From Oscillospiraceae bacterium (GTDB lineage Bacteria > Bacillota > Clostridia > Oscillospirales > Acutalibacteraceae), in the NCBI GenBank assembly GCA_910574995.1, contig CAJTCS010000001.1, positions 62,001 through 126,000 of the forward strand: a stretch of 64,000 nucleotides of DNA. Direction: 5' to 3'. Shown here one piece after another: positions 1 to 64,000 of the stretch. Numbering within the stretch: the stretch's first letter is position 1; each line of letters starts with the position of its first letter. The notes below the pieces were generated by a model. That model was given only the letters and a program-made list of their open reading frames with translations. It ran no database searches and was not told the origin of the DNA. Made by a program: the position numbers and the translations under genes.

Positions 1-1
1 T

Positions 2-16
2 TTCCGGGCTTTTTAG
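2..16 (+). CDS. Possible last codons of a truncated upstream gene
   Basis: One frame reads four codons and a TAG stop at the very edge of the window, 75 bases before ribF. In Bacillota ribF often follows truB, so this could be the tail of truB, but four residues cannot identify it. This is inference from gene order only. Confidence 0.2.
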   Translation, partial: FRAF

Positions 17-91
17 GCAGGGCCTGCGAAGGGGCCTTTTGTAGGGGCATAGGCGGGCAGGAAAAGGCCGGAAGGAGGCGGGCAGGAAGAG

Positions 92-1012
92 ATGCAGGTG
101 ATAGACAGGATGGAAGGGGCCGGCGGGGGCGCGCCCTGTTCGTTGGCGCTTGGGACGTTTGACGGGGTGCACCGGGGCCATATGGCCGTGATACGGGCCG
201 GGGTAGAGGGGGCGCGGCAGGGCCTGGAGCCCGGGGCGTTCACCTTTGTCCGCCCTCCCCAAGGCGGCGGGCAGGTGGTTACGGCCCGGGACAAGAGGAA
301 GCTGCTGGAACGGGCGGGCGTCCGCCGCCTGTATTGCATGGACTTTGCCAGCCTGCGGGGCATAGAGGCCCGGCGTTTTGTAGAAGATATATTGTTTGAG
401 AAGTGCGGGGCCAAGCGGCTGTGCTGCGGGGAAGACTACCGCTTTGGCCGGGGCGCGGCCGGGGACGTGGCCTTGCTGCGGCGGCTGTGCGACGCGGCCG
501 GGGTGCAGCTGCGGGTGGCGCCGCCTGTGCTGGAAGGCGGGGAAAAGGTCAGCTCCACCCGGATACGGGAGGCCATAGGGCGGGGGGATATCCTGACGGC
601 CAACCGGCTGCTGGGCAGGCCCTTCAGCTTTTCCTTAGAGGTCATCCACGGCAACCATATCGGCACGGGGCTGGGCACGCCCACCATCAACCAGGCCATG
701 CCGGAGGGCTTTGTGCAGGCCCGCTTCGGGGTATACGCCGCCTGGTGCCGGGTATCCGGGGAGTTTTTCTATGGGGTGACGAACATTGGCGTAAAGCCCA
801 CGGTGGGCTCGGACCGGGTGCTGGCCGAGACCTGGATGCCTGCCTTTTCCGGCGACCTGTACGGCAGGCGCGTGCGGGTGTTTTTGCTGGATTTTATCCG
901 GCCGGAAAAGAAATTTGCCTCGCTGGAGGGGCTGAAGGCCGAGATACGGCGCAACGCGGAACAGGCGGAGGAGATTGCGGCGCGCGCGCGCCTTACGGAT
1001 TTTGGCATTTGA
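92..1012 (+). CDS. ribF: Bifunctional riboflavin kinase / FAD synthetase
   Basis: Makes FMN from riboflavin and then FAD in the cytoplasm. The N-terminal adenylyltransferase half shows the nucleotide-binding motif GTFDGVHRGH (residues 21-30) and SSTRIREAI near residue 155. The C-terminal flavokinase half shows GTPTIN (about residue 194), part of the metal/ATP site. The length of 306 residues is normal for the family. A GGAGG lies about 14 bases before the ATG; the ATG six codons in is an alternative start. Function is confident from the motifs; the start is less sure. Confidence 0.95.
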   Translation: MQVIDRMEGAGGGAPCSLALGTFDGVHRGHMAVIRAGVEGARQGLEPGAFTFVRPPQGGGQVVTARDKRKLLERAGVRRLYCMDFASLRGIEARRFVEDILFEKCGAKRLCCGEDYRFGRGAAGDVALLRRLCDAAGVQLRVAPPVLEGGEKVSSTRIREAIGRGDILTANRLLGRPFSFSLEVIHGNHIGTGLGTPTINQAMPEGFVQARFGVYAAWCRVSGEFFYGVTNIGVKPTVGSDRVLAETWMPAFSGDLYGRRVRVFLLDFIRPEKKFASLEGLKAEIRRNAEQAEEIAARARLTDFGI

Positions 1013-1039
1013 GGGGGGCGGCGCGCGTCCATTTCCCAC

Positions 1040-1068
1040 TTTACAAATGCGGCCGCCTATGCTAAAAT
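1040..1068 (+). promoter_or_regulatory. Sigma-A type promoter for rpsO
   Basis: TTTACA (1040-1045) and TAAAAT (1063-1068) are separated by 17 bases, close to the vegetative consensus, about 140 bases upstream of rpsO. The untranslated leader is therefore long enough for S15 autoregulation, which is known in several bacteria but not shown here. Confidence 0.75.
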
Positions 1069-1206
1069 AGTCCCGATACCCTACCCTCGGACAGTGGAAA
1101 CACCGGCCCTGCCTGTGGGTAACGGCGCAGCCGCGGGGAAGCGGGCGGCGCCGCAGCGGGTGGAATAACAGGGTGCGGCACAGCGCCGCAGGAAAGGTGA
1201 TTTACC

Positions 1207-1470
1207 ATGACAAAAACAGAAAAGACCGAGATCATCCAGAAGTACGCCCGCCACGAAGGCGACACCGGCTCACCCGAGGTGCAGGTTGCCGTGCTGACCA
1301 AGCGCATCAACGACCTGACCGAGCACCTGCGGGAAAACAAGAAGGACCACCATTCCCGCCGGGGCCTGTTGAAGATGGTTGGCCAGCGCCGCAGCCTGCT
1401 CAATTACCTGATTAAGATCGACATCGAGCGGTACCGCGCCATCATCGCCGAGCTGGGCATCCGCAAGTAA
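1207..1470 (+). CDS. rpsO: 30S ribosomal protein S15
   Basis: An 87-residue primary 16S rRNA-binding protein of the small subunit platform. The sequence has the canonical S15 pattern: an N-terminal helix ending in [11 protein letters not shown], then the [15 protein letters not shown] rRNA-binding segment and a C-terminal [13 protein letters not shown] tail. AAAGGTGAT sits just before the ATG. It lies upstream of pnp, the classical rpsO-pnp order. The two genes are separated by about 230 bases holding two inverted repeats. Confidence 0.98.
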
Positions 1471-1503
1471 GGGCCTGTGCGGGCCACAAAAACCGATTCT
1501 GCA

Positions 1504-1540
1504 GTATCCCCTTTGTTATAAATTTTAAGAAAGGGGATAC
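1504..1540 (+). promoter_or_regulatory. Perfect 11-bp hairpin between rpsO and pnp
   Basis: GTATCCCCTTT (1504-1514) pairs perfectly with AAAGGGGATAC (1530-1540) around a 15-base A/T-rich loop. No T-run follows the right arm, so it is not a standard intrinsic terminator. In other bacteria the rpsO-pnp spacer holds an RNase III processing hairpin used in pnp autoregulation; an analogous role is plausible but inferred. Confidence 0.55.
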
Positions 1541-1593
1541 AAGGGCCAGAGGCTGCGGCTGCGGGCTATTTTTCAGCCGCGCGCCCAGCCTTT

Positions 1594-1629
1594 CGCTCTT
1601 TTTTGGCGGAACCTGTTTAATAAAGAGCG
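1594..1629 (+). promoter_or_regulatory. Second inverted repeat in the pnp leader
   Basis: CGCTCTTT (1594-1601) pairs with AAAGAGCG (1622-1629), leaving a 20-base loop. It sits about 75 bases before the pnp start and could form part of a leader structure controlling pnp. No function is shown. Confidence 0.35.
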
Positions 1630-1704
1630 CAGCGTAGCGCCGCGCTGTTTCTTAAGCAGGCCCGCCGTCAGAAATCCCTGCAAAAGGGGAGAAAGGACAA
1701 CGAT

Positions 1705-3897
1705 ATGTTTGAAAATTTCAAGGTTTATGAGACTACCTTTGCCGGCCGGCCGCTGAAAGTGGAGACCGGCAAAATGGGCCAGCTGGCTAACGGCGAATGC
1801 CTGGTGCGGTATGGGGACACGGTGGTGCATGTGGCCGCCACAGCCTCGGCAAAGCCCCGGGACGGCATCGACTTCTTCCCGCTGTCCGTGGACTTTGAGG
1901 AAAAGCTGTATTCCGTGGGCAAGATACCCGGCTCGTTCCTCAAGCGCGAGGGCCGCCCTTCAGACAAGGCCATCCTGGTATGCCGCATGATCGACCGGCC
2001 CATCCGCCCCCTGTTCCCCAAGGACATGCGCAACGACGTTTCCATCGTGTGCACGGTCATGTCCGTTGAGCAGGACAATTCCCCGGAGATCGCCGCCATG
2101 GTGGGCACCTCCATTGCCCTCTCTATCTCCGACATCCCCTGGAACGGCCCGATTTCCGGCGTGTCCGTGGGGCTGGTCGACGGGGAATTCGTCATGAACC
2201 CCACCTCCGAGCAGCGCAAGCGTTCCCAGATGGCCGTTACCGTGGCTTCCACCGAATCGCGCATCGCCATGATCGAAGCGGGCGCCAACGAGGTCTCTGA
2301 CGAGGACATGTACAACGGCATTATGGCCGGCCACGCGGAAAACCAGAAAATCATCGCCTTTATCAAGGGCATCGTGGCCGAGACCGGCAAGGAAAAGTTC
2401 TCTTACCCCAGCAACAAGCCCGAGCCCGAAATGCTGGAGGCCATCCGGGCCTTTGCCCAAGAGGACGTACGCGCGGCCCTGGATACCGACGACAAGACAG
2501 TGCGGGACGCCCGCCTGAAGCCCGTTTATGAGAAAGTGCACCAGCGTTTCGACCCCGAATACCCCGAGCAGGAGGCTAAGATAGACGAGTGCCTGTACCT
2601 GACGCAAAAGATCGTGGTGCGCCGCTGGCTTTTGGACGAGCAGAAGCGCGTGGACGGCCGGGGCATGGACGACATGCGCCCCCTGGCCGCCGAGGTGGCG
2701 CTGCTGCCCCGGGTACACGGCTCTGGCATGTTCACTCGGGGCCAGACCCAGGTGCTTACCGTGGCTACGCTGGGCTCCATCCGGGACAACCAGCTGCTGG
2801 ACGGCATCGACGAGGAGGAGTCTAAGCGGTATATCCACCACTATAACTTCCCCTCCTATTCTGTGGGCGAGACCCGCCCCAGCCGGGGCCCCGGCCGCCG
2901 GGAAGTGGGCCACGGGGCGCTGGCCGAGCGCGCCCTTGTGCCCGTCATCCCCTCTATGGAGGAGTTCCCCTATACCATCCGCCTGGTGTCCGAGGTATTA
3001 AGCTCCAACGGCTCTACCTCCCAGGCGTCCATCTGCGGCTCTACCCTGGCGTTGATGGACGCGGGCGTACCCATCAAGGCCCCGGTGGCGGGCATCTCCT
3101 GCGGGCTTATCACCGAGGGCGACCGGTGGATGACCATGGTGGACATCCAGGGCATCGAGGATTTCTTCGGCGACATGGACTTTAAGGTGGGCGGCACGAA
3201 AAAGGGCATCACCGCCATCCAGATGGACCTGAAGATCTCCGGGCTGCTGCCCGAAATGGTGAAAGAGGCCCTGGAAAAAACCCACAAGGCCCGGAACTAT
3301 ATCCTGGATGAGGTCATCTGCAAGGCCATCCCAGAGGTGAGGCCCGAGCTTTCCCCGTATGCCCCCAAGATGCTTTCCACCCAGATCCCTGTAGAGAAGA
3401 TCCGGGAGGTCATCGGCACCGGCGGCAAGGTCATCCAGAAAATCTGTGCCGAGTGCGAGATTACGATGGACGTGGAGGAAGACGGCCATGTCTTCATCAC
3501 CGGCATTGACATTGAGAAATGCCGCCGCGCCCTGGACATTGTGGACACCATCGTCAACGACCCGGAGCCCGGCAGCTATTATAACGGGCGGGTTACGCGG
3601 CTGATGGACTTTGGCGCCTTTGTAGAGATTGCCCCGGGCAAAGAGGGCCTGGTGCATATCTCCCGGCTGGATATCAAGCGCACCGAGAAAGTTACCGACG
3701 TGGTGAACGTGGGGGATGTGGTGAAGGTCAAGGTGTTGGAGATCGACGACAAGGGCAGGCTGAACCTTTCCCGCCGCGACGCCCTTATCGACCTGGACGG
3801 GGCTGTCCCGGAGAACGATATCTCCGAATCCCGCCCGCCCCGCCGGGACCGGCCCGACCGGGACCGCCGCCCCCGCCGGGATTACGACCGCCGTTGA
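1705..3897 (+). CDS. pnp: Polyribonucleotide nucleotidyltransferase (PNPase)
   Basis: Phosphorolytic 3'-5' exoribonuclease acting in mRNA turnover. The 730 residues contain two RNase PH domains (the second near residues 310-520), a KH domain (IREVIGTGGKVIQKI, about residue 570) and an S1 domain (GRVTRLMDFGAFVE, about residue 630). It ends in a short Arg/Asp/Pro-rich tail. The length is usual. AGAAAGGA precedes the ATG. It follows rpsO, matching the conserved order. Confidence 0.97.
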   Translation: MFENFKVYETTFAGRPLKVETGKMGQLANGECLVRYGDTVVHVAATASAKPRDGIDFFPLSVDFEEKLYSVGKIPGSFLKREGRPSDKAILVCRMIDRPIRPLFPKDMRNDVSIVCTVMSVEQDNSPEIAAMVGTSIALSISDIPWNGPISGVSVGLVDGEFVMNPTSEQRKRSQMAVTVASTESRIAMIEAGANEVSDEDMYNGIMAGHAENQKIIAFIKGIVAETGKEKFSYPSNKPEPEMLEAIRAFAQEDVRAALDTDDKTVRDARLKPVYEKVHQRFDPEYPEQEAKIDECLYLTQKIVVRRWLLDEQKRVDGRGMDDMRPLAAEVALLPRVHGSGMFTRGQTQVLTVATLGSIRDNQLLDGIDEEESKRYIHHYNFPSYSVGETRPSRGPGRREVGHGALAERALVPVIPSMEEFPYTIRLVSEVLSSNGSTSQASICGSTLALMDAGVPIKAPVAGISCGLITEGDRWMTMVDIQGIEDFFGDMDFKVGGTKKGITAIQMDLKISGLLPEMVKEALEKTHKARNYILDEVICKAIPEVRPELSPYAPKMLSTQIPVEKIREVIGTGGKVIQKICAECEITMDVEEDGHVFITGIDIEKCRRALDIVDTIVNDPEPGSYYNGRVTRLMDFGAFVEIAPGKEGLVHISRLDIKRTEKVTDVVNVGDVVKVKVLEIDDKGRLNLSRRDALIDLDGAVPENDISESRPPRRDRPDRDRRPRRDYDRR

Positions 3898-3991
3898 CCG
3901 GGGGGAAGCTATAAGGGAGACCCAACCGCCCCTTTGGGGGGCCTGGGGCAGAAACCTACGGACGGCCGGGAAAGGCCAGGGAGGGCTGCAT

Positions 3992-4639
3992 ATGAGTTGG
4001 ATCGACAAGCTGGAAAGGAAATGGGGGCGGTACTATATCCCCCACCTGATGTACTATGTCACGGGCGTTATGCTGGCGGTGTTCGCGGCCGACCTGCTGC
4101 TGGGGGGCCGGGTGTCGCCCATGATCTTCTTTTATCGCGACCTGATCGTCCAGGGGCAGGTGTGGCGGCTGCTGACCTTCCTCTTCATGCCGCCGGGCAC
4201 CTCGCCCGTTTGGATCTTGTTCAGCCTGTATTTCTACTGTATCATCGGCAATGCCCTGGAAAGCGCCTGGGGCGGCTTCCGCTTCAACCTGTTCTACCTG
4301 TGCGGCGTCCTGGGGGCCATCCTTTCCGGGCTGATTACGGGCAGGACCAGCAGCGAGTTTCTGAACCTGTCCTTGTTCCTGGCCTTTGCCGCCGTTTACC
4401 CCGACCACCAGGTGCTGCTGTTCTTCTTCCTGCCTATCAAGGTGAAGTGGCTGGCGGCCCTGGACCTGGCCTACATCCTTTACAGCTTCATCCTGGGGAA
4501 CTGGACCATGCGGTCCTGCATCCTGTTTTCCCTTTTAAACGTCCTCCTGTTCTTTGGCGGGGATGCTTTCCGGAACCTGCGCCGGCAGGCGGGGTATTGG
4601 AAGACCCGGCGGCAGTTCCGCCGGAACAACCGCTTCTAA
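3992..4639 (+). CDS. Rhomboid-fold integral membrane protein, probably inactive
   Basis: A 215-residue polytopic protein with about six hydrophobic segments. The N-terminal half resembles bacterial rhomboid proteins: an entry segment ending in WRLLTFLFMP, then a glycine-rich helix with GNALESAWGGFRFN. The serine protease motif GxSG expected in helix 4 is not present, and no His in the last helix matches the catalytic dyad. It may thus be a non-catalytic rhomboid or Derlin-like protein. It sits alone between pnp and a terminator, 94 bases after pnp, and could be co-transcribed with it. Assignment to the fold is moderate; the substrate is unknown. Confidence 0.7.
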   Translation: MSWIDKLERKWGRYYIPHLMYYVTGVMLAVFAADLLLGGRVSPMIFFYRDLIVQGQVWRLLTFLFMPPGTSPVWILFSLYFYCIIGNALESAWGGFRFNLFYLCGVLGAILSGLITGRTSSEFLNLSLFLAFAAVYPDHQVLLFFFLPIKVKWLAALDLAYILYSFILGNWTMRSCILFSLLNVLLFFGGDAFRNLRRQAGYWKTRRQFRRNNRF

Positions 4640-4670
4640 GGGGGCTTGGCCCCTGTGTTTGCGTAAAACG

Positions 4671-4706
4671 AAGCCTTCCCCGGCCTGTGCCGGGGAAGGC
4701 TTTTGC
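4671..4706. terminator. Intrinsic terminator after pnp-rhomboid, likely bidirectional
   Basis: A 14-bp perfect stem (4671-4684 with 4689-4702, four-base loop) is followed by TTTT on the plus strand, and by CGTTTT on the minus strand. It lies between convergent genes, so it can end both transcripts. Confidence 0.85.
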
Positions 4707-4737
4707 GTTGCGTTATTTCAGGTATTATGCAGCCGGT

Positions 4738-5166
4738 TTATATGATGCCGCAAGCCTCGCACTCGGTCAGCTCGCCCACAATAGGCACCGGGTCGATGCC
4801 CTGGCGGGTGTAATAATCAGACACAGCCGCCTTGATGGCCTGTTCGGCCAGTACAGAGCAGTGCACCTTTACCGGCGGCAGGCCGTCCAGGGCTTCCATT
4901 ACGGCCTTGTTGGTCAGCTTCAGGGCGTCGTCAATGCTTTTTCCCTTAATAAGCTCGGTGGCCATGCTGCTGGTGGCAATGGCCGCGCCGCAGCCGAAGG
5001 TCATAAAGGAGACGTCGGTGATAACGTTGTTTTCCACCTTAATGTACATCCGCATGATGTCGCCGCACTTGGGGTTGCCCACCTCGCCTACGCCGCTGTA
5101 GTCCTGCATCTCCCCCACATTCCGCGGGTTAGAGAAATGGTCCATTACCTTTGCGCTGTATGCCAT
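4738..5166 (-). CDS. nifU: NifU/IscU-type iron-sulfur cluster scaffold
   Basis: A 142-residue U-type scaffold on which Fe-S clusters are assembled with sulfur from the cysteine desulfurase encoded upstream. The three ligand cysteines are in NPKCGD, FGCGAA and VHCSVLAE, and the protein begins with the family signature MDHFSNPRNVG. A further C-terminal CEACGII is typical of the clostridial NifU-like group. The start was placed at the ATG preceded by AAAGGATGAG rather than at an in-frame codon 14 residues earlier. It is the last gene of a four-gene minus-strand operon. Confidence 0.92.
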   Translation of the reverse strand: MAYSAKVMDHFSNPRNVGEMQDYSGVGEVGNPKCGDIMRMYIKVENNVITDVSFMTFGCGAAIATSSMATELIKGKSIDDALKLTNKAVMEALDGLPPVKVHCSVLAEQAIKAAVSDYYTRQGIDPVPIVGELTECEACGII

Positions 5167-5173
5167 ATAATGC

Positions 5174-5356
5174 TCATCCTTTCCGTATCCGATGGATTTT
5201 TTCCGCAAGCTCCCTCTCTTTTTTAAATTCCCTGCGCCCCTGGAAAAACAGGTTCAGCGCAAAAGCCGGTATGCACAGCAGCAGGGAACGCTTTACCACC
5301 CGCCCCGCCCTTTGCAGGCGGTTGGGCCGCGGAGGGGCTGTCTCAGGGGTCGCCAT
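5174..5356 (-). CDS. Small single-span membrane protein in the nifS-nifU operon
   Basis: A 60-residue basic protein with one predicted transmembrane stretch (about residues 22-40, RSLLLCIPAFALNLFFQG) and a charged C-terminus. It overlaps the preceding gene by 14 bases and ends 7 bases before nifU, so translational coupling is likely. AAAGGACGGG lies before the ATG. I do not recognise a family. The tight packing between nifS and nifU supports it being real, but the function is unknown. Confidence 0.55.
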   Translation of the reverse strand: MATPETAPPRPNRLQRAGRVVKRSLLLCIPAFALNLFFQGRREFKKERELAEKIHRIRKG

Positions 5357-5687
5357 AAAAGCCCGTCCTTTCTACATAACTGGTATCCAATTTCCTAAGG
5401 CGCTTTTGTTTGACCAGGACAATGGTCTTGTCCTCCTGCACAAGCCCGCCCTCCCGCAGGGCCATGCGGGCCGCCCGCGCCCTGCTCCTGGCCCGGGCGG
5501 GCAGTAACACCAAAAGGGCCACCAGCGCCGGGGCGCTTATGATGGGGATCAGCAGCAGGAACCGCAGCCCTGGGGACATTCCCCCTGCCATGGCCACGAA
5601 TACAAGGCCGATGGCGGAAGAAGCCAAAGTAGACAAAAGCGCCAACACCCGCAAAAGCGCCCGGGCGCGTTTCGGGTCCATACGCAT
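5343..5687 (-). CDS. Two-span membrane protein of unknown function
   Basis: A 114-residue protein with two hydrophobic segments (about residues 13-35 and 43-63), followed by a basic Arg/Ala-rich cytoplasmic tail. AAGGAGGT lies ideally before the ATG. It starts 12 bases after nifS ends and overlaps the next gene, so it is part of the nifS operon. No known family was recognised. A link to Fe-S assembly is suggested only by position. Confidence 0.65.
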   Translation of the reverse strand: MRMDPKRARALLRVLALLSTLASSAIGLVFVAMAGGMSPGLRFLLLIPIISAPALVALLVLLPARARSRARAARMALREGGLVQEDKTIVLVKQKRLRKLDTSYVERTGFYGDP

Positions 5688-5699
5688 CGTTATACCTCC

Positions 5700-6902
5700 T
5701 TACATATACTGGTCGTAGTTCACCTCGCCTTTCTGGATGGCGTCCCACAGGGGGGACATGGCCCGCAGGCGCTCTATGATGGGGGGGATGACCTCTAAAA
5801 GGTAGTCGATATCCTCCATGGTGTTGTAATCGCCAAAACTCAGGCGCAGGCTGCCATGGGCTACCCCGTGGGGCAGGCCGATAGCCAGCAGCACATGGCT
5901 GGGGTCTAAAGAGCCGCTGGTACAGGCCGAGCCAGAGGAAGCCGCCACGCCTTTTGCGTCCAGCAGCAGCAGCAGGGATTCCCCCTCTACCCCCTGGAAG
6001 CAGAAGTGCACGTTGCCGGGCAGGCGGCGGTCCCGGTCGCCGTTTAAGCGGCTGCGCGGGATTTTCAAAAGCCCGTCGATCAGCTTGTCCCGCATGGGGG
6101 CCAGCCGGGCAACGCGCTGGTCTATGGTGGAGCAGGCTTCCTTCATAGCCGCGGCCAGGCCCATAATCTGGGCCAGGTTCTCGGTGCCGGCCCGCTTACC
6201 GCGCTCTTGCGCGCCGCCGTCCAATAGGTTCTGGATGCGCGCCCCTTTGCGGACGTACAGGGCGCCCACGCCTTTGGGCGCGTGAAGCTTGTGCCCGCTC
6301 AGCGACAGCATATCTATATTTTGCTCTTTTACGTGGATGTGCACATGGCCGATAGCCTGTACCGCGTCGGTGTGGAACAGCACCCCGTGCTTTTTGCAAA
6401 CGGCCCCGATCTCCGGTATGGGCTGGATGGTGCCGATTTCATTGTTGGCGTACATAATAGTGACCAGCGCCGTTTCTTCCGTAATGGCGGCCTCCACCTC
6501 TTCTGGGCGGACGACGCCGTTTTCATGCACCGGCAGGTACGTGACGGTAAAGCCCTCTTTCTCCAGGGCCTGGCAGGTGTGCAGCACCGCGTGGTGCTCG
6601 AAGGCGGAGGTGACGATGTGGGCCTTGCCCGCTTTGGCCCGCTGGGCCCGGGCCGCGCCCTTGATGGCCCAGTTGTCGCTTTCGCTGCCACAGCTTGTGA
6701 AGAAGATCTCGTCGGGGCTTGCGCCCAGGCACTGGGCCACGTCGGCCCGGGCCTCCTCCAGCTTCTCTTTGGCCTTTTGGCCCAGGGCGTACAGGCTGGA
6801 AGGGTTTCCGTACCATTCTTTATAGCAGGGGAGCATGGCCTCCAGCACCTGCGGGGAAACCGCCGTGGTGGCGGCGTTGTCTGCATAGACGGTTCTGCCC
6901 AT
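5700..6902 (-). CDS. nifS: Cysteine desulfurase (NifS/IscS class)
   Basis: PLP enzyme that removes sulfur from cysteine and passes it to the NifU scaffold. The 400 residues show the aminotransferase class V pattern: [12 protein letters not shown] at the N-terminus, [10 protein letters not shown], the PLP lysine in [12 protein letters not shown] (about residue 205), and the mobile-loop catalytic cysteine in SSGSACTSG (about residue 325). The short loop and position fit the NifS/IscS group. It heads the operon nifS, two small membrane proteins, nifU, and has its own strong promoter upstream. Confidence 0.95.
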
Positions 6903-6977
6903 TGCATATCAAATCCTTTCTCGAAAAATACAGGCGGGGCATGGGGCCTGTTTTACGTAGTGTGCCCGCCAAAATTA

Positions 6978-7006
6978 AATATACACCATTTTAGTATACA
7001 TTTCAA
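6978..7006 (-). promoter_or_regulatory. Sigma-A promoter of the nifS operon
   Basis: On the minus strand TTGAAA (7006-7001) and TATATT (6983-6978) are 17 bases apart, about 75 bases upstream of nifS. No obvious IscR-type palindrome was seen around it. Confidence 0.75.
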
Positions 7007-7044
7007 TACCCCAGCGCCACTTCTTCTTGTTTTTTTTACAGGAT

Positions 7045-7086
7045 GCGCCGCCCAGGGCGGGTTCCCATGCCGGAACCGGGCGGCGC
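7045..7086. repeat. Stacked inverted repeat in the nifS-rnj intergenic region
   Basis: GCGCCGCCC (7045-7053) pairs with GGGCGGCGC (7078-7086), and inside it GGTTCC (7060-7065) pairs with GGAACC (7072-7077). No T-run follows on either strand, so it is not a typical terminator. The rest of the 625-base divergent spacer holds the two promoters and the rnj leader. Confidence 0.4.
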
Positions 7087-7190
7087 CGGCATAATCTGCG
7101 GGCGGACTGCCAACACTGAGAAGGGGCGGCATATGGGCGAAAGCCAGCGCGCAAGGGGATATACGGGGGAAAATACGGGATTGGCTTCCC

Positions 7191-7220
7191 TTGACAGATG
7201 GGGAGGAAATGGGGTACAAT
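7191..7220 (+). promoter_or_regulatory. Sigma-A promoter for rnj
   Basis: TTGACA (7191-7196) and TACAAT (7215-7220) with an 18-base spacer. Transcription would begin near 7227, leaving a leader of about 300 bases before the rnj start codon. Confidence 0.8.
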
Positions 7221-7226
7221 AAGGAA

Positions 7227-7527
7227 TCATCGTAGATACCGGCTTCACTGCGGCTGCGGCCGCATCGATATATGCACGCCCCCCGTTATGGGGAAGCGGG
7301 CGGGGGCAGCGGCCCTTGCGCGTCTCCCCACAGCCAACCGATACCCGTTATCTGGAAGCCCGCCGCCAGGCGAGGCCAGTTTCTTTGTTGCCATTTTCCA
7401 GAAGGTAGGGGCGTGTGCCCGCGCTGCCAAAGGAGGTTTGCCGGGGGCTGCCCGGCTTGCAACGGAACGCATATAAAAAACACCCGGCAAGGCATGCCGG
7501 AAATCTAGGAAAACAGGAGGAAGAGAA
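7227..7527 (+). other. Long untranslated leader of rnj, no family recognised
   Basis: About 300 bases between the promoter and the GTG start hold no credible gene. Small hairpins are visible, for example CCGGCA/TGCCGG just before the ribosome site (7485-7501). It does not match a riboswitch, 6S, SRP or RNase P signature that I can recognise. It may be an autoregulated leader of the ribonuclease gene. Confidence 0.4.
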
Positions 7528-9522
7528 GTGGCAGACAACGGAAAAAAGAATACCCGCTCCCGCCGGCCCCAAGACCAGGCGGGGGATACGCCCCGCATTG
7601 GGAAGATAGCGGGCCCCAAGCAGAAGGACCCCCAGGCCGGGGAAAAGCCGGAGAACGGGAAGGGGCGGCGGCCCCTTGGCCGGGGCCGGCAAGGGAAGGC
7701 CCAGCCGGCAAAAGCGGCTCCGGCCAAGCAAGAGGGCAGGCCCAAGCAGCAGCGGGGGAAGCGCCAGGTGCTGGGCTCGGCCCCCATTGCCGCCGCCCAG
7801 CAGAAGGCTGCGGCCAAGGCCCAGCCCCAGCCGCCCAAGCGGGGCCGGGGCCGGCGCGGGAAGAAGCCCCCTATCCGGGCGTATTTCCTGGGGGGGCTTA
7901 ACGAGATTGGCAAGAACTTTACCGTGTACGAGTGCCAGGAGGACATGGTCATCGTAGACTGCGGCCTGGCTTTCCCAGACGAGGAGATGCTGGGCGTCGA
8001 CCTGGTCATACCGGACTTTACCTTTATCGAGAAAAACCGCGGCCGCATCCGGGGCGTGGTGATCACCCACGGCCATGAGGACCACATCGGCGCGGTGCCC
8101 TACCTGTTGAAAAAGCTGAACGTGCCCGTATATGGCACGGCCCTGACCATCGGGCTGATTGAGGGCAAGCTGAAAGAGCACGGCCTTACGGGCTCGGCCC
8201 GCCTGCATGTCACCCCGGCCGGGTCCCATATCCGCATGGGCTGCATGGACGTGGAACTCATCCATGTAAACCATTCCATTGCCGACGCGGTGGCCCTGGC
8301 CATCCACAGCCCCGCCGGGGTGCTGGTGCACACCGGGGACTTCAAGGTGGACTTTACCCCGGAAGAGGGGGGCGTCATCGACCTGGCGCGGTTTGCGGAA
8401 TTGGGCAAAGAGGGCGTTTTGGCTTTGCTGGCAGACTCTACCAACGCCGAGCGCCCGGGCTATACCCAGACGGAACAGACCGTGAACAACTCGCTGGACT
8501 CCCTGTTCATGCGGGCCGAGGGCAAGCGCATCATCGTGGCCACCTTTGCCTCCTCCATCAGCCGGGTGCAGATCATTATCAACTGCGCCGTGAAGTATGG
8601 CCGCAAGGTGGCCCTGTCCGGGCGCAGCATGGTGAACGTCATCGGCATTGCCAGTGAGCTGGGCTATCTGGACGTACCCCCGGGGGTGCTCATCGACTTA
8701 AGCCTGATCAACCGCTACGAGCCCGGACAGGTGGTGCTTATCACCACCGGCAGCCAGGGTGAGCCCATGTCGGCCCTGACCCGTATGGCTTTCTCCGACC
8801 ACCGGCAGGTGGCCATCAACCCCAACGATTTCATCATCCTTTCCGCCCGGCCCATCCCCGGCAATGAAAAGACCGTGGGGGCCGTGGTAGACGAGCTTTT
8901 AAAGCAAGGATGCACGGTCATATATGAATCTATGTACGAGGTGCACGTTTCCGGCCACGCCTGCCAGGAGGAGCTGAAGATGATACAGGCCCTGACAAAG
9001 CCCAAGTTCTTCATCCCCGTCCACGGCGAGCAGAAGCACCTGCAAAAGCACGCGGGCCTTTCTATGGCCATGGGCATGCCCCGGGAGAATATCTTCATCG
9101 GCAACATCGGCAACGCCCTGGAGCTGCACGAGGACTATATGCGGCAGATTGCCGACGTGCCCGCCGGGGACGTGATGGTGGACGGCCTGGGCGTGGGCGA
9201 CGTGGGCAGCATCGTCCTGCGGGACCGGAAACACCTGGCCGAGGACGGGCTTATCGTGGCGGTGTGCTCCCTAGAGTCGGAGACAGGGCATGTGGCCGCC
9301 GGGCCGGACATCGTATCCCGGGGCTTTGTGTATGTGCGGGAATCGGAAGCCATGATGGAAGAGGCCCGCAAGCTGGTTTACAAGACCCTGGAGGACTGCG
9401 CCTCCCGCCATGTGCGGGACTGGGGCGCCCTGAAGCAGAACGTGAAGGACGAGCTTTCCCGCTATGTCTACCGCAAAACCCAGCGCAGCCCCATGATCCT
9501 CCCCATCCTTATGGAGGTGTAA
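7528..9522 (+). CDS. rnj: Ribonuclease J with long basic N-terminal extension
   Basis: Metallo-beta-lactamase/beta-CASP ribonuclease that acts as a 5'-3' exonuclease and endonuclease in RNA decay and maturation. The metal motif THGHEDHIGA is near residue 180, and further ligands lie in LVHTGDFKVD and the C-terminal PVHGEQKHL. The catalytic body starts at about residue 114. The first ~110 residues are Lys/Arg/Pro/Gln-rich and look disordered, so the protein is 664 residues instead of about 555. The GTG start is preceded by AGGAGG at good spacing. The extension may bind RNA or partners (inference). Confidence 0.93.
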   Translation: MADNGKKNTRSRRPQDQAGDTPRIGKIAGPKQKDPQAGEKPENGKGRRPLGRGRQGKAQPAKAAPAKQEGRPKQQRGKRQVLGSAPIAAAQQKAAAKAQPQPPKRGRGRRGKKPPIRAYFLGGLNEIGKNFTVYECQEDMVIVDCGLAFPDEEMLGVDLVIPDFTFIEKNRGRIRGVVITHGHEDHIGAVPYLLKKLNVPVYGTALTIGLIEGKLKEHGLTGSARLHVTPAGSHIRMGCMDVELIHVNHSIADAVALAIHSPAGVLVHTGDFKVDFTPEEGGVIDLARFAELGKEGVLALLADSTNAERPGYTQTEQTVNNSLDSLFMRAEGKRIIVATFASSISRVQIIINCAVKYGRKVALSGRSMVNVIGIASELGYLDVPPGVLIDLSLINRYEPGQVVLITTGSQGEPMSALTRMAFSDHRQVAINPNDFIILSARPIPGNEKTVGAVVDELLKQGCTVIYESMYEVHVSGHACQEELKMIQALTKPKFFIPVHGEQKHLQKHAGLSMAMGMPRENIFIGNIGNALELHEDYMRQIADVPAGDVMVDGLGVGDVGSIVLRDRKHLAEDGLIVAVCSLESETGHVAAGPDIVSRGFVYVRESEAMMEEARKLVYKTLEDCASRHVRDWGALKQNVKDELSRYVYRKTQRSPMILPILMEV

Positions 9523-9579
9523 GGGCAGGCTAAAAAAAGCCCCCGGGAGGGGGCGCGGCAAACAAAAGGAGGGGGCCAG

Positions 9580-11559
9580 GTGCGCAAGAAGAAAGTATGG
9601 GTGGTGTCGCCGCTGTTCTACCTGATGGCGGCGGCGATGGTATGCATGGCGCTGGCCAGCTACCCGTACAGCCGGGTGCTGTTCCTCATCGAGGCCACGG
9701 CCGCCGGGCTGGCGGCGCTGGCGGTGACGGTATCGGACCTGGTGTACCGGGGAAGCGTTGCGGCCACCATGCGCAGCGTGAAAAAGGTGCTGGCGGCGGA
9801 GGAAGAGCGGTCTTTCCAGGAATTTGCCCTGCCTGTGGCGGTGGTAGCCCCGGCTGGGGACATTGTGTGGGCCAACGCGGCCTTTGCCCAGTCCCTGTGC
9901 CAGGGGGGGGACTATTTGGGGGAAAACGTGCTGAAGTATATTTACCCCAAGACCTTCCGGCAGGTGATGGGGGAAAAAGGCGCGGCCGTGTCCCACGGGG
10001 GGCGGGAATACACCGTGTACGGGGCCCGGGCGGAGAAGGGCTTTTTGCTGTATTTCGTGGACGACACCTACTTCAAGGCCGTGAACAAGGAATACCGGGA
10101 GAAAAGGCCCGTGGTATGCCTGGCCCACTTTGACAACCGGGACGAGCTGGTGCGGGACAGCCTGGGCGACGAGGAATCCCGCATTATCGCGGGGGTAGAG
10201 GCGGCCCTGCGGGAATGGGTGGCGGACGAGCTGGGCGGCTTTGTGCGCCGCCTGAGCAACGGGCGGTACCTGCTGCTGACGGACGACGCCCATATTGAAG
10301 AAGCGAAAAAAAGGCGCTTCCGGGTGTTAGACCATGTGCGGGAGGTGCGCAACGCCCGCAACAACATGAGCGCCACCGTGTCCGTCGGCATTGGCCGGGG
10401 GGCAAAAGACATTGCCGAAAGCGAGCGGTGGGCCCGGCAGGCCCTGGACATGGCCCTGGGCCGCGGCGGGGACCAGGTGGCCGTGCGCCAAGAGGGCGAT
10501 ACATACGAGTTCTTTGGCGGGCTTTCCAAGGGTGTGGAAAAGCGGGACAAGGTGCGCACCCGCGTCATCGCCGCCACCTTGACGGACCACATCAAGGCCA
10601 GCGACCAGGTGTTCGTCATGGGGCACAAGAACTCGGACCTGGACAGCGTGGGGGCCGCCGTGGGCATGTGGGCGGTCATAAAAAAGGGCCTGGAAAAGCC
10701 GGCGCACATTGTGATAGACAGGGGGCGGACGCTGGCCGGGCCTGTGGCCGACATGGTGGAAGACGCCTATCCCGAAGAGGCGGCGTTCGTAAGCCCAGGC
10801 GATGCCCAGCAGGCCATGACGGACCGCTCCCTCCTGATCGTAGTGGACACCCATTCGGTAAACTTTGTGGAAAGCCGCGAGCTGCTGCAAAGGGCCGTGC
10901 GGGTGGTGGTCATCGACCACCACCGGATGATGGTGTCCCATATCAAGAACGCGCTGATTTTTTACCACGAGCCCTATGCCAGTTCGGCCTCGGAGATGGT
11001 GACCGAGCTGGCGCAGTATATCAAGGGCTCCGCTTTGGACGGGGTGGACGCGGAGGCCCTGCTGGCGGGCATTATGCTGGATACGAAGAATTTCGTGCTG
11101 AAAACGGGCGTGCGTACCTTCGAGGCTTCCGCTTTCCTGCGCAGGCGGGGGGCGGACACGGTGGCGGTGAAAAAGCTGTTCTCCAGCACGCTGGACAATT
11201 ATAAGCAGAAAGCCCAGCTGGTGTCCAGCGCGGAGATTTACCAGGGCTGCGCGGTGGCCACCTCTACCCTGGAACACGGGGACCTGCGGGTGGCGGCGGC
11301 CCAGGCGGCGGACGAGCTGCTGACCATTTTAGGGGTGAGGGCCTCTTTTGTGCTGTACCGCACCGGGCCGGACGTGAACATCTCGGCCCGCAGCCTGGGG
11401 GACGTGAACGTGCAGCTGATTTTAGAGGAGTTCGGCGGGGGCGGGCACTTGACCATGGCCGGGGCCCAGCTGAAAAGCGTCAACATACAAGACGCCCGCC
11501 GGGCGCTGCTGCGGGCCCTGGACCAGAAGCTGGCCGAGGTCAGCGCGGGGCAGAATTGA
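9580..11559 (+). CDS. gdpP: GdpP-type c-di-AMP phosphodiesterase (DHH-DHHA1)
   Basis: A 659-residue membrane protein predicted to hydrolyse c-di-AMP. Two transmembrane segments occupy residues about 8-55. A degenerate PAS-like segment and a degenerate GGDEF segment (around ALGRGGDQV, residue 295) follow. The DHH phosphoesterase starts near residue 345 (GHKNSDLDSVGA) with VDTHS and VIDHHRM, and the DHHA1 end has GGGGHLTMAG near residue 618. The GTG start follows AAAAGGAGG. A 6-bp GC hairpin (9539-9554) lies between rnj and this gene without a T-run. The order gdpP-rplI is common in Bacillota. Confidence 0.93.
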   Translation: MRKKKVWVVSPLFYLMAAAMVCMALASYPYSRVLFLIEATAAGLAALAVTVSDLVYRGSVAATMRSVKKVLAAEEERSFQEFALPVAVVAPAGDIVWANAAFAQSLCQGGDYLGENVLKYIYPKTFRQVMGEKGAAVSHGGREYTVYGARAEKGFLLYFVDDTYFKAVNKEYREKRPVVCLAHFDNRDELVRDSLGDEESRIIAGVEAALREWVADELGGFVRRLSNGRYLLLTDDAHIEEAKKRRFRVLDHVREVRNARNNMSATVSVGIGRGAKDIAESERWARQALDMALGRGGDQVAVRQEGDTYEFFGGLSKGVEKRDKVRTRVIAATLTDHIKASDQVFVMGHKNSDLDSVGAAVGMWAVIKKGLEKPAHIVIDRGRTLAGPVADMVEDAYPEEAAFVSPGDAQQAMTDRSLLIVVDTHSVNFVESRELLQRAVRVVVIDHHRMMVSHIKNALIFYHEPYASSASEMVTELAQYIKGSALDGVDAEALLAGIMLDTKNFVLKTGVRTFEASAFLRRRGADTVAVKKLFSSTLDNYKQKAQLVSSAEIYQGCAVATSTLEHGDLRVAAAQAADELLTILGVRASFVLYRTGPDVNISARSLGDVNVQLILEEFGGGGHLTMAGAQLKSVNIQDARRALLRALDQKLAEVSAGQN

Positions 11560-11624
11560 CAAAAAGGTTTTTTTGCTGTATGCTGGGAAGCAGCCGCAGC
11601 TAGGAACAGAAGGGAGAACGCAGT

Positions 11625-12071
11625 ATGAAAGTGGTTTTGTTGCAGGATGTGAAGTCGATTGGGAAAAAGGGCGAGCTTTGCACGGTGTCGGACGGCTACG
11701 CCAGGAATTTCCTCCTTCCCCGGAAGCTGGCCAAAGAGGCCGACGCCCAGGCCATGAACGAGCTGAAAAACGCGGAGGCCGCTAAGGAATATAAGATCAA
11801 GACGGAAACCGAGCAGGCCCAGAAAAGCGCCGCGGCCCTTTCCGGGAAGACGGTGAAGATTTATGCCAAGGCAGGCCAGGGCGGGAAGATTTTCGGCTCG
11901 GTCACTTCCCGGGAGATTGCCCAGGAGATCGGCAGGCAGTTCGGCGTGGAGGTGGATAAACGCAAGGTGGCCCTGGAGGCGGACATCAAGGCCTTCGGCA
12001 CCTATAGCTTCCAGGTGAAATTTTATAACGGCGTCGCCGCCTCTATGAGCGTGGCCGTGTGCGAGCCGTGA
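11625..12071 (+). CDS. rplI: 50S ribosomal protein L9
   Basis: A 148-residue large-subunit protein that binds 23S rRNA near the L1 stalk. The N-terminal rRNA-binding signature is clear ([27 protein letters not shown]), the central helix is charged, and the C-terminal domain has the [13 protein letters not shown] motif. AGGGAGA precedes the ATG. It lies 65 bases downstream of gdpP, a conserved pairing, and a hairpin follows. Confidence 0.97.
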
Positions 12072-12074
12072 CGC

Positions 12075-12106
12075 AAGGGCCGCCCTCTTTTCTGGGGGCG
12101 GCCCTT
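12075..12106 (+). terminator. Hairpin terminator after rplI
   Basis: AAGGGCCGCCC (12075-12085) pairs with GGGCGGCCCTT (12096-12106). The downstream T-run is short and delayed (TTTTT at about 12116), so efficiency is uncertain. Confidence 0.6.
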
Positions 12107-12121
12107 ATCCCGGCGGTTTTT

Positions 12122-12135
12122 AAAACATTTGTTCG
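12122..12135 (+). promoter_or_regulatory. Candidate LexA (SOS) box upstream of recA
   Basis: AAAACATTTGTTCG matches the Bacillota LexA/DinR consensus CGAACRNRYGTTYG at all but three positions. It lies 19 bases upstream of the recA -35 element. SOS control of recA is well established in the phylum, so the site is plausible though not perfect. Confidence 0.5.
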
Positions 12136-12153
12136 TAAATTGGCCGGGCTCCA

Positions 12154-12182
12154 TTGCTTTTACAGGGCGGATGGGGTATAAT
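12154..12182 (+). promoter_or_regulatory. Sigma-A promoter for recA-recX
   Basis: TTGCTT (12154-12159) and a perfect TATAAT (12177-12182) with a 17-base spacer, about 120 bases upstream of recA. Confidence 0.75.
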
Positions 12183-12303
12183 GGTGGCAGGCGGCTATAG
12201 GGGGAGGGCAGGACAGGCAGGCCCCCGGCATACCATAGGCCCGGCGCGCCGCGCACCCCATTATACATAAGCCAAAGTGCAAACAAGGGAGAGTGTTGCC
12301 CCA

Positions 12304-13500
12304 ATGGCAGAGAAAAAGCAGGCCCCCGTCAGTACGCGGGCTTCAGACGTGAAACCGGAAGACAAAGCCAAGGCCCTGGAAACGGCGTTGGCGCAGATTA
12401 AAAAGCAGTTTGGCGAGGGGGCCGTTATGCGCCTGGGCCAAGACAACGCCCTGAACGTAGAGGCCATCCCCACGGGCTCGCTGTCCCTAGACCTGGCCCT
12501 GGGCATAGGCGGGCTGCCCCGGGGGCGCATTGTGGAGATATACGGGCCGGAATCCTCCGGTAAGACCACCCTGGCCCTGCACTGCATTGCGGAAGGGCAG
12601 AAGATGGGCGGCAACGCCGCCTTTATCGACGTAGAGCACGCCCTGGACCCGGTGTATGCCTCCCACCTGGGCGTAGATGTGGAAAGCCTGCTGGTGTCCC
12701 AGCCGGATACGGGCGAACAGGCCCTGGAGATTACGGAGGCCCTGGTGCGTTCCAACGCTATCGACGTAATCGTGGTAGACTCGGTGGCGGCGCTGGTGCC
12801 CCGGGCGGAAATAGAAGGGGAGATGGGCGACACCCACGTGGGCCTGCAGGCCCGGCTGATGAGCCAGGCCCTGCGGAAGCTGGCCGGGGCCATCTCCAAG
12901 TCCAACTGTGTGGCCATCTTCATCAACCAGCTGCGGGAGAAGGTGGGCGTGGTATACGGCAACCCGGAGGTAACGCCGGGCGGGCGGGCCCTGAAGTTTT
13001 ATGCCTCGGTGCGCATAGAGGTGCGCAAGGGGGAGGTCATCAAGAACGGCACGGAGATGATCGGCGCGCGGACGAAGACCAAGGTGGTAAAGAACAAGAT
13101 ATCCCCCCCTTTCCGTACGGCAGAGTTCGACGTGATGTACGGCACGGGCATCTCCCGCACAGGAGAACTGCTGGATATCGCCGTACAGCTGGAGGTGATA
13201 CAGAAGGCGGGGGCCTGGTTCTCTTATAATGGGGAGCGTATCGGCCAGGGCCGGGACAAGTCTAAGGATTTCCTGGCCACGCACCCGGATATCGCCGGGG
13301 AAATTGAGGGAAAGGTGCGGGAGGGCATGGACAAGCTTTACGCCCAGCCCTCCGCAAAGGGCGGCGTAAAGCCTGTGGCGGAAGGGGACGTCCCCATCCC
13401 CGGCCCCTCCCAGCTAGAACTGGGCGCCGCCGCGCCCACAGCCGCGCCCGCCCCCAAGCCGTCGGCTAAAAAGCCCATCGACATTACGGTGGACGACTGA
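12304..13500 (+). CDS. recA: RecA recombinase
   Basis: DNA strand-exchange ATPase of homologous recombination and co-protease for LexA. The 398 residues show Walker [10 protein letters not shown] (about residue 80), the [12 protein letters not shown] Walker B region, loop L1 with [12 protein letters not shown] and loop L2 NQLREKVGV. The C-terminal tail is Ala/Pro-rich and ends in acidic DITVDD. The ATG with an AAGGGAG ribosome site was chosen over a GTG nine codons upstream. It overlaps recX by one base. Confidence 0.98.
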
Positions 13501-14102
13501 TGGAACTGACAGCGGCAGAGCCCCGGCGGGGGAGGCTGACCCAGCTGTTCCTGGACGGGGAGCGGGCGGCGCGGGTGGACACGGAGACCTTCCTGCGGTC
13601 GGGCCTGCGGCCTGGGGACCAGGTGACGGAGGAAAGGCTGTGCCAGCTTTTGCAGGATTCGGACGCGAACCGGGCGAAGGAAAAGGCCCTGTACCTGCTG
13701 GGATACCGAAGCCACTCGAAAAAAGAGCTGGCCGAAAAGATAGCCCGCGCGGGGGTCGGCCGCCAAGCCGCCCAAGAGGCGGCCGACCGTATGGAAGAGC
13801 TGGGGCTTATCGACGACGGGGCTTACGCCCGCCAATATGCCAAAGAGCTGTTCACCCGCAAACGGTACGGGGCCATGCGGGTGCGGCAAGAGCTGCTGCG
13901 CAAGGGCATCGACGGGGAATTGATAGAAGAGGTCTTGGCGGGGTATGGGGACGGGGACGCCGCCCAGGGGAATATCCAGGCTGTGCTGGAAAAAAAATAC
14001 CCCGGCTGGGAGGAAGACGACAGGCAGCGCCGCCGGGCCTTTGCCGCCCTGCGGCGCATGGGCTATTCCTTCGAGGATATCCGCCAGGCTATGGGTTTTT
14101 AG
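13500..14102 (+). CDS. recX: Regulatory protein RecX
   Basis: Modulator that binds RecA filaments and limits recombinase activity. The 200-residue protein consists of the three-helix RecX repeats, recognised by AKEKALYLLGYRSHSKKEL, EELGLIDDGAYARQYA and the final RRMGYSFEDIRQAM. The stop and start codons of recA and recX overlap (TGATG), so they are translationally coupled. Confidence 0.92.
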   Translation: MELTAAEPRRGRLTQLFLDGERAARVDTETFLRSGLRPGDQVTEERLCQLLQDSDANRAKEKALYLLGYRSHSKKELAEKIARAGVGRQAAQEAADRMEELGLIDDGAYARQYAKELFTRKRYGAMRVRQELLRKGIDGELIEEVLAGYGDGDAAQGNIQAVLEKKYPGWEEDDRQRRRAFAALRRMGYSFEDIRQAMGF

Positions 14103-14760
14103 GGCGGCGGGAAAAGCACCATGTGGCAAGATATACGAGAGAAGAAGCCTGGGACCTGACCCCAGGCTTCTTGCATGGGGCAAAGCGGCCGGCATAGGGG
14201 CGTATGGGTTTTGTTCTACACCCCAGCTGGTATATGAGCCTGACCCCAGGCGTGTCCAGCACCTGCTCCAATGGCTCATCGGATTTTGCGCCCAAAGCCC
14301 GGGCCTCTGCCTCAAACGTTTCCGCAAAGGGGCCTGGCTCCCCGGCGGCTCCCGCCCGGTAGCACTCACAAAGGAACCGCTCCACTTCTCGCATAAAGTC
14401 CTGTCCACTGGGCAGATCGTATTGGCATAGTTTTCCCTGCCGCTTACGCAGTACCCGGGCATAGTGGGCCAGAAACTTTTGCATAGCGGCGTGGTACTGC
14501 CGGGGAGGCAATGCCAGCTTTAGGACGGTCTGCCGCAGCTTGGCGCGGTCTGTCCACCCGCCGCTTTTTGGGGAGAAGGTCAAGGCGTGCTGTATGACCT
14601 CGGGGAACTTCTCAAACACCCCGCTTACCGCTTTTCCCAATTCTCCCTCCAGCAGGCAGGCTTCTATTGTGAATGACCAGCAGCCGGTATGTACCACCGG
14701 GACAGGGTACAGCTCTCGAACCTGTGTTTCGTTTAGCTCTATGATTTTTGGGTTTTCCAT
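14089..14760 (-). CDS. Hypothetical accessory protein, C-terminus probably truncated
   Basis: A 223-residue protein of unknown family. The first ~190 residues look like a folded helical domain. The last ~30 residues are encoded by the recX terminator hairpin and the tail of recX (14-base overlap), a sequence unlikely to be native. I infer that the original 3' end was lost at the boundary of the mobile segment. The ATG with AGAGGA upstream was preferred to a TTG five codons earlier. It follows 14772-15089 by 11 bases, so the two form an operon. Confidence 0.5.
   Translation of the reverse strand: MENPKIIELNETQVRELYPVPVVHTGCWSFTIEACLLEGELGKAVSGVFEKFPEVIQHALTFSPKSGGWTDRAKLRQTVLKLALPPRQYHAAMQKFLAHYARVLRKRQGKLCQYDLPSGQDFMREVERFLCECYRAGAAGEPGPFAETFEAEARALGAKSDEPLEQVLDTPGVRLIYQLGCRTKPIRPYAGRFAPCKKPGVRSQASSLVYLATWCFSRRPKNP
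14142..14172. terminator. Strong hairpin between recX and the first accessory gene
   Basis: A 12-bp perfect stem (14142-14153 with 14161-14172) and a seven-base loop, without a long T-run. It can end recA-recX transcription. The minus-strand accessory gene reads through it, suggesting that this is near a junction between core and acquired DNA. Confidence 0.6.
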
Positions 14761-14771
14761 GATTTCCTCTT

Positions 14772-15089
14772 TCAACTCCTTTCGCCCCGGCTAAGCCCAG
14801 AGTTGTACGCGTCCATATAGTAATCCTGCATCAGCTCTGCTATCTCCCCGGCGTCCTGCCGCCCGAACTGCTTGACCGACCATCCCAGAAAACACTCCCA
14901 GTCTGCCGCTGGGCGTCCGGCCTGACGGTCTTCCCTGCCTTTTCTGTCAAAGGCAGAGGCCGTTTTATCAAACTGCGCCGCCCATCTGTGGGCCTCTGGG
15001 GACAGCTTTTCCCCGGTCACTTCCGTATACTCGTTAAGGATTTCTGAGGGGTACACGAACATGATAGGGCCGTTGTCTATTCTTTCCAT
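14772..15089 (-). CDS. Hypothetical accessory protein, 105 residues
   Basis: A soluble acidic protein with no recognised family, preceded by an excellent ribosome site (GGAGG, 8 bases before ATG). Features such as SPEAHRWAAQFDKTASAFDRKG and LMQDYYMDAYNSG suggest a small helical protein like those found in Clostridia mobile elements. It is the first gene of a minus-strand pair with 14089-14760. The function is unknown. Confidence 0.55.
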   Translation of the reverse strand: MERIDNGPIMFVYPSEILNEYTEVTGEKLSPEAHRWAAQFDKTASAFDRKGREDRQAGRPAADWECFLGWSVKQFGRQDAGEIAELMQDYYMDAYNSGLSRGERS

Positions 15090-15110
15090 TGTGTTTCCTC
15101 CATTTTTCTA

Positions 15111-15140
15111 TTGACTTCCCCCTCTCCGGGCTGGTATACT
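15111..15140 (+). promoter_or_regulatory. Promoter of a candidate small RNA
   Basis: TTGACT (15111-15116) and TATACT (15135-15140), 18-base spacer, plus strand. No gene follows directly; a T-run hairpin ends 77 bases later. Confidence 0.55.
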
Positions 15141-15146
15141 GTGCTT

Positions 15147-15217
15147 ACCAGCCCATTTAAGGGGGCTGTGGGCCTTTATGCAACGCTTTTGACCGGGCGG
15201 CTGTATAAAGGCTTTTT
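15147..15217 (+). ncRNA. Candidate small RNA with intrinsic terminator
   Basis: From the predicted start near 15147 the RNA would hold a short hairpin (AGCC/GGCT around 15150-15167), then GCCTTTAT (15172-15179) pairing with ATAAAGGC (15205-15212), followed by TTTTT. The promoter, length of about 70 nt and terminator are the pattern of an independent small RNA. It lies head-to-head with the accessory gene at 14772-15089 and could be an antisense or trans-acting regulator. No known family was recognised. Confidence 0.45.
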
Positions 15218-15354
15218 CCTTGACCTATGCCCACACTGGTGGGTATCACCTCCTTTACAAGCTCACCCCAGGCAAGCGGCAGGGTTTTGGTAGAATCCCC
15301 ATCCCGCCCATATTCCTGCCGCTTTCCTCGGGCTGTGAGTATATTCTGCCATAG

Positions 15355-15383
15355 TTGCGTAACTATCGGAAATCTGGTATAAT
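15355..15383 (+). promoter_or_regulatory. Promoter of the toxin-antitoxin operon
   Basis: TTGCGT (15355-15360) and TATAAT (15378-15383) with a 17-base spacer, 42 bases before the first gene. Confidence 0.7.
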
Positions 15384-15424
15384 TAAGAGTGTAAAGAAAT
15401 ATCAGCCACCGAAAGGAGGCAAAC

Positions 15425-15622
15425 ATGGGAAAGGCAAGCACTAAAGCACAGAATAGGTATATAGCCAAAGTCTACGACCGTATCAACCTGACAGTAGCAA
15501 AAGGCCGCAAGGCCGTGATACAAGCCCACGCCCAGGCCCAGGGCGAGAGCGTCAACGGCTTTGTGAACAGGGCCATTGATGAGACGATGGACCGCGATAA
15601 AGGAGGTACTGACCATGAGTGA
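15425..15622 (+). CDS. Small ribbon-helix-helix type protein
   Basis: A 65-residue protein beginning with a Lys-rich tail, then a strand-helix-helix pattern (YDRINLTVAKGRKAVIQAHAQ and ESVNGFVNRAIDETM) like Arc/MetJ-type DNA-binding antitoxins. GAAAGGAGG precedes the ATG. It overlaps the next gene by 8 bases, so it is the first member of a three-gene operon with a RelE-type toxin. Probably a repressor of the operon (inference). Confidence 0.65.
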   Translation: MGKASTKAQNRYIAKVYDRINLTVAKGRKAVIQAHAQAQGESVNGFVNRAIDETMDRDKGGTDHE

Positions 15623-15839
15623 GCGCGAACAGGCAAAACAGATTATCGACCAGCTGCCAGAGTACAAAATCAGTGGGCTGTTGATGTTTTTGCAGGGCAT
15701 GAAGTTTGACGATGAGATAGAGGACGATTTATACTGCCAGCGGCTGTATCAGGAATACCTGGACGACCCGGACCCGGAAAAGCACCAGACCTTTGCGCTT
15801 GAAGACTGCATGAAAGAGTGGGGTCTCAGCGATGTATAG
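15615..15839 (+). CDS. Probable antitoxin partner of RelE-like toxin
   Basis: A 74-residue acidic protein (IIDQLPEYKISGLLMFLQGMKFDDEIED) of the kind that precedes RelE/ParE toxins in Bacillota. It overlaps both neighbours (8 bases each), so the three are coupled. It lacks an obvious DNA-binding motif. It would neutralise the toxin by covering it, while the upstream RHH protein may supply DNA binding. Confidence 0.7.
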   Translation: MSEREQAKQIIDQLPEYKISGLLMFLQGMKFDDEIEDDLYCQRLYQEYLDDPDPEKHQTFALEDCMKEWGLSDV

Positions 15840-16083
15840 CATAGTCTTTGAAAAAGCGGCAAAAAAATTTATTGACCGGCTCCCAATGCCCGATAGGCGG
15901 CGTATAGCAACGGCAATTGCCCAGCTGCCAAATGGAGCGGACATCAAAAAGCTGAAAGGACATGAGGGTCTGCTGCGACTGCGTGTGGGCGATTACCGCA
16001 TTATCTACCGGGTAGATAATGGACGGTTTATCGTCCTGGTGGTGGATGCTGGAAACCGGGGAGAGATTTACAAGCGATACTGA
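15832..16083 (+). CDS. RelE/ParE-family toxin
   Basis: An 83-residue toxin of the RelE superfamily. Recognised by YSIVFEKAAKKFIDRLP at the start, the KKLKGHEGLLRLRVGDYRIIYRV core and the final NRGEIYKRY. The basic and aromatic residues expected for ribosome-dependent mRNA cleavage are present (R in RLRVGDYR, the terminal KRY). It is the last gene of the trio. Whether it cleaves mRNA or acts like ParE cannot be told from sequence alone. Confidence 0.85.
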   Translation: MYSIVFEKAAKKFIDRLPMPDRRRIATAIAQLPNGADIKKLKGHEGLLRLRVGDYRIIYRVDNGRFIVLVVDAGNRGEIYKRY

Positions 16084-16602
16084 TAGCCTGAGAGGGATGT
16101 CCTGCATGGGGCACCCCTCTCTTTTTGCCTGTAATGGCTCTATAAGGCATTCTAATCTTTTAGCGTCTCGCTTATGTCCGGGGCACGCAAACACCTTGTA
16201 GGCCTTGCTAGAGGCCTCTACGGCGATTCCTGAGTGATTGTTGGAAAGCATGGGTTGAGCGCAGATAGCAAAAGACGGGGCGCATTTGAAATGCGAACAA
16301 TGATAATCTTTTACCAGTATCGATTTGGAATCGAAGTATTTTCCCCCACTTGCGGGGGAAGGGTTGTGATTTGAAGTCTCAGCCTTTCGGAATCCAGTTT
16401 CCGAAAGCGGCGGGGGCTCAGTCCAAATCTGGGCCCAGTGAAGCGGCGGGAAAAACGCCCCCAATAGGAGCAAAACGAAGCGAAATGGCTTTTTTCAAAA
16501 ATTATCTCATGCAAATAAGACATGGGCCTCTTTTGCCCCGTAATGGGCCCCGGGGTCGTGTAGTGCCTACGACCGGGGGGACTCCCTCTCCCGCCACTTG
16601 CG
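16084..16602. other. 519-base stretch without a credible gene
   Basis: No frame gives a protein with a good start and composition. A short GC palindrome-like motif (16344-16359, CCCCCACTTGCGGGGG) resembles one at 16937-16952. A further inverted repeat, GGTCGT/ACGACC, lies around 16554-16574. The stretch looks like degraded mobile DNA. Confidence 0.5.
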
Positions 16603-16908
16603 CTACAGGCCCAGCTGGGCCTCAAACCACTGCTTATCCATCCACAGCAGCCTAAGCTCTCCCCCTGGCGCGGTCTCCGGCATCTCCCACAGCGCTGTCA
16701 GCGTGTAGCCGCGCTGGGAGAGTTTCTGCTGAATGTCTGCCAGCAGCACATCATCCCCCGCCTCGGGGTTGTGCCAGACGGTCACCTCCTCATTAAAATC
16801 TTCCCCGGCGGCACTGTGATTATCTATCCACAACCGCCGCTTTACATGGTCTACAGGGGCCATGATTTTCTCTATTGCTTTCTCCCGATTTTTGTATGCG
16901 CAATTCAT
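16603..16908 (-). CDS. Hypothetical accessory protein, 101 residues
   Basis: Starts at the ATG preceded by GGAGGA, not at an in-frame codon 11 residues upstream. It shows HVKRRLWIDNHSAAGEDFNEEVTVWHN and a C-terminal WEMPETAPGGELRLLWMDKQWFEAQLGL, no family recognised. It is a soluble, acidic, Trp-rich protein. Likely an accessory gene of the mobile segment with unknown role. Confidence 0.5.
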   Translation of the reverse strand: MNCAYKNREKAIEKIMAPVDHVKRRLWIDNHSAAGEDFNEEVTVWHNPEAGDDVLLADIQQKLSQRGYTLTALWEMPETAPGGELRLLWMDKQWFEAQLGL

Positions 16909-16936
16909 GAAAATCCTCCATTTTTGTATTTTCCCC

Positions 16937-16952
16937 CACAAGTGGGGGAGTG
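16937..16952. repeat. Short GC palindrome
   Basis: CCCCCAC and GTGGGGG separated by two bases form a near-perfect palindrome. A related copy lies at 16344-16359, and both are preceded by the same GTATTTT. Confidence 0.4.
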
Positions 16953-16976
16953 CCGAAAAGCCCGTAGTTTCTAGGT

Positions 16977-17066
16977 GTGTGCCGGTGCGTGCCAGGTTTT
17001 ACCGGTACCCTCTACGCGAAGGGCGATTTTTTTACCACTGGTAAAAGTCGGCACACGTCGGCACAC
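16977..17066. repeat. Nested inverted and direct repeats beside the primase remnant
   Basis: GTGTGCCG (16977-16984) pairs with either of two tandem copies of CGGCACAC (17049-17056, 17059-17066, ten-base period). Inside lies TTTTACC (17030-17036) with GGTAAAA (17040-17046). The position next to a replication-primase fragment suggests a former replication or regulatory site, but this is inference. Confidence 0.4.
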
Positions 17067-17075
17067 ACCCCGGAA

Positions 17076-17408
17076 TTACTCTAATTCTTTAAAATCTTTT
17101 ATGATAAGCCTATATCCGCAAACCATAGCTATAGGGTGGGCCGTCCTGTCAGCCCCTTGTGGGCGCTTTCGCTTGACGGTAGCAAAGCCCTCAAGCCCCC
17201 GCTTGAAGTTCGTCATACTCTCATACTGCTGGCCGTTCTGCTGGCACCAGTCCTGGTAGGCGCTGTAGACCGCCGTTGTGGTTGCCTCTGCGCGCGGGTC
17301 GGCCTCTAGGCATTCCTCCACAAAGCGTGTGAGCTTGTCGCTGTCGTGGCGGTACTCGGCGGTGGCATCAAGCACAGCCTCCGGCGGCTCAAAGCCCGTC
17401 TCTTGCAT
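17076..17408 (-). pseudogene. Remnant of a P4/D5-type phage primase-helicase (C-terminus)
   Basis: The 110 residues match the extreme C-terminal domain of phage/plasmid D5-like primases (FVEECLEADP, VYSAYQDWCQQNGQ, FKRGLEGFATVKRKRP, GYRLI). The ATPase and primase parts, several hundred residues, are missing. There is no proper start or ribosome site at its 5' end, and a plus-strand reading begins at the same point. It is therefore a deletion remnant, not a working gene. Confidence 0.7.
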
Positions 17409-17526
17409 TTCTGCTAATGAGGAACAGACCCGATACCTATTTAACGAGCGGATCGTGCCGATTTTGCGTGGCCTGTTAGATAGTTATGTTGACATGAATA
17501 GGAGGGTTCATAGTGCCCAGCATTAA
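17407..17526 (+). pseudogene. Short ORF ahead of the integrase, possibly truncated
   Basis: About 35 residues after the junction look protein-like (EEQTRYLFNERIVPILRGLLDSYVDMNRR) and end 14 bases inside the integrase gene, as coupled genes do. No ATG/GTG/TTG start is seen in frame at a sensible place, and upstream it runs into the antisense of the primase remnant. It may be the 3' end of a gene cut by the same deletion. Confidence 0.3.
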
Positions 17527-18715
17527 GGAAATGACAACCAAAGACGGCAGGCTGTTCTACAAAATCCGGGTGAGCCGGGGCCGGGAAAAGGGCTATCTCT
17601 CCACCCGCTGGTACCCGCCCGAGGGGTGGAGCCGGAAAGCCATAGAGCGGGAGCTGCACAAGCAAGCGGCAGAGTTTGAGCGCAAAGCCCAGGCCGGGGA
17701 GGTAATCAGCCGGGAGGAGCAGGCGGAAATAGACCGCCAGCGGGCCATAGAGGCGGCGAAGATAAAGACCCTCAGGCAGTACGGGGAGGGGGTCTTTATG
17801 CCCACAAAGGCCGTTACCATGAGCGAGAATGGCCGCAGCACCTACCAGGGCATACTTGACCGCTGGATATACCCGGCGCTGGGTGAGCTGAAGCTGCCTG
17901 AGATTACCCCGGCTGAAATCAGCGCTTTACTGCTCTCGATGCAAGCGGCGGGCAAGGCCCAGGGCACTTGTGTTAAGGCGTACACAGTGCTCAAGTCCAT
18001 TTTCAAAATGGCTTACCTTTCAGACCTTATCGACCGTGACCCTATGGACAAGGTAGAGCGTCCTAAGCCCCGGAAAGACGAACTAAAAAAGCCCGCCGAA
18101 GCGGAAAGCTACACGGCGGGAGAGTTGAAGTATATTCTTGACTGTCTGCAAAATGAGCCATTGAAGTGGCAAGCATTTATGTCGCTGCTCATTGACACCG
18201 GCCTACGGCGCGGCGAAGCTTGCGGGCTAAAGTGGGAGTATGTTGACCTGGACGCAAGGAAGATTACTGTAGCTGGAAATCTATGCTATACCCCAGCGAA
18301 AGGGGTCTACCTGGACACGCCCAAGAGCGGCAAGAGCCGCACGGTGGATATAGCGCCTGGGGTTGTGGCGCTCCTGCGGCAGCTCAGGCAGGAGCAAGCC
18401 GCAAGCGGATTGTCACCTTTTGTTTTCAGTCAGGAGGGCAGCCCTGCGCCCATGCACCCTCAGAGCCCCACCCGGTACATGAAAAAGTTTGCGGCGCGGT
18501 ATGGTGTGGCTGACCTTCATCCCCACAAGCTCAGGCACAGCTTTGCAAGCGTGGCAATCACCAACGGCGCGGACGTTGCCTCAGTGAGCGAGAAGCTGGG
18601 CCACGCGGACAAGTCCACGACCTTGAGAATGTACACCCACGCCGATGAGGAAAGTGTCAGGCGGGCGGGGGATATTTTCCGGCAGGCCCTGGAAGCGGCA
18701 GGGAACGGGGGATAA
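17513..18715 (+). CDS. Tyrosine recombinase (integrase) of unit A
   Basis: A 400-residue site-specific recombinase of the phage/ICE type. It has an N-terminal arm-binding domain (about 1-60), a SAM-like core-binding domain (about 80-170) and a catalytic domain with R in TGLRRGEACGL (about 229), HKLRHSFAS (about 338), LGHADKS (about 361) and the nucleophile Y in RMYTHAD (about 373). The GTG start follows AGGAGG. It lies about 150 bases from a 45-base copy of the tRNA-Thr 3' end, the usual position for an integrase using that site. All catalytic residues are intact. Confidence 0.92.
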   Translation: MPSIKEMTTKDGRLFYKIRVSRGREKGYLSTRWYPPEGWSRKAIERELHKQAAEFERKAQAGEVISREEQAEIDRQRAIEAAKIKTLRQYGEGVFMPTKAVTMSENGRSTYQGILDRWIYPALGELKLPEITPAEISALLLSMQAAGKAQGTCVKAYTVLKSIFKMAYLSDLIDRDPMDKVERPKPRKDELKKPAEAESYTAGELKYILDCLQNEPLKWQAFMSLLIDTGLRRGEACGLKWEYVDLDARKITVAGNLCYTPAKGVYLDTPKSGKSRTVDIAPGVVALLRQLRQEQAASGLSPFVFSQEGSPAPMHPQSPTRYMKKFAARYGVADLHPHKLRHSFASVAITNGADVASVSEKLGHADKSTTLRMYTHADEESVRRAGDIFRQALEAAGNGG

Positions 18716-18720
18716 AAGAA

Positions 18721-18750
18721 AAAAGGCCGGGGGCAAATCCCTGGCCTTTT
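18721..18750 (+). terminator. Terminator after the unit A integrase
   Basis: AAAAGGCC plus a G-run (18721-18733) pairs with CCCTGGCCTTTT (18739-18750), five-base loop, followed by CTTTG. Confidence 0.75.
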
Positions 18751-18830
18751 CTTTGTGGTAAAGTATTCGATATTTTGAGGGCGTATGTCCTTTTGGCGTA
18801 AGGTCAGATACAGTGATAAAAAAGAAAAAT

Positions 18831-18856
18831 CCCTAGAAACCTTACAGTTTCTAGGG
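18831..18856. terminator. Hairpin flanking the left tRNA-Thr repeat
   Basis: CCCTAGAAAC (18831-18840) pairs perfectly with GTTTCTAGGG (18847-18856), 8 bases before the attachment repeat. On the minus strand it is followed by an A/T-rich tract (ATTTTTCTTTTTT). It would end transcription leaving the tRNA copy, like the hairpin at 29161-29195. Confidence 0.5.
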
Positions 18857-18863
18857 GAAATCC

Positions 18864-18908
18864 TGGAGCTGCTATCCAGATTCGAACTGGAGACCTCATC
18901 CTTACCAA
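18864..18908 (-). repeat. Left attachment site: 45-bp copy of the tRNA-Thr 3' end
   Basis: This 45-base block is identical to 29197-29241, the 3' part of tRNA-Thr including CCA. The rest of the tRNA is absent, so it cannot be a functional tRNA. Integration by a tyrosine recombinase into a tRNA 3' end typically leaves such a duplicate at the far end of the element. It therefore marks the left end of unit B and the right end of unit A. Confidence 0.85.
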
Positions 18909-19021
18909 CACACTGGGATGTGTCCAAGTAGTGCTATCCGGCACTGTTTGGGCGTTTTTAGTGCCCGCATGTGTGGTCTATAACGGTATTCCACCCACTG
19001 TTTCCACACAGTTTTTCCGCG

Positions 19022-19042
19022 TGTGGGTCATGGTGTGGGTCA
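19022..19042 (+). repeat. Paired TGTGGGTCA motif near the left end of unit B
   Basis: Two copies of TGTGGGTCA (19022-19030, 19034-19042) in direct orientation, 12-base period. The same pair with the same period lies at 29108-29128 near the right end, and a single copy at 29034-29042. These may be integrase arm-binding sites. Confidence 0.55.
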
Positions 19043-19096
19043 AGAACCAAAACTCAAAGCAAAGGCACGGGCATAAAGACATAGAACCGCCCTCAA

Positions 19097-19119
19097 AATT
19101 TGCGCCGCTAAACAAAGAA
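19097..19119 (+). repeat. Left 23-bp direct repeat flanking the Pho module
   Basis: 22 of 23 bases match 25580-25602 in the same orientation; the core is GCTAAACAAAGAA. The pair encloses exactly the phoR-to-pstS gene block and its promoter, and nothing else. Confidence 0.65.
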
Positions 19120-19135
19120 AAGCTGTTTTTCACGC

Positions 19136-20782
19136 TCAAAACACAACCGAAACCAAAGTCCCCTCCCCGACCCTGCTGGACAGCCTGACTTCCGCCCCAT
19201 GAATCCCCGCAATATGCTTCACAATGGACAGCCCCAGCCCTGTGCCCCCCGAGGCCTTTGACCGGCTCTTATCCACCCGGAAGAACCGCTGGAACACCCG
19301 CGCCTGATACTCCTTTGGGATGCCGATGCCGGTATCCTTTACAGTCAGCACAGTGCTGTTTCCCTCTTTTTTGACGCTTACCTCCACGCTGCCACTGTTC
19401 ACATTGTACTTGATGGCGTTGTCGCATAGATTATAGACCATCTCATAGAGATACCCCGGCACCCCCATGACGCTGGCCGGCCCCCCGCTGACAGACAGAG
19501 CAACATGATTCTCCTTTGCCCTGCTTTCTAACGCCGTGACCGCCGCCCGGGCCGTCTCGTACAGGTCGACCGGCTCCATACCGGCGGGCGCTCCCTCGTC
19601 CAGCCGGGACAGGTGGATGATATCCTCCACCAGGGACATCATACGGGCCGACTCGGTGCGGATGAGATGGATGAACTCCGGCGCGTCATCAGGCTTTACC
19701 GTGCCGTCCTCCAGCATCTCCGCGCTGCCGGTGATGACCTGCAGGGGCGTTTTCAACTCGTGGGACACATTCGCGGCAAACTCCCGGCGCATCCGCTCGG
19801 CCTCCGCCTGTTCGGTCACATCGAAAGCCAGCAGGACCGTTCCTGCGGGCGCTCCGTCAGTTTGAATACAGCTCAGGTCAAGCTGATATTCCCGGCCGTC
19901 CCGCTCCATTCTGAGTTCGCTGCGCCCCTGCCCCGCCGCTTCTTCCAGCGCCGCGCTTGTGGCATGGCTGTGGTCGACGAGCAGGAAGTCCTGCCCCAGG
20001 CAGGAGCTGTCCGTATGGAAGATAGCCTTTGCCGCCGGATTAATGCTGACGATTTTACCGTCCCTGTCCAGCAGGACCAGCCCCTCGTTCATATGGGAGG
20101 TTATCTGCACGAACTCATCGGCCCGCTTTTTCAGGCTCTGCATCTGCTCCGAAATCTGCAGCCGCTGGCGGTGTATCTTTTTGAGCAGCGGGGCCAGCTC
20201 CTCGTAGGCGTCGTTTTCCAGAGGGTGGTCCAGGTCCAGCCGGTTCAGCGGCCTGACAATGCGCTTTGCAAGCCGGTGGGCCAGCAGAGCTGAAAACACC
20301 ACGGCCAGCAGGCCCACCACCGTCATGGGTTGGAGCATAGCCATTACCAGCGTGAACACGGTAGCCCGGCTGACGGAGATTCTCAGCACCGTGCCGTCAC
20401 TGAGCCTGCGGGCCCGGTAGAAGGTCTCCTCGGTCATGGTGCCGGAGAAGCGGGAGCTCTCGCCCTCGCCGCCCAGAAGCGCCTCCTGTATTTCCTCCCG
20501 GTCCCCGTGATTGCCCAGCTTCCGATAATCCTCAGCCGTGTCGAAAAGCACCGTCCCGTCCGGGGAGACCCATGTCAGGCGGTAGCTTTTGCTGTCTATC
20601 CCCTCAAGGTAGCCCATTCCGCCTTTCTCGACCCCCTGGGCCGCAAGGTACAGCTCGTCCGAAAGCTGGCCTTCCTCGATATCCCTGTAATACTGGTACA
20701 GGCAGCCCATCACAATGATGATGTTTGCCAGCAGCACCGCCGCCGACACTGCTAAAATGGAATGAAAAATACGCTTAGTCAT
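19136..20782 (-). CDS. phoR: PhoR-type sensor histidine kinase
   Basis: Membrane sensor of the phosphate-starvation system, partner of the adjacent response regulator. The 548 residues hold two transmembrane segments (about 5-28 and 150-170) bracketing an extracytoplasmic domain. A HAMP-like linker and a PAS domain (about 225-330) follow. Then come HisKA with phospho-acceptor His in FAANVSHELKTPLQ (about 340), the N box NLCDNAIKYN, G1 DTGIGIP, the F box FQRFFRVDKSRS and G2 GGTGLGLSIVKH. It overlaps phoB by 4 bases. All catalytic boxes are intact. Confidence 0.93.
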   Translation of the reverse strand: MTKRIFHSILAVSAAVLLANIIIVMGCLYQYYRDIEEGQLSDELYLAAQGVEKGGMGYLEGIDSKSYRLTWVSPDGTVLFDTAEDYRKLGNHGDREEIQEALLGGEGESSRFSGTMTEETFYRARRLSDGTVLRISVSRATVFTLVMAMLQPMTVVGLLAVVFSALLAHRLAKRIVRPLNRLDLDHPLENDAYEELAPLLKKIHRQRLQISEQMQSLKKRADEFVQITSHMNEGLVLLDRDGKIVSINPAAKAIFHTDSSCLGQDFLLVDHSHATSAALEEAAGQGRSELRMERDGREYQLDLSCIQTDGAPAGTVLLAFDVTEQAEAERMRREFAANVSHELKTPLQVITGSAEMLEDGTVKPDDAPEFIHLIRTESARMMSLVEDIIHLSRLDEGAPAGMEPVDLYETARAAVTALESRAKENHVALSVSGGPASVMGVPGYLYEMVYNLCDNAIKYNVNSGSVEVSVKKEGNSTVLTVKDTGIGIPKEYQARVFQRFFRVDKSRSKASGGTGLGLSIVKHIAGIHGAEVRLSSRVGEGTLVSVVF

Positions 20783-21450
20783 TCTGAGGCCTCCAGCCGA
20801 TAACCAACGCTTCTCACGGTCTTTATCATGGAGCCAGATTTTCCCAGCTTCTGCCGCAGGGTCTTGATGTGCATGTCAACCGTCCGGGTCTCCCCGGCGT
20901 ACTCCACGTCCCAGACCTGTGTGAGGAGCTGCTCCCGGGTGAACACCATCCCGGGTCGGGACAAAAACAGTCTCAGCAGCTCGAACTCCTTATAGGTCAG
21001 GTCCACCCGCCCGCCGTCCGCCGTTACGGTGCGCTCCCCGGTATTCATCCGAAGGCCGCCCGCCTCAATGATGTTTTCCTCTTTAGGGGCACAGCGGCGC
21101 AGCACGGCCTTCACTCTCGACACCATCTCCGTCATGCCAAAGGGCTTTGCGATGTAGTCGTCCGCGCCAATATCAAGGCCCGTGACCTTGTCGTATTCCG
21201 TGCCCTTCGCTGTCGCCATGATGACCGGTATCCCAGCGGTGGCGGTATAGGCGCGGAGCCTTTTCAGGATGGAGAGCCCGTCCTCCCCGGGCAGCATGAT
21301 GTCCAGGAGGATAAGCTGGGGCGGCTCGTTCCGGATGGCCTCAAACAGGCCGTCGCTGTCGGGAAAGCCCCTGACCTCAAACCCGGCGGCTGTAAGGGCA
21401 TAGCTCATCAGCCCCCTTATGCCGTCGTCGTCTTCCACACAGTATATCAT
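20779..21450 (-). CDS. phoB: PhoB/PhoP-type response regulator
   Basis: An OmpR-class regulator of 223 residues. The receiver domain has the acidic pair in VEDDDG and phospho-acceptor Asp in LLDIMLPGEDG (about residue 51), the conserved T/S region MATAKG and Lys in IAKPFG. The C-terminal winged-helix domain shows TYKEFELLRLFLSRPGMVF and RTVDMHIKTLRQKLG. It is encoded between phoU and phoR and would activate the pst promoter through the repeats at 25532-25571. Confidence 0.93.
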   Translation of the reverse strand: MIYCVEDDDGIRGLMSYALTAAGFEVRGFPDSDGLFEAIRNEPPQLILLDIMLPGEDGLSILKRLRAYTATAGIPVIMATAKGTEYDKVTGLDIGADDYIAKPFGMTEMVSRVKAVLRRCAPKEENIIEAGGLRMNTGERTVTADGGRVDLTYKEFELLRLFLSRPGMVFTREQLLTQVWDVEYAGETRTVDMHIKTLRQKLGKSGSMIKTVRSVGYRLEASE

Positions 21451-21472
21451 AACACTCCCCTCCTTTGCCGCT

Positions 21473-22159
21473 CTATTGTACCATATCCTTTTTCTCTTCG
21501 CAAGCCGGGTCCAGGGCCTTCTCTCCTGTCACGGAGAATATCACCCACTGGGCAATGTTCACCGCGTGGTCGCCGATGCGCTCCAGGTACTTGTCTATCA
21601 TCATCAGGTCCAGGGCGTATTCACCCTCCGAGGGCTCCCGGGCGATCCGCTTGATCAGCGAGCGCCTGACCCGCCTGAAGTAGTCGTCCAGCAGGTCGTC
21701 GCCGGCAATGACCGACGCCGCCAGGGCCGTGTCCCTTGACACATAGGCGTCTACGCTGTCGGTCACCATTTTCACAGCCGAGCGGGTCATCTCGTGGATA
21801 TGCTCCAGGCGCTCCGGGGCGTGGCCCCCGTCTATCAGGATAAGGACTATCTCGGCAATATCCTCGGCCTGGTCGCCGATGCGCTCCATGTCGGTTATGA
21901 TCTTCAGCGCGGCGGATATCTGCCTTAAATCCCTTGCCACCGGCTGCTGCTGGAGCAGGAGCTTCAGGCACAGGCTCTCTATGTCCCGCTCCATCTGGTC
22001 CGTTTCGGCGGCGATGGCGGCAACCTTCTCCGCGTGCTCCCGGCTCCCCTCGTCCAGGGCTCTTGAGGCCAGGGAGATGGCCTCCTCACAGAGGGCTCCC
22101 ATCTGTATCAGCTCCCTGTTCATCAGGGCAAGCTGCTCATCGAACCGGTTCCTCATCAT
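21473..22159 (-). CDS. phoU: PhoU phosphate-signalling protein
   Basis: A 228-residue all-helical protein with two PhoU repeats ([16 protein letters not shown] and the [16 protein letters not shown] / [16 protein letters not shown] metal-binding motifs, one per repeat). It links PstB activity to PhoR and represses the system when phosphate is ample. GGGAGG precedes the start, and the start overlaps the pstB stop by 4 bases. Confidence 0.95.
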
Positions 22160-22911
22160 CCAAACCTCCCGGTAATGTAATCCTCGGTCTTTTTCTGCTC
22201 CGGCTGGGAGAAGATCCGCTGGGTCTCCCCGAACTCAATCAGCTCCCCCAGCAGGAAGAACGCCGTGTAGTCCGAGACCCGCACCGCCTGCTGCATATTG
22301 TGGGTCACCATGACGATGGTATACTTCTCCTTGAGCTGCAACGCCAGCTCCTCTATCTTCCCGGTGGAGATGGGGTCCAGGGCGCTGGTGGGCTCGTCCA
22401 TGAGCAGCACCTTCGGCTCCACAGCCAGGGCCCGGGCGATGCACAGCCTCTGCTGCTGCCCGCCGGAGAGGCCCAGGGCGTTCTTTTTGAGCCTATCCTT
22501 CACCTCGTCCCAGATGGCCGCGCCCCGGAGGGACCGCTCCACGATATCGTCCAGCTTTGCCCGGCTTTTGACCCCGTGGGTGCGGGGGCCGTAGGCGATG
22601 TTGTCGTAAATGCTCATGGGGAAAGGGTTGGGCTTCTGGAACACCATGCCGATCTCCCGGCGAAGTCCGTTTACATCCACGTCGGGCCCATAGATATTTT
22701 TGCCTCCATATCTCAGCTCGCCGGTTATCTTCACCCCGGGGACCAGGTCGTTCATGCGGTTCAGAGTCTTGAGAAATGTGGACTTTCCACAGCCCGAGGG
22801 GCCGATAAAGGCGGTGATGCTCTTTTCATAGATGGGTATGCCCACATTTTTCAGCGCCTGGGTGCTGCTATACCATAAACAAAGGTCTTTTGCGGTGATA
22901 ATTTCCTCCAT
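22156..22911 (-). CDS. pstB: Phosphate ABC transporter ATP-binding protein PstB
   Basis: A 251-residue ATPase energising phosphate import. It shows Walker [10 protein letters not shown] (about residue 40), the Q-loop [12 protein letters not shown], signature LSGGQQQRL, Walker [14 protein letters not shown] and the switch His in VTHNMQQA. The ATG with GGAGGG upstream was preferred to an in-frame start 16 codons earlier inside pstA. The gene begins 4 bases after pstA ends. Confidence 0.96.
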
Positions 22912-22915
22912 TGGC

Positions 22916-23749
22916 TCACGCCCTCCTTTTCTTGAAATACCAGCCTGCCAGGGCGGCACAGAGGTTGACCAGCAGGGTCAGTACCAGCAGAATGACCGCG
23001 ATGGCAAAGGCCGTTTCAAACTCGCCCCGGTCCTTGGCGTAGACGTACATGGCCACCGTCAGCGAGGCCCCGGAGCTCATGAGCCCGGTGAAGAAGCCGT
23101 TGAGCACATGGGCAAACCCCGCCGTGAACAGCAGTGCCGCCGACTCGCCCAGAATACGCCCCACGGACAGGATGCAGCCGGTTATCACGCCGTCCACACA
23201 CCCGGGCAGCACCACCGTGCGCACCACCCGCCACTTGCCCGCACCCAGGCCGAAGGCCCCCTCGCGGTAGCTTTGTGGGACAGTCTTCAGGCTCTCCTGG
23301 GCCGTGCGCATGACAGTGGGCAGGTTCATGATGACCAGGGTCAGGGTCCCAGCCAGCAGGGAGGTTCCGAAGGTCCCGGCAAAGAGCATCATGCCCACGA
23401 AGCCGTAGATGATGGAGGGTATGCCCGAGAGGGTCTCGGCGGCGTACTCGATGACGGACACCAGCCGTTTGCTGGCCGCGTATTCCGTCAGGTACACCGC
23501 CGCGCCCACCCCCAGGGGCAGCACAACGGCGAGGGCCGCTAAGATAAGATAGAGGGTATTGAGAATGTCCGGCAGGATGCCGATACGGTCGTTCAGTATG
23601 CTGGGGCTGGTGGAGAGCAGCTCCCAGGTGATGTTGGGCAGCCCCTTGCAGAGTACATAGATGATGATAAACAGCGCGAAGCCACAGGTTATGGCAACGG
23701 AGAGGGCCATAAGGCCACGCATGGCGAAGGAGTATGCGTTTCGTCTCAT
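22916..23749 (-). CDS. pstA: Phosphate ABC transporter permease PstA
   Basis: A 277-residue permease with six predicted membrane helices. The cytoplasmic EAA-like loop for ATPase coupling is around [22 protein letters not shown]. It pairs with PstC to form the membrane channel. A single base separates it from pstC, so it is in the same operon. Confidence 0.94.
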
Positions 23750-23750
23750 G

Positions 23751-24668
23751 TCAGCCCTCCTTGCTCCGCTTGAGGAAGAAGTTCAGCGCGGCGTTTATCA
23801 GCAGGATGAACAGGTACAGCACCAGGGCGATGGAAAACAGCGCCTGCCTTTGCAGGCTCCCCGGACTGGAGTAGGACATCTCGCTGGCAACAGCCGTGGT
23901 GAGAAAGCGCACGCTCCCGAAGAGGGAGGGCGTGTTGGGCACGTTGCCGGAGACCATCATCACGGCCATAGCCTCGCCGATGGCCCGGCCCACCCCCAGC
24001 ACCACTGCCGCCGCGATACCGCTTTTGGCGGCGGGAGCCGTTACCTTAAAGTATGTTTCTACAGGCGTGGCACCCAGGGCCAGGGAGGCCTCCTCATATT
24101 CGTGGGGAACAGCCTCAAGCGCTGTCACTGATACCTTTATAATAGAAGGCAGAATCATGACCGCCAGCACGATAATTGCCGCCAGCAGGCTTGCACCGTC
24201 TGGGACATGGAACACCGTTCGGATTCCCGGCACCAGAACCAGCATACCCACCAGGCCGTATACCACCGAGGGGATGCCCGCCAGCAGGCTGACCGCGCTC
24301 CCCACCACGGACTTCACTTTGGGTGGGGCCAGCTTCGCAAGGTACACTGCCGTGAAGAACCCCACCGGCACGCCGAACAGGATGGCCCCCGCCGTGCCGT
24401 ATACGCTGGTGAGGATGAAGGACAAAATGCCGAACTTGGGGTCCTGGGCGGTGGACTCCCAGGTGTCTCCCAGCAGGAAGTCGAACAGGCCGATCTCCCC
24501 AATGGCCGGTATGCCGGACAGTACCAGAAAGACGGTGATGAGCAGCACACAGCCTACGGTGACAAGGCCAAGCAGGAGGAACAGGCCGTGGAAGAAGCGC
24601 TCTGTAAGCTGCCGGTGGGTCCGGGGTCTCCGGCTAAGCTGTGCGCGGGAAGTCTGTATGTTTTCCAT
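23751..24668 (-). CDS. pstC: Phosphate ABC transporter permease PstC
   Basis: A 305-residue permease with six predicted helices. Its coupling loop is around TALEAVPHEYEEASLALGATPVET, and the family motif GVGRAIGEAMAVMMVSGN follows. The N-terminal ~30 residues are Arg-rich and cytoplasmic. It starts 10 bases after pstS. Confidence 0.94.
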   Translation of the reverse strand: MENIQTSRAQLSRRPRTHRQLTERFFHGLFLLLGLVTVGCVLLITVFLVLSGIPAIGEIGLFDFLLGDTWESTAQDPKFGILSFILTSVYGTAGAILFGVPVGFFTAVYLAKLAPPKVKSVVGSAVSLLAGIPSVVYGLVGMLVLVPGIRTVFHVPDGASLLAAIIVLAVMILPSIIKVSVTALEAVPHEYEEASLALGATPVETYFKVTAPAAKSGIAAAVVLGVGRAIGEAMAVMMVSGNVPNTPSLFGSVRFLTTAVASEMSYSSPGSLQRQALFSIALVLYLFILLINAALNFFLKRSKEG

Positions 24669-24678
24669 AGGGCGGCCC

Positions 24679-25485
24679 TCAGTTTGCCGGGACCGCGCCC
24701 GCGCCGGAAATCAGCGGGGCCGCGTCGGTGGAGGTGGCGAAGTCAAAGAAGGCTTGGGCCGTTTCGGAAAGCTTGGCATCGGTTTTCGTCACTAGGATAA
24801 AGGGGCGCTGGATGACATAGCTGCCGTCCTTCACGGTATCTTCTGTGGGAGTCACGCCGTTTACCCTAATGGCCCGGACGCTGTCCTTCACCGAGGCCAA
24901 AGAGGCGTAGCCGATGGCGTCCGGGTTCTGGGCCACGGCGGTTATCACGTCGCCGGTAGAGGTCAGCTCCTGGCGGTACTGGCATTTCTCCTCGGTGCCG
25001 GTGATGGATTCAAAGCCGTCCCGGGTGCCGCTGCCCGCCTCCCGGCCGATGAGCACCACGGGAGCATCATTGCCGCCCACATCCTTCCAGTTCTCGATCT
25101 CCCCGGTATAGAGCCTGGCGATAGTCTCCGTGTCCAGGTCTGTTACGGGATTCTCCGGGTTGACGATCACGGCGATGCCGTCATAGGCCAGCACCGTGGC
25201 GGTCAGGCCCTGGGCGGCTTCCTCCTCCTTCAGCTCCCGGCTGGAGAGGCCGATATCACAACGCCCCTCCATAACGGCCTGGATGCCCGAGCCGGAGCCG
25301 GTTGGGTTGTAGGTGAAGGCAGCGCCTTCATTCTGCTCCTGGAAGGATTCTCCCAGCGCGCCGATGACTTTCTCCATGGAGGTGGAGCCGTCCGTGGAGA
25401 CAGTCCCGGCGGTTTTCTGGGTGCAGCCGGTGAGGAGCACGGCGGCGGTCAGGGCCGCCAATGCAAGTGTGATGATTTTCTTCAT
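24679..25485 (-). CDS. pstS: Phosphate-binding lipoprotein PstS
   Basis: Periplasmic-type phosphate receptor anchored as a lipoprotein. The signal peptide ends at the lipobox LTGC (Cys 21). The mature part shows STDGSTSMEKVIGAL, GSGSGIQAV and REAGSGTRDGF, which supply the serine, threonine and arginine ligands for phosphate. It is 268 residues long and the first gene of the pst operon, preceded by phosphate-box-like repeats. Confidence 0.95.
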   Translation of the reverse strand: MKKIITLALAALTAAVLLTGCTQKTAGTVSTDGSTSMEKVIGALGESFQEQNEGAAFTYNPTGSGSGIQAVMEGRCDIGLSSRELKEEEAAQGLTATVLAYDGIAVIVNPENPVTDLDTETIARLYTGEIENWKDVGGNDAPVVLIGREAGSGTRDGFESITGTEEKCQYRQELTSTGDVITAVAQNPDAIGYASLASVKDSVRAIRVNGVTPTEDTVKDGSYVIQRPFILVTKTDAKLSETAQAFFDFATSTDAAPLISGAGAVPAN

Positions 25486-25515
25486 GTTGATTTCCCCTTT
25501 CAGTTTTATGCTTTA

Positions 25516-25571
25516 ATGATAAGGGATCATTGTAAAACTCAAAAGGGGCTCTGTGTAAAATCCAGGTAAAA
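25516..25571 (-). promoter_or_regulatory. pst promoter with candidate PhoB/PhoP boxes
   Basis: On the minus strand three copies of TTTTAC occur (25571-25566, 25560-25555, 25537-25532), spaced 11 and 23 bases, about one and two helical turns. A TATCAT -10 (25521-25516) lies 10 bases after the last copy, and no good -35 is present. This is the architecture of PhoP/PhoB-activated promoters, where direct repeats replace the -35. It is 31 bases upstream of the pstS start. Confidence 0.6.
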
Positions 25572-25579
25572 CCCATAAT

Positions 25580-25602
25580 AATTTGCGCCACTAAACAAAG
25601 AA
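25580..25602 (+). repeat. Right 23-bp direct repeat flanking the Pho module
   Basis: Matches 19097-19119 except for one base (A for G at 25590). It lies immediately upstream of the pst promoter repeats and just before the accessory gene at 25618. Confidence 0.65.
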
Positions 25603-25617
25603 TACGTCGGTCAGAAA

Positions 25618-26589
25618 TTAGAATTCACTCAGCCACTCTTTAAACTCATCAAAAGAAATTTTACCGGCAGCGCATTCGTCACGCTTACCCTTTGCCGTGG
25701 CGCTCCAAGCATAGAACGCACCTGGGCTAATTTTCCCCGCCTTGATCCAGTTAAAGCGTTTCTTGTATTCCCGGCGGTACTCTTTGAATAACTCATCCGA
25801 GTTTTTCTTCTCCGCCCAGCGCTTTACCGCGCCAACCTCGCGACAGGTTCTGCCCTGAGAGTCAACAGTCAGATTGCAGAACTCCGCTGTATTGCGCCGG
25901 GGGATGGCAAAATATTTGCCACAGTACGAGCAGATACGCATACGCTGTTCCCGCTTGACGCACTCGCGGAGAGATAACTCTACGAGGTCGGAAATAGAAG
26001 TTGGGTGCAGCACTTCGGCGAAAGTACCGTTGTTGGTTCGCTCATAGACGGTAGAAATTGGTCTGAACTGGTAGGCATAGAGCGGGTTGCTTTTCTCTTT
26101 GTCGAGATAGGCTTGCAGCTTTTCCCGTACAGGTTTCTTCTTGCTGTCATCGATGTCCAGCACGTCTTCAAACAACCGCATAATTTGTTTTTGCAGAGTG
26201 TCCAGGTCGCTGGGGATGTGTCGAAGCTGCTTGTGTGGGAGATGTTCGTACACGTCCTCGCCCGGGTGATGATCCATATAGCGGAACCGTGACTGCCAGT
26301 CAAGACGTAGAAACTCGAAATAGATATGCTCCTTGGCCAGCTTTTCCAACGTACTCATTACTATTTTCTTCGAGTCGCGGTCGCGTTCCCGATAGAAATT
26401 CAGCAGGGCCTTGTCCATTTCCTTAAATAAATCTTCCATTGGCCAGATGTCCAAGTAGGTGAACCGCAAAAGGCTTTCCAGAAATGGGAAGTCTTTTTCT
26501 TTTTTGTGCGAGCGCTCGAACGTCAAATCTTTGTAAACGAAATACTCGCGACCCTCTTCAAAGTAGGTGTAGAACAGGTAGTCAGCCAT
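25618..26589 (-). CDS. Mobile-element protein with CxxC zinc-binding-like segment (DUF6076-like)
   Basis: A 323-residue protein. The C-terminal third contains CSYCGKYF, a further Cys in AEFCNL and another in RTCRE, followed by KKFKEY/KRFNWIKAG-like basic repeats. This pattern is frequent in hypothetical proteins of Clostridia integrative elements. The N-terminal 200 residues are helical and unassigned. The ATG with AGAGGAG was preferred to one 22 codons upstream. Base composition is visibly more A/T-rich than in the flanking core genes. It is transcribed divergently from the excisionase-like gene. Confidence 0.65.
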   Translation of the reverse strand: MADYLFYTYFEEGREYFVYKDLTFERSHKKEKDFPFLESLLRFTYLDIWPMEDLFKEMDKALLNFYRERDRDSKKIVMSTLEKLAKEHIYFEFLRLDWQSRFRYMDHHPGEDVYEHLPHKQLRHIPSDLDTLQKQIMRLFEDVLDIDDSKKKPVREKLQAYLDKEKSNPLYAYQFRPISTVYERTNNGTFAEVLHPTSISDLVELSLRECVKREQRMRICSYCGKYFAIPRRNTAEFCNLTVDSQGRTCREVGAVKRWAEKKNSDELFKEYRREYKKRFNWIKAGKISPGAFYAWSATAKGKRDECAAGKISFDEFKEWLSEF

Positions 26590-26636
26590 TTTATTTGCGC
26601 TCCTCTCGAAAATTAAAAATATTTTTGAAATTGTCC

Positions 26637-26665
26637 TTGACAAATGCGTTGCCATGTGTTACCAT
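26637..26665 (+). promoter_or_regulatory. Promoter of the mobilisation gene block
   Basis: TTGACA (26637-26642) and TACCAT (26660-26665), 17-base spacer, about 90 bases before the excisionase-like gene. Confidence 0.55.
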
Positions 26666-26751
26666 ATGACAGTCGGCAAATCAAACTCTGTTTAAGAATT
26701 AGTCTACAACAGCCTGAACAAAAAGTCAAGACATTTTTTAGGAGGTGCGGA

Positions 26752-26964
26752 GTGGTTCAATCAAAGTTTAAAAGCTATGAAGAACTGCCACTGTTTCTCA
26801 ATGCAAAAACAGTGGCAGAAGTCTTGGGAATCTCTATGGCTGGAGCCTATGAGTTACTGCATCAGGAGGACTTCCCGGTGCTGAGAATCGGTTCGCGCTT
26901 GGTGGTTCCCAAGGAAAAATTTCTCTCGTGGGTCGAGAGTCAGACAGGAGGTAATGAGATATGA
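26752..26964 (+). CDS. Excisionase-like helix-turn-helix protein
   Basis: A 70-residue MerR/Xis-like winged helix: LFLNAKTVAEVLGISMAGAYELL, then FPVLRIGSRLVVPKEKFLSWVE. Such proteins act as excisionases or element regulators. The GTG start follows AGGAGGTG. It overlaps the next gene by 4 bases. The intact integrase it would assist is missing from unit B. Confidence 0.75.
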   Translation: MVQSKFKSYEELPLFLNAKTVAEVLGISMAGAYELLHQEDFPVLRIGSRLVVPKEKFLSWVESQTGGNEI

Positions 26965-27323
26965 GTAATTTCTTGAGAGCGTCATGCAGCGGTGCAAAGA
27001 ATTTCTTTCCTCTGCCAAACGCAATTTTTAGCTTAGGATTGTCAGCGGGCGAGTTGGCTGTCTACGCTTATCTCATGTATTGTGAGGACAGGAAGTCACA
27101 CCAATGCTGGCCCAGCTACAAAACTATCGGCAGAGCCGTTGGCATAAGCGAGAATACGGTACGGAAATATGTACGGGAACTGGAGTACAAGACACTTATT
27201 CTGACGGAGCCTACAAAGTACGAATCTGAGAGTGGGCAGGTTCGGAACGGCAATTTGATTTTTGCGATCCTCCCCATCCAGGGAGCAGTCAAGTACCACA
27301 ACGAGTGCCAGTTAGGAAAGTAG
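26961..27323 (+). CDS. Helix-turn-helix protein, replication-initiator-like
   Basis: A 120-residue protein with FFPLPNAIFSLGLSAGELAVYAYLMYCEDR and the helix-turn-helix SYKTIGRAVGISENTVRKYVRELE. This is the N-terminal DNA-binding part seen in many element replication initiators. It resembles the protein at 62412 in architecture. It lacks a catalytic domain, so it may be a short regulator or a truncated initiator. Confidence 0.6.
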   Translation: MSNFLRASCSGAKNFFPLPNAIFSLGLSAGELAVYAYLMYCEDRKSHQCWPSYKTIGRAVGISENTVRKYVRELEYKTLILTEPTKYESESGQVRNGNLIFAILPIQGAVKYHNECQLGK

Positions 27324-27647
27324 TCGTTCGTAAGCCACTGTGAGGGCCGTGTCGGGCGATTGGAGCCGGAGGTTGAGGGAGTTTAGCGGCAACCGGCCTA
27401 GAACAGCCGTGTGGGGCATTTGTGGCGATTTGTGAGGGCGGTGTCCACGGGGACGGAAACCGCCCCAAATATGCAAATGTTTGCAACTTTATCCGCCAGA
27501 GCAGGATGCAGAAAGCGGTCAAAAAGACAAGCAGGTTAAAGCGCGGTGTCTACCGCGCAGGTGACATCGCCCGGCAGAGCCGGTCGGTAAGGAAAAATCA
27601 GGGATTACCGGCCTCTGAAATCAGGGGTCGGTCAGAAAGGAGAGCTT
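27324..27647 (+). other. Non-coding spacer with inverted repeats, candidate oriT
   Basis: Directly upstream of the mobilisation genes. GGGCGGT (27436-27442) pairs with ACCGCCC (27459-27465), and GCGCGGT (27541-27547) pairs with ACCGCGC (27552-27558). Both left arms continue as GGTGTC. Transfer origins of MobP elements usually lie beside the relaxase and contain such hairpins next to the nick site, so this is the best oriT candidate in the element. The nick site is not identified. Confidence 0.45.
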
Positions 27648-28055
27648 TTGAGCGAGAAAAAGCAAAAATATGCGTACTGGATGCGGCCGTCAATGATCGA
27701 GGAGATAGAGGAAATGCTCTCGGCGGCTAATGCCACCTCGAAAGGCGACTTCGTTTGTAAGGCAGTGGAGTTCTACATTGGCTACCTCCGGCAGCAGAAA
27801 AACATCAATTTCTTGGCTCCTATTTTGGCGGGAATAATCAAGAGCGAAGTGCGTTCCCTCGGCAAGGATGTTTGCGAAATGCTGTTCAAACTGGCGGTGG
27901 AAATTGGAATCAACAGTAACATCACGGCGGCGGTCAATGATATTTCTGATGAATCTCTGGACACGGTACGGCTCAATGTTGCCCAGGAAGTAGCGAGGGT
28001 GAATGGCATTTTGACCTTTGAAGATGCCGATGAATGGCAGAACGGGGGCGACTGA
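27648..28055 (+). CDS. MobC-like relaxosome accessory protein
   Basis: A 135-residue protein with an N-terminal ribbon-helix-helix-like segment (AYWMRPSMIEEIEEMLSAANATSKGDFVCKAVEFYIGYL) and a helical C-terminus. It overlaps the relaxase gene by 22 bases. Small RHH proteins in this position bind oriT and help the relaxase. It starts with TTG after AAAGGAG. The assignment rests on the motif type and context. Confidence 0.65.
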   Translation: MSEKKQKYAYWMRPSMIEEIEEMLSAANATSKGDFVCKAVEFYIGYLRQQKNINFLAPILAGIIKSEVRSLGKDVCEMLFKLAVEIGINSNITAAVNDISDESLDTVRLNVAQEVARVNGILTFEDADEWQNGGD

Positions 28056-29032
28056 TTATAGCGAAAATTATTGTCACCAGCAGGTATATGCGGAATTCAC
28101 CAAAGCGGTCGGCGACAAATCTGGTAAAGTATATGGGTACTCGTGAGGGTGTGGAAAGGGTGTCCCAGGGCATTGACAACACTCCTGCCACCGTCCGTCA
28201 GCAGCGATTGGTGCAGGACATCATTAAGTTCGATCGGTCGGCTAAAGATTATGGCGAGTACCATGACTACGAGAGGTCTCCCACCAAGAGCAATGCCAGC
28301 GAGTTCATCGGTGCCTTCATCGAGCGCAATGCTGACCGCGTTGGGGAGTTGGACAAGCTAGTCAGCTACATGGCGGAGCGGCCTGGAGTAGAAAAGTTGG
28401 GGCCGCATGGTCTTTTTAGTCAGATCGATGACAAGATAGATTTGGATTCCGTCGCGGAGAAAGTGGGCCAGCGCAAGGGTATCATCTGGACACACGTCAT
28501 CAGCTTGCACCGCGAGGACGCAGAGCGATTGGGGTACAATAAGGCCGAGGCATGGCGGGAATTGGTGCGGAGAAACGTCACTGAGCTGGCAGACGCTCAG
28601 AAAATCGACATCAGTAACCTGCAGTGGTATGGTGCATTTCACAACACCACGCACCACCCGCATATGCACCTGCTGGTTTATTCCAAGGATGCAAAGCAAG
28701 GGTGGCTGACGAAAAAAGGGATCGATGAACTGCGAAGTGCGCTGGGCAACGACATCTTTCGGATGGAGCAGTACAAGCTGTTCACGATGGAGACAGACAT
28801 CCGCGACCGCCTAAAGAGTGAGAGCCGGGAGGAAATTGAAAAGCTGCTTGCAAAAATCCGCGAGTCATATGCTACGACAGCACTGCAAAATGGTGTAGAC
28901 GTAAAAACCGTCTCCTCTATGCTCGGCCACTACGATGCAGGATTCACACTCCGCACATACACCCACGCCACCCGCCAAAAGCAGGAACAGGCCGCTGAGA
29001 AGATGGGGAGCTTCATGCAGCAGGTCAGGTAA
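28034..29032 (+). CDS. In-frame fusion: MobP3-type relaxase N-terminus + integrase C-terminus
   Basis: Residues 1 to about 270 look like a MobP3/VirD2-class relaxase: early SRYMRNSP and KYMGTREGVERV, then the metal-binding histidines in HHPHMHLLVYS (about residue 206). From about residue 275 the sequence switches to a tyrosine recombinase tail: SYATTALQNGVDVKTVSSMLGHY and the catalytic Tyr in RTYTHAT (about 308). The C-terminal part lacks the recombinase Arg and core. The simplest reading is a deletion that removed the relaxase C-terminus, intervening genes and most of the integrase. Relaxase nicking may persist; recombination cannot. No stop or frameshift interrupts it. Confidence 0.8.
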   Translation: MAERGRLIIAKIIVTSRYMRNSPKRSATNLVKYMGTREGVERVSQGIDNTPATVRQQRLVQDIIKFDRSAKDYGEYHDYERSPTKSNASEFIGAFIERNADRVGELDKLVSYMAERPGVEKLGPHGLFSQIDDKIDLDSVAEKVGQRKGIIWTHVISLHREDAERLGYNKAEAWRELVRRNVTELADAQKIDISNLQWYGAFHNTTHHPHMHLLVYSKDAKQGWLTKKGIDELRSALGNDIFRMEQYKLFTMETDIRDRLKSESREEIEKLLAKIRESYATTALQNGVDVKTVSSMLGHYDAGFTLRTYTHATRQKQEQAAEKMGSFMQQVR

Positions 29033-29052
29033 ATGTGGGTCAAAAAAGCGCA

Positions 29053-29092
29053 AAACGGCTGGAACTTCCTCTCCAGAAGTTTCCAGCCGTTT
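29053..29092 (+). terminator. Long hairpin after the fusion gene
   Basis: AAACGGCTGGAA (29053-29064) pairs perfectly with TTCCAGCCGTTT (29081-29092), and CTTC/GAAG extend it inward. Only a weak T tract follows. It may be a terminator or part of the attachment region. Confidence 0.5.
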
Positions 29093-29107
29093 CCGTTCGT
29101 TTCGGCG

Positions 29108-29128
29108 TGTGGGTCAAGGTGTGGGTCA
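29108..29128 (+). repeat. Paired TGTGGGTCA motif near the right end of unit B
   Basis: Copies at 29108-29116 and 29120-29128, same spacing as at 19022-19042, plus a single copy at 29034-29042. Candidate integrase arm sites beside the right attachment site. Confidence 0.55.
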
Positions 29129-29160
29129 AGCACGATTTTGGAGGATTTTCTAGACGAAGC

Positions 29161-29195
29161 AAAACCCCCGCAGACCGCAGTCTTACGGGGGTTTT
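29161..29195 (-). terminator. Terminator after tRNA-Thr
   Basis: AAAACCCCCG (29161-29170) pairs with CGGGGGTTTT (29186-29195). On the minus strand it is immediately downstream of the tRNA CCA end and ends in TTTT. Confidence 0.75.
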
Positions 29196-29196
29196 G

Positions 29197-29272
29197 TGGA
29201 GCTGCTATCCAGATTCGAACTGGAGACCTCATCCTTACCAAGGATGTGCTCTACCACCTGAGCCATAGCAGC
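29197..29272 (-). tRNA. tRNA-Thr (GGT anticodon)
   Basis: A 76-base cloverleaf with encoded CCA: acceptor GCTGCTA/TAGCAGC, anticodon stem CATCC/GGATG around loop TTGGTAA (anticodon GGT), T-loop TTCGAAT. The 3' 45 bases are duplicated at 18864-18908. The gene is the integration target of the mobile units and has been kept intact by the incoming copy. Confidence 0.95.
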
Positions 29273-29311
29273 GCATAGTTTGCACACGGGCAACCGCAGG
29301 CAAACTATAGT

Positions 29312-29388
29312 TGGCGACCCGGAACGGGCTCGAACCGTCGACCTCTAGCGTGACAGGCTAGCGTTCTAACCAACTGAACTACCGGGCC
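29312..29388 (-). tRNA. tRNA-Asp (GTC anticodon)
   Basis: A 77-base cloverleaf with encoded CCA: acceptor GGCCCGG/CCGGGTC, anticodon stem CTAGC/GCTAG around CTGTCAC (anticodon GTC), T-loop TTCGAGC. It is 39 bases upstream of tRNA-Thr in the same transcript. Confidence 0.95.
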
Positions 29389-29422
29389 ATCCGCACCCAG
29401 AATGCCCTGGACGACAGTTGAC

Positions 29423-29451
29423 ATTATACACCCTCTTGCGGGGGATGTCAA
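29423..29451 (-). promoter_or_regulatory. Perfect consensus promoter for the tRNA-Asp/tRNA-Thr operon
   Basis: On the minus strand TTGACA (29451-29446) and TATAAT (29428-29423) are 17 bases apart, an exact vegetative consensus. Confidence 0.88.
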
Positions 29452-29522
29452 CCCTATATTTGCAGATATCCCAACTTTTTTTCAGGAAGGCGCGGGGCAG
29501 GCGCCGGCCGGGGCGGCTGGTC

Positions 29523-29551
29523 TTGCAATAAGCGGGCCGCCGTGGTATAAT
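29523..29551 (+). promoter_or_regulatory. Sigma-A promoter of the fatty-acid cluster
   Basis: TTGCAA (29523-29528) and TATAAT (29546-29551), 17-base spacer. A GC-rich hairpin (CCCCCTCCC with GGGAGGGGG, about 29567-29599) lies in the leader before fabK and might attenuate transcription. No FapR-like palindrome was seen. Confidence 0.78.
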
Positions 29552-29644
29552 CTGTTTTACAAACGGGCCCCCTCCCCTTTTTTTGGGAAGGGAGGGGGCA
29601 GGATAAAATGAAACCAAGCGGTACGGCGGAAAGGAAGCGGAACC

Positions 29645-30592
29645 ATGATACAATCACCCTTATGCGGGATGCTGGGCATTGAATACCCCATTTTCCAGGG
29701 GGGCATGGCCTGGATATCCGACGGGAAGCTGGCGGCGGCCGTCTCCAACGGGGGGGGGCTGGGCATCATTTCGGCCATGAACGCCAACGCGGACTATGTG
29801 AAGGAGCAGATAGCCCTGGCGCGCTCCCTTACAGACAAGCCCTTTGGGGTAAACATTATGCTGATGTCCCCCTTTGCCCAGGAGGTGGCCCAGGCGGCGG
29901 CCGACGCAAAGGTGGCGGTGGTCACCACCGGCGCGGGCAACCCTTCCAAATATATGCCCATGTGGCTGGAGGCCGGCGTCAAGGTCATCCCGGTGGTAGC
30001 CTCTGTGGGCATGGCGAAGCTGGTGACGAAAGCCGGGGCCGCCGCCGTGATTGCCGAGGGGGGCGAATCGGGCGGGCACGTGGGCGAACTGACCACCATG
30101 GTGCTGGTGCCCCAGGTGTGCGACGCCACACACCTGCCCGTGCTGGCGGCCGGGGGCATCGGCGACGGCCGTGGCGTTGCCGCCGCTTTGATGCTGGGGG
30201 CCGTGGGCGTGCAGGTGGGCACCCGGTTCCTGGTGGCGCAGGAGTGCGGCGTGCACCCCAATTATAAGAAGAAAGTCTTGAAAGCCAACGACATCGCCAC
30301 CATGACCACCGGCAAGCGCCTGGGCCATCCGGTGCGGCAGATTAAGAACCAGTTTGCCAAGGATTTCCTGAAGGCCGAGTATGACAGCAGCGTATCGGAC
30401 GAGGAGCTGGAGAAGCTGGGCAGCGGGGCCTTGTACCGGGCGGCTGTGCTGGGCGACGAGAAGACCGGCGATTTCCTGGCCGGGCAGGTGGCGGGCATGG
30501 TGGGCAAAGAGCAGCCCGCCGCCGAGATCATACAAGAAATGTTTACGCAAGCCGAAGAAGTGCTGAAGGGGGCGGGCAGATGGGTAAAATAG
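29645..30592 (+). CDS. fabK: Enoyl-ACP reductase II (FMN-dependent)
   Basis: A 315-residue TIM-barrel flavoprotein catalysing the last step of fatty-acid elongation. It shows LGIEYPIFQGGMAWI, GGGLGIISA, the phosphate-binding EGGESGGHVG and AAGGIGDGRGVAAAL, and the final GTRFL segment. These fit FabK of Clostridia and streptococci rather than the related nitronate monooxygenases, and the fab context supports this. It replaces FabI. It overlaps fabD by 13 bases. Confidence 0.92.
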   Translation: MIQSPLCGMLGIEYPIFQGGMAWISDGKLAAAVSNGGGLGIISAMNANADYVKEQIALARSLTDKPFGVNIMLMSPFAQEVAQAAADAKVAVVTTGAGNPSKYMPMWLEAGVKVIPVVASVGMAKLVTKAGAAAVIAEGGESGGHVGELTTMVLVPQVCDATHLPVLAAGGIGDGRGVAAALMLGAVGVQVGTRFLVAQECGVHPNYKKKVLKANDIATMTTGKRLGHPVRQIKNQFAKDFLKAEYDSSVSDEELEKLGSGALYRAAVLGDEKTGDFLAGQVAGMVGKEQPAAEIIQEMFTQAEEVLKGAGRWVK

Positions 30593-31485
30593 CCTTTGTG
30601 TTTTCGGGCCAGGGGGCCCAGTACCCGGGCATGGGGCAGTCCTTGTGCGATGTGAGCGCCGCGGCAAAAGCCGTTTTTGGCCTGGCCGACGCGGCCCGCC
30701 CGGGCACCAGCGCCCAGTGCTTTTCCGGCACGGCGCAGGAACTGGCGATTACCCAAAACACCCAGCCCTGCGTCTACGCGGTAGACCTGGCGGCGGCAAA
30801 GGCCCTGGAGGAAGCGGGGGTGCGGCCAGACTTTGTGGCGGGCTTCTCCCTGGGGGAAGTGGCGGCCCTTGCCTTTGCGGGGGCGTTCACCCCAGAGGAT
30901 GGCTTTGCTTTCGTTTGCAAACGCGCCGAAGCCATGCAGCGGGCGGCAGAGGAAAACCCCGGCGCCATGGCTGCGGTGCTGAAACTGGGAAATGAACAGG
31001 TAGAGGCCCTGTGCGCCCCGTTCGATAGGGTGTGGCCGGTAAATTACAACTGCCCGGGGCAGCTGGTAGTAGCGGGCGAGCCCGCCCAGCTGCGGGAATT
31101 CCAGGCAAAGGTGAAAGAGGCCGGGGGCCGGGCCGCGCCGTTAGCGGTAAGCGGGGGGTTCCACTCCCCCTTGATGGCCAGCGCCGCCGAAAAACTGGCG
31201 GGCGATTTGCTGCGCATAGGGTTGGGGCAGCCCTGTTTCCCCGTATATGCCAACGCCACCGCCCAGCCCTATGGGGGGGACATGCGGGCGCTGCTGGTGC
31301 GCCAGGTGCAAAGCCCCGTGCGCTGGCAGGAGACCGTGGAGGCCTTGGCGGCCCAGGGGGTAGACACCTTTTATGAATGCGGCCCGGGCAAGACCCTTTG
31401 CGGCCTTATCAAGAAGACCTGCAAAACGGCGGCGGTGTACCCGGTGCAGGACGCGGAGACCCTGGGGGCGGCGCTGGGGGGCTGA
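30580..31485 (+). CDS. fabD: Malonyl-CoA:ACP transacylase
   Basis: A 301-residue acyltransferase loading malonyl groups on ACP. It shows VFSGQGAQYPGMG at the start, active-site Ser in GFSLGEVAALA (about residue 89), the conserved Arg in CKRAEAMQ, and the catalytic His in GGFHSPLM (about 199). GFSLGE replaces the more usual GHSLGE. It is coupled to fabK by overlap. Confidence 0.95.
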   Translation: MGKIAFVFSGQGAQYPGMGQSLCDVSAAAKAVFGLADAARPGTSAQCFSGTAQELAITQNTQPCVYAVDLAAAKALEEAGVRPDFVAGFSLGEVAALAFAGAFTPEDGFAFVCKRAEAMQRAAEENPGAMAAVLKLGNEQVEALCAPFDRVWPVNYNCPGQLVVAGEPAQLREFQAKVKEAGGRAAPLAVSGGFHSPLMASAAEKLAGDLLRIGLGQPCFPVYANATAQPYGGDMRALLVRQVQSPVRWQETVEALAAQGVDTFYECGPGKTLCGLIKKTCKTAAVYPVQDAETLGAALGG

Positions 31486-31536
31486 AGGGGGCCGCAAACA
31501 TTTGAAACTACGTTGTTGGAAGGAGAGCCGACACAC

Positions 31537-32274
31537 ATGAAACTGGAAAACAAGACCGCCCTGATAACCGGGGCTTCCCAAGGGCTGGGCAAGGCCATCG
31601 CCCTGAAATTTGCCGAAAACGGCGCGGATATCGCCGTTATCTATGTGGGGCCAGAGCAGCCCGCCCTGGACGCTTGCCGGGAGATAGAGGCGCTGGGCCG
31701 CAAAGCAAGGGCCTATCCCTGCGACGTGCGGGACGGGCAGGCCGTGCAGGACACGGTGCAGGCCGTGAAGGCGGAATTTGGCAAAATCGACATCCTGGTG
31801 AATAACGCCGGCGTTACCCGGGACGGGCTTTTGGTGAAGATGGGGGACGCGGACTATGACATGGTGCTGGATATCAACCTGAAGGGCGCCTTCCACATGG
31901 CCCGCGCCTGCTGCCGGGATTTCATGCGCCAGCGCGCCGGGAAGATCATCAACATCAGCTCCATCGCGGGGCTGGTGGGCAACGCGGGGCAGGCGAACTA
32001 CGCGGCCTCGAAAGCGGGGCTTATCGGCATGTCGAAATCGATTGCCAAAGAGCTGGGCGGCCGGGGCGTGTGCTGCAACTGCATTGCCCCTGGTTTTATT
32101 GAGACGGACATGACCAAGGATATCAAGGAGGACAACCCCCTTTTGCAGCAGGTGCCCATGAAGCGCATGGGCAAGCCGGAGGACGTGGCCAACGCGGCCC
32201 TGTTCCTGGCCTCCCCCGAATCGGACTACATTACAGGTGAAACCATCCGGGTAGACGGGGGCCTGGCAACGTGA
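31537..32274 (+). CDS. fabG: 3-oxoacyl-ACP reductase
   Basis: A 245-residue short-chain dehydrogenase reducing 3-oxoacyl-ACP with NADPH. Cofactor motif TGASQGLGKA, NNAGVTRDG, catalytic Ser in INISSIAG, Tyr and Lys in YAASKAG, and C-terminal ITGETIRVDGG. The ATG preceded by GGAGAG was preferred to one eight codons earlier. It is third in the fab cluster. Confidence 0.95.
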   Translation: MKLENKTALITGASQGLGKAIALKFAENGADIAVIYVGPEQPALDACREIEALGRKARAYPCDVRDGQAVQDTVQAVKAEFGKIDILVNNAGVTRDGLLVKMGDADYDMVLDINLKGAFHMARACCRDFMRQRAGKIINISSIAGLVGNAGQANYAASKAGLIGMSKSIAKELGGRGVCCNCIAPGFIETDMTKDIKEDNPLLQQVPMKRMGKPEDVANAALFLASPESDYITGETIRVDGGLAT

Positions 32275-32643
32275 CGTTGCATCCAAGACGCGAGACCGCT
32301 CACTGCGTTCGCTGAAGAGATAAAATCCCCCGCCGCGAAAAGAGTTTTCGCGCTCACGCTTTCGCCCGCGTTCCCAGCAGGTTCCCGGGCAGCGTGACGC
32401 CGCAATCAAGACGCGTAGCCGCGCAAAGGCCACGCGCTGCGCGGGCGGTATGGGCAGCGTCCATCCCGCGAAGCCGGGCGGGCAATACGGGCGGGCGGCC
32501 TATGCACAGCCAGAACATGCCAGGAATTTTACCCGAAACGGACCAAACAGGAGGTTTTTGAAGGTTCTTAGGGAACTTTTTCCTTAAAAAAGTTCCCTAA
32601 GCGGGGTTTGGGGCGGCGCCCCAACAGAAAGGAGTGCGTGACA
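32275..32643 (+). other. Non-coding 369-base spacer between fabG and fabF
   Basis: No credible gene. The first ~220 bases are GC-rich with small inverted repeats (for example CGCGAAAA/TTTTCGCG near 32337-32356) and two related AAGACGCG blocks (32285 and 32408). The last ~85 bases hold the two-hairpin repeat at 32559-32625. Confidence 0.5.
32559..32625 (+). repeat. Two-hairpin intergenic repeat, copy 1 (before fabF)
   Basis: A 15-bp perfect stem, CTTAGGGAACTTTTT (32567-32581) with 32587-32601, is followed after six bases by TTGGGGC/GCCCCAA (32608-32614, 32618-32624). It ends 18 bases before the fabF start. The same layout with different stem bases recurs at 34433-34489 and 57648-57707. Confidence 0.7.
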
Positions 32644-33879
32644 GTGCGCAGAGTGGCAATAACAGGCCTGGGGGCCGTGACGCCCATAGGCAACAGCGTG
32701 GAAAGCTTCTGGGCGGGGCTGAAGGCCGGGACGTGCGGCATTGGGCCCATCACCCGGTTCGACACGGCGGAGTATAAGGTGAAAGTGGCGGCCGAGGTGA
32801 AGGGGTTCGACCCGCTGGCATATATGGAAAAGGGGGACGCGCGCAAGTTCGACCGGTTCTGCCAGTTCGCCCTGGCGGCGGCGGGCCAGGCCGTAGAAGA
32901 CAGCGGCGTCTGCGGGACGCTTCCGCCAGAGCGCGTCGGCACGTATTTCGGCTCTGGCATCGGCGGCATCGAGACCTTTGCCCAGCAGCAGCAGGCGCTG
33001 GTGGAGAAGGGCCCCCGGCGGGTGTCCCCTTTCTTTATCCCGGCGCTGATTATCAACATGGCCAGCGGGCTTATCGCCATCAAATATAACTTCCAGGGGG
33101 CGGCCATCCCGGCCGTCACGGCCTGCGCCACAGGCAACAACGCCATTGGCGAGGCCTACCGGGCCATCAAGCACGGCTACCTGGACGCGGTATTGACAGG
33201 CGGCGCGGAAGCGGCCATCATCCCTTTGGGGGTGGCGGGCTTTGCCAGCATGAAGGCCCTTTCCACCACGGAAGACCCCCAAAGCGCCTGCGTGCCCTTT
33301 GACGCCCGGCGCAACGGTTTTGTCATGGGCGAGGGCGCGGGCGCGCTGGTGCTGGAGGAATATGAACACGCAAAAGCCCGGGGGGCCAAAATATATGGGG
33401 AGCTGTGCGGCTACGGCGTGACCTGCGACGCGCACCACATCACCGCGCCGGACCCGGAAGCGAACGGCGGGGCCCGGGCCCTGAAAATGGCCTATGACGA
33501 AGCGGGGGGCTGCGGGGACGCCTCTAAGATATATGTGAACGCCCACGGCACCAGCACGCCGCTGAACGATTCCGGCGAGACCCTGGCCATCAAGAAGGGC
33601 CTGGGGGAGGAAGCCGCCCGCAAGTGCATGGTCAGCTCTACCAAATCTATGACCGGGCATATGCTGGGGGCGGCGGGGGCCGTGGAGGCCGTGGCCTGCG
33701 TGCTGGCCGTGCAAGAGGGCGTTGCGCCGCCCACCATCGGATACCGCGAGCCGGACCCGGCCTGCGACCTGGACTATGTGCCCAACGCCGCCCGGAAAGC
33801 GGATATCCAGCTGGCGCTGTCCGCCTCTTTGGGATTCGGCGGGCACAACGCGTACCTGGCTTTCCGGCCGGCGGAATGA
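32644..33879 (+). CDS. fabF: 3-oxoacyl-ACP synthase II
   Basis: A 411-residue condensing enzyme elongating acyl-ACP with malonyl-ACP. Nucleophile Cys in TACATGNNAIG (about residue 163), His in NAHGTSTPLND (about 303), Lys/His in KSMTGHMLGAAG (about 335-340), and final GFGGHNAYLAF. The GTG start with AAAGGAG nine bases upstream was chosen; in-frame upstream codons run into the repeat hairpin. Confidence 0.94.
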   Translation: MRRVAITGLGAVTPIGNSVESFWAGLKAGTCGIGPITRFDTAEYKVKVAAEVKGFDPLAYMEKGDARKFDRFCQFALAAAGQAVEDSGVCGTLPPERVGTYFGSGIGGIETFAQQQQALVEKGPRRVSPFFIPALIINMASGLIAIKYNFQGAAIPAVTACATGNNAIGEAYRAIKHGYLDAVLTGGAEAAIIPLGVAGFASMKALSTTEDPQSACVPFDARRNGFVMGEGAGALVLEEYEHAKARGAKIYGELCGYGVTCDAHHITAPDPEANGGARALKMAYDEAGGCGDASKIYVNAHGTSTPLNDSGETLAIKKGLGEEAARKCMVSSTKSMTGHMLGAAGAVEAVACVLAVQEGVAPPTIGYREPDPACDLDYVPNAARKADIQLALSASLGFGGHNAYLAFRPAE

Positions 33880-33967
33880 GAGCCCGCGGCTTTGAGACAA
33901 TATACGGCCCCGGCTTTGCCCGTTTAGAAGCCGGGCCGCCGGCAGGACAAGGGAAAGGAAGCGCATT

Positions 33968-34405
<438 letters not shown>

Positions 34406-34420
34406 CGGGGCGGGGAAGGT

Positions 34421-34490
34421 TTTTGAGGATCCGCAAGGGGGTTTTTCCTGAAAAAAGCCCCTTGCGCAGAGTTTGAGACAGCGTCTCAAG
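34421..34490 (+). repeat. Two-hairpin intergenic repeat, copy 2 (before fabZ)
   Basis: GCAAGGGGGTTTTT (34433-34446) pairs with 34452-34465 with one mismatch, then TTGAGAC/GTCTCAA (34473-34479, 34483-34489) follows after seven bases. The layout equals copy 1, but most stem bases differ while pairing is kept. Confidence 0.65.
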
Positions 34491-34524
34491 GCCCGCAGGC
34501 TGGCGTTATAAGGAGTGGACTGCT

Positions 34525-34953
34525 ATGACAAAGGAAGAGATCAAGGGGATACTGCCCCACCGGGAGCCCATGCTGCTGGTGGACGAGGCGGAGCTGGTAG
34601 ACGGCAAATCTTACGGCAAGTGCCGCATAAAAGGGGACGAATACTTTTTGCAGGGGCATTTCCCGGGGAACCCGGTGGTGCCCGGGGTGATACAGTGCGA
34701 GATGTTGGCGCAGTCGGCCTGCGTGTTGCTGGCGGGCCTGGCCCAGGGGAAGACGCCCCTGTTCACGGGCCTGGAAAAGGTGAAGTTCCGGGGGCAGGTG
34801 AAGCCCGGGGACACCCTGGAAACAGAATGTGAGCTGGTCCGCCAGCGGGGCCGGTTCTTTTTTGCCAAAGGCACGGGCCGGGTGGGCGGCAAGGTGTGCG
34901 TCAGCGCCGAGTTTTCCTTTGCGCTGGTAGACGCGGGCGCAGCCGCCGAATAA
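34525..34953 (+). CDS. fabZ: 3-hydroxyacyl-ACP dehydratase
   Basis: A 142-residue hot-dog-fold dehydratase. Shows LPHREPMLLVDE, active-site His in GHFPGNPVVPGV (about residue 48) and Glu in CEMLAQSA (about 62). AAGGAG precedes the ATG. It lies between accB and accC. Confidence 0.95.
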   Translation: MTKEEIKGILPHREPMLLVDEAELVDGKSYGKCRIKGDEYFLQGHFPGNPVVPGVIQCEMLAQSACVLLAGLAQGKTPLFTGLEKVKFRGQVKPGDTLETECELVRQRGRFFFAKGTGRVGGKVCVSAEFSFALVDAGAAAE

Positions 34954-34980
34954 AAGGCCTTTTGAAAGGATGGGACGGGA

Positions 34981-36294
34981 TTGTTCACGAAAATTCTGAT
35001 TGCGAACCGGGGGGAAATCGCCATCCGCATCATCCGCGCCTGCAAGGAGATGGGCATCTCTACGGTGGCGGTATATTCCCAGGCGGACAAGGAATCGCTG
35101 CATGTGGCGCTGGCCGACCAGGCGGTGTGCATCGGCGGGGCCCGGGCCGAGGAAAGCTACCTGGACGCCCGGCGTATTGCCGGCGCGGCGCTGGCCACTG
35201 GGGCCCAGGCCATCCACCCGGGGTATGGCTTTTTGGCGGAGAACGCGGGCTTTGCCGCGCTGTGCAGGCAGTATGGCCTGGTGTTCATCGGCCCGCCGGC
35301 CGAGACCATCTCGAAAATGGGGGACAAGGAGGCGGCCCGGCAGCTGATGCAGGCAAACGGCGTGCCCGTTACCCCGGGCACGGACGTCCTGCAAGGCGCC
35401 CGGGAGGCCCTGGAGCAGGCGGAGGCGCTGGGCTATCCGGTGCTGCTGAAAGCCAGCGCCGGGGGCGGGGGCAAGGGCATCCGCCGGGTGGACGGCCCCC
35501 AGGAGATGGAGCGCGCCTACCAGACCGCTTCCCAGGAGGCGGAGAAGGCCTTTGGCGACGGCCGCATGTACCTGGAGAAATACCTGGCGCCGGTAAAGCA
35601 TATTGAGGTGCAGCTGCTGGCCGACCAGGCGGGGCGCACGGTGTGCCTGGGCGAGCGGGAGTGTTCCATCCAGAAGAACAACCAGAAGCTGGTGGAGGAA
35701 TCCCCCTCCCCAGCGGTGTCCCCAGAGCTGCGGCAAAGGCTGATGGCGACGGCCGCGAAAGCTGCGAAGGCGGCCGGATATGTGAACGCGGGCACTGTGG
35801 AGTTCCTGTTGGACAAAGACGGCGGGTTTTATTTTATGGAGATGAATACCCGGCTGCAGGTAGAGCACCCTGTTTCTGAGCTGGTTACCGGGGTAGATAT
35901 CGTCAAATGGCAGATACGCATAGCGGCGGGGGTGCCCCTGGACTTTACCCAGGAAGACATACAGGTGCGGGGCGCGGCTATCGAATGCCGCATCAACGCC
36001 TTGGGCGCGGGGAAGGTGGACTTCTTCCATACCCCCGGGGGCCCTTGGGTGCGGTTCGATACCTTCCTGTACCAGGGCTACGACATCCCCCCGTATTACG
36101 ATTCCATGCTGGGGAAGATGATCGTCTTTTCCTCCACCCGGGAGGAGGCCATCCGGAAGATGCAGTCTGCCCTGTGCGAGCTGGTGGTGGGCGGCACCCG
36201 GAACAACATCGAAAGCCAGATCGACATTGTGCGGGACCCCCGCTTCAAGGCAGGGGACTATTATACGGATTTCATGCAGCGGCTTGAGGGTTGA
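34981..36294 (+). CDS. accC: Biotin carboxylase subunit of acetyl-CoA carboxylase
   Basis: A 437-residue ATP-grasp enzyme carboxylating the biotin of AccB. Starts ILIANRGEIAIRIIRA; ATP-binding loop in SAGGGGKGIR (about residue 160); catalytic GERECSIQ(K), EMNTRLQVEHPVSE (about 285-298). The start is TTG, with AAAGGATGG upstream. The carboxyltransferase genes accD and accA do not follow; the next gene is rbfA. Confidence 0.94.
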   Translation: MFTKILIANRGEIAIRIIRACKEMGISTVAVYSQADKESLHVALADQAVCIGGARAEESYLDARRIAGAALATGAQAIHPGYGFLAENAGFAALCRQYGLVFIGPPAETISKMGDKEAARQLMQANGVPVTPGTDVLQGAREALEQAEALGYPVLLKASAGGGGKGIRRVDGPQEMERAYQTASQEAEKAFGDGRMYLEKYLAPVKHIEVQLLADQAGRTVCLGERECSIQKNNQKLVEESPSPAVSPELRQRLMATAAKAAKAAGYVNAGTVEFLLDKDGGFYFMEMNTRLQVEHPVSELVTGVDIVKWQIRIAAGVPLDFTQEDIQVRGAAIECRINALGAGKVDFFHTPGGPWVRFDTFLYQGYDIPPYYDSMLGKMIVFSSTREEAIRKMQSALCELVVGGTRNNIESQIDIVRDPRFKAGDYYTDFMQRLEG

Positions 36295-36303
36295 ACCCGC
36301 GCC

Positions 36304-36386
36304 GCCGCCCCGTTGGCCTGGGCCGCGCCCAGGCCGCGGGGGCTGAGCCCCCGCGCTTTTGCCGGGGGCAAAAGCAACGGGGCGGC
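36304..36386 (+). repeat. Perfect cloverleaf-like repeat upstream of rbfA
   Basis: An 11-bp outer stem GCCGCCCCGTT (36304-36314) with 36376-36386 encloses three hairpins abutting with no spare base. They are GGCCTGGGC/GCCCAGGCC (36315-36335), GCGGGGGC/GCCCCCGC (36336-36354) and GCTTTTGCC/GGCAAAAGC (36355-36375), each with a three-base loop. All pairs are perfect. It is a four-way junction in single-stranded DNA or RNA. Confidence 0.8.
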
Positions 36387-36425
36387 GGGGGCTGGGCTGC
36401 CCGCCATCCGGAAAGGAGAAACAAG

Positions 36426-36809
36426 ATGCCTGGAAACAAGATCGCCCGGGTCACAGAGGACGTGCGCCGGGAACTGACGGCCATCCTGCGGGAAGTGAAG
36501 GACCCCCGGGTGAAGGGCTGCCTGCTTAGCGTGGTGCGGGTAGACGTGACCAACGACCTCTCGTACTGTACGGCCTATGTAAGCACGATGGAGGGCCTGG
36601 AGCGCACAGGGACGGCCGTGCAGGGGCTGCAGTCGGCGGCGGGATATATCCGCCGGGAGCTGGGACGCAGGCTGCGGCTGCGCCACGTGCCCCAGCTGCT
36701 GTTCAAGCCTACCGACTCCATCGAATACGGGGCCAGCATCTCCAAAATGCTGGAGGACCTGCATATCCCGGAAGCACCGGAGGGCGAAGAAGGGGGCGGC
36801 GCGCTATGA
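36426..36809 (+). CDS. rbfA: Ribosome-binding factor A
   Basis: A 127-residue 30S assembly factor with the type II KH fold. ARVTEDVRRELTAILREVKDPRV at the start, VDVTNDLSYCTAYVS, and YIRRELGRRLRLRHVPQLLFKPTDSIEYGASI. The ATG preceded by AAAGGAGAA was chosen. It overlaps nrnA by 4 bases. Confidence 0.95.
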   Translation: MPGNKIARVTEDVRRELTAILREVKDPRVKGCLLSVVRVDVTNDLSYCTAYVSTMEGLERTGTAVQGLQSAAGYIRRELGRRLRLRHVPQLLFKPTDSIEYGASISKMLEDLHIPEAPEGEEGGGAL

Positions 36810-37771
36810 CGGGGCTGGATTGCCAGCGGGTTGCGGGGCTTTTGCAGGCGTGGGACGACATGCTGGTGCTGTGCCACGCCTCGCCAGACGGGGACACCCT
36901 GGGCGCGGCCTCCGCCCTGGTGCGGGGGCTGCGGGCCCTGGGCAAGCGGGCGGACCTTTTTTGCGCAGACCCCATCGACCCCAAGTTCCATTTCCTCTTT
37001 GCCGGGCTGGGGCGGGAACACTTCACCCCCGCCCATATCCTGTCTGTGGACGTGGCCGACCCGGCCTTGCTGGGCGAGGCGGAGGAAGCCTATGCCGGGT
37101 GCGTAGAGCTGGCCATTGACCACCACAGCAGCCACAAGGATTTCGCCCAATACCAATGGGTAGAGCCGGCCGCCGCTGCCTGCGAGCTCGTCTACCGGCT
37201 GCTGGGGGCGCTGGGGGCCCCTATAGACAAGGCGACGGCGGACTGCCTGTACACTGGCGTTGCCACAGATACGGGCTGCTTCCGGTATTCCAACGTGACC
37301 CCCGGCACCCTGCGCGTTGCCGCCGGCCTGTTGGAACTGGGGGCCGACGCGGCCGCTATCAACCGGGCCATGTTCGAGACAAAGTCCCGGGCCCAGGTGC
37401 AGGCCGAACGCCTGGTAATGGCCGGGATGCGCTTTTCCTGCGGGGGGCGCTGCGCCCTGGTGCAGGTGCCCCAGGCTATATACCGGGAGACTGGGGCCCG
37501 GGAAGGGGAGCTGGACGGAGTGGCGGCCTTGCCCCGGCAGATCGAAGGGGTGCTGGTGGGCGTTACCCTGAAGGAAAAGCCCGACGGCACGATAAAGGCT
37601 TCTTTGCGCAGCAACCCCCCTGCCAGCGCCTGCGCTATCTGCGAAAAATTCGGGGGCGGCGGGCATACCTGCGCCGCAGGGTGCTCTTTTTCCGGGATCA
37701 CCATGGAGGAAGCCGCCCGGCGGCTGGAGGCCGCCTGCCAGGAGCACCTGCGGGGCCTGGGGCCGCTTTAA
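36806..37771 (+). CDS. nrnA: DHH-family nanoRNase/pAp phosphatase
   Basis: A 321-residue DHH-DHHA1 phosphoesterase degrading short oligoribonucleotides and 3'-phosphoadenosine 5'-phosphate. Metal motifs HASPDGDTLGAA (about 25), VDVAD (about 83), AIDHHSSH (about 107), TDTGCF (about 155), and DHHA1 signature GGGGHTCAAG (about 290). rbfA-nrnA is a conserved pair; truB-ribF, which usually follow, are elsewhere. Confidence 0.93.
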   Translation: MTGLDCQRVAGLLQAWDDMLVLCHASPDGDTLGAASALVRGLRALGKRADLFCADPIDPKFHFLFAGLGREHFTPAHILSVDVADPALLGEAEEAYAGCVELAIDHHSSHKDFAQYQWVEPAAAACELVYRLLGALGAPIDKATADCLYTGVATDTGCFRYSNVTPGTLRVAAGLLELGADAAAINRAMFETKSRAQVQAERLVMAGMRFSCGGRCALVQVPQAIYRETGAREGELDGVAALPRQIEGVLVGVTLKEKPDGTIKASLRSNPPASACAICEKFGGGGHTCAAGCSFSGITMEEAARRLEAACQEHLRGLGPL

Positions 37772-37793
37772 GGCCGGGAAGGGGGCGAAGGCC

Positions 37794-39269
37794 GTGACAA
37801 AGGGCGTGTCCCGCCGGTGGTTCCTCAACACCATCGGCGTGGTGTTCGTAATCCTGGTGCTGTTCATCGGCACCTTGTCCGTAATGGTGCAAAGCTCTAC
37901 CTACAGCGGCATGGAGCTGGCCCTGACCGGGCGCGTGGAAGAGCTTTTGAACTGGCTTTCGGGCAGCTCGGGGGGGTATGAGACCTCCGAGTTCGCGGCC
38001 ATCACCCGGGATTACATTGAGAACTATTTCCAGGACCGGAACAAGATGGAGATCATGGCCTTAAGCAAGGACGGCCGGGTGTTCATCACGTCCACAGGGT
38101 TCGAGCCGGACCAAAGCCAGGCCATGCCCGATTTCCAGATGGCACTGCACAGTGAAAACAGCGCCGGGAAATGGGTGGGGGAGCTGGACACGGGCGAGCG
38201 GGTGATGGCCATCACCCGGGCGGTGCGGGACAGCAGCGGCAGCCTGATCGGCGCCATACGGTACATGGTGTCCCTGGAACAGGCGGACCGGCAGGCCTGG
38301 GTGATTATCGGGGCGCTGATACTGGCCGGGGTGTTCGTGATGCTGCTGCTGACCTTAAGCGGCGTGTACTTCATCCGCTCCATCCTGGTGCCTGTGCGCC
38401 AGGTGACCCAGAACGCCCGGCGGATTGCCCAGGGCGACTTTGAGGTGCGCATGGAGAAGGCCAAGGACGACGAGATTGGCCAGCTGTGCGACGCTATCAA
38501 CGACATGGCCGGTGAGTTGGGCGCGGCAGAGCGCATGAAAAACGATTTTATCTCTTCGGTCTCCCACGAGCTGCGCACGCCCCTGACCGCCATCAAGGGC
38601 TGGGCCGAGACCCTGCAGGGGGGCGCGGACGGGGTGACGGAAGAAAAGGGCATTGGGGTCATCATACGGGAGTCGGAACGGCTGACGGGCCTGGTGGAAG
38701 AGCTGCTGGACTTTTCCCGGCTGCAAAGCGGGCGCATGCGCCTGCGGGCCGAACGGCTGGATATCATGGCCGAGGTGGACGAGGCGGTGTACCTGTTTAC
38801 CGACCGGGCCCATACCGAGCAGAAGCAGCTGCTGTATGAGGACAGCGATATCCCCGCCCCCGTGTACGGCGACCGGGACCGGCTGCGGCAGGTGTTCGTG
38901 AATATCCTGGACAACGCGCTGAAATACACCCCGGCGGGCGGGACGGTTACCGTGGCGGTGCAGGCGGGGGAAGGCTTTATCCAGGTGGTGGTGACGGACA
39001 CCGGCTGCGGCATCCCGGCCGAGCACCTGCCCAACGTGAAGCGGAAATTTTACAAGGCCAACCAGCTGGTACGGGGGTCGGGCATCGGGCTGGCGGTGGC
39101 GGACGAGATCGTGGCCATACACGGCGGGGCCCTTACCCTGGAAAGCCAGGAAGGGGTGGGTACCTCGGCGGCCATTTCCCTGCCCCTATGCGCCACGCTG
39201 GAGGCGGACCCGGGCCTGGTGGCGGACGAGGGGATCCGCAGGCTGCTGGGGGGGAAGGCACCCGGCTAA
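37794..39269 (+). CDS. Orphan membrane sensor histidine kinase
   Basis: A 491-residue kinase. Two membrane segments (about 12-34 and 165-190) flank a sensor domain of about 130 residues. A HAMP domain (about 195-245) is followed by HisKA with His in SSVSHELRTPLTA (about 259), N box ILDNALKYT, G1 DTGCGIP and G2 GSGIGLAVADEI. GTG start, 22 bases after nrnA. No response regulator lies nearby, so the partner is unknown. The signal is not indicated. Confidence 0.88.
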   Translation: MTKGVSRRWFLNTIGVVFVILVLFIGTLSVMVQSSTYSGMELALTGRVEELLNWLSGSSGGYETSEFAAITRDYIENYFQDRNKMEIMALSKDGRVFITSTGFEPDQSQAMPDFQMALHSENSAGKWVGELDTGERVMAITRAVRDSSGSLIGAIRYMVSLEQADRQAWVIIGALILAGVFVMLLLTLSGVYFIRSILVPVRQVTQNARRIAQGDFEVRMEKAKDDEIGQLCDAINDMAGELGAAERMKNDFISSVSHELRTPLTAIKGWAETLQGGADGVTEEKGIGVIIRESERLTGLVEELLDFSRLQSGRMRLRAERLDIMAEVDEAVYLFTDRAHTEQKQLLYEDSDIPAPVYGDRDRLRQVFVNILDNALKYTPAGGTVTVAVQAGEGFIQVVVTDTGCGIPAEHLPNVKRKFYKANQLVRGSGIGLAVADEIVAIHGGALTLESQEGVGTSAAISLPLCATLEADPGLVADEGIRRLLGGKAPG

Positions 39270-39350
39270 GCCGCCTGGCAGGCATACGGCGGCCCGGGGC
39301 GAAAGCTGGGCTGGGGAAGCAAGGACGGCCCGGCGGAAAGGAATTTGGAA

Positions 39351-40295
39351 ATGGAAAAAACCAAGAAAATTACCACCATCGGCGGCCAGGCCCTTATCGA
39401 GGGCATCATGATGGTGGGCCCCAAGCGTACCACCGCCGCCTTTTGCAGCGAGAAGGGGGATATCGCCACCGAGGACATAGAGGTAGAGCGCATTACAAAG
39501 AAACATCCCTTTTTAGGGAAGCCCTTTATCCGGGGCGTTTTCTCCTTTGCGGACACCCTGCGGCTGGGGTACAAGGCCCTGTCCCTTTCCGCGGACAAGC
39601 TGACCGAAGAAGATGGGGAAGAGGAACCCTCGAAGGTGGACAAGTGGCTGGAGGAGCACCTGGGGGAAAAGATGACCGGCATCGTGATGGCCGTGGGGGG
39701 CGTGCTGGGGATGGGGCTGGCGGTTTTGCTGTTCTTTTTCCTGCCCACTGTGCTGTTCAACCTGATACGGTCCGCCGTGCCGGGGGATATCGCCGGCTGG
39801 CGCTCCTTGTTCGAGGGGCTGCTGCGCATCGCCATTTTTGTGGGGTATATCCTGCTGGTGTCGCTGATGCCGGACATGCGCCGCACTTTCCAGTACCACG
39901 GCGCCGAGCACAAGACCATCTTCTGCTATGAGAACGACCTGCCCCTTACCGTAGAGAACGTGCGGAAACAGCGGCGGTTCCATCCCCGGTGCGGCACCAG
40001 CTTCTTGATATTGATGCTGCTGCTGGGGGTGGTGGTGGGGTTCTTCATCCCTTTCGAGAACCCGTTTTTGCGCACGGCGGCCAAGCTGCTGTGCATCCCT
40101 GTGATGGTGAACGTGGGCTATGAACTGCAAAAGGCCTGCGCCCGCCACCAGAACTGGCTGTCCCGCGCCATCACCGCGCCGGGCCTGTGGATGCAGCGCA
40201 TTACGGTGAAAGAGCCGGACGACAAGATGATAGAGGCCGCCATTGCCGCCATGAAGGCCGTGATACCGGAAAACGGCGAGGACCTGGTGGGGTGA
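39351..40295 (+). CDS. YqhQ-like DUF1385 membrane protein
   Basis: A 314-residue protein of the DUF1385 family. Signatures: GGQALIEGIMMVGPKR at the start, FRRTFQYHGAEHKTIFCYEN-like segment (YHGAEHKTI, about 183), and HPRCGTSFLI (about 206). Four or so membrane helices follow. The conserved His/Glu/Cys residues suggest metal binding. The family is described as a predicted metal-dependent membrane enzyme; activity is unknown. ATG with GAAAGGAAT upstream. prmC overlaps its stop. Confidence 0.88.
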   Translation: MEKTKKITTIGGQALIEGIMMVGPKRTTAAFCSEKGDIATEDIEVERITKKHPFLGKPFIRGVFSFADTLRLGYKALSLSADKLTEEDGEEEPSKVDKWLEEHLGEKMTGIVMAVGGVLGMGLAVLLFFFLPTVLFNLIRSAVPGDIAGWRSLFEGLLRIAIFVGYILLVSLMPDMRRTFQYHGAEHKTIFCYENDLPLTVENVRKQRRFHPRCGTSFLILMLLLGVVVGFFIPFENPFLRTAAKLLCIPVMVNVGYELQKACARHQNWLSRAITAPGLWMQRITVKEPDDKMIEAAIAAMKAVIPENGEDLVG

Positions 40296-41167
40296 GCGGC
40301 GGAACATACCGGCAGCTGTACCTGTGGGCCCGGGGGGAACTGCAGCGGGCGGGCGTTGACACCCCTGGCACAGACGCGGCCCTATTGTGCGGGCATTTTT
40401 TCGGGCTGGACCGCCCCGGCCTGGCCCTGCATGGGCAGGAGGCCTGCCCCCCGGCCAAAAGGGGGGCTTTTCAACAGGCGGTGGCCCAGCGGGCTGCCCG
40501 CAGGCCATTGCAGTACATCCTGGGCCGGTGGGGGTTCATGGGGCTTTCCCTTTGGGTGGGGGAAGGCGTGCTGGTCCCCCGGGAGGACACGGCCGTGCTG
40601 GTGGAAGAGGTATCCAAAAGGCTGGAGGGGGCGGCCCTCCCCCGGGGCCTGGACCTATGCGCGGGCACAGGGGCCGTGGGCCTGGGTATTTGCAGCCTGC
40701 GGCCAGACGCGCAGGTAGCCTGTGTAGAAGTGTCCCCCGCGGCCATGGGGTATCTGGAAAAGAACCTGTCCGCATACCCCCAGTACCGGGCCCGGGCGTT
40801 CCAGGGGGACATATTGGACCCCCGGACCGCCCGGGCGTTCCAGGGCGGGCTGGACTTCCTTGCGGCGAATCCCCCTTATATCGCGGCCCATGAATGGGTG
40901 GCCCTGCAGCCGGAGGTGCGGCAAGAGCCCGCCCTGGCCCTGGACGGCGGGGCGGACGGCCTGGGGTTCTACCGGGCCATTGGGGCGCTGTGGGCCCCCT
41001 TGCTGCGGCCTGGCGGGGTGCTGGGGGTTGAGATCGGTGAAAGCCAGGCGGAGGCGGTCTGTGCCATTTTCCAGGGGCACGGGTTTACCGGCCTGTCCCT
41101 GCATAAGGATTGGGCCGGCCTGCCCCGGGCTGTTTTAGGGATCAAAGAGGGCCCGGGCGGGGCTTAG
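40292..41167 (+). CDS. prmC: Release-factor glutamine N5-methyltransferase
   Basis: A 291-residue SAM-dependent enzyme methylating the GGQ glutamine of RF1/RF2. SAM motif DLCAGTGAVGLGI (about 120) and substrate-binding NPPYI (about 192) with VPREDT before. The GTG start overlaps the yqhQ stop (GTGA). The NPPY motif is intact. In Bacillota prmC commonly follows the DUF1385 gene and prfA; prfA is not here. Confidence 0.93.
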   Translation: MSGGTYRQLYLWARGELQRAGVDTPGTDAALLCGHFFGLDRPGLALHGQEACPPAKRGAFQQAVAQRAARRPLQYILGRWGFMGLSLWVGEGVLVPREDTAVLVEEVSKRLEGAALPRGLDLCAGTGAVGLGICSLRPDAQVACVEVSPAAMGYLEKNLSAYPQYRARAFQGDILDPRTARAFQGGLDFLAANPPYIAAHEWVALQPEVRQEPALALDGGADGLGFYRAIGALWAPLLRPGGVLGVEIGESQAEAVCAIFQGHGFTGLSLHKDWAGLPRAVLGIKEGPGGA

Positions 41168-41238
41168 AGGGGGCCCCTGTAAAAAAAATGCCCCCACCGC
41201 GGGGGGCTGGAAATAATGCGAACAGGAGTGGTCAAAGC

Positions 41239-41913
41239 ATGAGCAAGCAGACGCGATGGAACTATACCGGGCGGTACGCCGGGCAGCACATGCCCAGGCG
41301 CATTGTCGCCATGTTTGCCGCCGTTATCGCCATGGGCCTGGGGGTATCCCTATATGTGCTGGGCGGCATGGGGGCGGATCCCTTTTCCACCTTGAACCTG
41401 GGGGTGTCCTCCAGGCTGGGGTTAAGCTTTGGCGCCTGGCAGATCCTCTTTAACGCGGTGCTGCTGGTGGGGGTGTTTTTCGTTGACCGTTCCATGCTGG
41501 GGCTGGGCACACTGGGCAATATGTTTTTGGTGGGGCTTTCCGCCGACTTTTTCAGCCCCATCCTGGCGGGCCTCGCGCCCCCTACGGAGGGGATGGGCAT
41601 CCCCTTGCGCTTGGCCCTGACCCTGTCCGGCGTTGTGTGCCAGATCCTGGGCTGCTCTTTTTACGTGACGGCCAACCTGGGCATGGCCCCCTACGACTGC
41701 GTATCCTTCATTGTGCCCAACAAGACGAAGCTGCCTTTCCGTTGGTGGCGCATCATCAGCGACTTCACCTGCGTGGGCGTTGGCTTTGCCTGCGGCGCGA
41801 CTGTGGGTGTGGGCACGCTGATTATGGCTTTTGGCACGGGGCCCCTGCTGCCCCTGTGCAACCGGTATATCGCCGCGCCCGTGTTGAAAATAGCGGAAAT
41901 CCCGAAAGGCTAA
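41239..41913 (+). CDS. YczE/YyaS-like membrane protein
   Basis: A 224-residue integral membrane protein with five to six hydrophobic helices. MGLGVSLYVLGGMGADPFSTLNLGVS and the repeated MAPYDCVSFIVP/ GVGTLIMAFGTGPLLP pattern match the YczE/YitT-like family, whose transport or regulatory role is unclear. ATG with AGGAG upstream. Stands alone, 71 bases after prmC. Confidence 0.8.
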   Translation: MSKQTRWNYTGRYAGQHMPRRIVAMFAAVIAMGLGVSLYVLGGMGADPFSTLNLGVSSRLGLSFGAWQILFNAVLLVGVFFVDRSMLGLGTLGNMFLVGLSADFFSPILAGLAPPTEGMGIPLRLALTLSGVVCQILGCSFYVTANLGMAPYDCVSFIVPNKTKLPFRWWRIISDFTCVGVGFACGATVGVGTLIMAFGTGPLLPLCNRYIAAPVLKIAEIPKG

Positions 41914-41981
41914 AAGCTGCGGCGTCCATGGGGGCGCGCCATGGCCGTACAGGGCTATTTCAAAAATATTTCAAAAAACCC

Positions 41982-42010
41982 TTGCATTTTCCGGCCAAAT
42001 CGTGTAGAAT
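41982..42010 (+). promoter_or_regulatory. Promoter of tRNA-Val
   Basis: TTGCAT (41982-41987) and TAGAAT (42005-42010), 17-base spacer, 42 bases before the tRNA. Confidence 0.75.
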
Positions 42011-42052
42011 AAAAGAACAGTCGGCATAGGGGTTTACCCCCTTGCCGTATAA

Positions 42053-42129
42053 GGGCGCTTAGCTCAGCTGGCTAGAGCACCTGCTTGACGTGCAGGGGGT
42101 CAGCGGTTCAAGTCCGTTAGCGCCCACCA
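42053..42129 (+). tRNA. tRNA-Val (GAC anticodon)
   Basis: A 77-base cloverleaf with encoded CCA: acceptor GGGCGCT/AGCGCCC, anticodon stem CCTGC/GCAGG around TTGACGT (anticodon GAC), T-loop TTCAAGT. Confidence 0.96.
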
Positions 42130-42136
42130 GTGAAAT

Positions 42137-42166
42137 CCCTAGGAATCATGCGGTTCCTGGGGTTTT
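42137..42166 (+). terminator. Terminator after tRNA-Val
   Basis: CCCTAGGAA (42137-42145) pairs with TTCCTGGGG (42154-42162), one wobble, then TTTT. Confidence 0.75.
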
Positions 42167-42343
42167 GCTTTGTGCGCGGTTATGCTGGGGTTGGGCGCCT
42201 TTTGGGTGCTTCTGAAATTGGCTGTGCCCGCAACCTCCCGCCCACGCCTTTTTCAAAAGGGGCGGCCCCCAGCCGGGGCTGCGGATAACAGGGCTTCCCG
42301 CGCCGCCCCGGGTTTAACCTGGAAGGAAGGAGGCGGCCAAAGC

Positions 42344-44383
42344 ATGGCTTCGTTGTTTGAGATGGACATACGCCAGTTGAAGGGCGTGGGGGAGAAGCGG
42401 GCGCAGCTGTACCGCAGGCTGGGGGCCCCCACCGTGGGGGATTTGCTGCGCCTATACCCCCGCGCCTATGAGGATTGGGGCCTGTACACGCCTGTTGCGC
42501 AGACGGAGCTGCACCAGGTGGGGGTGGTGCGGGGCACGGTGCTGCATAAACCTACCGAGCACCGCGTTAAGGGCGGGAAGACCTTGTATAAGGTAACGGT
42601 GACAGACGGGGAAAGCGACCTGCGCCTGACTTTTTTTAATAACCGTTATATCCCCCTGCTGTTGAAACCAGGGCAAGACTATGTGTTCCGGGGGAAGGTA
42701 GGGGGCGGCCTGCTGGTGCGGGAGATGGCCTCCCCCGCCTTTTTGCCCGCGGAAAAGGCAAAGGCCATTTTGCCCGTATACCCCGCCACCCAGGGGCTGA
42801 CCTCCCGGATGATCGGCAGCGCCGTACAGAACGCCCTGGCCTTGCTGCCCGGGACCTTGCATGACCCTTTGCCCCAGGCCCTGCGGGAAAAGTATGGCCT
42901 GGCCGGGCTGGGGGAAGCCCTGCGGGGGATCCATTTTCCCCAGTCCCCAAAGGAATTGGCCCAGGCCAAGCGGCGGCTGGTGTTTGAGGAATTCCTGGTT
43001 TTGCAGCTGGGGCTGATGGGCCTGAAAAGCGGCCGCAGGCAGGAAAACCTCCACCCAGTGCACCCAGGCTTCCCAGAAAGCTTTGCCGGGCTGCTGCCTT
43101 TCAAGCTTACCGGGGCCCAGCGCCGGGTCATCACAGAGGCCCTGGGGGACATGGCGGGGCCTTACCCCATGAACCGCCTGGTGCAGGGGGACGTGGGCAG
43201 CGGCAAAACCGCCGTAGCGGCGGCCCTTTGCTGGGCCATGGCGCAAACCGGCGCCCAGTCTGCGCTGATGGCGCCCACCGAGATTTTGGCTTCCCAGCAT
43301 TTCGCTTCGTTGTCCGCCCTGCTGGGCCCGGCCGGGGTGGAGTGCGCCCTGTTTACCGGGTCTATGCCGGCCGCCCAGCGCCGGGAGCAGCAAGCCCGCC
43401 TGGCGGCGGGGGACATCCACCTGGCCATCGGCACCCACGCCCTTATCAGTGAAAAGGTGGGCTTCCAAGACCTGGGGCTGGTCATCACGGACGAGCAGCA
43501 CCGCTTTGGGGTAAACCAGCGTTCGGCCCTGGCGGAGAAAGGCGCGTCCCCCCACCTGTTGGTCATGAGCGCCACCCCCATCCCCCGCACCCTGGCGCTG
43601 ATGGTTTACGGCGACCTGGACATATCCGTCCTGGACGAGCTGCCCCCCGGGCGGCAAGAGGTGCGCACGTACCTGATTGACCCGGCAAAGCGCCAACGGG
43701 CTTTCCGTTATGTGCAGAAGCACCTGGACGAAGGGCGGCAGGGGTATCTGGTCTGCCCGCTGATAGAAGCGGACGGCACGCCCCTGATGAGCGTTGAAAC
43801 ATACAGCGCCCTGGTGGGCAAGGCCTTCCCCGGCGTACCGGTGGGGATACTCCACGGGAAACTGAAAAACCGGGAAAAGGAGCGGGCGATGGAAGAATTT
43901 GCCCAGGGCCGCACCCGGCTGCTGGTGGCCACCACGGTGGTAGAGGTGGGGGTGGACGTGCCCAACGCCGCCGTCATGGTCATCGAGAACGCCGAACGGT
44001 ACGGCCTTTCCCAGCTGCACCAGCTGCGGGGGCGCATTGGCCGGGGGCAATACCCCTCCAGCTGCATCCTCATCACAGACGCGCAGAATGAGGAGACGTT
44101 GTCCCGCCTGCGGATGTTCCGGGACACCCGGGACGGCTTCCAGATTGCCGACGCGGATCTGAAGCTGCGGGGGCCGGGGGATTTTTTCGGCCAGCGCCAG
44201 CACGGCCTGCCCCAGCTGAAGATTGCCGACATGGCAAACGACCTGGAGGTGCTGCAAAAGGCCCAGCGGTGCGCCCAGCGGCTTTTTGCCGGGGATGCCT
44301 TGCAGGGCCCGGAATACAGGGCCCTGCGTGGGGAGGTACGCCGGCTGTTTTCCCGCCCGGGCAGCGGCCAGGTGGTGTTGTAG
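42344..44383 (+). CDS. recG: ATP-dependent DNA helicase RecG
   Basis: A 679-residue fork-reversal helicase. N-terminal wedge/OB domain (about 1-150), Walker A GDVGSGKTA (about 283), Walker B DEQHRFG (about 385), motif III MSATPIPRTLAL, motif VI LRGRIGRG (about 565) and C-terminal GPGDFFGQRQHG. The ATG after GGAAGGAGG was chosen; an in-frame upstream extension overlaps only spacer DNA. Confidence 0.96.
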   Translation: MASLFEMDIRQLKGVGEKRAQLYRRLGAPTVGDLLRLYPRAYEDWGLYTPVAQTELHQVGVVRGTVLHKPTEHRVKGGKTLYKVTVTDGESDLRLTFFNNRYIPLLLKPGQDYVFRGKVGGGLLVREMASPAFLPAEKAKAILPVYPATQGLTSRMIGSAVQNALALLPGTLHDPLPQALREKYGLAGLGEALRGIHFPQSPKELAQAKRRLVFEEFLVLQLGLMGLKSGRRQENLHPVHPGFPESFAGLLPFKLTGAQRRVITEALGDMAGPYPMNRLVQGDVGSGKTAVAAALCWAMAQTGAQSALMAPTEILASQHFASLSALLGPAGVECALFTGSMPAAQRREQQARLAAGDIHLAIGTHALISEKVGFQDLGLVITDEQHRFGVNQRSALAEKGASPHLLVMSATPIPRTLALMVYGDLDISVLDELPPGRQEVRTYLIDPAKRQRAFRYVQKHLDEGRQGYLVCPLIEADGTPLMSVETYSALVGKAFPGVPVGILHGKLKNREKERAMEEFAQGRTRLLVATTVVEVGVDVPNAAVMVIENAERYGLSQLHQLRGRIGRGQYPSSCILITDAQNEETLSRLRMFRDTRDGFQIADADLKLRGPGDFFGQRQHGLPQLKIADMANDLEVLQKAQRCAQRLFAGDALQGPEYRALRGEVRRLFSRPGSGQVVL

Positions 44384-44421
44384 GGCCTCCGGCGGCCAGG
44401 GGCGCGGCCCGTGGTACCCCG

Positions 44422-44487
44422 CTCAAGGGCCGCTGGCCCTTGAGAATCCCGCCTCGTGGCCGGACGCTGTTGAGTGGGAAGCGTCCG
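44422..44487. repeat. Two adjacent inverted repeats after recG
   Basis: CTCAAGGGCC/GGCCCTTGAG (44422-44431, 44435-44444, three-base loop) and CGGACGCT/AGCGTCCG (44461-44468, 44480-44487). Similar GC hairpin clusters occur in other spacers of this window. They are not followed by T-runs. Confidence 0.5.
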
Positions 44488-44532
44488 TGGCCCGGCTTCC
44501 GGCTGTGGGGCATACTGCCTGTATGGGCAGGC

Positions 44533-44568
44533 AAAAAAGGATATCCCCGGGTGGGGATATCCTTTTTT
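44533..44568. terminator. Bidirectional terminator between recG and the DUF4179 gene
   Basis: A 16-bp perfect stem, AAAAAAGGATATCCCC (44533-44548) with 44553-44568, four-base loop, giving six Ts on either strand. Confidence 0.9.
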
Positions 44569-44593
44569 GCTTATGGAAGAGGGTTGTGCTTTG

Positions 44594-46885
44594 TCAGCTC
44601 CTGCTTTCATGTGGGGCCGATTCCTTGGGCGGCTTGGGGCTTGGCGGGGGCGTGGCGTCTTGGGCCTCAGCCTCGTCCATTGCGTTCTCGATCATGGAGG
44701 ACTCCGCCTCTTCGATGGCAGACCGGGCTTCTGCCTCGTCAATCGCCTTCTCGATGATGGAGGACTCTGCTTTTTCGATGGCAGACTGCGCTTCGGCCTG
44801 GGAGATCACGCCCTTGGCTTCCGCGTCCGCCGTTTTTTTCGCGGCGTAGTATTTGTACGTGGCGCCTGTCAGGGCGCATACCATGTTGTTATAATAGCTG
44901 TCCGTCACGTTGTCGATCAGCACCTGGCCGGTAACGGTGTCCACCAGCTGGATGTGGGTGAAGTTGGACTGGTGGGACGCATCCTGCAGGGCCGTGTCCT
45001 GTACCTCCATCCCCTCTGGGTAGAATACCGCAAAGCACAGCTCTTGGTAACCCGTCAGGGGGCGGGAATCGTGTGGGGCCTCGTTGGGCATATAGAAGAA
45101 ACCGTCCGCGCTGTTGTATACGCTGGAAATGGTGTCGCTGGGGTCTGTCTCCACACATGCCTCCCAGGGGGCGCTGTACACGGTCCGTACCAGCTCGTCT
45201 CCCAGATAGCATTGCACGGCTAGGTTATCGGTATCCACGCCGGCCTCGGCCAGCAGGATGACCTCTTCCCCGGTCATGTCATACCTAGAATAGGATATGC
45301 CCCGGCTGAGGAAGCCGTTTTCAACGGGGATGTCGCCGGCGGCCTCCAGGCAGGTTTCCTTGTCCAGCTTGTCAAGGCCCTTTTCCGCGTAATGGCTGCT
45401 GGGCGTCATGGTGTGGGTTTCAAAGTCTATGGTGAATTCGGCCACAACCGGGTTATAGAACAGGCTCTCGTCCCCGCCCAGGAAGCCGCCAATCAGGCTT
45501 TCAAAATCCCGGGGGTCAAACTGGTACAGGGTCAGCACCAGCCGCTCTATGCCGTCCTGGGGCGGGGTAAGGAACTCCGCCAGGTAGCGGGACTGTTCCT
45601 CCCCGTCCTCGTCTACCGGGTTGGGCAGGTATGGGCGGAGGTTCTGGGCGGCCAGCACTTTCCCGTCCTCTGTGGAAAGCTCCGCGTAGGAGCCGTAGAG
45701 GGTATAGGCATCGGGGGTGTAGTTGGACACCTGGGGCAGCAGCATGTTGTAGCCGTAATAGCCGAACTGGGGCACGATGATCTCCGCTTCCGACTTGACA
45801 GGGGTATAGGAAAAGCTTCCTACTACCACGCCGTTGTCCTGGCCATCCTCGTTTACGCCGTCGCAGCTGACGGTATCCACTTCCAGCTCGAACTCCATGG
45901 AAAAGGCCAGGGCGTCGGTTGTCGTGGCTTCGGTGTTTTCCGGGCCCGCATATTCGTAGACGGCGGCGGGCAGGCTGATGGCCATGTGGACGGAATCCCC
46001 CACCGCCATGCCTTCCGGCAGCCTTGCCTGCCATACCCCTTTAAGCTCTGTGGTGTCGCCGTCCGGGGCAACCTCCGGCCAGTCTATAGTAGCGCCTGTA
46101 TAGGTGCTAAGGTCACGGTCCGGGAACAGGACCGGCGCCTCCGTTGTAACCCACTCCCCGTCCACCGCCTGCATACGGGAGACCAGCGCGCCTGTCAGGT
46201 CCTGGCCGTCCATGGTGATGGTGGCGTACAATTCCTGGCCCACCTCCCAGTCCAGAAGCATTTGGTTGGTGGTCTCCGTTATAGGCCACAGAAGCTGGGG
46301 GGCGTCATAGCTGGGGGGCGTAAGGGCGGAGGACTCTACCTGGGCGGAGACCTCCAGGTACAGGTATTGGCCGTTTGTCCAGGCGTCTTTCACGGTAAAA
46401 GAGCCCGGGCCGTTTTTCAGGTCTGCTGAGACCGGCGTGAACGTCGGCCTTTGCCGGTCTTTCTTTACCAGGGCCAGGGGCTGCGCTTCTTCCCCTATGG
46501 CTTCCGGGGTATTGCCGTCGTTCTGGTTGATGCTGCGGAACACCATCCCCAGCCCTGGCAGGCTTTCCACCATCTGGGGGTAAACGGAATTGGCCCAAAA
46601 CAGGGAGGCGCCCGCCAGCACCACCAGCACCGCGGCGGTGGCAAGGCCCTTTAAAGCCGAGCGCAGGGGGTAATGCCGCACGGGCATGTCCCGGGGCAAT
46701 TCGCTGTAAATGGTTTTCATGGCTTTCCGGTACGATTCGGGCACGGTCCCCACGTCCAGCTCTTGGGAAAGCGCCTGGCAAAAGGCCGGGTCCCGCCGGA
46801 AATCCCGCCAGGCCGCCTTTTCCGCCTGCTTCCCAACGGCCGCGTAGGGGATGGGTTTCGCGTATCGCCTGCCCTTATTTTTCAT
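44594..46885 (-). CDS. DUF4179-type membrane protein, probable anti-sigma partner
   Basis: A 763-residue protein. Residues 1-75 are a basic cytoplasmic region, then one transmembrane helix (about 78-97, ATAAVLVVLAGASLFWA) and a large extracytoplasmic part with the DUF4179-like domain. Near the C-terminus a 21-residue unit (QSAIEKAESSIIEKAIDEAEA) occurs twice, followed by a Pro/Ser tail. It follows an ECF sigma factor gene with an 11-base overlap, the usual sigma/anti-sigma arrangement, so it probably restrains that sigma. ATG with AGGAGGG upstream; 12 codons shorter than the maximum reading. Confidence 0.8.
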   Translation of the reverse strand: MKNKGRRYAKPIPYAAVGKQAEKAAWRDFRRDPAFCQALSQELDVGTVPESYRKAMKTIYSELPRDMPVRHYPLRSALKGLATAAVLVVLAGASLFWANSVYPQMVESLPGLGMVFRSINQNDGNTPEAIGEEAQPLALVKKDRQRPTFTPVSADLKNGPGSFTVKDAWTNGQYLYLEVSAQVESSALTPPSYDAPQLLWPITETTNQMLLDWEVGQELYATITMDGQDLTGALVSRMQAVDGEWVTTEAPVLFPDRDLSTYTGATIDWPEVAPDGDTTELKGVWQARLPEGMAVGDSVHMAISLPAAVYEYAGPENTEATTTDALAFSMEFELEVDTVSCDGVNEDGQDNGVVVGSFSYTPVKSEAEIIVPQFGYYGYNMLLPQVSNYTPDAYTLYGSYAELSTEDGKVLAAQNLRPYLPNPVDEDGEEQSRYLAEFLTPPQDGIERLVLTLYQFDPRDFESLIGGFLGGDESLFYNPVVAEFTIDFETHTMTPSSHYAEKGLDKLDKETCLEAAGDIPVENGFLSRGISYSRYDMTGEEVILLAEAGVDTDNLAVQCYLGDELVRTVYSAPWEACVETDPSDTISSVYNSADGFFYMPNEAPHDSRPLTGYQELCFAVFYPEGMEVQDTALQDASHQSNFTHIQLVDTVTGQVLIDNVTDSYYNNMVCALTGATYKYYAAKKTADAEAKGVISQAEAQSAIEKAESSIIEKAIDEAEARSAIEEAESSMIENAMDEAEAQDATPPPSPKPPKESAPHESRS
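44670..44795 (-). repeat. Two tandem 63-bp units inside the DUF4179 gene
   Basis: Units at 44670-44732 and 44733-44795 encode the doubled 21-residue Ala/Glu-rich segment. They differ at several bases, so the duplication is not recent. The encoded stretch is likely a helical coiled segment. Confidence 0.75.
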
Positions 46886-47411
46886 AACTGACCGCCCTCC
46901 TTTCTTGTTCCCGCCGTTCATATGCTTCCCGGAACCTGCGCCGGCCGTGTACCAGCCGCTGCTTCACGGCCCCTTCGCTGATGCCCAGCAGCTTGGCTAT
47001 GTCCTTCATAGCCAGGTCGTTTAGGTAGTACAGCGTCAAGATGAGCCGGTCGTTCTCGCCCAGGGCTGCCAGGCTTTCCCGCACGTCCAGGGCCGTGTCC
47101 CGGTCGTCTTCATAGCCGGTTTCTGGCAGCAGCTCTAAGGAGACGATGCCCCTTTGGTCCCGCAGCAGGTCGTAGCAGCAGTTGATGAGCACCCGGGTCA
47201 GCCAAGTTTTGAAGTACCGGGGCTGCCGCAGGTCCCCAATTTTGTAGAAGGCCCTGCATACAGCCTCCTGTACGGCGTCCTCCACGTCGTCTTCCCGGCG
47301 GAGGATGGCCTTGGCCGCGCGGTACATGGCGTCCTCGTTTTCCCGCATCAGCGCCAAGAATGCTTCCCGGTCGCCGTTCTGCGCTTTTTTTACTAGCCGG
47401 TGGTCCAGCAT
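46875..47411 (-). CDS. ECF-type RNA polymerase sigma factor
   Basis: A 178-residue sigma-70 family factor with region 2 (DAMYRAAKAILRREDDVEDAVQEAVCRAF, about 27-58) and region 4 (LYYLNDLAMKDIAKLLGISEGAVKQRLVHGRRRF, about 127-160). It lacks regions 1.1 and 3. It overlaps the downstream DUF4179 gene. The ATG preceded by GAGGTGA was preferred to a GTG three codons earlier. Likely an envelope-stress regulon (inference). Confidence 0.9.
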   Translation of the reverse strand: MLDHRLVKKAQNGDREAFLALMRENEDAMYRAAKAILRREDDVEDAVQEAVCRAFYKIGDLRQPRYFKTWLTRVLINCCYDLLRDQRGIVSLELLPETGYEDDRDTALDVRESLAALGENDRLILTLYYLNDLAMKDIAKLLGISEGAVKQRLVHGRRRFREAYERREQERRAVSYEK

Positions 47412-47510
47412 GCCTTTCACCTCATTCCACTTCCCATTGTACCCATTAGACGCTCTGCGGCGGGGTTTGGTTAGGCGGCCCGCGGAAATTTTTTTTGGCC
47501 CTGGGCAAAG

Positions 47511-47542
47511 GGAAGGGGAGGCAGGTGCCTGCCTCCCCTTCC
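47511..47542. terminator. Palindromic terminator upstream of the sigma gene
   Basis: GGAAGGGGAGGCAGG (47511-47525) pairs perfectly with 47528-47542 around a two-base loop. It follows the HAD-gene promoter side and sits in a 170-base spacer. Confidence 0.6.
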
Positions 47543-47591
47543 TATTTCGTAAACGCGCTTGAAAGCCGGTATATACCTCTTTTGAACCGCG

Positions 47592-48248
47592 TTAACGATA
47601 CAGCATCCCCATGCACAGCTGCTCCAGCTCCTCTACGCTTTGGGCCAGGTAGTCCGCCCCGGCCTGTGCCAGTTCGCCGGGCTCGCCGTAGCCGTACAAA
47701 ACCCCGATGCTCTCGACACCCTGGGCCTTTGCCCCCAGGATGTCATGCCGCCGGTCGCCGACCATCACCGCCTGCCCTTTGGGCGGGCCTTCTAGAAGGC
47801 CCAGGGCCCAGCCGATGACCTCGGCCTTGTCCGTGCGGGTCCCGTCCAGCTCGGCCCCGGACAGCTGGGCAAAAAGCCCCTCGATCCCCCGCAGCCGCAG
47901 AATCTGCCGGGCAAACACCAGTGGCTTGGAGGTGGCCAGGCACAGCGTGGCCCGCTGGGACAGCCGCCCCAGGAAGCCGCCCATCCCGGGATACAGGGGG
48001 CTTTCCAGCACCCCCTGCGCCCGGTAGCGTTCCCGGTACTTTTCCACAGCCTGGGCGGCCTGCTCTGGGGACATGTCATAATAATGCTCAAAGGACCATT
48101 GTAATGGAGGGCCCACAAACCGCCGCAGCTTTTCTGGGGGCTGGGGCGGGAAGCCGAAAGCGTCTAGGGCGTATTGGACAGAACGCGTTATGCCCTCCCC
48201 TGTGTCGGTGATAGTGCCGTCCAGGTCAAACAAGAAATATTTTTTCAT
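47592..48248 (-). CDS. HAD-family phosphatase (phosphoglycolate phosphatase-like)
   Basis: A 218-residue HAD hydrolase. Motif I FDLDGTITDT (about 8), motif II ATSKP (about 112), and motif IV GDRRHDILGAKAQG (about 165). The cap resembles the Gph/PpaX-type subfamily. The substrate is not predictable. It lies between an ECF sigma gene and the TPM/LemA pair. Confidence 0.88.
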   Translation of the reverse strand: MKKYFLFDLDGTITDTGEGITRSVQYALDAFGFPPQPPEKLRRFVGPPLQWSFEHYYDMSPEQAAQAVEKYRERYRAQGVLESPLYPGMGGFLGRLSQRATLCLATSKPLVFARQILRLRGIEGLFAQLSGAELDGTRTDKAEVIGWALGLLEGPPKGQAVMVGDRRHDILGAKAQGVESIGVLYGYGEPGELAQAGADYLAQSVEELEQLCMGMLYR

Positions 48249-48290
48249 GGAAGGGTCCCCCTCTTTCCTGGTTTCAGAAGCCCGGGGGCT

Positions 48291-49268
48291 TTACCGCCTG
48301 CCAGCGCCGCCCCCATGGGAGCGCCCGCCCCCCGAGAAGCCGCCGCCCCCGGAAAACCCGCCGGAACGCCCGCTGCCGAAGCCGCCGCTGCGCCCGCCGC
48401 CCGAGAAGCCCCCGAAGCCCCCCGGGGGCCTATGCCCGCCGAACCCGCCGGGCGGCGGTGGGGGCGGGCCCCACGGCCTGTGCCTGCGCCCCATCATGTG
48501 GCCCAGCATCATGCCGCCCCAGAAGCCGCCGCCCCCGCCGCCTCCGCCGTAGGGGGGGCCGCCCCGGCCGCCCCGCCCCCGGCCGCTGAGGATGCGGACG
48601 ATTACCACCAGCACCACCATCACGATGACTACCCGCACCACGTTGGCGATGGCGGGGATGGCCCTGGAAAGGGGGCTGTAGCCGTAATGGTAGTCCGCCT
48701 CCCCTTCATCATAGCCGCCCCCTGGGCCGTAGCCGTCGTGGTAGCCCTCGTAATAGCCCTCTACCAGGTCCAGCGTCTCCCGGAAGAACTTTTTTACCCC
48801 CGCGTCATAGTCCTTGGCGGCAAAGTCCGGCTCTAGGTATTCGTCCAGCAGGTCCCGGAAGCGGGCCCCGTCGAAATAGTCCTCCAGGCCATAGCCGCTG
48901 GTGGCGTAATAGGTGTCCTCCCCAATGGCCAGCACCAACAAAATGCCGTTGTTGCGCTGGGAAGAGCCCACGCCCCATTCGTTGAACAGGCTGTTGGCAT
49001 AGTCCTCGATATCCTGGCCCCCTAAAAAGTCTACGGCCACCACCACGATCTCCGCGCCGGTCTCTTCAAACAGCTTTTGGTTTTCCCGGATGATCTCCCG
49101 CTCCGTCCCGTCCTCCAGCACCCCGGCGCTGTCCAGCACATATTTGTTTTCCGGCCGGACTGGCACAGAGGCCAGGGCGGGCGTGCAAATCCCGGAAGCA
49201 AACAGCAGCGCCGCGCATAAAAAGGCGGCCAGCCGTCCCCCCCGTTTCCAGCCTGTCTGTTTTTTCAT
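48291..49268 (-). CDS. TPM-domain (YgcG-like) exported membrane protein
   Basis: A 325-residue protein: signal peptide (about 10-34, AAFLCAALLFASGICTPALA), TPM domain (about 40-170, YVLDSAGVLEDGTER, NNGILLVLA), one transmembrane helix (about 215-235), and a Gly-rich tail (GGFSGGG-type repeats) with no fixed fold. Start at the ATG with GGAAGGGG. The next upstream gene is LemA-like, a common TPM/LemA pairing. Confidence 0.85.
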   Translation of the reverse strand: MKKQTGWKRGGRLAAFLCAALLFASGICTPALASVPVRPENKYVLDSAGVLEDGTEREIIRENQKLFEETGAEIVVVAVDFLGGQDIEDYANSLFNEWGVGSSQRNNGILLVLAIGEDTYYATSGYGLEDYFDGARFRDLLDEYLEPDFAAKDYDAGVKKFFRETLDLVEGYYEGYHDGYGPGGGYDEGEADYHYGYSPLSRAIPAIANVVRVVIVMVVLVVIVRILSGRGRGGRGGPPYGGGGGGGGFWGGMMLGHMMGRRHRPWGPPPPPPGGFGGHRPPGGFGGFSGGGRSGGFGSGRSGGFSGGGGFSGGGRSHGGGAGRR

Positions 49269-49321
49269 GCCGATCCCCCTTCCTGCCACAGATGTTTTTT
49301 ATCCTAATAAAAAGGGCCCGC

Positions 49322-49879
49322 TTAAAAAAGCCCCAGGGGCCCCACCCCGGCAATGGGGGCCAGGATGTTGGCCGGGAAGCGTTGCAGCCGCGCGTTGAAC
49401 TCCCGGGCCGCGTCGTTGTAGCTGCTGCGGGCAATTTTGTCCTGTTCCGATTCCAGCTGGGCCAACAGCTGGGCCGGGTATTTCTGGTCTTGCTCTGAAA
49501 GCCCCGCGGCCTCCAGCGCGCCGGCCAGCCCTGCCGCCGCCTGGCCCAGCTGCCCGTTGGCCTCTACCGTCTGTATAAAGGTTTCATCATAAGAGTTCTC
49601 GCATACCCGGATCTGGTATTCCACTTCGTCCATGGCCGCTTCCAGCTGGGGGGAAGAGTCCGCATAGCGTTCCGCTATAGTAAGCAGATTCTCCGCCGCC
49701 TCCCGGCGCTTCTCCAGGCCGTCGTAGATGGAATATTCCGCCAGGTCGTGATAGAACTGGCCGGCGGCCTCTTCCCGCAGCCGGGAAAGGGACTTCCCCG
49801 CCCCCAAGGGCATGGAGAGCAAAATGAGCCCCGCCATCACGGCGGCGCCGACCATGCCTTGCTTTTTTACCTTTTTCAT
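49322..49879 (-). CDS. LemA-family membrane protein
   Basis: A 185-residue protein with an N-terminal signal/anchor (about 8-26), then long helices. The C-terminal SSYNDAAREFNARLQRFPANILAP is the LemA signature. The start was placed at the ATG with GGAAGG, since the in-frame extension is A/T-rich spacer. It heads the operon with the TPM protein. The cellular role is unclear. Confidence 0.8.
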   Translation of the reverse strand: MKKVKKQGMVGAAVMAGLILLSMPLGAGKSLSRLREEAAGQFYHDLAEYSIYDGLEKRREAAENLLTIAERYADSSPQLEAAMDEVEYQIRVCENSYDETFIQTVEANGQLGQAAAGLAGALEAAGLSEQDQKYPAQLLAQLESEQDKIARSSYNDAAREFNARLQRFPANILAPIAGVGPLGLF

Positions 49880-49945
49880 GCGCGTTTTTCCTTCCTTTCC
49901 ACAATTTCCTCCATCCGTCACACCCCAAAATATATAAATAAAAAT

Positions 49946-49974
49946 AGTATAGCAAATCTTGCTTCCCCCGTCAA
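49946..49974 (-). promoter_or_regulatory. Promoter of the lemA-TPM operon
   Basis: Minus-strand TTGACG (49974-49969) and TATACT (49951-49946), 17-base spacer, about 70 bases before the lemA start. Confidence 0.75.
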
Positions 49975-50011
49975 GGCCCCGCGCGGGGGGCAAAAAAATT
50001 GCAAAAAACGG

Positions 50012-50040
50012 TTGACAACCGCGGCAAAAGATGCTATACT
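50012..50040 (+). promoter_or_regulatory. Promoter of tRNA-Leu
   Basis: TTGACA (50012-50017) and TATACT (50035-50040), 17-base spacer, 41 bases before the tRNA. Confidence 0.82.
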
Positions 50041-50081
50041 GTACAAGCATTCAAGAGAGTGCGGTAAGTAAAAGACAATAT

Positions 50082-50168
50082 GCAGGTATGGCGGAATTGG
50101 CAGACGCGTATGGTTCAGGTCCATATGAGCGCAAGCTCTTGCAGGTTCAACTCCTGTTACCTGCACCA
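50082..50168 (+). tRNA. tRNA-Leu (CAG anticodon)
   Basis: An 87-base class II tRNA with encoded CCA: acceptor GCAGGTA/TACCTGC, anticodon loop TTCAGGT (anticodon CAG), long variable arm (GAGCGCAAGCTC) and T-loop TTCAACT. Confidence 0.95.
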
Positions 50169-50170
50169 AA

Positions 50171-50229
50171 GGAAATAGCCCAGGCCCAGTGCCCCGGTAG
50201 GGGATGAGGGGTCCGGGCTATTTCCTTTC
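50171..50229 (+). terminator. Terminator after tRNA-Leu
   Basis: GGAAATAGCCC (50171-50181) pairs with GGGCTATTTCC (50215-50225), then TTTCTTT. An inner GC-rich segment forms the loop. Confidence 0.75.
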
Positions 50230-50317
50230 TTTGCCCTGCGGCGGGGGCTGCGCCGCTTATATCCGGCTCATTATATGTATAAAATAAAGAAAAGGTTTTG
50301 GAAAGGGGCGGTGGTGT

Positions 50318-51184
50318 ATGGCCGAGGTCATTGGCGTGCGCTTTAAAAACACAGGCAAGGTGTATTATTTCGACCCGGGCGGGGTGCGCCTGCACAAGGG
50401 CCAGATGGCCGTGGTGGAGACGGCCCGGGGCATAGAGTGCGGCGAGGTGGCCATGGAGAACCGCCAGGTGCCGGACGGGTCGATTGTGCAGCCCCTGCGC
50501 AAGCTGGTGCGCCCGGCCACGCCGGAAGACAGGCAGCGGGCCGAGGACAACCGCCGGAAGGAGAAATCCGCTTTCCGGGCCTGCGAAAAGCGCATTGCCA
50601 GCCGGGGGCTGGAGATGAAGCTGGTGGACGTGGAATATACCTTTGACAACAGCAAGATCCTGTTCTATTTCACCGCCGACGGCCGGGTGGACTTCCGCGA
50701 GCTGGTGAAGGACCTGGCAGGGATATTCCACACCCGCATCGAGCTGCGGCAGATCGGCGTGCGGGACGAGGCCAAGATGCTGGGGGGCATAGGCATATGC
50801 GGCCGGCCCTTCTGCTGCGGGTCCTTTTTGGGGGGGTTCCAGCCGGTCTCCATCAAAATGGCCAAAGAACAGGGGCTTTCCCTGAACCCGGTGAAGATAT
50901 CCGGCACCTGCGGCAGGCTGATGTGCTGCTTGAAATATGAACAGGAGGCCTACCAGGACCTGCTGCGTACCACCCCCAAAACCGGGGCCACGGTCTCGAC
51001 ACCCGAGGGCAAGGGCGTGGTCATCGACACGAACCTGTTGACGCGGAGGCTGACGGTGCGGCTGGACAAGGACCCGGACGCGGCGCCCAAGGTGTTCCAG
51101 GCGGACCAGGTGAAGGTTTTGCGGGACGGGCGGGTGAAGGTGGACAAAAAGGAGGCCGAGCGGCTGAAGGCCCTGGAAAAATAG
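50318..51184 (+). CDS. ricT: PSP1-domain protein RicT/YaaT
   Basis: A 288-residue protein of the RicT family, part of the Y-complex that guides RNase Y and RNA turnover. IGVRFKNTGKVYYFDPG start, PSP1 core, and a cysteine cluster typical of Fe-S RicT proteins (CGRPFCCGSF about 163, SGTCGRLMCCLKYE about 196). GGTGGTGT before the ATG is a weak ribosome site. Stands alone between tRNA-Leu and the ferredoxin. Confidence 0.93.
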   Translation: MAEVIGVRFKNTGKVYYFDPGGVRLHKGQMAVVETARGIECGEVAMENRQVPDGSIVQPLRKLVRPATPEDRQRAEDNRRKEKSAFRACEKRIASRGLEMKLVDVEYTFDNSKILFYFTADGRVDFRELVKDLAGIFHTRIELRQIGVRDEAKMLGGIGICGRPFCCGSFLGGFQPVSIKMAKEQGLSLNPVKISGTCGRLMCCLKYEQEAYQDLLRTTPKTGATVSTPEGKGVVIDTNLLTRRLTVRLDKDPDAAPKVFQADQVKVLRDGRVKVDKKEAERLKALEK

Positions 51185-51232
51185 CCGGCGGCCGGGCGGC
51201 CGGATTTGTGTGGGGAATTATGCAGGATTGCC

Positions 51233-51260
51233 TTGCATTTTTCAAAAAACATGTTATAAT
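51233..51260 (+). promoter_or_regulatory. Promoter of the ferredoxin gene
   Basis: TTGCAT (51233-51238) and TATAAT (51255-51260), 16-base spacer, 32 bases upstream of the start codon. Confidence 0.75.
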
Positions 51261-51292
51261 GAAACCGTATAAACTTATTGGAGGTGTTCCCT

Positions 51293-51463
51293 ATGCCTTA
51301 TGTTATCAATGACGAATGCATTGCCTGCGGCGCTTGCGCCAGCGACTGCCCCGTAGACGCTATTTCCGAGGGCGACGGCAAGTATGTGATCGACGGCGAT
51401 ACCTGCATCAGCTGCGGGGCCTGCGCCGGCACCTGCCCTGTGGGCGCTCCTGTCGAGGCCTGA
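51293..51463 (+). CDS. 2[4Fe-4S] ferredoxin
   Basis: A 56-residue clostridial-type ferredoxin with two CxxCxxCxxxCP motifs (CIACGACASDCPVDAI and CISCGACAGTCPVGA). It carries low-potential electrons in fermentation. ATG with GGAGGTG upstream; five codons shorter than the maximum reading. Monocistronic with its own promoter and terminator. Confidence 0.96.
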   Translation: MPYVINDECIACGACASDCPVDAISEGDGKYVIDGDTCISCGACAGTCPVGAPVEA

Positions 51464-51480
51464 TTGGCGGCAGGCAAAGC

Positions 51481-51519
51481 GGAGCCTGGAAAAGGGGACA
51501 CTCTTTCCAGGCTCCCTTT
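51481..51519 (+). terminator. Terminator after ferredoxin
   Basis: GGAGCCTGGAAA (51481-51492) pairs with TTTCCAGGCTCC (51504-51515), then CTTTC. Confidence 0.8.
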
Positions 51520-51557
51520 CTTTGCAGGGCTATAGCGGGCGCAAAGGAGGCGTAACC

Positions 51558-52301
51558 ATGGAGCCAGGGCGGGAGCTGCCAAAAAAATACAAGCGGGAGA
51601 TGGGCTGTTCATATGCGCTGGGGCCCTTCCCCACCTTCGAGCTGCTGCTGCACCGCCCCGAGGCCGCCCGGGCCGTATATTGCCGGGAGGATTTCCGGGA
51701 AAAAGGGAAGCTGGAGGGGCTGTGCGCCCGGGTGGGCGTGCCCTGCCTGGTGTGGCCCCGGGCGCTGGGGCGCATTGCCCAGAAGGAGGTCTGCTATGCG
51801 GCGGGGGAATTTACCAAATACCCGGGGAGGCTGCGGGAGGGCGCGCCCCATGTGGCCCTGGCAGACCCCGCCGACATGGGCAACCTGGGCACCATCATGC
51901 GCACGCTGCTGGGCTTTGGCATACGGGACCTGGCTGTCATTGGCGGCGGGGCGGACCTGTGGCACCCCAAGGCTGTGCGGGCCAGCATGGGGGCGGTGTT
52001 CCAGCTGGAGGTAGAGCGGTTTGCGGATTTCCCCGCCTACCTGGCCGCCCACGGCCAGGGCCGGGACGTGTTCCCCTTTATGCTGGACGGGGGCCGGGTG
52101 CTCACCCCGGGAAGCTGCCCGGCTTCCCGGTGCTATACGCTGGTGTTCGGCAACGAGGCTGCGGGCCTGCCGGCGGAATACCAGCGGTATGGGCAAAGCC
52201 TGTTCATCCCCCAAAGCGGCGCGGTGGATTCCCTGAACCTGGCAGTGTCCGTGGCGGTGGGGGCGTTCCTGTTCACCCAGGAGAACGGCCCTGCCCAATA
52301 G
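51558..52301 (+). CDS. SpoU/TrmH-family RNA 2'-O-methyltransferase
   Basis: A 247-residue SPOUT enzyme. The three SpoU motifs are present: NLGTIMRTLLGF (about 115), VFGNEAAGLP (about 198) and IPQSGAVDSLNLAVSVAVG (about 218). The N-terminal ~95 residues replace the usual substrate-binding domain and are unassigned. The RNA target is not predictable. AAAGGAGG precedes the ATG. Confidence 0.9.
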   Translation: MEPGRELPKKYKREMGCSYALGPFPTFELLLHRPEAARAVYCREDFREKGKLEGLCARVGVPCLVWPRALGRIAQKEVCYAAGEFTKYPGRLREGAPHVALADPADMGNLGTIMRTLLGFGIRDLAVIGGGADLWHPKAVRASMGAVFQLEVERFADFPAYLAAHGQGRDVFPFMLDGGRVLTPGSCPASRCYTLVFGNEAAGLPAEYQRYGQSLFIPQSGAVDSLNLAVSVAVGAFLFTQENGPAQ

Positions 52302-52429
52302 CCGGGCTTTTATGGCTTTTAGGCTTCCTTATTATTTATTTTTTGTATTCCCGGGAACCGCCCCAAAGGCATAACGGGGGGCAAACCCCGAACAATAGAA
52401 ACAATGGATACACGCAAAGGAGAAGAGCT

Positions 52430-54220
52430 ATGGAAATTACAAAAGACATCCGGTATGTGGGCGTGAACGACCACCAGGTGGACCTGTTCGAGGGGCAGTA
52501 TGTGGTGCCCAACGGCATGGCCTACAACTCGTACCTGGTGATGGACGGCAAGACCGCTGTTTTTGACACGGTGGACGCCCGCTTTACCCACCAGTGGCTG
52601 GACAACATCGCCGCTATCCTGGGGGACAAGGCCCCCGACTACCTCATCGTCCAGCACATGGAGCCCGACCATTCCGCCAGCATCCACAGCTTTATGCAGG
52701 TATATAAGGGCACCACCATCGTCTCCAGCCAGAAGGCGTTTGCCATGATGGGGCAGTTCTTCGGCGACGAGTTCGAGGACCGCCGCCTGGTGGTGGCCGA
52801 GGGCGACACCCTGGTTACCGGCAGCCACACCTTCACCTTTGTGGCCGCCCCCATGGTCCATTGGCCCGAGGTGCTGGTGACCTACGACAGCACGGACAAG
52901 GTGCTGTTCTCCGCCGACGGCTTCGGCAAATTCGGCGCGCTGGACGTGGACGAGCCCTGGGACTGCGAGGCGCGGCGGTACTTCATCGGCATCGTGGGCA
53001 AATATGGCGCCCAGGTGCAGGCGCTGCTGAAGAAAGCGGCGGGCCTGGATATCCAGACCATCTGCCCCCTGCACGGGCCGGTATTGCGGGAAAACCTGGG
53101 CCATTACCTGAAGCTGTACGACCTGTGGTCTTCCTATACCCCAGAGAGCGAGGGCGTGGTCATCGCCTATACCTCTATATACGGCAACACACGCAAGGCC
53201 GTAGAGCAGCTGGCCGAGAAGCTGCAGCAGAAGGGCTGTCCCCATGTAGAGGTGTTCGACCTGGCCCGCTGCGACATGTCCGAGGCCGTGGAGGACGCCT
53301 TCCGGTATAACAAGCTGGTGCTGGCCACCACAACCTATAACGCGGAGATATTCCCCTTCATGCGCACCTTTATCAACCACCTGACCGAGCGCAACTTCCA
53401 GAACCGCACGGTGGGCATCATCGAGAACGGCAGCTGGGCCCCCATGGCGGCGAAGGTGATGAAGGGCATGCTGGCCAATTCGAAGAAGATTACCTTTGCG
53501 GGGCCCACCGTCACCATCCGGTCCGCCCTGAACGCCGAAAGCAGCGAGAAGCTGGAGGCCCTGGCCTGCGGGCTGTGCCAGGATTACCTGGCCCGCCAGG
53601 ACGGCACCGCCAACAAGCACGACCTCTCCGCCCTGTTCAACATCGGCTACGGCCTGTACGTGGTTACCAGCAACGACGGCAAAAAGGACAACGGCCTGAT
53701 CGTCAACACGGTGACCCAGGTGACCAACGCCCCCAACCGGGTGGCCGTGGCCATCAACAAGGAGAACTACTCCCACCATGTCATCCAGCAGACCGGCAAG
53801 ATGAACATCAACTGCCTTTCGCAGGACGCGCCCTTCTCCGTCTTTGAGAACTTCGGTTTCCAAAGCGGCCGCACCGCGGACAAGTTCGCGGACATCACGC
53901 CCCTGCGGTCAGACAACGGGCTGGTATTCCTGCCCCAGTTCATCAACTCCTTCCTGTCCCTGCAGGTAGACCAGTATGTAGACCTGGACACCCACGGCAT
54001 GTTCATTTGCAGCGTAACAGAGGCCCGGGTGGTATCCAGCCAGGAGACCATGACCTATACCTATTACCAGAACAACGTGAAGCCTAAGCCCCAGCTGGAG
54101 GGGAAGAAGGGCTTTGTGTGCAAGGTGTGCGGGTACGTCTATGAGGGCGACGAGCTGCCCGAGGACTTCATCTGCCCCCTGTGCAAGCACGGCGCCGCAG
54201 ACTTCGAGCCCATTGCGTAA
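52430..54220 (+). CDS. Four-module flavodiiron protein with flavin-reductase and rubredoxin
   Basis: A 596-residue soluble protein, likely an O2 or NO reductase for oxidative-stress defence in an anaerobe. The diiron lactamase domain holds all ligands: HMEPDHS (about 77-83), His in MVHWPEV, Asp in SADGFG and His in CPLHGP. A flavodoxin domain follows (YTSIYGNTRK, about 250). A flavin-reductase-like domain comes next (about 400-545). A C-terminal rubredoxin has CKVCGYVYEGDELP and CPLCKHG. The fusion could pass electrons from NAD(P)H to O2 without separate partners. AAAGGAGAAG before ATG; a longer upstream reading is out of context. Confidence 0.93.
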   Translation: MEITKDIRYVGVNDHQVDLFEGQYVVPNGMAYNSYLVMDGKTAVFDTVDARFTHQWLDNIAAILGDKAPDYLIVQHMEPDHSASIHSFMQVYKGTTIVSSQKAFAMMGQFFGDEFEDRRLVVAEGDTLVTGSHTFTFVAAPMVHWPEVLVTYDSTDKVLFSADGFGKFGALDVDEPWDCEARRYFIGIVGKYGAQVQALLKKAAGLDIQTICPLHGPVLRENLGHYLKLYDLWSSYTPESEGVVIAYTSIYGNTRKAVEQLAEKLQQKGCPHVEVFDLARCDMSEAVEDAFRYNKLVLATTTYNAEIFPFMRTFINHLTERNFQNRTVGIIENGSWAPMAAKVMKGMLANSKKITFAGPTVTIRSALNAESSEKLEALACGLCQDYLARQDGTANKHDLSALFNIGYGLYVVTSNDGKKDNGLIVNTVTQVTNAPNRVAVAINKENYSHHVIQQTGKMNINCLSQDAPFSVFENFGFQSGRTADKFADITPLRSDNGLVFLPQFINSFLSLQVDQYVDLDTHGMFICSVTEARVVSSQETMTYTYYQNNVKPKPQLEGKKGFVCKVCGYVYEGDELPEDFICPLCKHGAADFEPIA

Positions 54221-54290
54221 AAGGGCGGCCCCCCTTGCGCGGCTGCCCTGAAACCGCCCGCGGGCGGCGTGGGTTGCCGGTTATATGAAT

Positions 54291-54336
54291 GAAAGACCCC
54301 CGGGGCGGCTTCCGTTTTGCGCCCCGGGGGTCTTTC
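54291..54336 (+). terminator. Terminator after the flavodiiron gene
   Basis: GAAAGACCCCCGGGGC (54291-54306) pairs with 54321-54336, very stable, without a long T-run. Confidence 0.7.
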
Positions 54337-54381
54337 CATACAGGCGGCCGCGGCCCGGCCTTTTTTATAAACCGATATACA

Positions 54382-54410
54382 TTGACAGGCGATGTATACC
54401 GGCGTATAAT
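54382..54410 (+). promoter_or_regulatory. Distal promoter of the activase operon
   Basis: TTGACA (54382-54387) and TATAAT (54405-54410), exact consensus hexamers with a 17-base spacer. Confidence 0.8.
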
Positions 54411-54489
54411 CAACAGGGAGGGGCCCCCGGGCACATAATTGCGCGGCATGGGAAGTATCTTTTGGTAAGGATTGCCGGTGGGGCAAATA

Positions 54490-54518
54490 TTGATTTTTTT
54501 GTCGGAAAATGCTATACT
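54490..54518 (+). promoter_or_regulatory. Proximal promoter of the activase operon
   Basis: TTGATT (54490-54495) and TATACT (54513-54518), 17-base spacer, about 85 bases before the start codon. With the distal promoter it gives two start sites; the 380-base spacer has no gene. Confidence 0.7.
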
Positions 54519-54603
54519 AAACATCAAATAGGTTTCGAAAAAGCGGGGCCTGGGGCCCGGGGAAGGGGCGGCCCGCAGGCTGTTGTGCCGGGAAAGGAGA
54601 AAC

Positions 54604-57513
54604 ATGAGGATCGGTTTGGATATAGGCTCGACTACACTGAAATGCCTGGTGTATGGGGAAGACGGCGTGCCGGTATTCCAGGAATATGAGCGGCACTTTT
54701 CCCAGATAGCGGAAAAGGCGGCTGCCATGCTGGGGCGGGTGCAGAAGCGTTTCCCGGAAGAGGGGCGGGCTTTTTTATGTATTTCCGGCTCGGCCGGCAT
54801 GGGGATTGCGGAAGACCTGGGCATCCCCTTTGTGCAGGAGGTGTACGCCACCCGCACGGCGGTGAAAAAATACCAGCCCGGGGCCGACGTGGTCATCGAG
54901 CTGGGGGGCGAGGACGCGAAGATCCTGTTCCTTTCGGGCCCCATGGAAGTGCGCATGAACGGCTCTTGCGCCGGGGGCACGGGGGCTTTTATCGACCAGA
55001 TGGCCACGCTGCTGGGGATAACCCCAGCCGAGCTGGACAAGGTAGCCGGGCAAAGCGGGCGGACCTACAGCATCGCCTCCCGGTGCGGCGTGTTCGCCAA
55101 ATCGGACATACAGGCGCTTTTGAACCAGGGGGCGCAAAAAGACGACATTGCCAAGAGCATCCTGGTGGCGGTGGTGAACCAGACCATCGCCGGGCTGGCC
55201 CAGGGCCGGGGGATTGAAGGCCAGGTGGTGTACCTGGGCGGGCCGCTGACCTTCTTCCCCCAGCTGCGGGGGGCGTTTGACGAGGTTTTGGGGCTGCGGG
55301 GCGTTTGCCCGGAAAACTCCCTGTATTATGTGGCGGCGGGCGCGGCCTTGTCCCAATCCAGCCAGGAATTCGACCTGGCGCAGGTCAGGGGGAAGATCCG
55401 GGCGTACAGCCCCAGCCATGCCTACCAAAGCGGCATGGCCCTTTTCCACGACCAGGAGGAATATGCGGAATTTACCCGCCGGCACGAACGGGACCGGGTG
55501 TGCACAGACGCGCCCCTGCTGCCGGGGAACAAAGCCTATATCGGCGTCGACGCGGGCTCTACCACGGTGAAGGCGGTGGCCGTCAATGAGGCCCAGGAGA
55601 TCATATTCGCCCGTTACCTGCCCAATTCCGGCAACCCGGTGCCGCTGGTGCGGGGGTTTTTGCGGGACCTTTATAAGAAGTTCCCCGATATCCGCATCTG
55701 CTGCGCGGCCTCTACGGGCTATGGCGAGGAGATCATCAAGAACGCTTTTTCCCTGGACCTGGGCGTGGTGGAGACCATCGCCCACTTCACGGCGGCCAAG
55801 AAGTTCCAGCCAGAGGTGGACTTTATCCTGGACATCGGCGGGCAGGACATCAAGTGCTTCCAGATACGCGGCGGGGCCATCGACAACATCTTCCTGAACG
55901 AGGCCTGCTCTTCGGGCTGCGGCTCGTTTTTACAGACCTTTGCCGGGGCCCTGGGCTATGAAATGGCCGATTTCGCCCAATGCGGCCTGTTTGCCGAAAG
56001 CCCGGTGGACCTGGGCTCCCGGTGCACGGTGTTCATGAATTCCTCTGTCAAGCAAGCCCAGAAGGACGGGGCCACCATCGGGAACATCTCGGCGGGGCTT
56101 TCCATCAGCGTGGTGAAGAACGCCCTGTATAAGGTCATCCGGGTAACGGACGCCCGCAGCCTGGGCAGGCACATTGTGGTGCAGGGGGGCACTTTTTTAA
56201 ACGACGCGGTACTGCGGGCCTTTGAGAAGGAGATTGGCCAGTATGTCACCCGGCCCTCCGTCTCTGGGCTGATGGGGGCCTACGGCGCGGCCCTGTACGC
56301 CCAAGAGAACAGTACGGGCCAAAGCGCCATCCTGGGCCCGCGGGACCTGGAGGGCTTCACCCACCAGGTGCGGGCCGTTACCTGCGGCGGCTGCCAGAAC
56401 CGCTGCCGCCTGACGGTGAACACCTTTGCAAACGGGAAAAAATACATAGCGGGCAACCGCTGCGAAAAGCCCCTGCAAAAGCCGGGCCCCACCGCCGCCT
56501 ATAACCTGTACGACTATAAAAAGCAGCTGCTGGCCGCATACAAGCCCTGCGGGGGCAAGCGGGGGACCATCGGCATACCCATGGGGCTGAACATGTTCGA
56601 GCTGTACCCCTTCTGGCACACGTTTTTTACAAAGCTGGGCTTTGGGGTAACCTGTTCCCCCCCATCGGACCGGCAGCTGTATTACAAGGGCCAGCACACC
56701 ATCCCCTCTGACACCGTGTGCTACCCGGCCAAGCTGCTGCATGGCCACATAGAAGCCCTGTTGGAACAGGGTCCAGACGCCATTTTCTACCCCTGCATGA
56801 GCTATAACCTGGACGAGGGGCTGGGCGACAACCACTATAACTGCCCGGTGGTGGCCTATTACCCCGAGGTGTTGGACGCCAACGTGACCGCCCTGGCGGA
56901 CGTCAAGTTTATCTACGACTATGTGGGCCTGCACCGCCCCAAGGACTTCCCCAAGAAGATGCGGGGTATCCTGGGAAAATATTTCCCCCAGGTCCCCTTG
57001 AAAGAGGTAAAAGCGGCGGCCCAGGCGGCCTATGAGGAATATGCCGCCCACATGGGGCGCATCCGGCAAAAGGGCGGGGAGTACCTGGCATATGCCCAAA
57101 AGGAGGGCCTGCCTGTTGTCATCCTCTCGGGCCGGCCCTACCATCTGGACCCGGAAATCAACCATGGCATCGACAAGCTCATCTGCGAATGCGGGGCGGT
57201 GGTGGTAACGGAAGACTCTGTCAGCCACCTGGTGGGAAGCTTCCCCACCCAGGTCCTCAACCAGTGGACCTACCACGCGCGGCTGTACGCCGCCGCCCGC
57301 TATGTGGCGGAGTCCCGCGACAAGCGCCTGAACCTGGTGCAGCTGGTCTCCTTTGGCTGCGGCGTAGACGCCATTACCGGCGACGAGGTGCGCTCCATTT
57401 TGGAAAAAGGCGGCCGCATCTACACCCAGATCAAGATCGACGAGATCACCAACCTGGGCGCTGTGCGTATCCGCCTGCGCAGCCTCTTCGCCGCCCTGGG
57501 CCTGGGCCAATAG
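54604..57513 (+). CDS. Acyl-CoA dehydratase activase-type protein (double BadF/HgdC domain + DUF2229)
   Basis: A 969-residue protein. It has two ASKHA-fold activase domains, each with a nucleotide loop (LDIGSTTLKC near residue 4, VDAGSTTVKAV near 318) and a cluster-binding Cys segment (GSCAGGTGAF, EACSSGCGSF). From about residue 650 a DUF2229 domain follows (MGLNMFELYPFWH). Related activases power ATP-driven reduction of 2-hydroxyacyl-CoA dehydratases. In many Clostridia this protein and the following one are fused into a ~1400-residue protein. ATG after AAAGGAG. True substrate unknown. Confidence 0.85.
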   Translation: MRIGLDIGSTTLKCLVYGEDGVPVFQEYERHFSQIAEKAAAMLGRVQKRFPEEGRAFLCISGSAGMGIAEDLGIPFVQEVYATRTAVKKYQPGADVVIELGGEDAKILFLSGPMEVRMNGSCAGGTGAFIDQMATLLGITPAELDKVAGQSGRTYSIASRCGVFAKSDIQALLNQGAQKDDIAKSILVAVVNQTIAGLAQGRGIEGQVVYLGGPLTFFPQLRGAFDEVLGLRGVCPENSLYYVAAGAALSQSSQEFDLAQVRGKIRAYSPSHAYQSGMALFHDQEEYAEFTRRHERDRVCTDAPLLPGNKAYIGVDAGSTTVKAVAVNEAQEIIFARYLPNSGNPVPLVRGFLRDLYKKFPDIRICCAASTGYGEEIIKNAFSLDLGVVETIAHFTAAKKFQPEVDFILDIGGQDIKCFQIRGGAIDNIFLNEACSSGCGSFLQTFAGALGYEMADFAQCGLFAESPVDLGSRCTVFMNSSVKQAQKDGATIGNISAGLSISVVKNALYKVIRVTDARSLGRHIVVQGGTFLNDAVLRAFEKEIGQYVTRPSVSGLMGAYGAALYAQENSTGQSAILGPRDLEGFTHQVRAVTCGGCQNRCRLTVNTFANGKKYIAGNRCEKPLQKPGPTAAYNLYDYKKQLLAAYKPCGGKRGTIGIPMGLNMFELYPFWHTFFTKLGFGVTCSPPSDRQLYYKGQHTIPSDTVCYPAKLLHGHIEALLEQGPDAIFYPCMSYNLDEGLGDNHYNCPVVAYYPEVLDANVTALADVKFIYDYVGLHRPKDFPKKMRGILGKYFPQVPLKEVKAAAQAAYEEYAAHMGRIRQKGGEYLAYAQKEGLPVVILSGRPYHLDPEINHGIDKLICECGAVVVTEDSVSHLVGSFPTQVLNQWTYHARLYAAARYVAESRDKRLNLVQLVSFGCGVDAITGDEVRSILEKGGRIYTQIKIDEITNLGAVRIRLRSLFAALGLGQ

Positions 57514-57636
57514 GGGCCTGCGGCGCAAGGCCGTGGGACGCCGTCCCACACTTTTCCAGAAGGGCAAGCGCAAATTGCTTTGCGTTTTGCGCTTGGGCCC
57601 TTTGGAATCCCGTCAGCGATTCGCGGCGGAAAAATT

Positions 57637-57707
57637 TTTGAAAGGTTCTTAGGGAAACTTTTTATAAAAAGCTTCCCTAAGCGGAGGGTTGGGGCGGGGC
57701 TCCAACC
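57637..57707 (+). repeat. Two-hairpin intergenic repeat, copy 3 (before the dehydratase gene)
   Basis: CTTAGGGAAACTTTTT (57648-57663) pairs with 57666-57681 with one mismatch, then GGTTGGGGC/GCTCCAACC (57687-57695, 57699-57707). Layout as in copies 1 and 2. It ends 20 bases before the next start codon. Upstream spacer 57514-57636 has more GC hairpins. Confidence 0.7.
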
Positions 57708-57726
57708 AAAAGGAGGGATGCGGAAG

Positions 57727-59022
57727 ATGGCGGAAGCCGCGGGCCGGGTAGAGTTTACCCGGGAAATGAAGAAGGATTACACCATATTGACGCCCAACAT
57801 GGCGCCCATCCATTTCGAGCTGATTAAAAACGTGCTGGAAAGCTTTGGGTACCATATCGAGCTTTTGCGCACCACAGGGCGGGAGATAGCGGACGAGGGC
57901 CTGAAGTATGTCCACAACGACACGTGTTACCCGGCGCTGCTGTCCATCGGCCAGCTGATGCACGCGCTGCACAGCGGGAAGTACGACCTGCACCGGGTGG
58001 CGCTTATCATGACCCAGACCGGCGGCGGGTGCCGGGCCTCGAACTACATACACTTGCTGCGCAAGGCCCTGCGTAAGGACGGGCTGGATTTTATCCCCGT
58101 CATTTCCGTGAACATGTCGGGGCTGGAGAGCAACAGCGGGTTTAAGATTACCCTGCCCCTTTTGCGCAGGGCCATTGCCGCGCTGACCTACGGCGACCTT
58201 TTGATGCTGCTGAAGAACCAGACGAAGCCCTATGAGGTGGAGGAAGGGGCCAGCGACAGGCTGGTGCGGGACTGGACCGTCAAATTGACAAGGCTGTTCG
58301 AACAGGGCAAGGCGTTTACCCAGCGGGAGGTACACACCTATTTTGACGAGATTACCCGCTCTTTTGCCGGGCTGCCCCGGCAGAAGCGCCCCGCAGTCAA
58401 GGTGGGGGTTGTGGGGGAGATCTACGTGAAATACTCGCCCCTGGCCAACAACGGGCTGGAGGATTTCCTCTTCCAGCAGGGCTGCGAGGTGATGACCCCA
58501 GGCATTGTGGGGTTTATGATCTTCAAGGTGGACAACCGGCTGGAGGACATCCGGCTGTATGGGGGCAGCGCCGCCAAGAAGCAGGTGTGCACGCTGCTGA
58601 AATGGTATTTCACCAAGTTCGAGGCGGACCTGATAGCGGCGGTGAAGAAATACCCCCAGTTCACCGCTCCTTCGCCTTATTCCCACCTGAAGCGGCTGGC
58701 CGGGCAGGTCATCGGCTATGGGTGCAAAATGGGCGAGGGCTGGCTGCTGACCGCCGAGATGATGGAGCTTATTGAGAACGGGTACGAGAACGTGGTGTGC
58801 ACCCAGCCCTTTGGCTGCCTGCCCAACCACATTGTGGGCAAGGGCATGATACGCAAGGTGAAGCGCCTGTACCCCCGGGCCAACATCGTGCCCATCGACT
58901 ATGACCCCAGCGCCACCAAGGTCAACCAGGAGAACCGCATCAAGCTGATGCTGGCCGTGGCCGGCGAAGAGGCCCAGGCTGCGGGCCCGGGCGTCCCCGC
59001 GGCGGCGGGGGCACAGGCATGA
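57727..59022 (+). CDS. 2-Hydroxyacyl-CoA dehydratase-like protein (DUF2229 group partner)
   Basis: A 431-residue protein. YTILTPNMAPIHFELIKNVLESFGY, HNDTCYPALLSIGQ, TGGGCRASNY and CTQPFGCLPNHIVGKG carry the cysteines expected for a [4Fe-4S] cluster. It is the C-terminal module of the activase-dehydratase fusion seen in other Clostridia, here a separate gene after the repeat. An ATG with AAAGGAGG at good spacing was chosen; another ATG lies three codons upstream. Overlaps ilvN by 4 bases. Confidence 0.8.
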   Translation: MAEAAGRVEFTREMKKDYTILTPNMAPIHFELIKNVLESFGYHIELLRTTGREIADEGLKYVHNDTCYPALLSIGQLMHALHSGKYDLHRVALIMTQTGGGCRASNYIHLLRKALRKDGLDFIPVISVNMSGLESNSGFKITLPLLRRAIAALTYGDLLMLLKNQTKPYEVEEGASDRLVRDWTVKLTRLFEQGKAFTQREVHTYFDEITRSFAGLPRQKRPAVKVGVVGEIYVKYSPLANNGLEDFLFQQGCEVMTPGIVGFMIFKVDNRLEDIRLYGGSAAKKQVCTLLKWYFTKFEADLIAAVKKYPQFTAPSPYSHLKRLAGQVIGYGCKMGEGWLLTAEMMELIENGYENVVCTQPFGCLPNHIVGKGMIRKVKRLYPRANIVPIDYDPSATKVNQENRIKLMLAVAGEEAQAAGPGVPAAAGAQA

Positions 59023-59489
59023 AGTACACCCTTTCGGTGCTGGTGGAGAACCAGCCGGGCGTGCTCTCCAAGGTGGTGGGGCTGTTCTCCCGCCGGGGGT
59101 ACAACCTGGACAGCGTGGCCGTGGGCGCCACCAAAGACTCGGCCATGTCCTGCATCACCATTGTGGGGGAAGGGGACGACTATATCTTAGAGCAGGTGGA
59201 GAAGCAGCTGAACAAGGTCATCCCGGTGGTGAAGGTGCGCTCCCTTTCCCCAGGCGCGGTGCAGGCCGAGCTGATGCTGGTAAAGGTGGCCTGCAACACC
59301 CAAAGCCTGGGGGGGATAAACGAGATATGCAAGCTGATGGGCGCGCAGGTGGCGGACGTTTCCAACGGGACGGTGACCCTGCGCTTTGCCGGGGAGCGGG
59401 ACAAGTGCGACGCCCTGTGCGGCTTGCTGCGGCCTTATGGCATCCGGGAGATTGCCCGGACTGGGGTGGCGGCCCTGGACAGGGGATGA
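59019..59489 (+). CDS. ilvN: Acetolactate synthase small (regulatory) subunit
   Basis: A 156-residue protein with an N-terminal ACT domain (LSVLVENQPGVLSKVVGLFSRRGYNLDS) that binds valine, and a C-terminal domain. Regulates acetolactate synthase in branched-chain amino acid synthesis. The catalytic subunit gene is not adjacent; it is translationally coupled to an unrelated dehydratase-like gene. Confidence 0.9.
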   Translation: MKYTLSVLVENQPGVLSKVVGLFSRRGYNLDSVAVGATKDSAMSCITIVGEGDDYILEQVEKQLNKVIPVVKVRSLSPGAVQAELMLVKVACNTQSLGGINEICKLMGAQVADVSNGTVTLRFAGERDKCDALCGLLRPYGIREIARTGVAALDRG

Positions 59490-59525
59490 CAATATGCCCA
59501 CAAGGGTTACAGGGAGGGATACGGC

Positions 59526-61010
59526 ATGTTTTATATCGGCATCGATTTAGGCACCTCGGGGTGCAAGCTGCTGCTGGTGGACGGGGAAGGCCGGGTGTGC
59601 CATACGGTGACAAAGGGGTACCCGCTGGCATTCCCCCAGCCGGGCTGGAGCGAGCAGGAGCCAGAGGACTGGTGGCGGGCGGTTTGCGCCGGCATACCAG
59701 AGCTGCTGGCTGGCTTCGACGCTTCCCAGGTGGCGGGCATTGGCGCGGGCGGGCAGATGCATGGCCTGGTGGCCCTGGACGGGGAGGGCAAGGTGCTGCG
59801 CCCCGCCATATTGTGGAACGATGGGCGCACCGCCGCCGAGGTGGAGTACCTGAACGCAACGGTAGGCCGGGAAAAGCTGGGCCGGTATACGGCCAATATT
59901 GCTTTTGCGGGATTCACGGCCCCTAAGCTGCTGTGGATGCGCAAGCACGAGCCAGAGCTGTTTGGGCGCATCGCCAAGATCATGCTGCCCAAGGACTATG
60001 TGAATTACCGCCTGACCGGGGTGCATGGCACCGACTATTCCGACGCCAGCGGCACGCTGCTGCTGGACGTGGAGCACAAGTGCTGGAGCCCGGAAATGTG
60101 CGCCGTCTGCGGGGTATCGGAAAGCCAGCTGCCCCGGCTGTTCGAAAGCTGGCAGCCGGTGGGCCCCCTTCTGCCAGGGGTGGCAAAGCAGCTGGGCCTG
60201 CCAGAAGGCGTGCTGGTGTGCGCTGGGGCCGGGGACAACGCGGCGGCGGCCGTGGGCACAGGCGCTGTGGGGGAGGGCGGGTGCAACATCTCCCTGGGCA
60301 CCTCGGGCACGCTGTTCATCAGCGCGGGGAAGTTCAGCGCAGACCCCCACAACGCCTTGCACGCCTTTGCCCATGCGGACGGGGGCTGGCACCTGATGGG
60401 GTGCATGCTGTCCGCCGCCAGCTGCGTCAAGTGGTGGTGCGGGGATATCCTGGGTACGGAAGACCTTGCCGGGGAGCAGGGGCGCATTGGCCAGGAAAAG
60501 CTGGGCCGCAACAGCGTGTATTTTTTGCCGTACCTGATGGGGGAGCGTTCCCCTATCAACGACAGCGGCGCCAGGGGCGTGTTCATCGGCATGGACATGG
60601 GCACCACCCGGGCAGACCTGACCCAGGCCGTGCTGGAGGGGGTCGCCTTTGCCCTGCGGGACAGCTTCCAGGTGGCCAGGTCTTTGGGGCTGCCCATCCC
60701 CCGCAGCACCCTGTGCGGGGGCGGGTCGAAAAGCCTGTTGTGGCGGGAAATCCTGGCAAACGTGCTGGGGATCCCCCTAGATCTGCCCCAGACCGAACAG
60801 GGCCCTGGCTATGGCGGGGCCATGCTGGGCATGGTGGCCTGCGGCGTATACCCCACCGTGGCGGCGGCCTGCCAGTCCCTGGTGCGGGTAGCGGGCACGG
60901 TAGAGCCAGACTCTGTCCTGGCCGCCCGGTATGAGCGGCGGTACCAGGCTTTCCGGGCTGTTTACCCGGCTGTGCGGGGGCTGTTCCCACAGCTGGGGGC
61001 GGGCATATAG
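59526..61010 (+). CDS. xylB: Xylulokinase
   Basis: A 494-residue FGGY-family sugar kinase. DLGTSGCKLLLVD phosphate loop, QMHGLV, WNDGRTAAEV, catalytic Asp in GAGDNAAAAVG (about 236), and C-terminal CGGGSKSLLWREILANVLG. Phosphorylates D-xylulose for the pentose phosphate pathway; the assignment from overall pattern. No xylose isomerase or transporter gene is nearby. Confidence 0.9.
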   Translation: MFYIGIDLGTSGCKLLLVDGEGRVCHTVTKGYPLAFPQPGWSEQEPEDWWRAVCAGIPELLAGFDASQVAGIGAGGQMHGLVALDGEGKVLRPAILWNDGRTAAEVEYLNATVGREKLGRYTANIAFAGFTAPKLLWMRKHEPELFGRIAKIMLPKDYVNYRLTGVHGTDYSDASGTLLLDVEHKCWSPEMCAVCGVSESQLPRLFESWQPVGPLLPGVAKQLGLPEGVLVCAGAGDNAAAAVGTGAVGEGGCNISLGTSGTLFISAGKFSADPHNALHAFAHADGGWHLMGCMLSAASCVKWWCGDILGTEDLAGEQGRIGQEKLGRNSVYFLPYLMGERSPINDSGARGVFIGMDMGTTRADLTQAVLEGVAFALRDSFQVARSLGLPIPRSTLCGGGSKSLLWREILANVLGIPLDLPQTEQGPGYGGAMLGMVACGVYPTVAAACQSLVRVAGTVEPDSVLAARYERRYQAFRAVYPAVRGLFPQLGAGI

Positions 61011-61027
61011 GGCCTTTACAGGCAGGT

Positions 61028-61061
61028 GGGCGGTTCTGCTTCGGGTGGGCCGCCCTTTTTT
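61028..61061 (+). terminator. Terminator after xylB
   Basis: GGGCGG (61028-61033) pairs with CCGCCC (61050-61055), then six Ts. Confidence 0.75.
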
Positions 61062-61105
61062 ATGCTATGAAGGGAAATTTTTTTGGAAAATCCCCCTTCA
61101 CCCCC

Positions 61106-61133
61106 TTGACTTTCCCCAAAAATCTGCTATAAT
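61106..61133 (+). promoter_or_regulatory. Promoter of tRNA-Gln/tRNA-Pro
   Basis: TTGACT (61106-61111) and TATAAT (61128-61133), 16-base spacer, 21 bases before the tRNA. Confidence 0.78.
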
Positions 61134-61154
61134 ATTTCTTGTCCCAAAGGGCAT

Positions 61155-61228
61155 AGCGGTATTGTGTAAAGGTAGCACAGCAGACTCTGACTCTGTTTGT
61201 CTGGGTTCGAATCCTGGTACCGCTGCCA
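61155..61228 (+). tRNA. tRNA-Gln (CTG anticodon)
   Basis: A 74-base cloverleaf with encoded CCA: acceptor AGCGGTA/TACCGCT, anticodon stem GCAGA/TCTGT around CTCTGAC (anticodon CTG), T-loop TTCGAAT. Unusually short D-loop for the family but all stems pair. Confidence 0.9.
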
Positions 61229-61229
61229 A

Positions 61230-61268
61230 CAGCCTCGGTGTTGTTTTTATAAACCCGAGGCTGTTTTT
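61230..61268 (+). terminator. Hairpin with T-run between tRNA-Gln and tRNA-Pro
   Basis: CAGCCTCGG (61230-61238) pairs with CCGAGGCTG (61255-61263), then TTTTT. It would end the tRNA-Gln transcript; tRNA-Pro begins two bases later and must be expressed by readthrough or another promoter. Confidence 0.7.
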
Positions 61269-61269
61269 G

Positions 61270-61346
61270 CGAGGTGTGGCTCAGTTTGGTAGAGCGCTAC
61301 GTTCGGGACGTAGAAGTCGCAGGTTCAAATCCTGTCACCTCGACCA
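61270..61346 (+). tRNA. tRNA-Pro (CGG anticodon)
   Basis: A 77-base cloverleaf with encoded CCA: acceptor CGAGGTG/CACCTCG, anticodon stem CTACG/CGTAG around TTCGGGA (anticodon CGG), T-loop TTCAAAT. Accessory DNA begins downstream, so it may be an integration target. Confidence 0.95.
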
Positions 61347-61379
61347 TCCTAGGAAAACCAAAAAGATATTTGGGCAAAA

Positions 61380-61404
61380 AACCGCGTAACCACGCGGTTT
61401 TTTT
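61380..61404 (+). terminator. Terminator after tRNA-Pro
   Basis: AACCGCGT (61380-61387) pairs with ACGCGGTT (61392-61399), then TTTTT. Confidence 0.85.
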
Positions 61405-61561
61405 GCATCTCAAAAGGCTGGATTTCGAAAGTACCGAAACGTGGATGTAAAATGGGCGTTTTGGCTTTCCGGCAGGATGTGAACTCTCACAACAACAGAA
61501 TAAAGCAAAACGAAAGGGCCAGCGGGGATGATTTGCTGACCTTCTCGCCATAGAAATACAT

Positions 61562-61608
61562 AGCCGGTCGCTGGAGAAACCTCTCCAAAACAAGCGACCG
61601 GCTTTTTC
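61562..61608 (+). terminator. Intrinsic terminator at the start of the accessory stretch
   Basis: AGCCGGTCGCT (61562-61572) pairs with AGCGACCGGCT (61593-61603), then five Ts. It precedes the fusion gene and may be the 3' end of a lost upstream transcript or a leader attenuator. Confidence 0.7.
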
Positions 61609-61633
61609 TATTTTGAGAAAGAAGGTGCATCAA

Positions 61634-62425
61634 ATGATTAAAGCAAAAATCACAAGTAAGGTAGGAACCTCTCTTGAATGGGAGCTGCCCGCCAACATCC
61701 ATGAACTTCACCATGCCCTGGTGGAAATGGGCATCCGAAAGGCCCCCCGGAGTATCCTGCTTATGGATGACAATGCCGCTGACGTGGAGCTCACAGCCGA
61801 CAGCGAGATCGGCAGCCGCCTGCTGCGGGTATTTAGCAAGGGTGACACCCTGGCAGACGCCAACACAGTTGCCTTTGCGGTATCCACCGCCAGAGAAGAA
61901 ATCCTGACGGAGCTGGAGCAGAACATCATCCACAACCAGTATCTCACTAAGGAAATGTCTGGCTCGGTGTCCAGGAGCAAAAACGACCCCAGCCAATCCC
62001 TGCAAATGATAGAACGCCCACTTATGACGCCTGACGAGTTGAAGTCTATGCCCAAGGGTCAATTTATCGTGATGAAAACCGGGTTCTATCCCATGAAAGT
62101 CAGGCTCAAGTTGTACTTCGATTGGGGCATCCAGTTCGATGAGCAATACGCCGTCTCAGAGAACGGCAACCGCAAAGTGGCCTACGCAGAGAAGAACGAA
62201 CTGCTCCAAGCCATCATCCTAAAGTACCACCCTGACTGGCTGAAGGAGGATGATACTCCGCCAGAGGAACCTCCTGCCAGTGGGCCGGAGCAGGGTGCGC
62301 CTTCACAGAAACAGCACAAGCGCTCCTCGCAGAAGAAAAGGCCGGACAGCGGCAAGGGTAAGCCTTTCAAGACGGTGGCTCCCCACAACAGGGGGCCAGA
62401 GGTAGTGCAGGATGGGCCGGTTTGA
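61634..62425 (+). CDS. In-frame fusion: small element protein + VirD4/TraG C-terminus
   Basis: A 263-residue protein. Residues 1 to about 103 read as a small protein common in Clostridia conjugative elements (MIKAKITSKVGTSLEWELP, RSILLMDDNAADVELTADSEIG). From about 105 the sequence switches to the C-terminal part of a VirD4/TraG coupling protein (MSGSVSRSKNDPSQSLQM, PKGQFIVMKTGFYPMK), with a Lys/Pro-rich tail. The ATPase part of TraG is missing. A deletion joining the two genes is the simplest explanation. ATG with AGAAGGTG upstream. Fusion assignment is from recalled family patterns. Confidence 0.6.
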   Translation: MIKAKITSKVGTSLEWELPANIHELHHALVEMGIRKAPRSILLMDDNAADVELTADSEIGSRLLRVFSKGDTLADANTVAFAVSTAREEILTELEQNIIHNQYLTKEMSGSVSRSKNDPSQSLQMIERPLMTPDELKSMPKGQFIVMKTGFYPMKVRLKLYFDWGIQFDEQYAVSENGNRKVAYAEKNELLQAIILKYHPDWLKEDDTPPEEPPASGPEQGAPSQKQHKRSSQKKRPDSGKGKPFKTVAPHNRGPEVVQDGPV

Positions 62426-62672
62426 CTTCCTCTACAAGATGGACTTGCAGCACAGGGCCGTGACGGTTTATATTTATCTGGCAGACCGGGCAAATCGGGA
62501 TGGCGAGTGCTGGCCTGCCATTCCCACCATCGCTAGGGAGCTAAAGCTGTCGCAGTCCACTGTCCGCAGGGCCTTGCGGGATTTGCGAAAAGTGGAATTG
62601 CTGGAAACCGAGCAGCGCTACCGCACCAAGGGCGGCAAGAGCAGCTTGCTTTTTCGCCTCAAGAATATGTGA
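62412..62672 (+). CDS. Helix-turn-helix protein, replication-initiator-like
   Basis: An 86-residue protein: FDFLYKMDLQHRAVTVYIYLADRAN, then helix-turn-helix PTIARELKLSQSTVRRALRDLRKVELLE. Similar architecture to 26961-27323. It overlaps the preceding fusion gene by 14 bases. Probably a regulator or a short relative of element replication initiators. Confidence 0.65.
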   Translation: MGRFDFLYKMDLQHRAVTVYIYLADRANRDGECWPAIPTIARELKLSQSTVRRALRDLRKVELLETEQRYRTKGGKSSLLFRLKNM

Positions 62673-62679
62673 AAGGAAA

Positions 62680-62724
62680 GCACCTGCCGCCAGGGAGCCT
62701 TTGCGCTCTCTCGGTGGCAGGTGC
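62680..62724 (+). terminator. Hairpin after the HTH gene
   Basis: GCACCTGCC (62680-62688) pairs with GGCAGGTGC (62716-62724); no strong T-run follows. Confidence 0.55.
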
Positions 62725-62788
62725 CTCCTGTCATCATGGCGGGTGTAGGAAACTGCCCATGTTAGGAGGAAATACAACAGAGAAAAAA

Positions 62789-62817
62789 CTATAGGTTTTA
62801 AGCATATTGTCCTATAG
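62789..62817 (+). promoter_or_regulatory. Inverted repeat, possible operator
   Basis: CTATAGG (62789-62795) and CCTATAG (62811-62817), 15 bases apart, just upstream of the promoter at 62829. Possible binding site of a dimeric regulator. Confidence 0.35.
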
Positions 62818-62828
62818 AAACAAAGTAT

Positions 62829-62857
62829 TTGATTCCAAGAATTTTCACTGTTATAAT
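62829..62857 (+). promoter_or_regulatory. Promoter of the RibD-C/racemase genes
   Basis: TTGATT (62829-62834) and TATAAT (62852-62857), 17-base spacer, 33 bases before the start codon. Confidence 0.75.
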
Positions 62858-62889
62858 GAGGAAAACAGAGGAATGAAAGGACAGATACC

Positions 62890-63609
62890 ATGACCAGGCC
62901 CTACACAACCTGCTATCTGAATATCAGTATGGAAGGCCACCTAGACGGTGACTTTGGCCGTCTGCCGGAGGCTGCGCCAGCTTCAGCGTTTTTCCGCCAG
63001 CACTGGCTTGATATGCACCCGGACGCCACCATTTATGGCGCGGTGACAATGGCTATGTTTACCGCTGGACGGGTAAATGAATTGCCAAAAGCAAAGAACA
63101 CTTACCCAAGGGAAGATTACGCCGCTCCCTGTGAAACTGGCCGCTATTATGTTGCCATCAGCCCGGACGGCGGCATTGCCTACGATTCTTCCACCATTGA
63201 CGTAAGGAACCGTGGGGTGCAGGGCATCATTCATGTCCTAACGGAGAATATTTCCGATGACTACCTGGAATACCTGCGTGAGCACGGCATTTCCTACATT
63301 TTCTGCGGGAAAGAGAAATTTGACCCTGTTATGATGATGGAGAAACTGTGCAGTCAGTTTGGTATTAAAAAGGCCATCATTTCAGGCGGGGCTTACGCCG
63401 ACTGGACTTTGCTCTCCCATGGCCTTATTGATGAAATCAAGGTCATGCTGGTGCCTGTGGTGGACGGCGATCCCAACTCCCACACCCTCTTTAAGCGCAT
63501 GGAAGGTGAAGAATCCCACCCGGTGGCGTTATCCCTGGTCAGTGCTGAACAGGTAGAGGGCGACGGCTTAATGCTGACCTACAAGCCCAAAAACATAAGA
63601 GAAAATTAG
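62890..63609 (+). CDS. RibD C-terminal (dihydrofolate-reductase-like) oxidoreductase
   Basis: A 239-residue NADPH-dependent reductase of the RibD-C family. CYLNISMEGHLDGDFGRL start, DATIYGAVTMAMFTAG, cofactor loop ISGGAYADWTLLSHGLIDEIKVMLVPVVDG. Such stand-alone enzymes reduce various carbonyl or pteridine-like compounds; the substrate is not evident. GAAAGGAC before the ATG. It forms an operon with the next gene (18 bases). Confidence 0.82.
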   Translation: MTRPYTTCYLNISMEGHLDGDFGRLPEAAPASAFFRQHWLDMHPDATIYGAVTMAMFTAGRVNELPKAKNTYPREDYAAPCETGRYYVAISPDGGIAYDSSTIDVRNRGVQGIIHVLTENISDDYLEYLREHGISYIFCGKEKFDPVMMMEKLCSQFGIKKAIISGGAYADWTLLSHGLIDEIKVMLVPVVDGDPNSHTLFKRMEGEESHPVALSLVSAEQVEGDGLMLTYKPKNIREN

Positions 63610-63627
63610 CAAAGGAGATGTACGATT

Positions 63628-64000
63628 ATGAAGATTGGAATCGTTCAAACAGCACCCAACAACTGCGCGGCTCTGGACAAGGTTGCAAAGAAGTACCCCG
63701 GCCTGGAGATTGTCCATTATGTGGACGGCTGCGTGTGGGAACATTTCGAGGCGGCGGAGAACACGGTCAACGAGAAGATACATGAAATTCTGGCGGCTGA
63801 TTTTAACAAGCTGATCGAGGCAGGCTGCAAAAGCATCGGCCTTTTGTGCAATCAAATCAAAGGCGGCATGGAGAAAGTGCAAGAGAAAGTAGCGCTGCCC
63901 ATTGCGGTCTATGATGATGTGCTGGCCCGGCGCGCTGTGGCGGTCACAGCAGACGGTGGGACAATCTGCGCAGCAGCCATGAACACTGCCGCACTCGGCC
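63628..64000 (+). CDS. Aspartate/glutamate racemase-like protein (cut by window end)
   Basis: The first 124 residues start MKIGIVQTAP, contain VHYVDGCVWEHF and GLLCNQIKGGMEKVQEKVALPIAVYDD, and read on past the window edge. The pattern fits the Asp/Glu/hydantoin racemase superfamily, with candidate Cys residues in SIGLLCNQ and TICAAAMN. AAAGGAGATG precedes the ATG. It pairs with the RibD-C gene. Confidence 0.6.
   Translation, partial: MKIGIVQTAPNNCAALDKVAKKYPGLEIVHYVDGCVWEHFEAAENTVNEKIHEILAADFNKLIEAGCKSIGLLCNQIKGGMEKVQEKVALPIAVYDDVLARRAVAVTADGGTICAAAMNTAALG

Follow-up and report, generated by a model that had tools for sequence, protein, structure and literature searches.

Integrative and mobilizable elements (IMEs) with MOBP3 relaxases have been reported from gut genomes (PMC6907783). 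As far as the accessible part of that paper describes them, they resemble the element studied here in the tyrosine integrase, the tRNA target, the relaxase without a visible transfer apparatus and the cargo, although the genus-wide motif at module boundaries (hereafter SITE) and the complete pst-pho cargo are peculiar to ours; in the same part of the paper, phosphate and direct repeats have no occurrence. Tycheposons of Prochlorococcus and Methylophilaceae are tRNA-anchored tyrosine-recombinase elements with nutrient genes (PMC10872708). Judging from excerpts of that work, our element may be regarded as analogous, being tRNA-anchored and having a tyrosine recombinase and nutrient cargo, whereas it differs in host phylum, relaxase module and SITE-bounded modules. 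The excerpts available for the HIMB59 phosphate islands state that the occurrence of pstSCAB-phoU, alone or together with phoB-phoR, follows the island and not the phylogeny (PMC10734472). These islands share one genome position and the excerpts contain no occurrence of integrase, whereas here an identifiable mobile element carries the block. Acinetobacter plasmids have pdif modules, which, so far as the partial sources describe them, are similar in that short sites bracket exchangeable modules, but our site sequence is unlike the Firmicutes dif consensus, neighbouring sites mostly share one orientation and the elements are integrated, not plasmids. A literature search over titles and abstract openings, with little coverage of subscription journals, returned no description of the SITE or of pst as the cargo of such an element. 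In this work, it is considered likely that a small integrative and mobilizable element, inserted in a tRNA-Thr gene at its 3' end, has pst-phoU-phoB-phoR as a cargo module that is bounded by SITEs and swapped at them.

The pst-pho block and its tRNA-Thr element

The window, the whole stretch of 64,000 nucleotides that was analysed, contains a block of seven minus-strand genes (pstSCAB, phoU and a phoB/phoR pair) between two 23-bp repeats (Table 1). PstS, PstC, PstA, PstB and PhoU are above curated cut-offs and are linked to a two-component pair whose models remain below theirs, which together make up a Pst-Pho system; the names PhoB and PhoR denote the best-ranked families below cut-off, read with the operon context. 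Immediately inside the right repeat, TTTTACC, TTTTACA and TTTTACA are located 86, 75 and 52 bp upstream of pstS, and these TTTTAC(A/C) repeats are presumably Pho boxes. A search for the Na/Pi-cotransporter family returned two ORFs with the domain.

The earlier note had placed all seven genes inside an element at tRNA-Thr and bracketed them by 23-bp direct repeats, and both observations were confirmed. The interval enclosing the block has the tRNA-Thr gene at one end and a 45-bp exact copy of the tRNA 3' end at the other, and the repeats (19097-19119 and 25580-25602) are identical at 22 of 23 positions. An IME is indicated by this att duplication at a specific target, with a full integrase in the copy of the element in genome G001, and by the element's own relaxase, which matches MobP3 (264.6 bits vs. 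a cut-off of 150) and also MobL and is truncated in the window. No conjugation apparatus was found among the element ORFs of at least 80 aa scanned with Pfam, and Rfam at gathering scores gave two tRNAs and nothing else between 17000 and 30000. A deletion at the relaxase-integrase junction took out the rest of the relaxase, a third SITE and most of the integrase, of which the C-terminal part alone is left in the window. Thus, the element in this genome is probably unable to excise by itself. The SITE was also considered as an integrase arm site, but the GTGTGGGTCAAG-like repeats close to both att cores led us to drop this role.

Table 1. Features of the pst-pho block and of the element at tRNA-Thr (positions within the window)
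Feature	Position	Strand	Remark
att copy, 45-bp exact duplicate of tRNA-Thr 3' end; element left end	18864..18908	-	
Pair of GTGTGGGTCAAG-like repeats, one of them mismatched, left end	19021..19044	+	possible integrase arm sites
SITE copy 1 (0 mismatches), cargo left boundary	19093..19119	+	
phoR-like sensor kinase (HisKA, HATPase_c, PAS)	19136..20782	-	below equivalog cut-offs
phoB-like response regulator	20779..21450	-	TIGR02154 best-ranked, under cut-off
phoU	21473..22159	-	passes NCBIfam curated cut-off
pstB ATPase	22156..22959	-	passes NCBIfam curated cut-off
pstA permease	22916..23749	-	passes NCBIfam curated cut-off
pstC permease	23751..24668	-	passes NCBIfam curated cut-off
pstS phosphate-binding protein, family TIGR02136	24679..25485	-	passes NCBIfam curated cut-off
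Three Pho-box-like TTTTAC(A/C) repeats upstream of pstS	25531..25571	-	presumed role
SITE copy 2 (3 mismatches), boundary of cargo and mobilization module	25576..25602	+	
DUF6076 protein, first gene of mobilization module	25618..26655	-	
HTH_17 protein (excisionase-like)	26752..26964	+	
HTH_36 protein	26961..27323	+	
Candidate oriT, conserved ~100-bp segment	27334..27438		putative role
Small protein with no match in Pfam, at the MobC position	27648..28055	+	
MobP3/MobL relaxase N-part fused to integrase C-terminal part	28034..29032	+	junction 28870/28871
Two GTGTGGGTCAAG repeats, right end	29107..29130	+	possible integrase arm sites
tRNA-Thr(ggt), integration target	29197..29272	-	3' 45 bp (29197-29241) = right att

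The SITE marks module boundaries

The 23-bp repeats are copies of a sharp-edged motif of about 30 bp, the SITE, whose 27-bp pattern contains the repeat. At up to three mismatches, 21 copies are present in this genome (G000) and none of the pattern read backwards; therefore the bracketing repeat is not due to chance. The SITE was found in 19 of the 29 genus genomes and, among 392 genomes sampled from the rest of the family, in one; the reversed pattern was found in none. Ten genus genomes, including G008 with 100% completeness, lack the SITE at the same threshold. Elsewhere, the exact pattern had no hit in IMG/VR, plasmids gave no match and phages three 18-bp matches (E 0.6); among 80 named pst loci scanned at up to six mismatches, one alone (L058) has the SITE. 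It forms no clear dyad (best mean pairing 0.39 and 0.38), unlike the core of a tyrosine-recombinase site, which is usually a clear dyad. An integron cassette was considered and rejected, the 30-bp motif being without a clear dyad; integron-integrase models match the two integrase ORFs of the window far below cut-off only.

In elements at tRNA-Thr, -Met, -Tyr and -Trp, SITEs stand between the modules for integrase and att, for mobilization and for cargo. Neighbouring SITEs have the same orientation in 54 of 58 pairs and opposite orientation in 4. In stretches that had been selected for the SITE or the mobilization module, 520 of 4254 homology ends between elements fall at a SITE, against a mean of 28.5 at displaced positions (maximum 59 in 100 draws). 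By site, 73 of the 91 have a homology end (8.9 when displaced) and 18 have none. One right flank of the SITE is joined to 10 left flank classes (14 sites), and one left flank to 7 right flank classes (8 sites). Five elements, located at tRNA-Thr and tRNA-Met, have a mobilization module of 3801-3810 bp between SITEs. Upstream of integrase genes, the SITE lies at 95-111 bp in 21 of 33 cases and at 73-146 bp in 23; ten have none within 300 bp at up to five mismatches, and five of these ten have an approximate copy. The integrases sharing it are as low as 24% identical to each other. Furthermore, the SITE ends cargo modules on both sides and the 3' end of the DUF6076 gene, where no gene starts from it. 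The earlier note had proposed looking for a single-copy 23-bp site in elements without the module; instead, relatives lacking pst have the SITE several times, around other cargoes. These data show a genus-wide family of elements built of separable modules (integrase and att; DUF6076-HTH-relaxase; cargo), in which the SITE marks the boundaries, mostly in one orientation, across different integrases and tRNA targets. An inversion breakpoint of genome G023 at the right edge of the SITE was considered as a site-specific cut and not relied on; both novel junctions have short microhomology.

Genus distribution and passage of the pst block

In the earlier note, the block could be either a core operon that had been captured or a second Pho system able to transfer. 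Transferable cargo was supported, but the block is not a second copy, because the whole genome gave one match to PstS and one stand-alone PhoU. The note had also set against mobility the case of an only pst operon, syntenic in all relatives. The PstS is indeed the only one, but synteny does not hold. PstC is above the curated cut-off in 16 of the 29 genus genomes and absent at this level from 8 of the 20 of high quality, a ninth having it split across two contigs. The location differs as well: the block lies within this element in G001, is rearranged within it in G023 and occurs outside it in G005, a third species, without the element and without SITE repeats. Homology with the G005 block stops 4 bp short of SITE 2 and, on the other side, reaches SITE 1 or ends no more than about 20 bp from it. 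As the G005 block has no SITE, movement or inheritance of the block must also be possible in its absence.

Among G000, G001, G005 and G023, the block is 92.2-99.5% identical, compared with 74.2-78.6% for a single core locus that served as the divergence baseline. Between the two species G001 and G023, the block is 99.5% and the core locus 74% identical, and dS is 0.00-0.06 in the seven pst-pho genes vs. 0.90 and 2.75 in two core genes. Since the synonymous divergence of the block is far below that of the core, the sequence comparison shows that block and element have passed between species. A second pst block is common to G001 (contig C137) and G011 (C150), with 97.0% identity over 6964 bp and no other match above 200 bp in these stretches; no repeat brackets it except one 10-bp match in G001.

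Nature of the SITE and probable exchange of cargo

That pst-pho is an ancestral core operon with coincidental repeats, around which a mobile element was inserted, has next to no probability left. A core operon would explain the sole PstS, and the block does adjoin a degraded element, but it sits between the tRNA-Thr gene and the att copy, and the explanation was already refuted by the recurrence of the SITE at cargo ends genus-wide, by block dS far under core dS and by the distribution of PstC. The SITE could, on the other hand, be a motif with some other function, such as that of an operator 5' of the integrase gene, whose copies offer short homology to ordinary or illegitimate recombination, so that breaks arise there. 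This is possible, if somewhat doubtful. The spacing upstream of 21 integrase genes is a plausible regulatory place, and the lack of a clear dyad and the microhomology of the G023 inversion agree with it; against it, the SITE also stands where no gene starts, is common to very divergent integrases and is conserved with sharp edges over only about 30 bp, which is short for homologous exchange.

A dif-like site of the host Xer recombinases is unlikely. Short repeats that lie at the ends of modules, several to an element, and cargo shuffling follow the same logic as pdif, as far as the partial sources on those modules go. A chromosomal dif should, however, be present in every genome, and ten genus genomes are without the SITE; moreover, the SITE is unlike the Firmicutes dif consensus, which may not be the dif of this genus and matches 3 of 29 genus genomes, each at three mismatches. 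Still less probable is an oriT nicked by the MobP3 relaxase, where a nick at one copy and an end at another would lead to loss or gain of a module. The copies are directly repeated in elements with this relaxase, but there are several per element, and 12 matches of at least about 100 bp are confined to the separate segment listed as candidate oriT in Table 1, two of them in SITE intervals that have no relaxase marker. As it is conserved on its own, that segment is a better oriT candidate than the SITE.

We tentatively hypothesize, at a little short of even chances, that an uncharacterised module-exchange system, nearly restricted to the genus, has the SITE as its substrate and acts in trans across unrelated integrases, and that by this system co-resident elements interchange nutrient operons, mobilization modules and integrase-att modules. 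On the reading given as likely at the outset, modules in the excised circle would be set apart by directly repeated SITEs, and SITEs of co-resident elements would recombine and swap the cargo. A nutrient operon that is self-contained, having its own promoter and sensor, could thereby enter different carriers, and the cargo would supply the host with high-affinity phosphate uptake under its own control. Phosphate-starvation physiology thus becomes a trait that can be exchanged within a gut genus, and the SITE offers a concrete, alignable boundary signal for element cargo that annotation would call core genes. If the SITE is truly a recombination substrate, commensal Clostridia would have a cassette-exchange system for metabolic operons. 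The nutrient operons that would act as such cassettes are those for phosphate uptake and sensing and for rhamnoside/arabinoside use, a sugar kinase and exporters.

Phosphate block and its occurrence in the genus

In the window, gene calls and a comparison of the repeat and att copies confirmed the seven-gene phosphate block, the 23-bp repeats, and the tRNA-Thr setting claimed in the earlier note. The block has a direct repeat with 22 identities on either side and lies in an interval with tRNA-Thr at one end and, at the other, an exact 45-bp duplicate of the 3' end of that tRNA gene (the att copy). PstS, PstC, PstA, PstB, and PhoU scored above curated cut-offs, and the names PhoB and PhoR follow solely from best rank and context. 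The TTTTAC(A/C) repeats at -86, -75, and -52 relative to pstS are presumably Pho boxes. The source genome G000 (3.45 Mb, 99.98% complete) gave one PstS match (E ≤ 0.001) and one stand-alone PhoU, the remaining PhoU domains being within two ORFs that also have Na/Pi-cotransporter domains. PstC was above the cut-off in 16 of 29 genus genomes (including G000); among the 20 high-quality ones it was above the cut-off in 11 and split over contigs in G022, and eight had no PstC above the cut-off. High-affinity phosphate uptake is therefore accessory in the genus, and those eight genomes contradict a pst operon syntenic in all relatives, the alternative considered previously. Genus genomes whose PstS is close (69-100%) formed a set not overlapping with those whose PstS is distant (about 36-41%), and the latter had 0-2 copies apiece of SITE, the ~30-bp motif of which the 23-bp repeat is a portion.

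Locations of the features discussed (C, contig; L, named stretch)
Feature	Sequence	Position	Stretches
Second tyrosine integrase, 400 aa	window	17513-18715	
SITE 1	window	19093-19119	
blastn match to G005	window	19119-25571	
pst-pho block, minus strand	window	19136-25485	
SITE 2	window	25576-25602	
Candidate oriT	window	27334-27438	
Deletion	window	28870/28871	
att copy	G001 C60	near 50920	L042
Inversion	G023 C1	2424869 and 2433497	L044-L045
SITE with integrase-like ORF	G023 C1	2157579-2158520	L216
SITE cluster	G023 C1	1.86-2.43 Mb	L044-L046, L170-L172, L180, L182, L214-L219, L221-L222
Different pst block	G001 C137		L288, L047, L290
Different pst block	G011 C150		L289, L048, L291
Small protein beside SITE	tRNA-Tyr elements		L224, L180, L237, L240, L219

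Transfer of the block between species

Near-identical pst-pho blocks were present in three further species. The entire element was found at the same tRNA-Thr in G001; in G023 it is present in rearranged form. In G005, the block is within a 39.8-kb stretch having no tRNA and no SITE; the genes flanking it on one side are conserved in G021, G027, and G008, where pst gave no match in the stretches compared. The window-G005 match begins at SITE 1's right edge and stops 4 bp short of SITE 2, and the G005-G001 match begins about 19 bp inside SITE 1. As judged from these alignments, the unit common to G000, G001, and G005 is the segment between the SITEs. Among G000, G001, G005, and G023, identity was 92.2-99.5% for the pst block and 74.2-78.6% for the core reference, which is one locus adjoining the element in G000 (nitronate monooxygenase, fabD, and neighbours). 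Between G001 and G023, dS was 0.00-0.06 in the seven pst-pho genes versus 0.90 in one core gene and 2.75 in another (values above about 1 are saturated), and the mobilization module was 99.4% identical over the comparable part. At the level of sequence, divergence so low relative to this core locus demonstrates transfer of the block between species. Of the second, transferable Pho system proposed in the earlier note, transferability is thus upheld by dS far below that of the core, and the second copy is not, given the single PstS in G000.

In G023, the pst cargo and part of the mobilization module are inverted, one breakpoint coinciding with SITE 1's right edge. In G001, three bases located in and next to the T-arm distinguish the att copy of the element from its tRNA-Thr; this att half may hence originate in another tRNA-Thr gene. 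G001 and G011, which are two species, share another pst block, whose PstS is ~70% identical to that of the window. This block is 97.0% identical over 6964 bp between them, no further match exceeding 200 bp was seen between the stretches, and it seems to be a further pst unit moving on its own.

SITE as a module boundary

Using a 27-bp pattern with ≤3 mismatches, SITE was found in 19 of the 29 genus genomes (21 copies in G000, 25 in G023), and the reversed pattern gave none in the same search. Matches occurred in 5 of 398 sampled family genomes; outside the genus, this was one of 392, with a single site at 3 mismatches. A matrix of 95 distinct sites (≤5 mismatches, from fetched stretches only) was conserved from -1 to +28 with near-random flanks, and positions -1, 27, and 28 are conserved though outside the selection, for which 0-26 had served. 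In the single-contig G023 (3.80 Mb), 24 of the 25 SITEs are within 0.57 Mb.

By comparing 91 SITEs in 1.02 Mb of fetched stretches with all between-stretch homology ends, 520 of 4254 ends were located at SITE, which makes up 0.39% of bases. Because the stretches had been picked for holding SITE, the mobilization module, or pst, the fair comparison is with SITEs displaced by 0.2-3 kb, which over 100 draws averaged 28.5 ends and never exceeded 59; a homology end was present at 73 of the 91 SITEs, versus 8.9 when displaced. The flank classes agree with this result, as one right flank was joined to 10 left classes (14 sites) and one left flank to 7 right classes (8 sites). Of 58 pairs of SITEs adjacent to each other within 25 kb, 54 had the same orientation. 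The mobilization module measured 3801-3810 bp from SITE to SITE in each of five elements located at tRNA-Thr or tRNA-Met, and intervals with integrase and tRNA-Tyr measured 1883, 1886, and 1898 bp; of two further tRNA-Tyr intervals, that of 2030 bp had a partial integrase match and that of 5409 bp had two. Among 33 integrase genes (24-100% identity to that of G001), 23 had SITE (≤5 mismatches) ≤300 bp upstream, at 95-111 bp in 21 of them, and five of the other ten have an approximate copy. One integrase-like ORF in G023, with a SITE 28 bp upstream, has no match before residue 120, as if the gene had been cut into by a module boundary. A small protein starting MDSEN(M/I)QRISLYLD recurs beside SITE, adjoining the integrase module; one copy had no Pfam match.

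Other cargoes, proposed exchange, and the G000 copy

No integrase, mobilization, or tRNA marker was found in 30 of 54 same-strand SITE intervals. ORFs were tabulated in 17 SITE-bounded segments, two of which, A3 (G000) and I (G023), have the same genes; 17 of 20 proteins scanned from 10 segments had a Pfam match at 1e-6, one being an integrase. Among the cargoes are an alpha-rhamnosidase, response regulator, sugar ABC transporter and GH127 cluster, an FGGY sugar kinase, MATE and APH-family proteins, an M16C peptidase near an ABC exporter, an aldo/keto reductase, and an S-layer protein. Many SITE-bounded cargoes of this kind exist, of which pst-pho is one. Published analogues are gut IMEs (PMC6907783), tycheposons (PMC10872708), HIMB59 phosphate islands (PMC10734472), and pdif modules.

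Modular architecture, SITE at the boundaries, and interspecies transfer are established by these comparisons, and we hypothesize that modules are exchanged at SITE, either via a site-specific recombinase or via recombination over short homology. SITE has no clear dyad, which speaks against a classical tyrosine-recombinase core, and it is distinct from the candidate oriT. In G000, a deletion left the relaxase N-part fused directly to the final portion of the integrase; the corresponding G001 segment has, besides the remaining part of the relaxase, also a third SITE and a complete integrase. With most of the integrase deleted, self-excision of the G000 element is unlikely; both att copies are kept, and integrases of neighbours might act on them. 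The second tyrosine integrase has its end some 150 bp to the left of the att copy, pointing to a further element in tandem, and an 84% identical integrase is at the equivalent place on C2 of G005.
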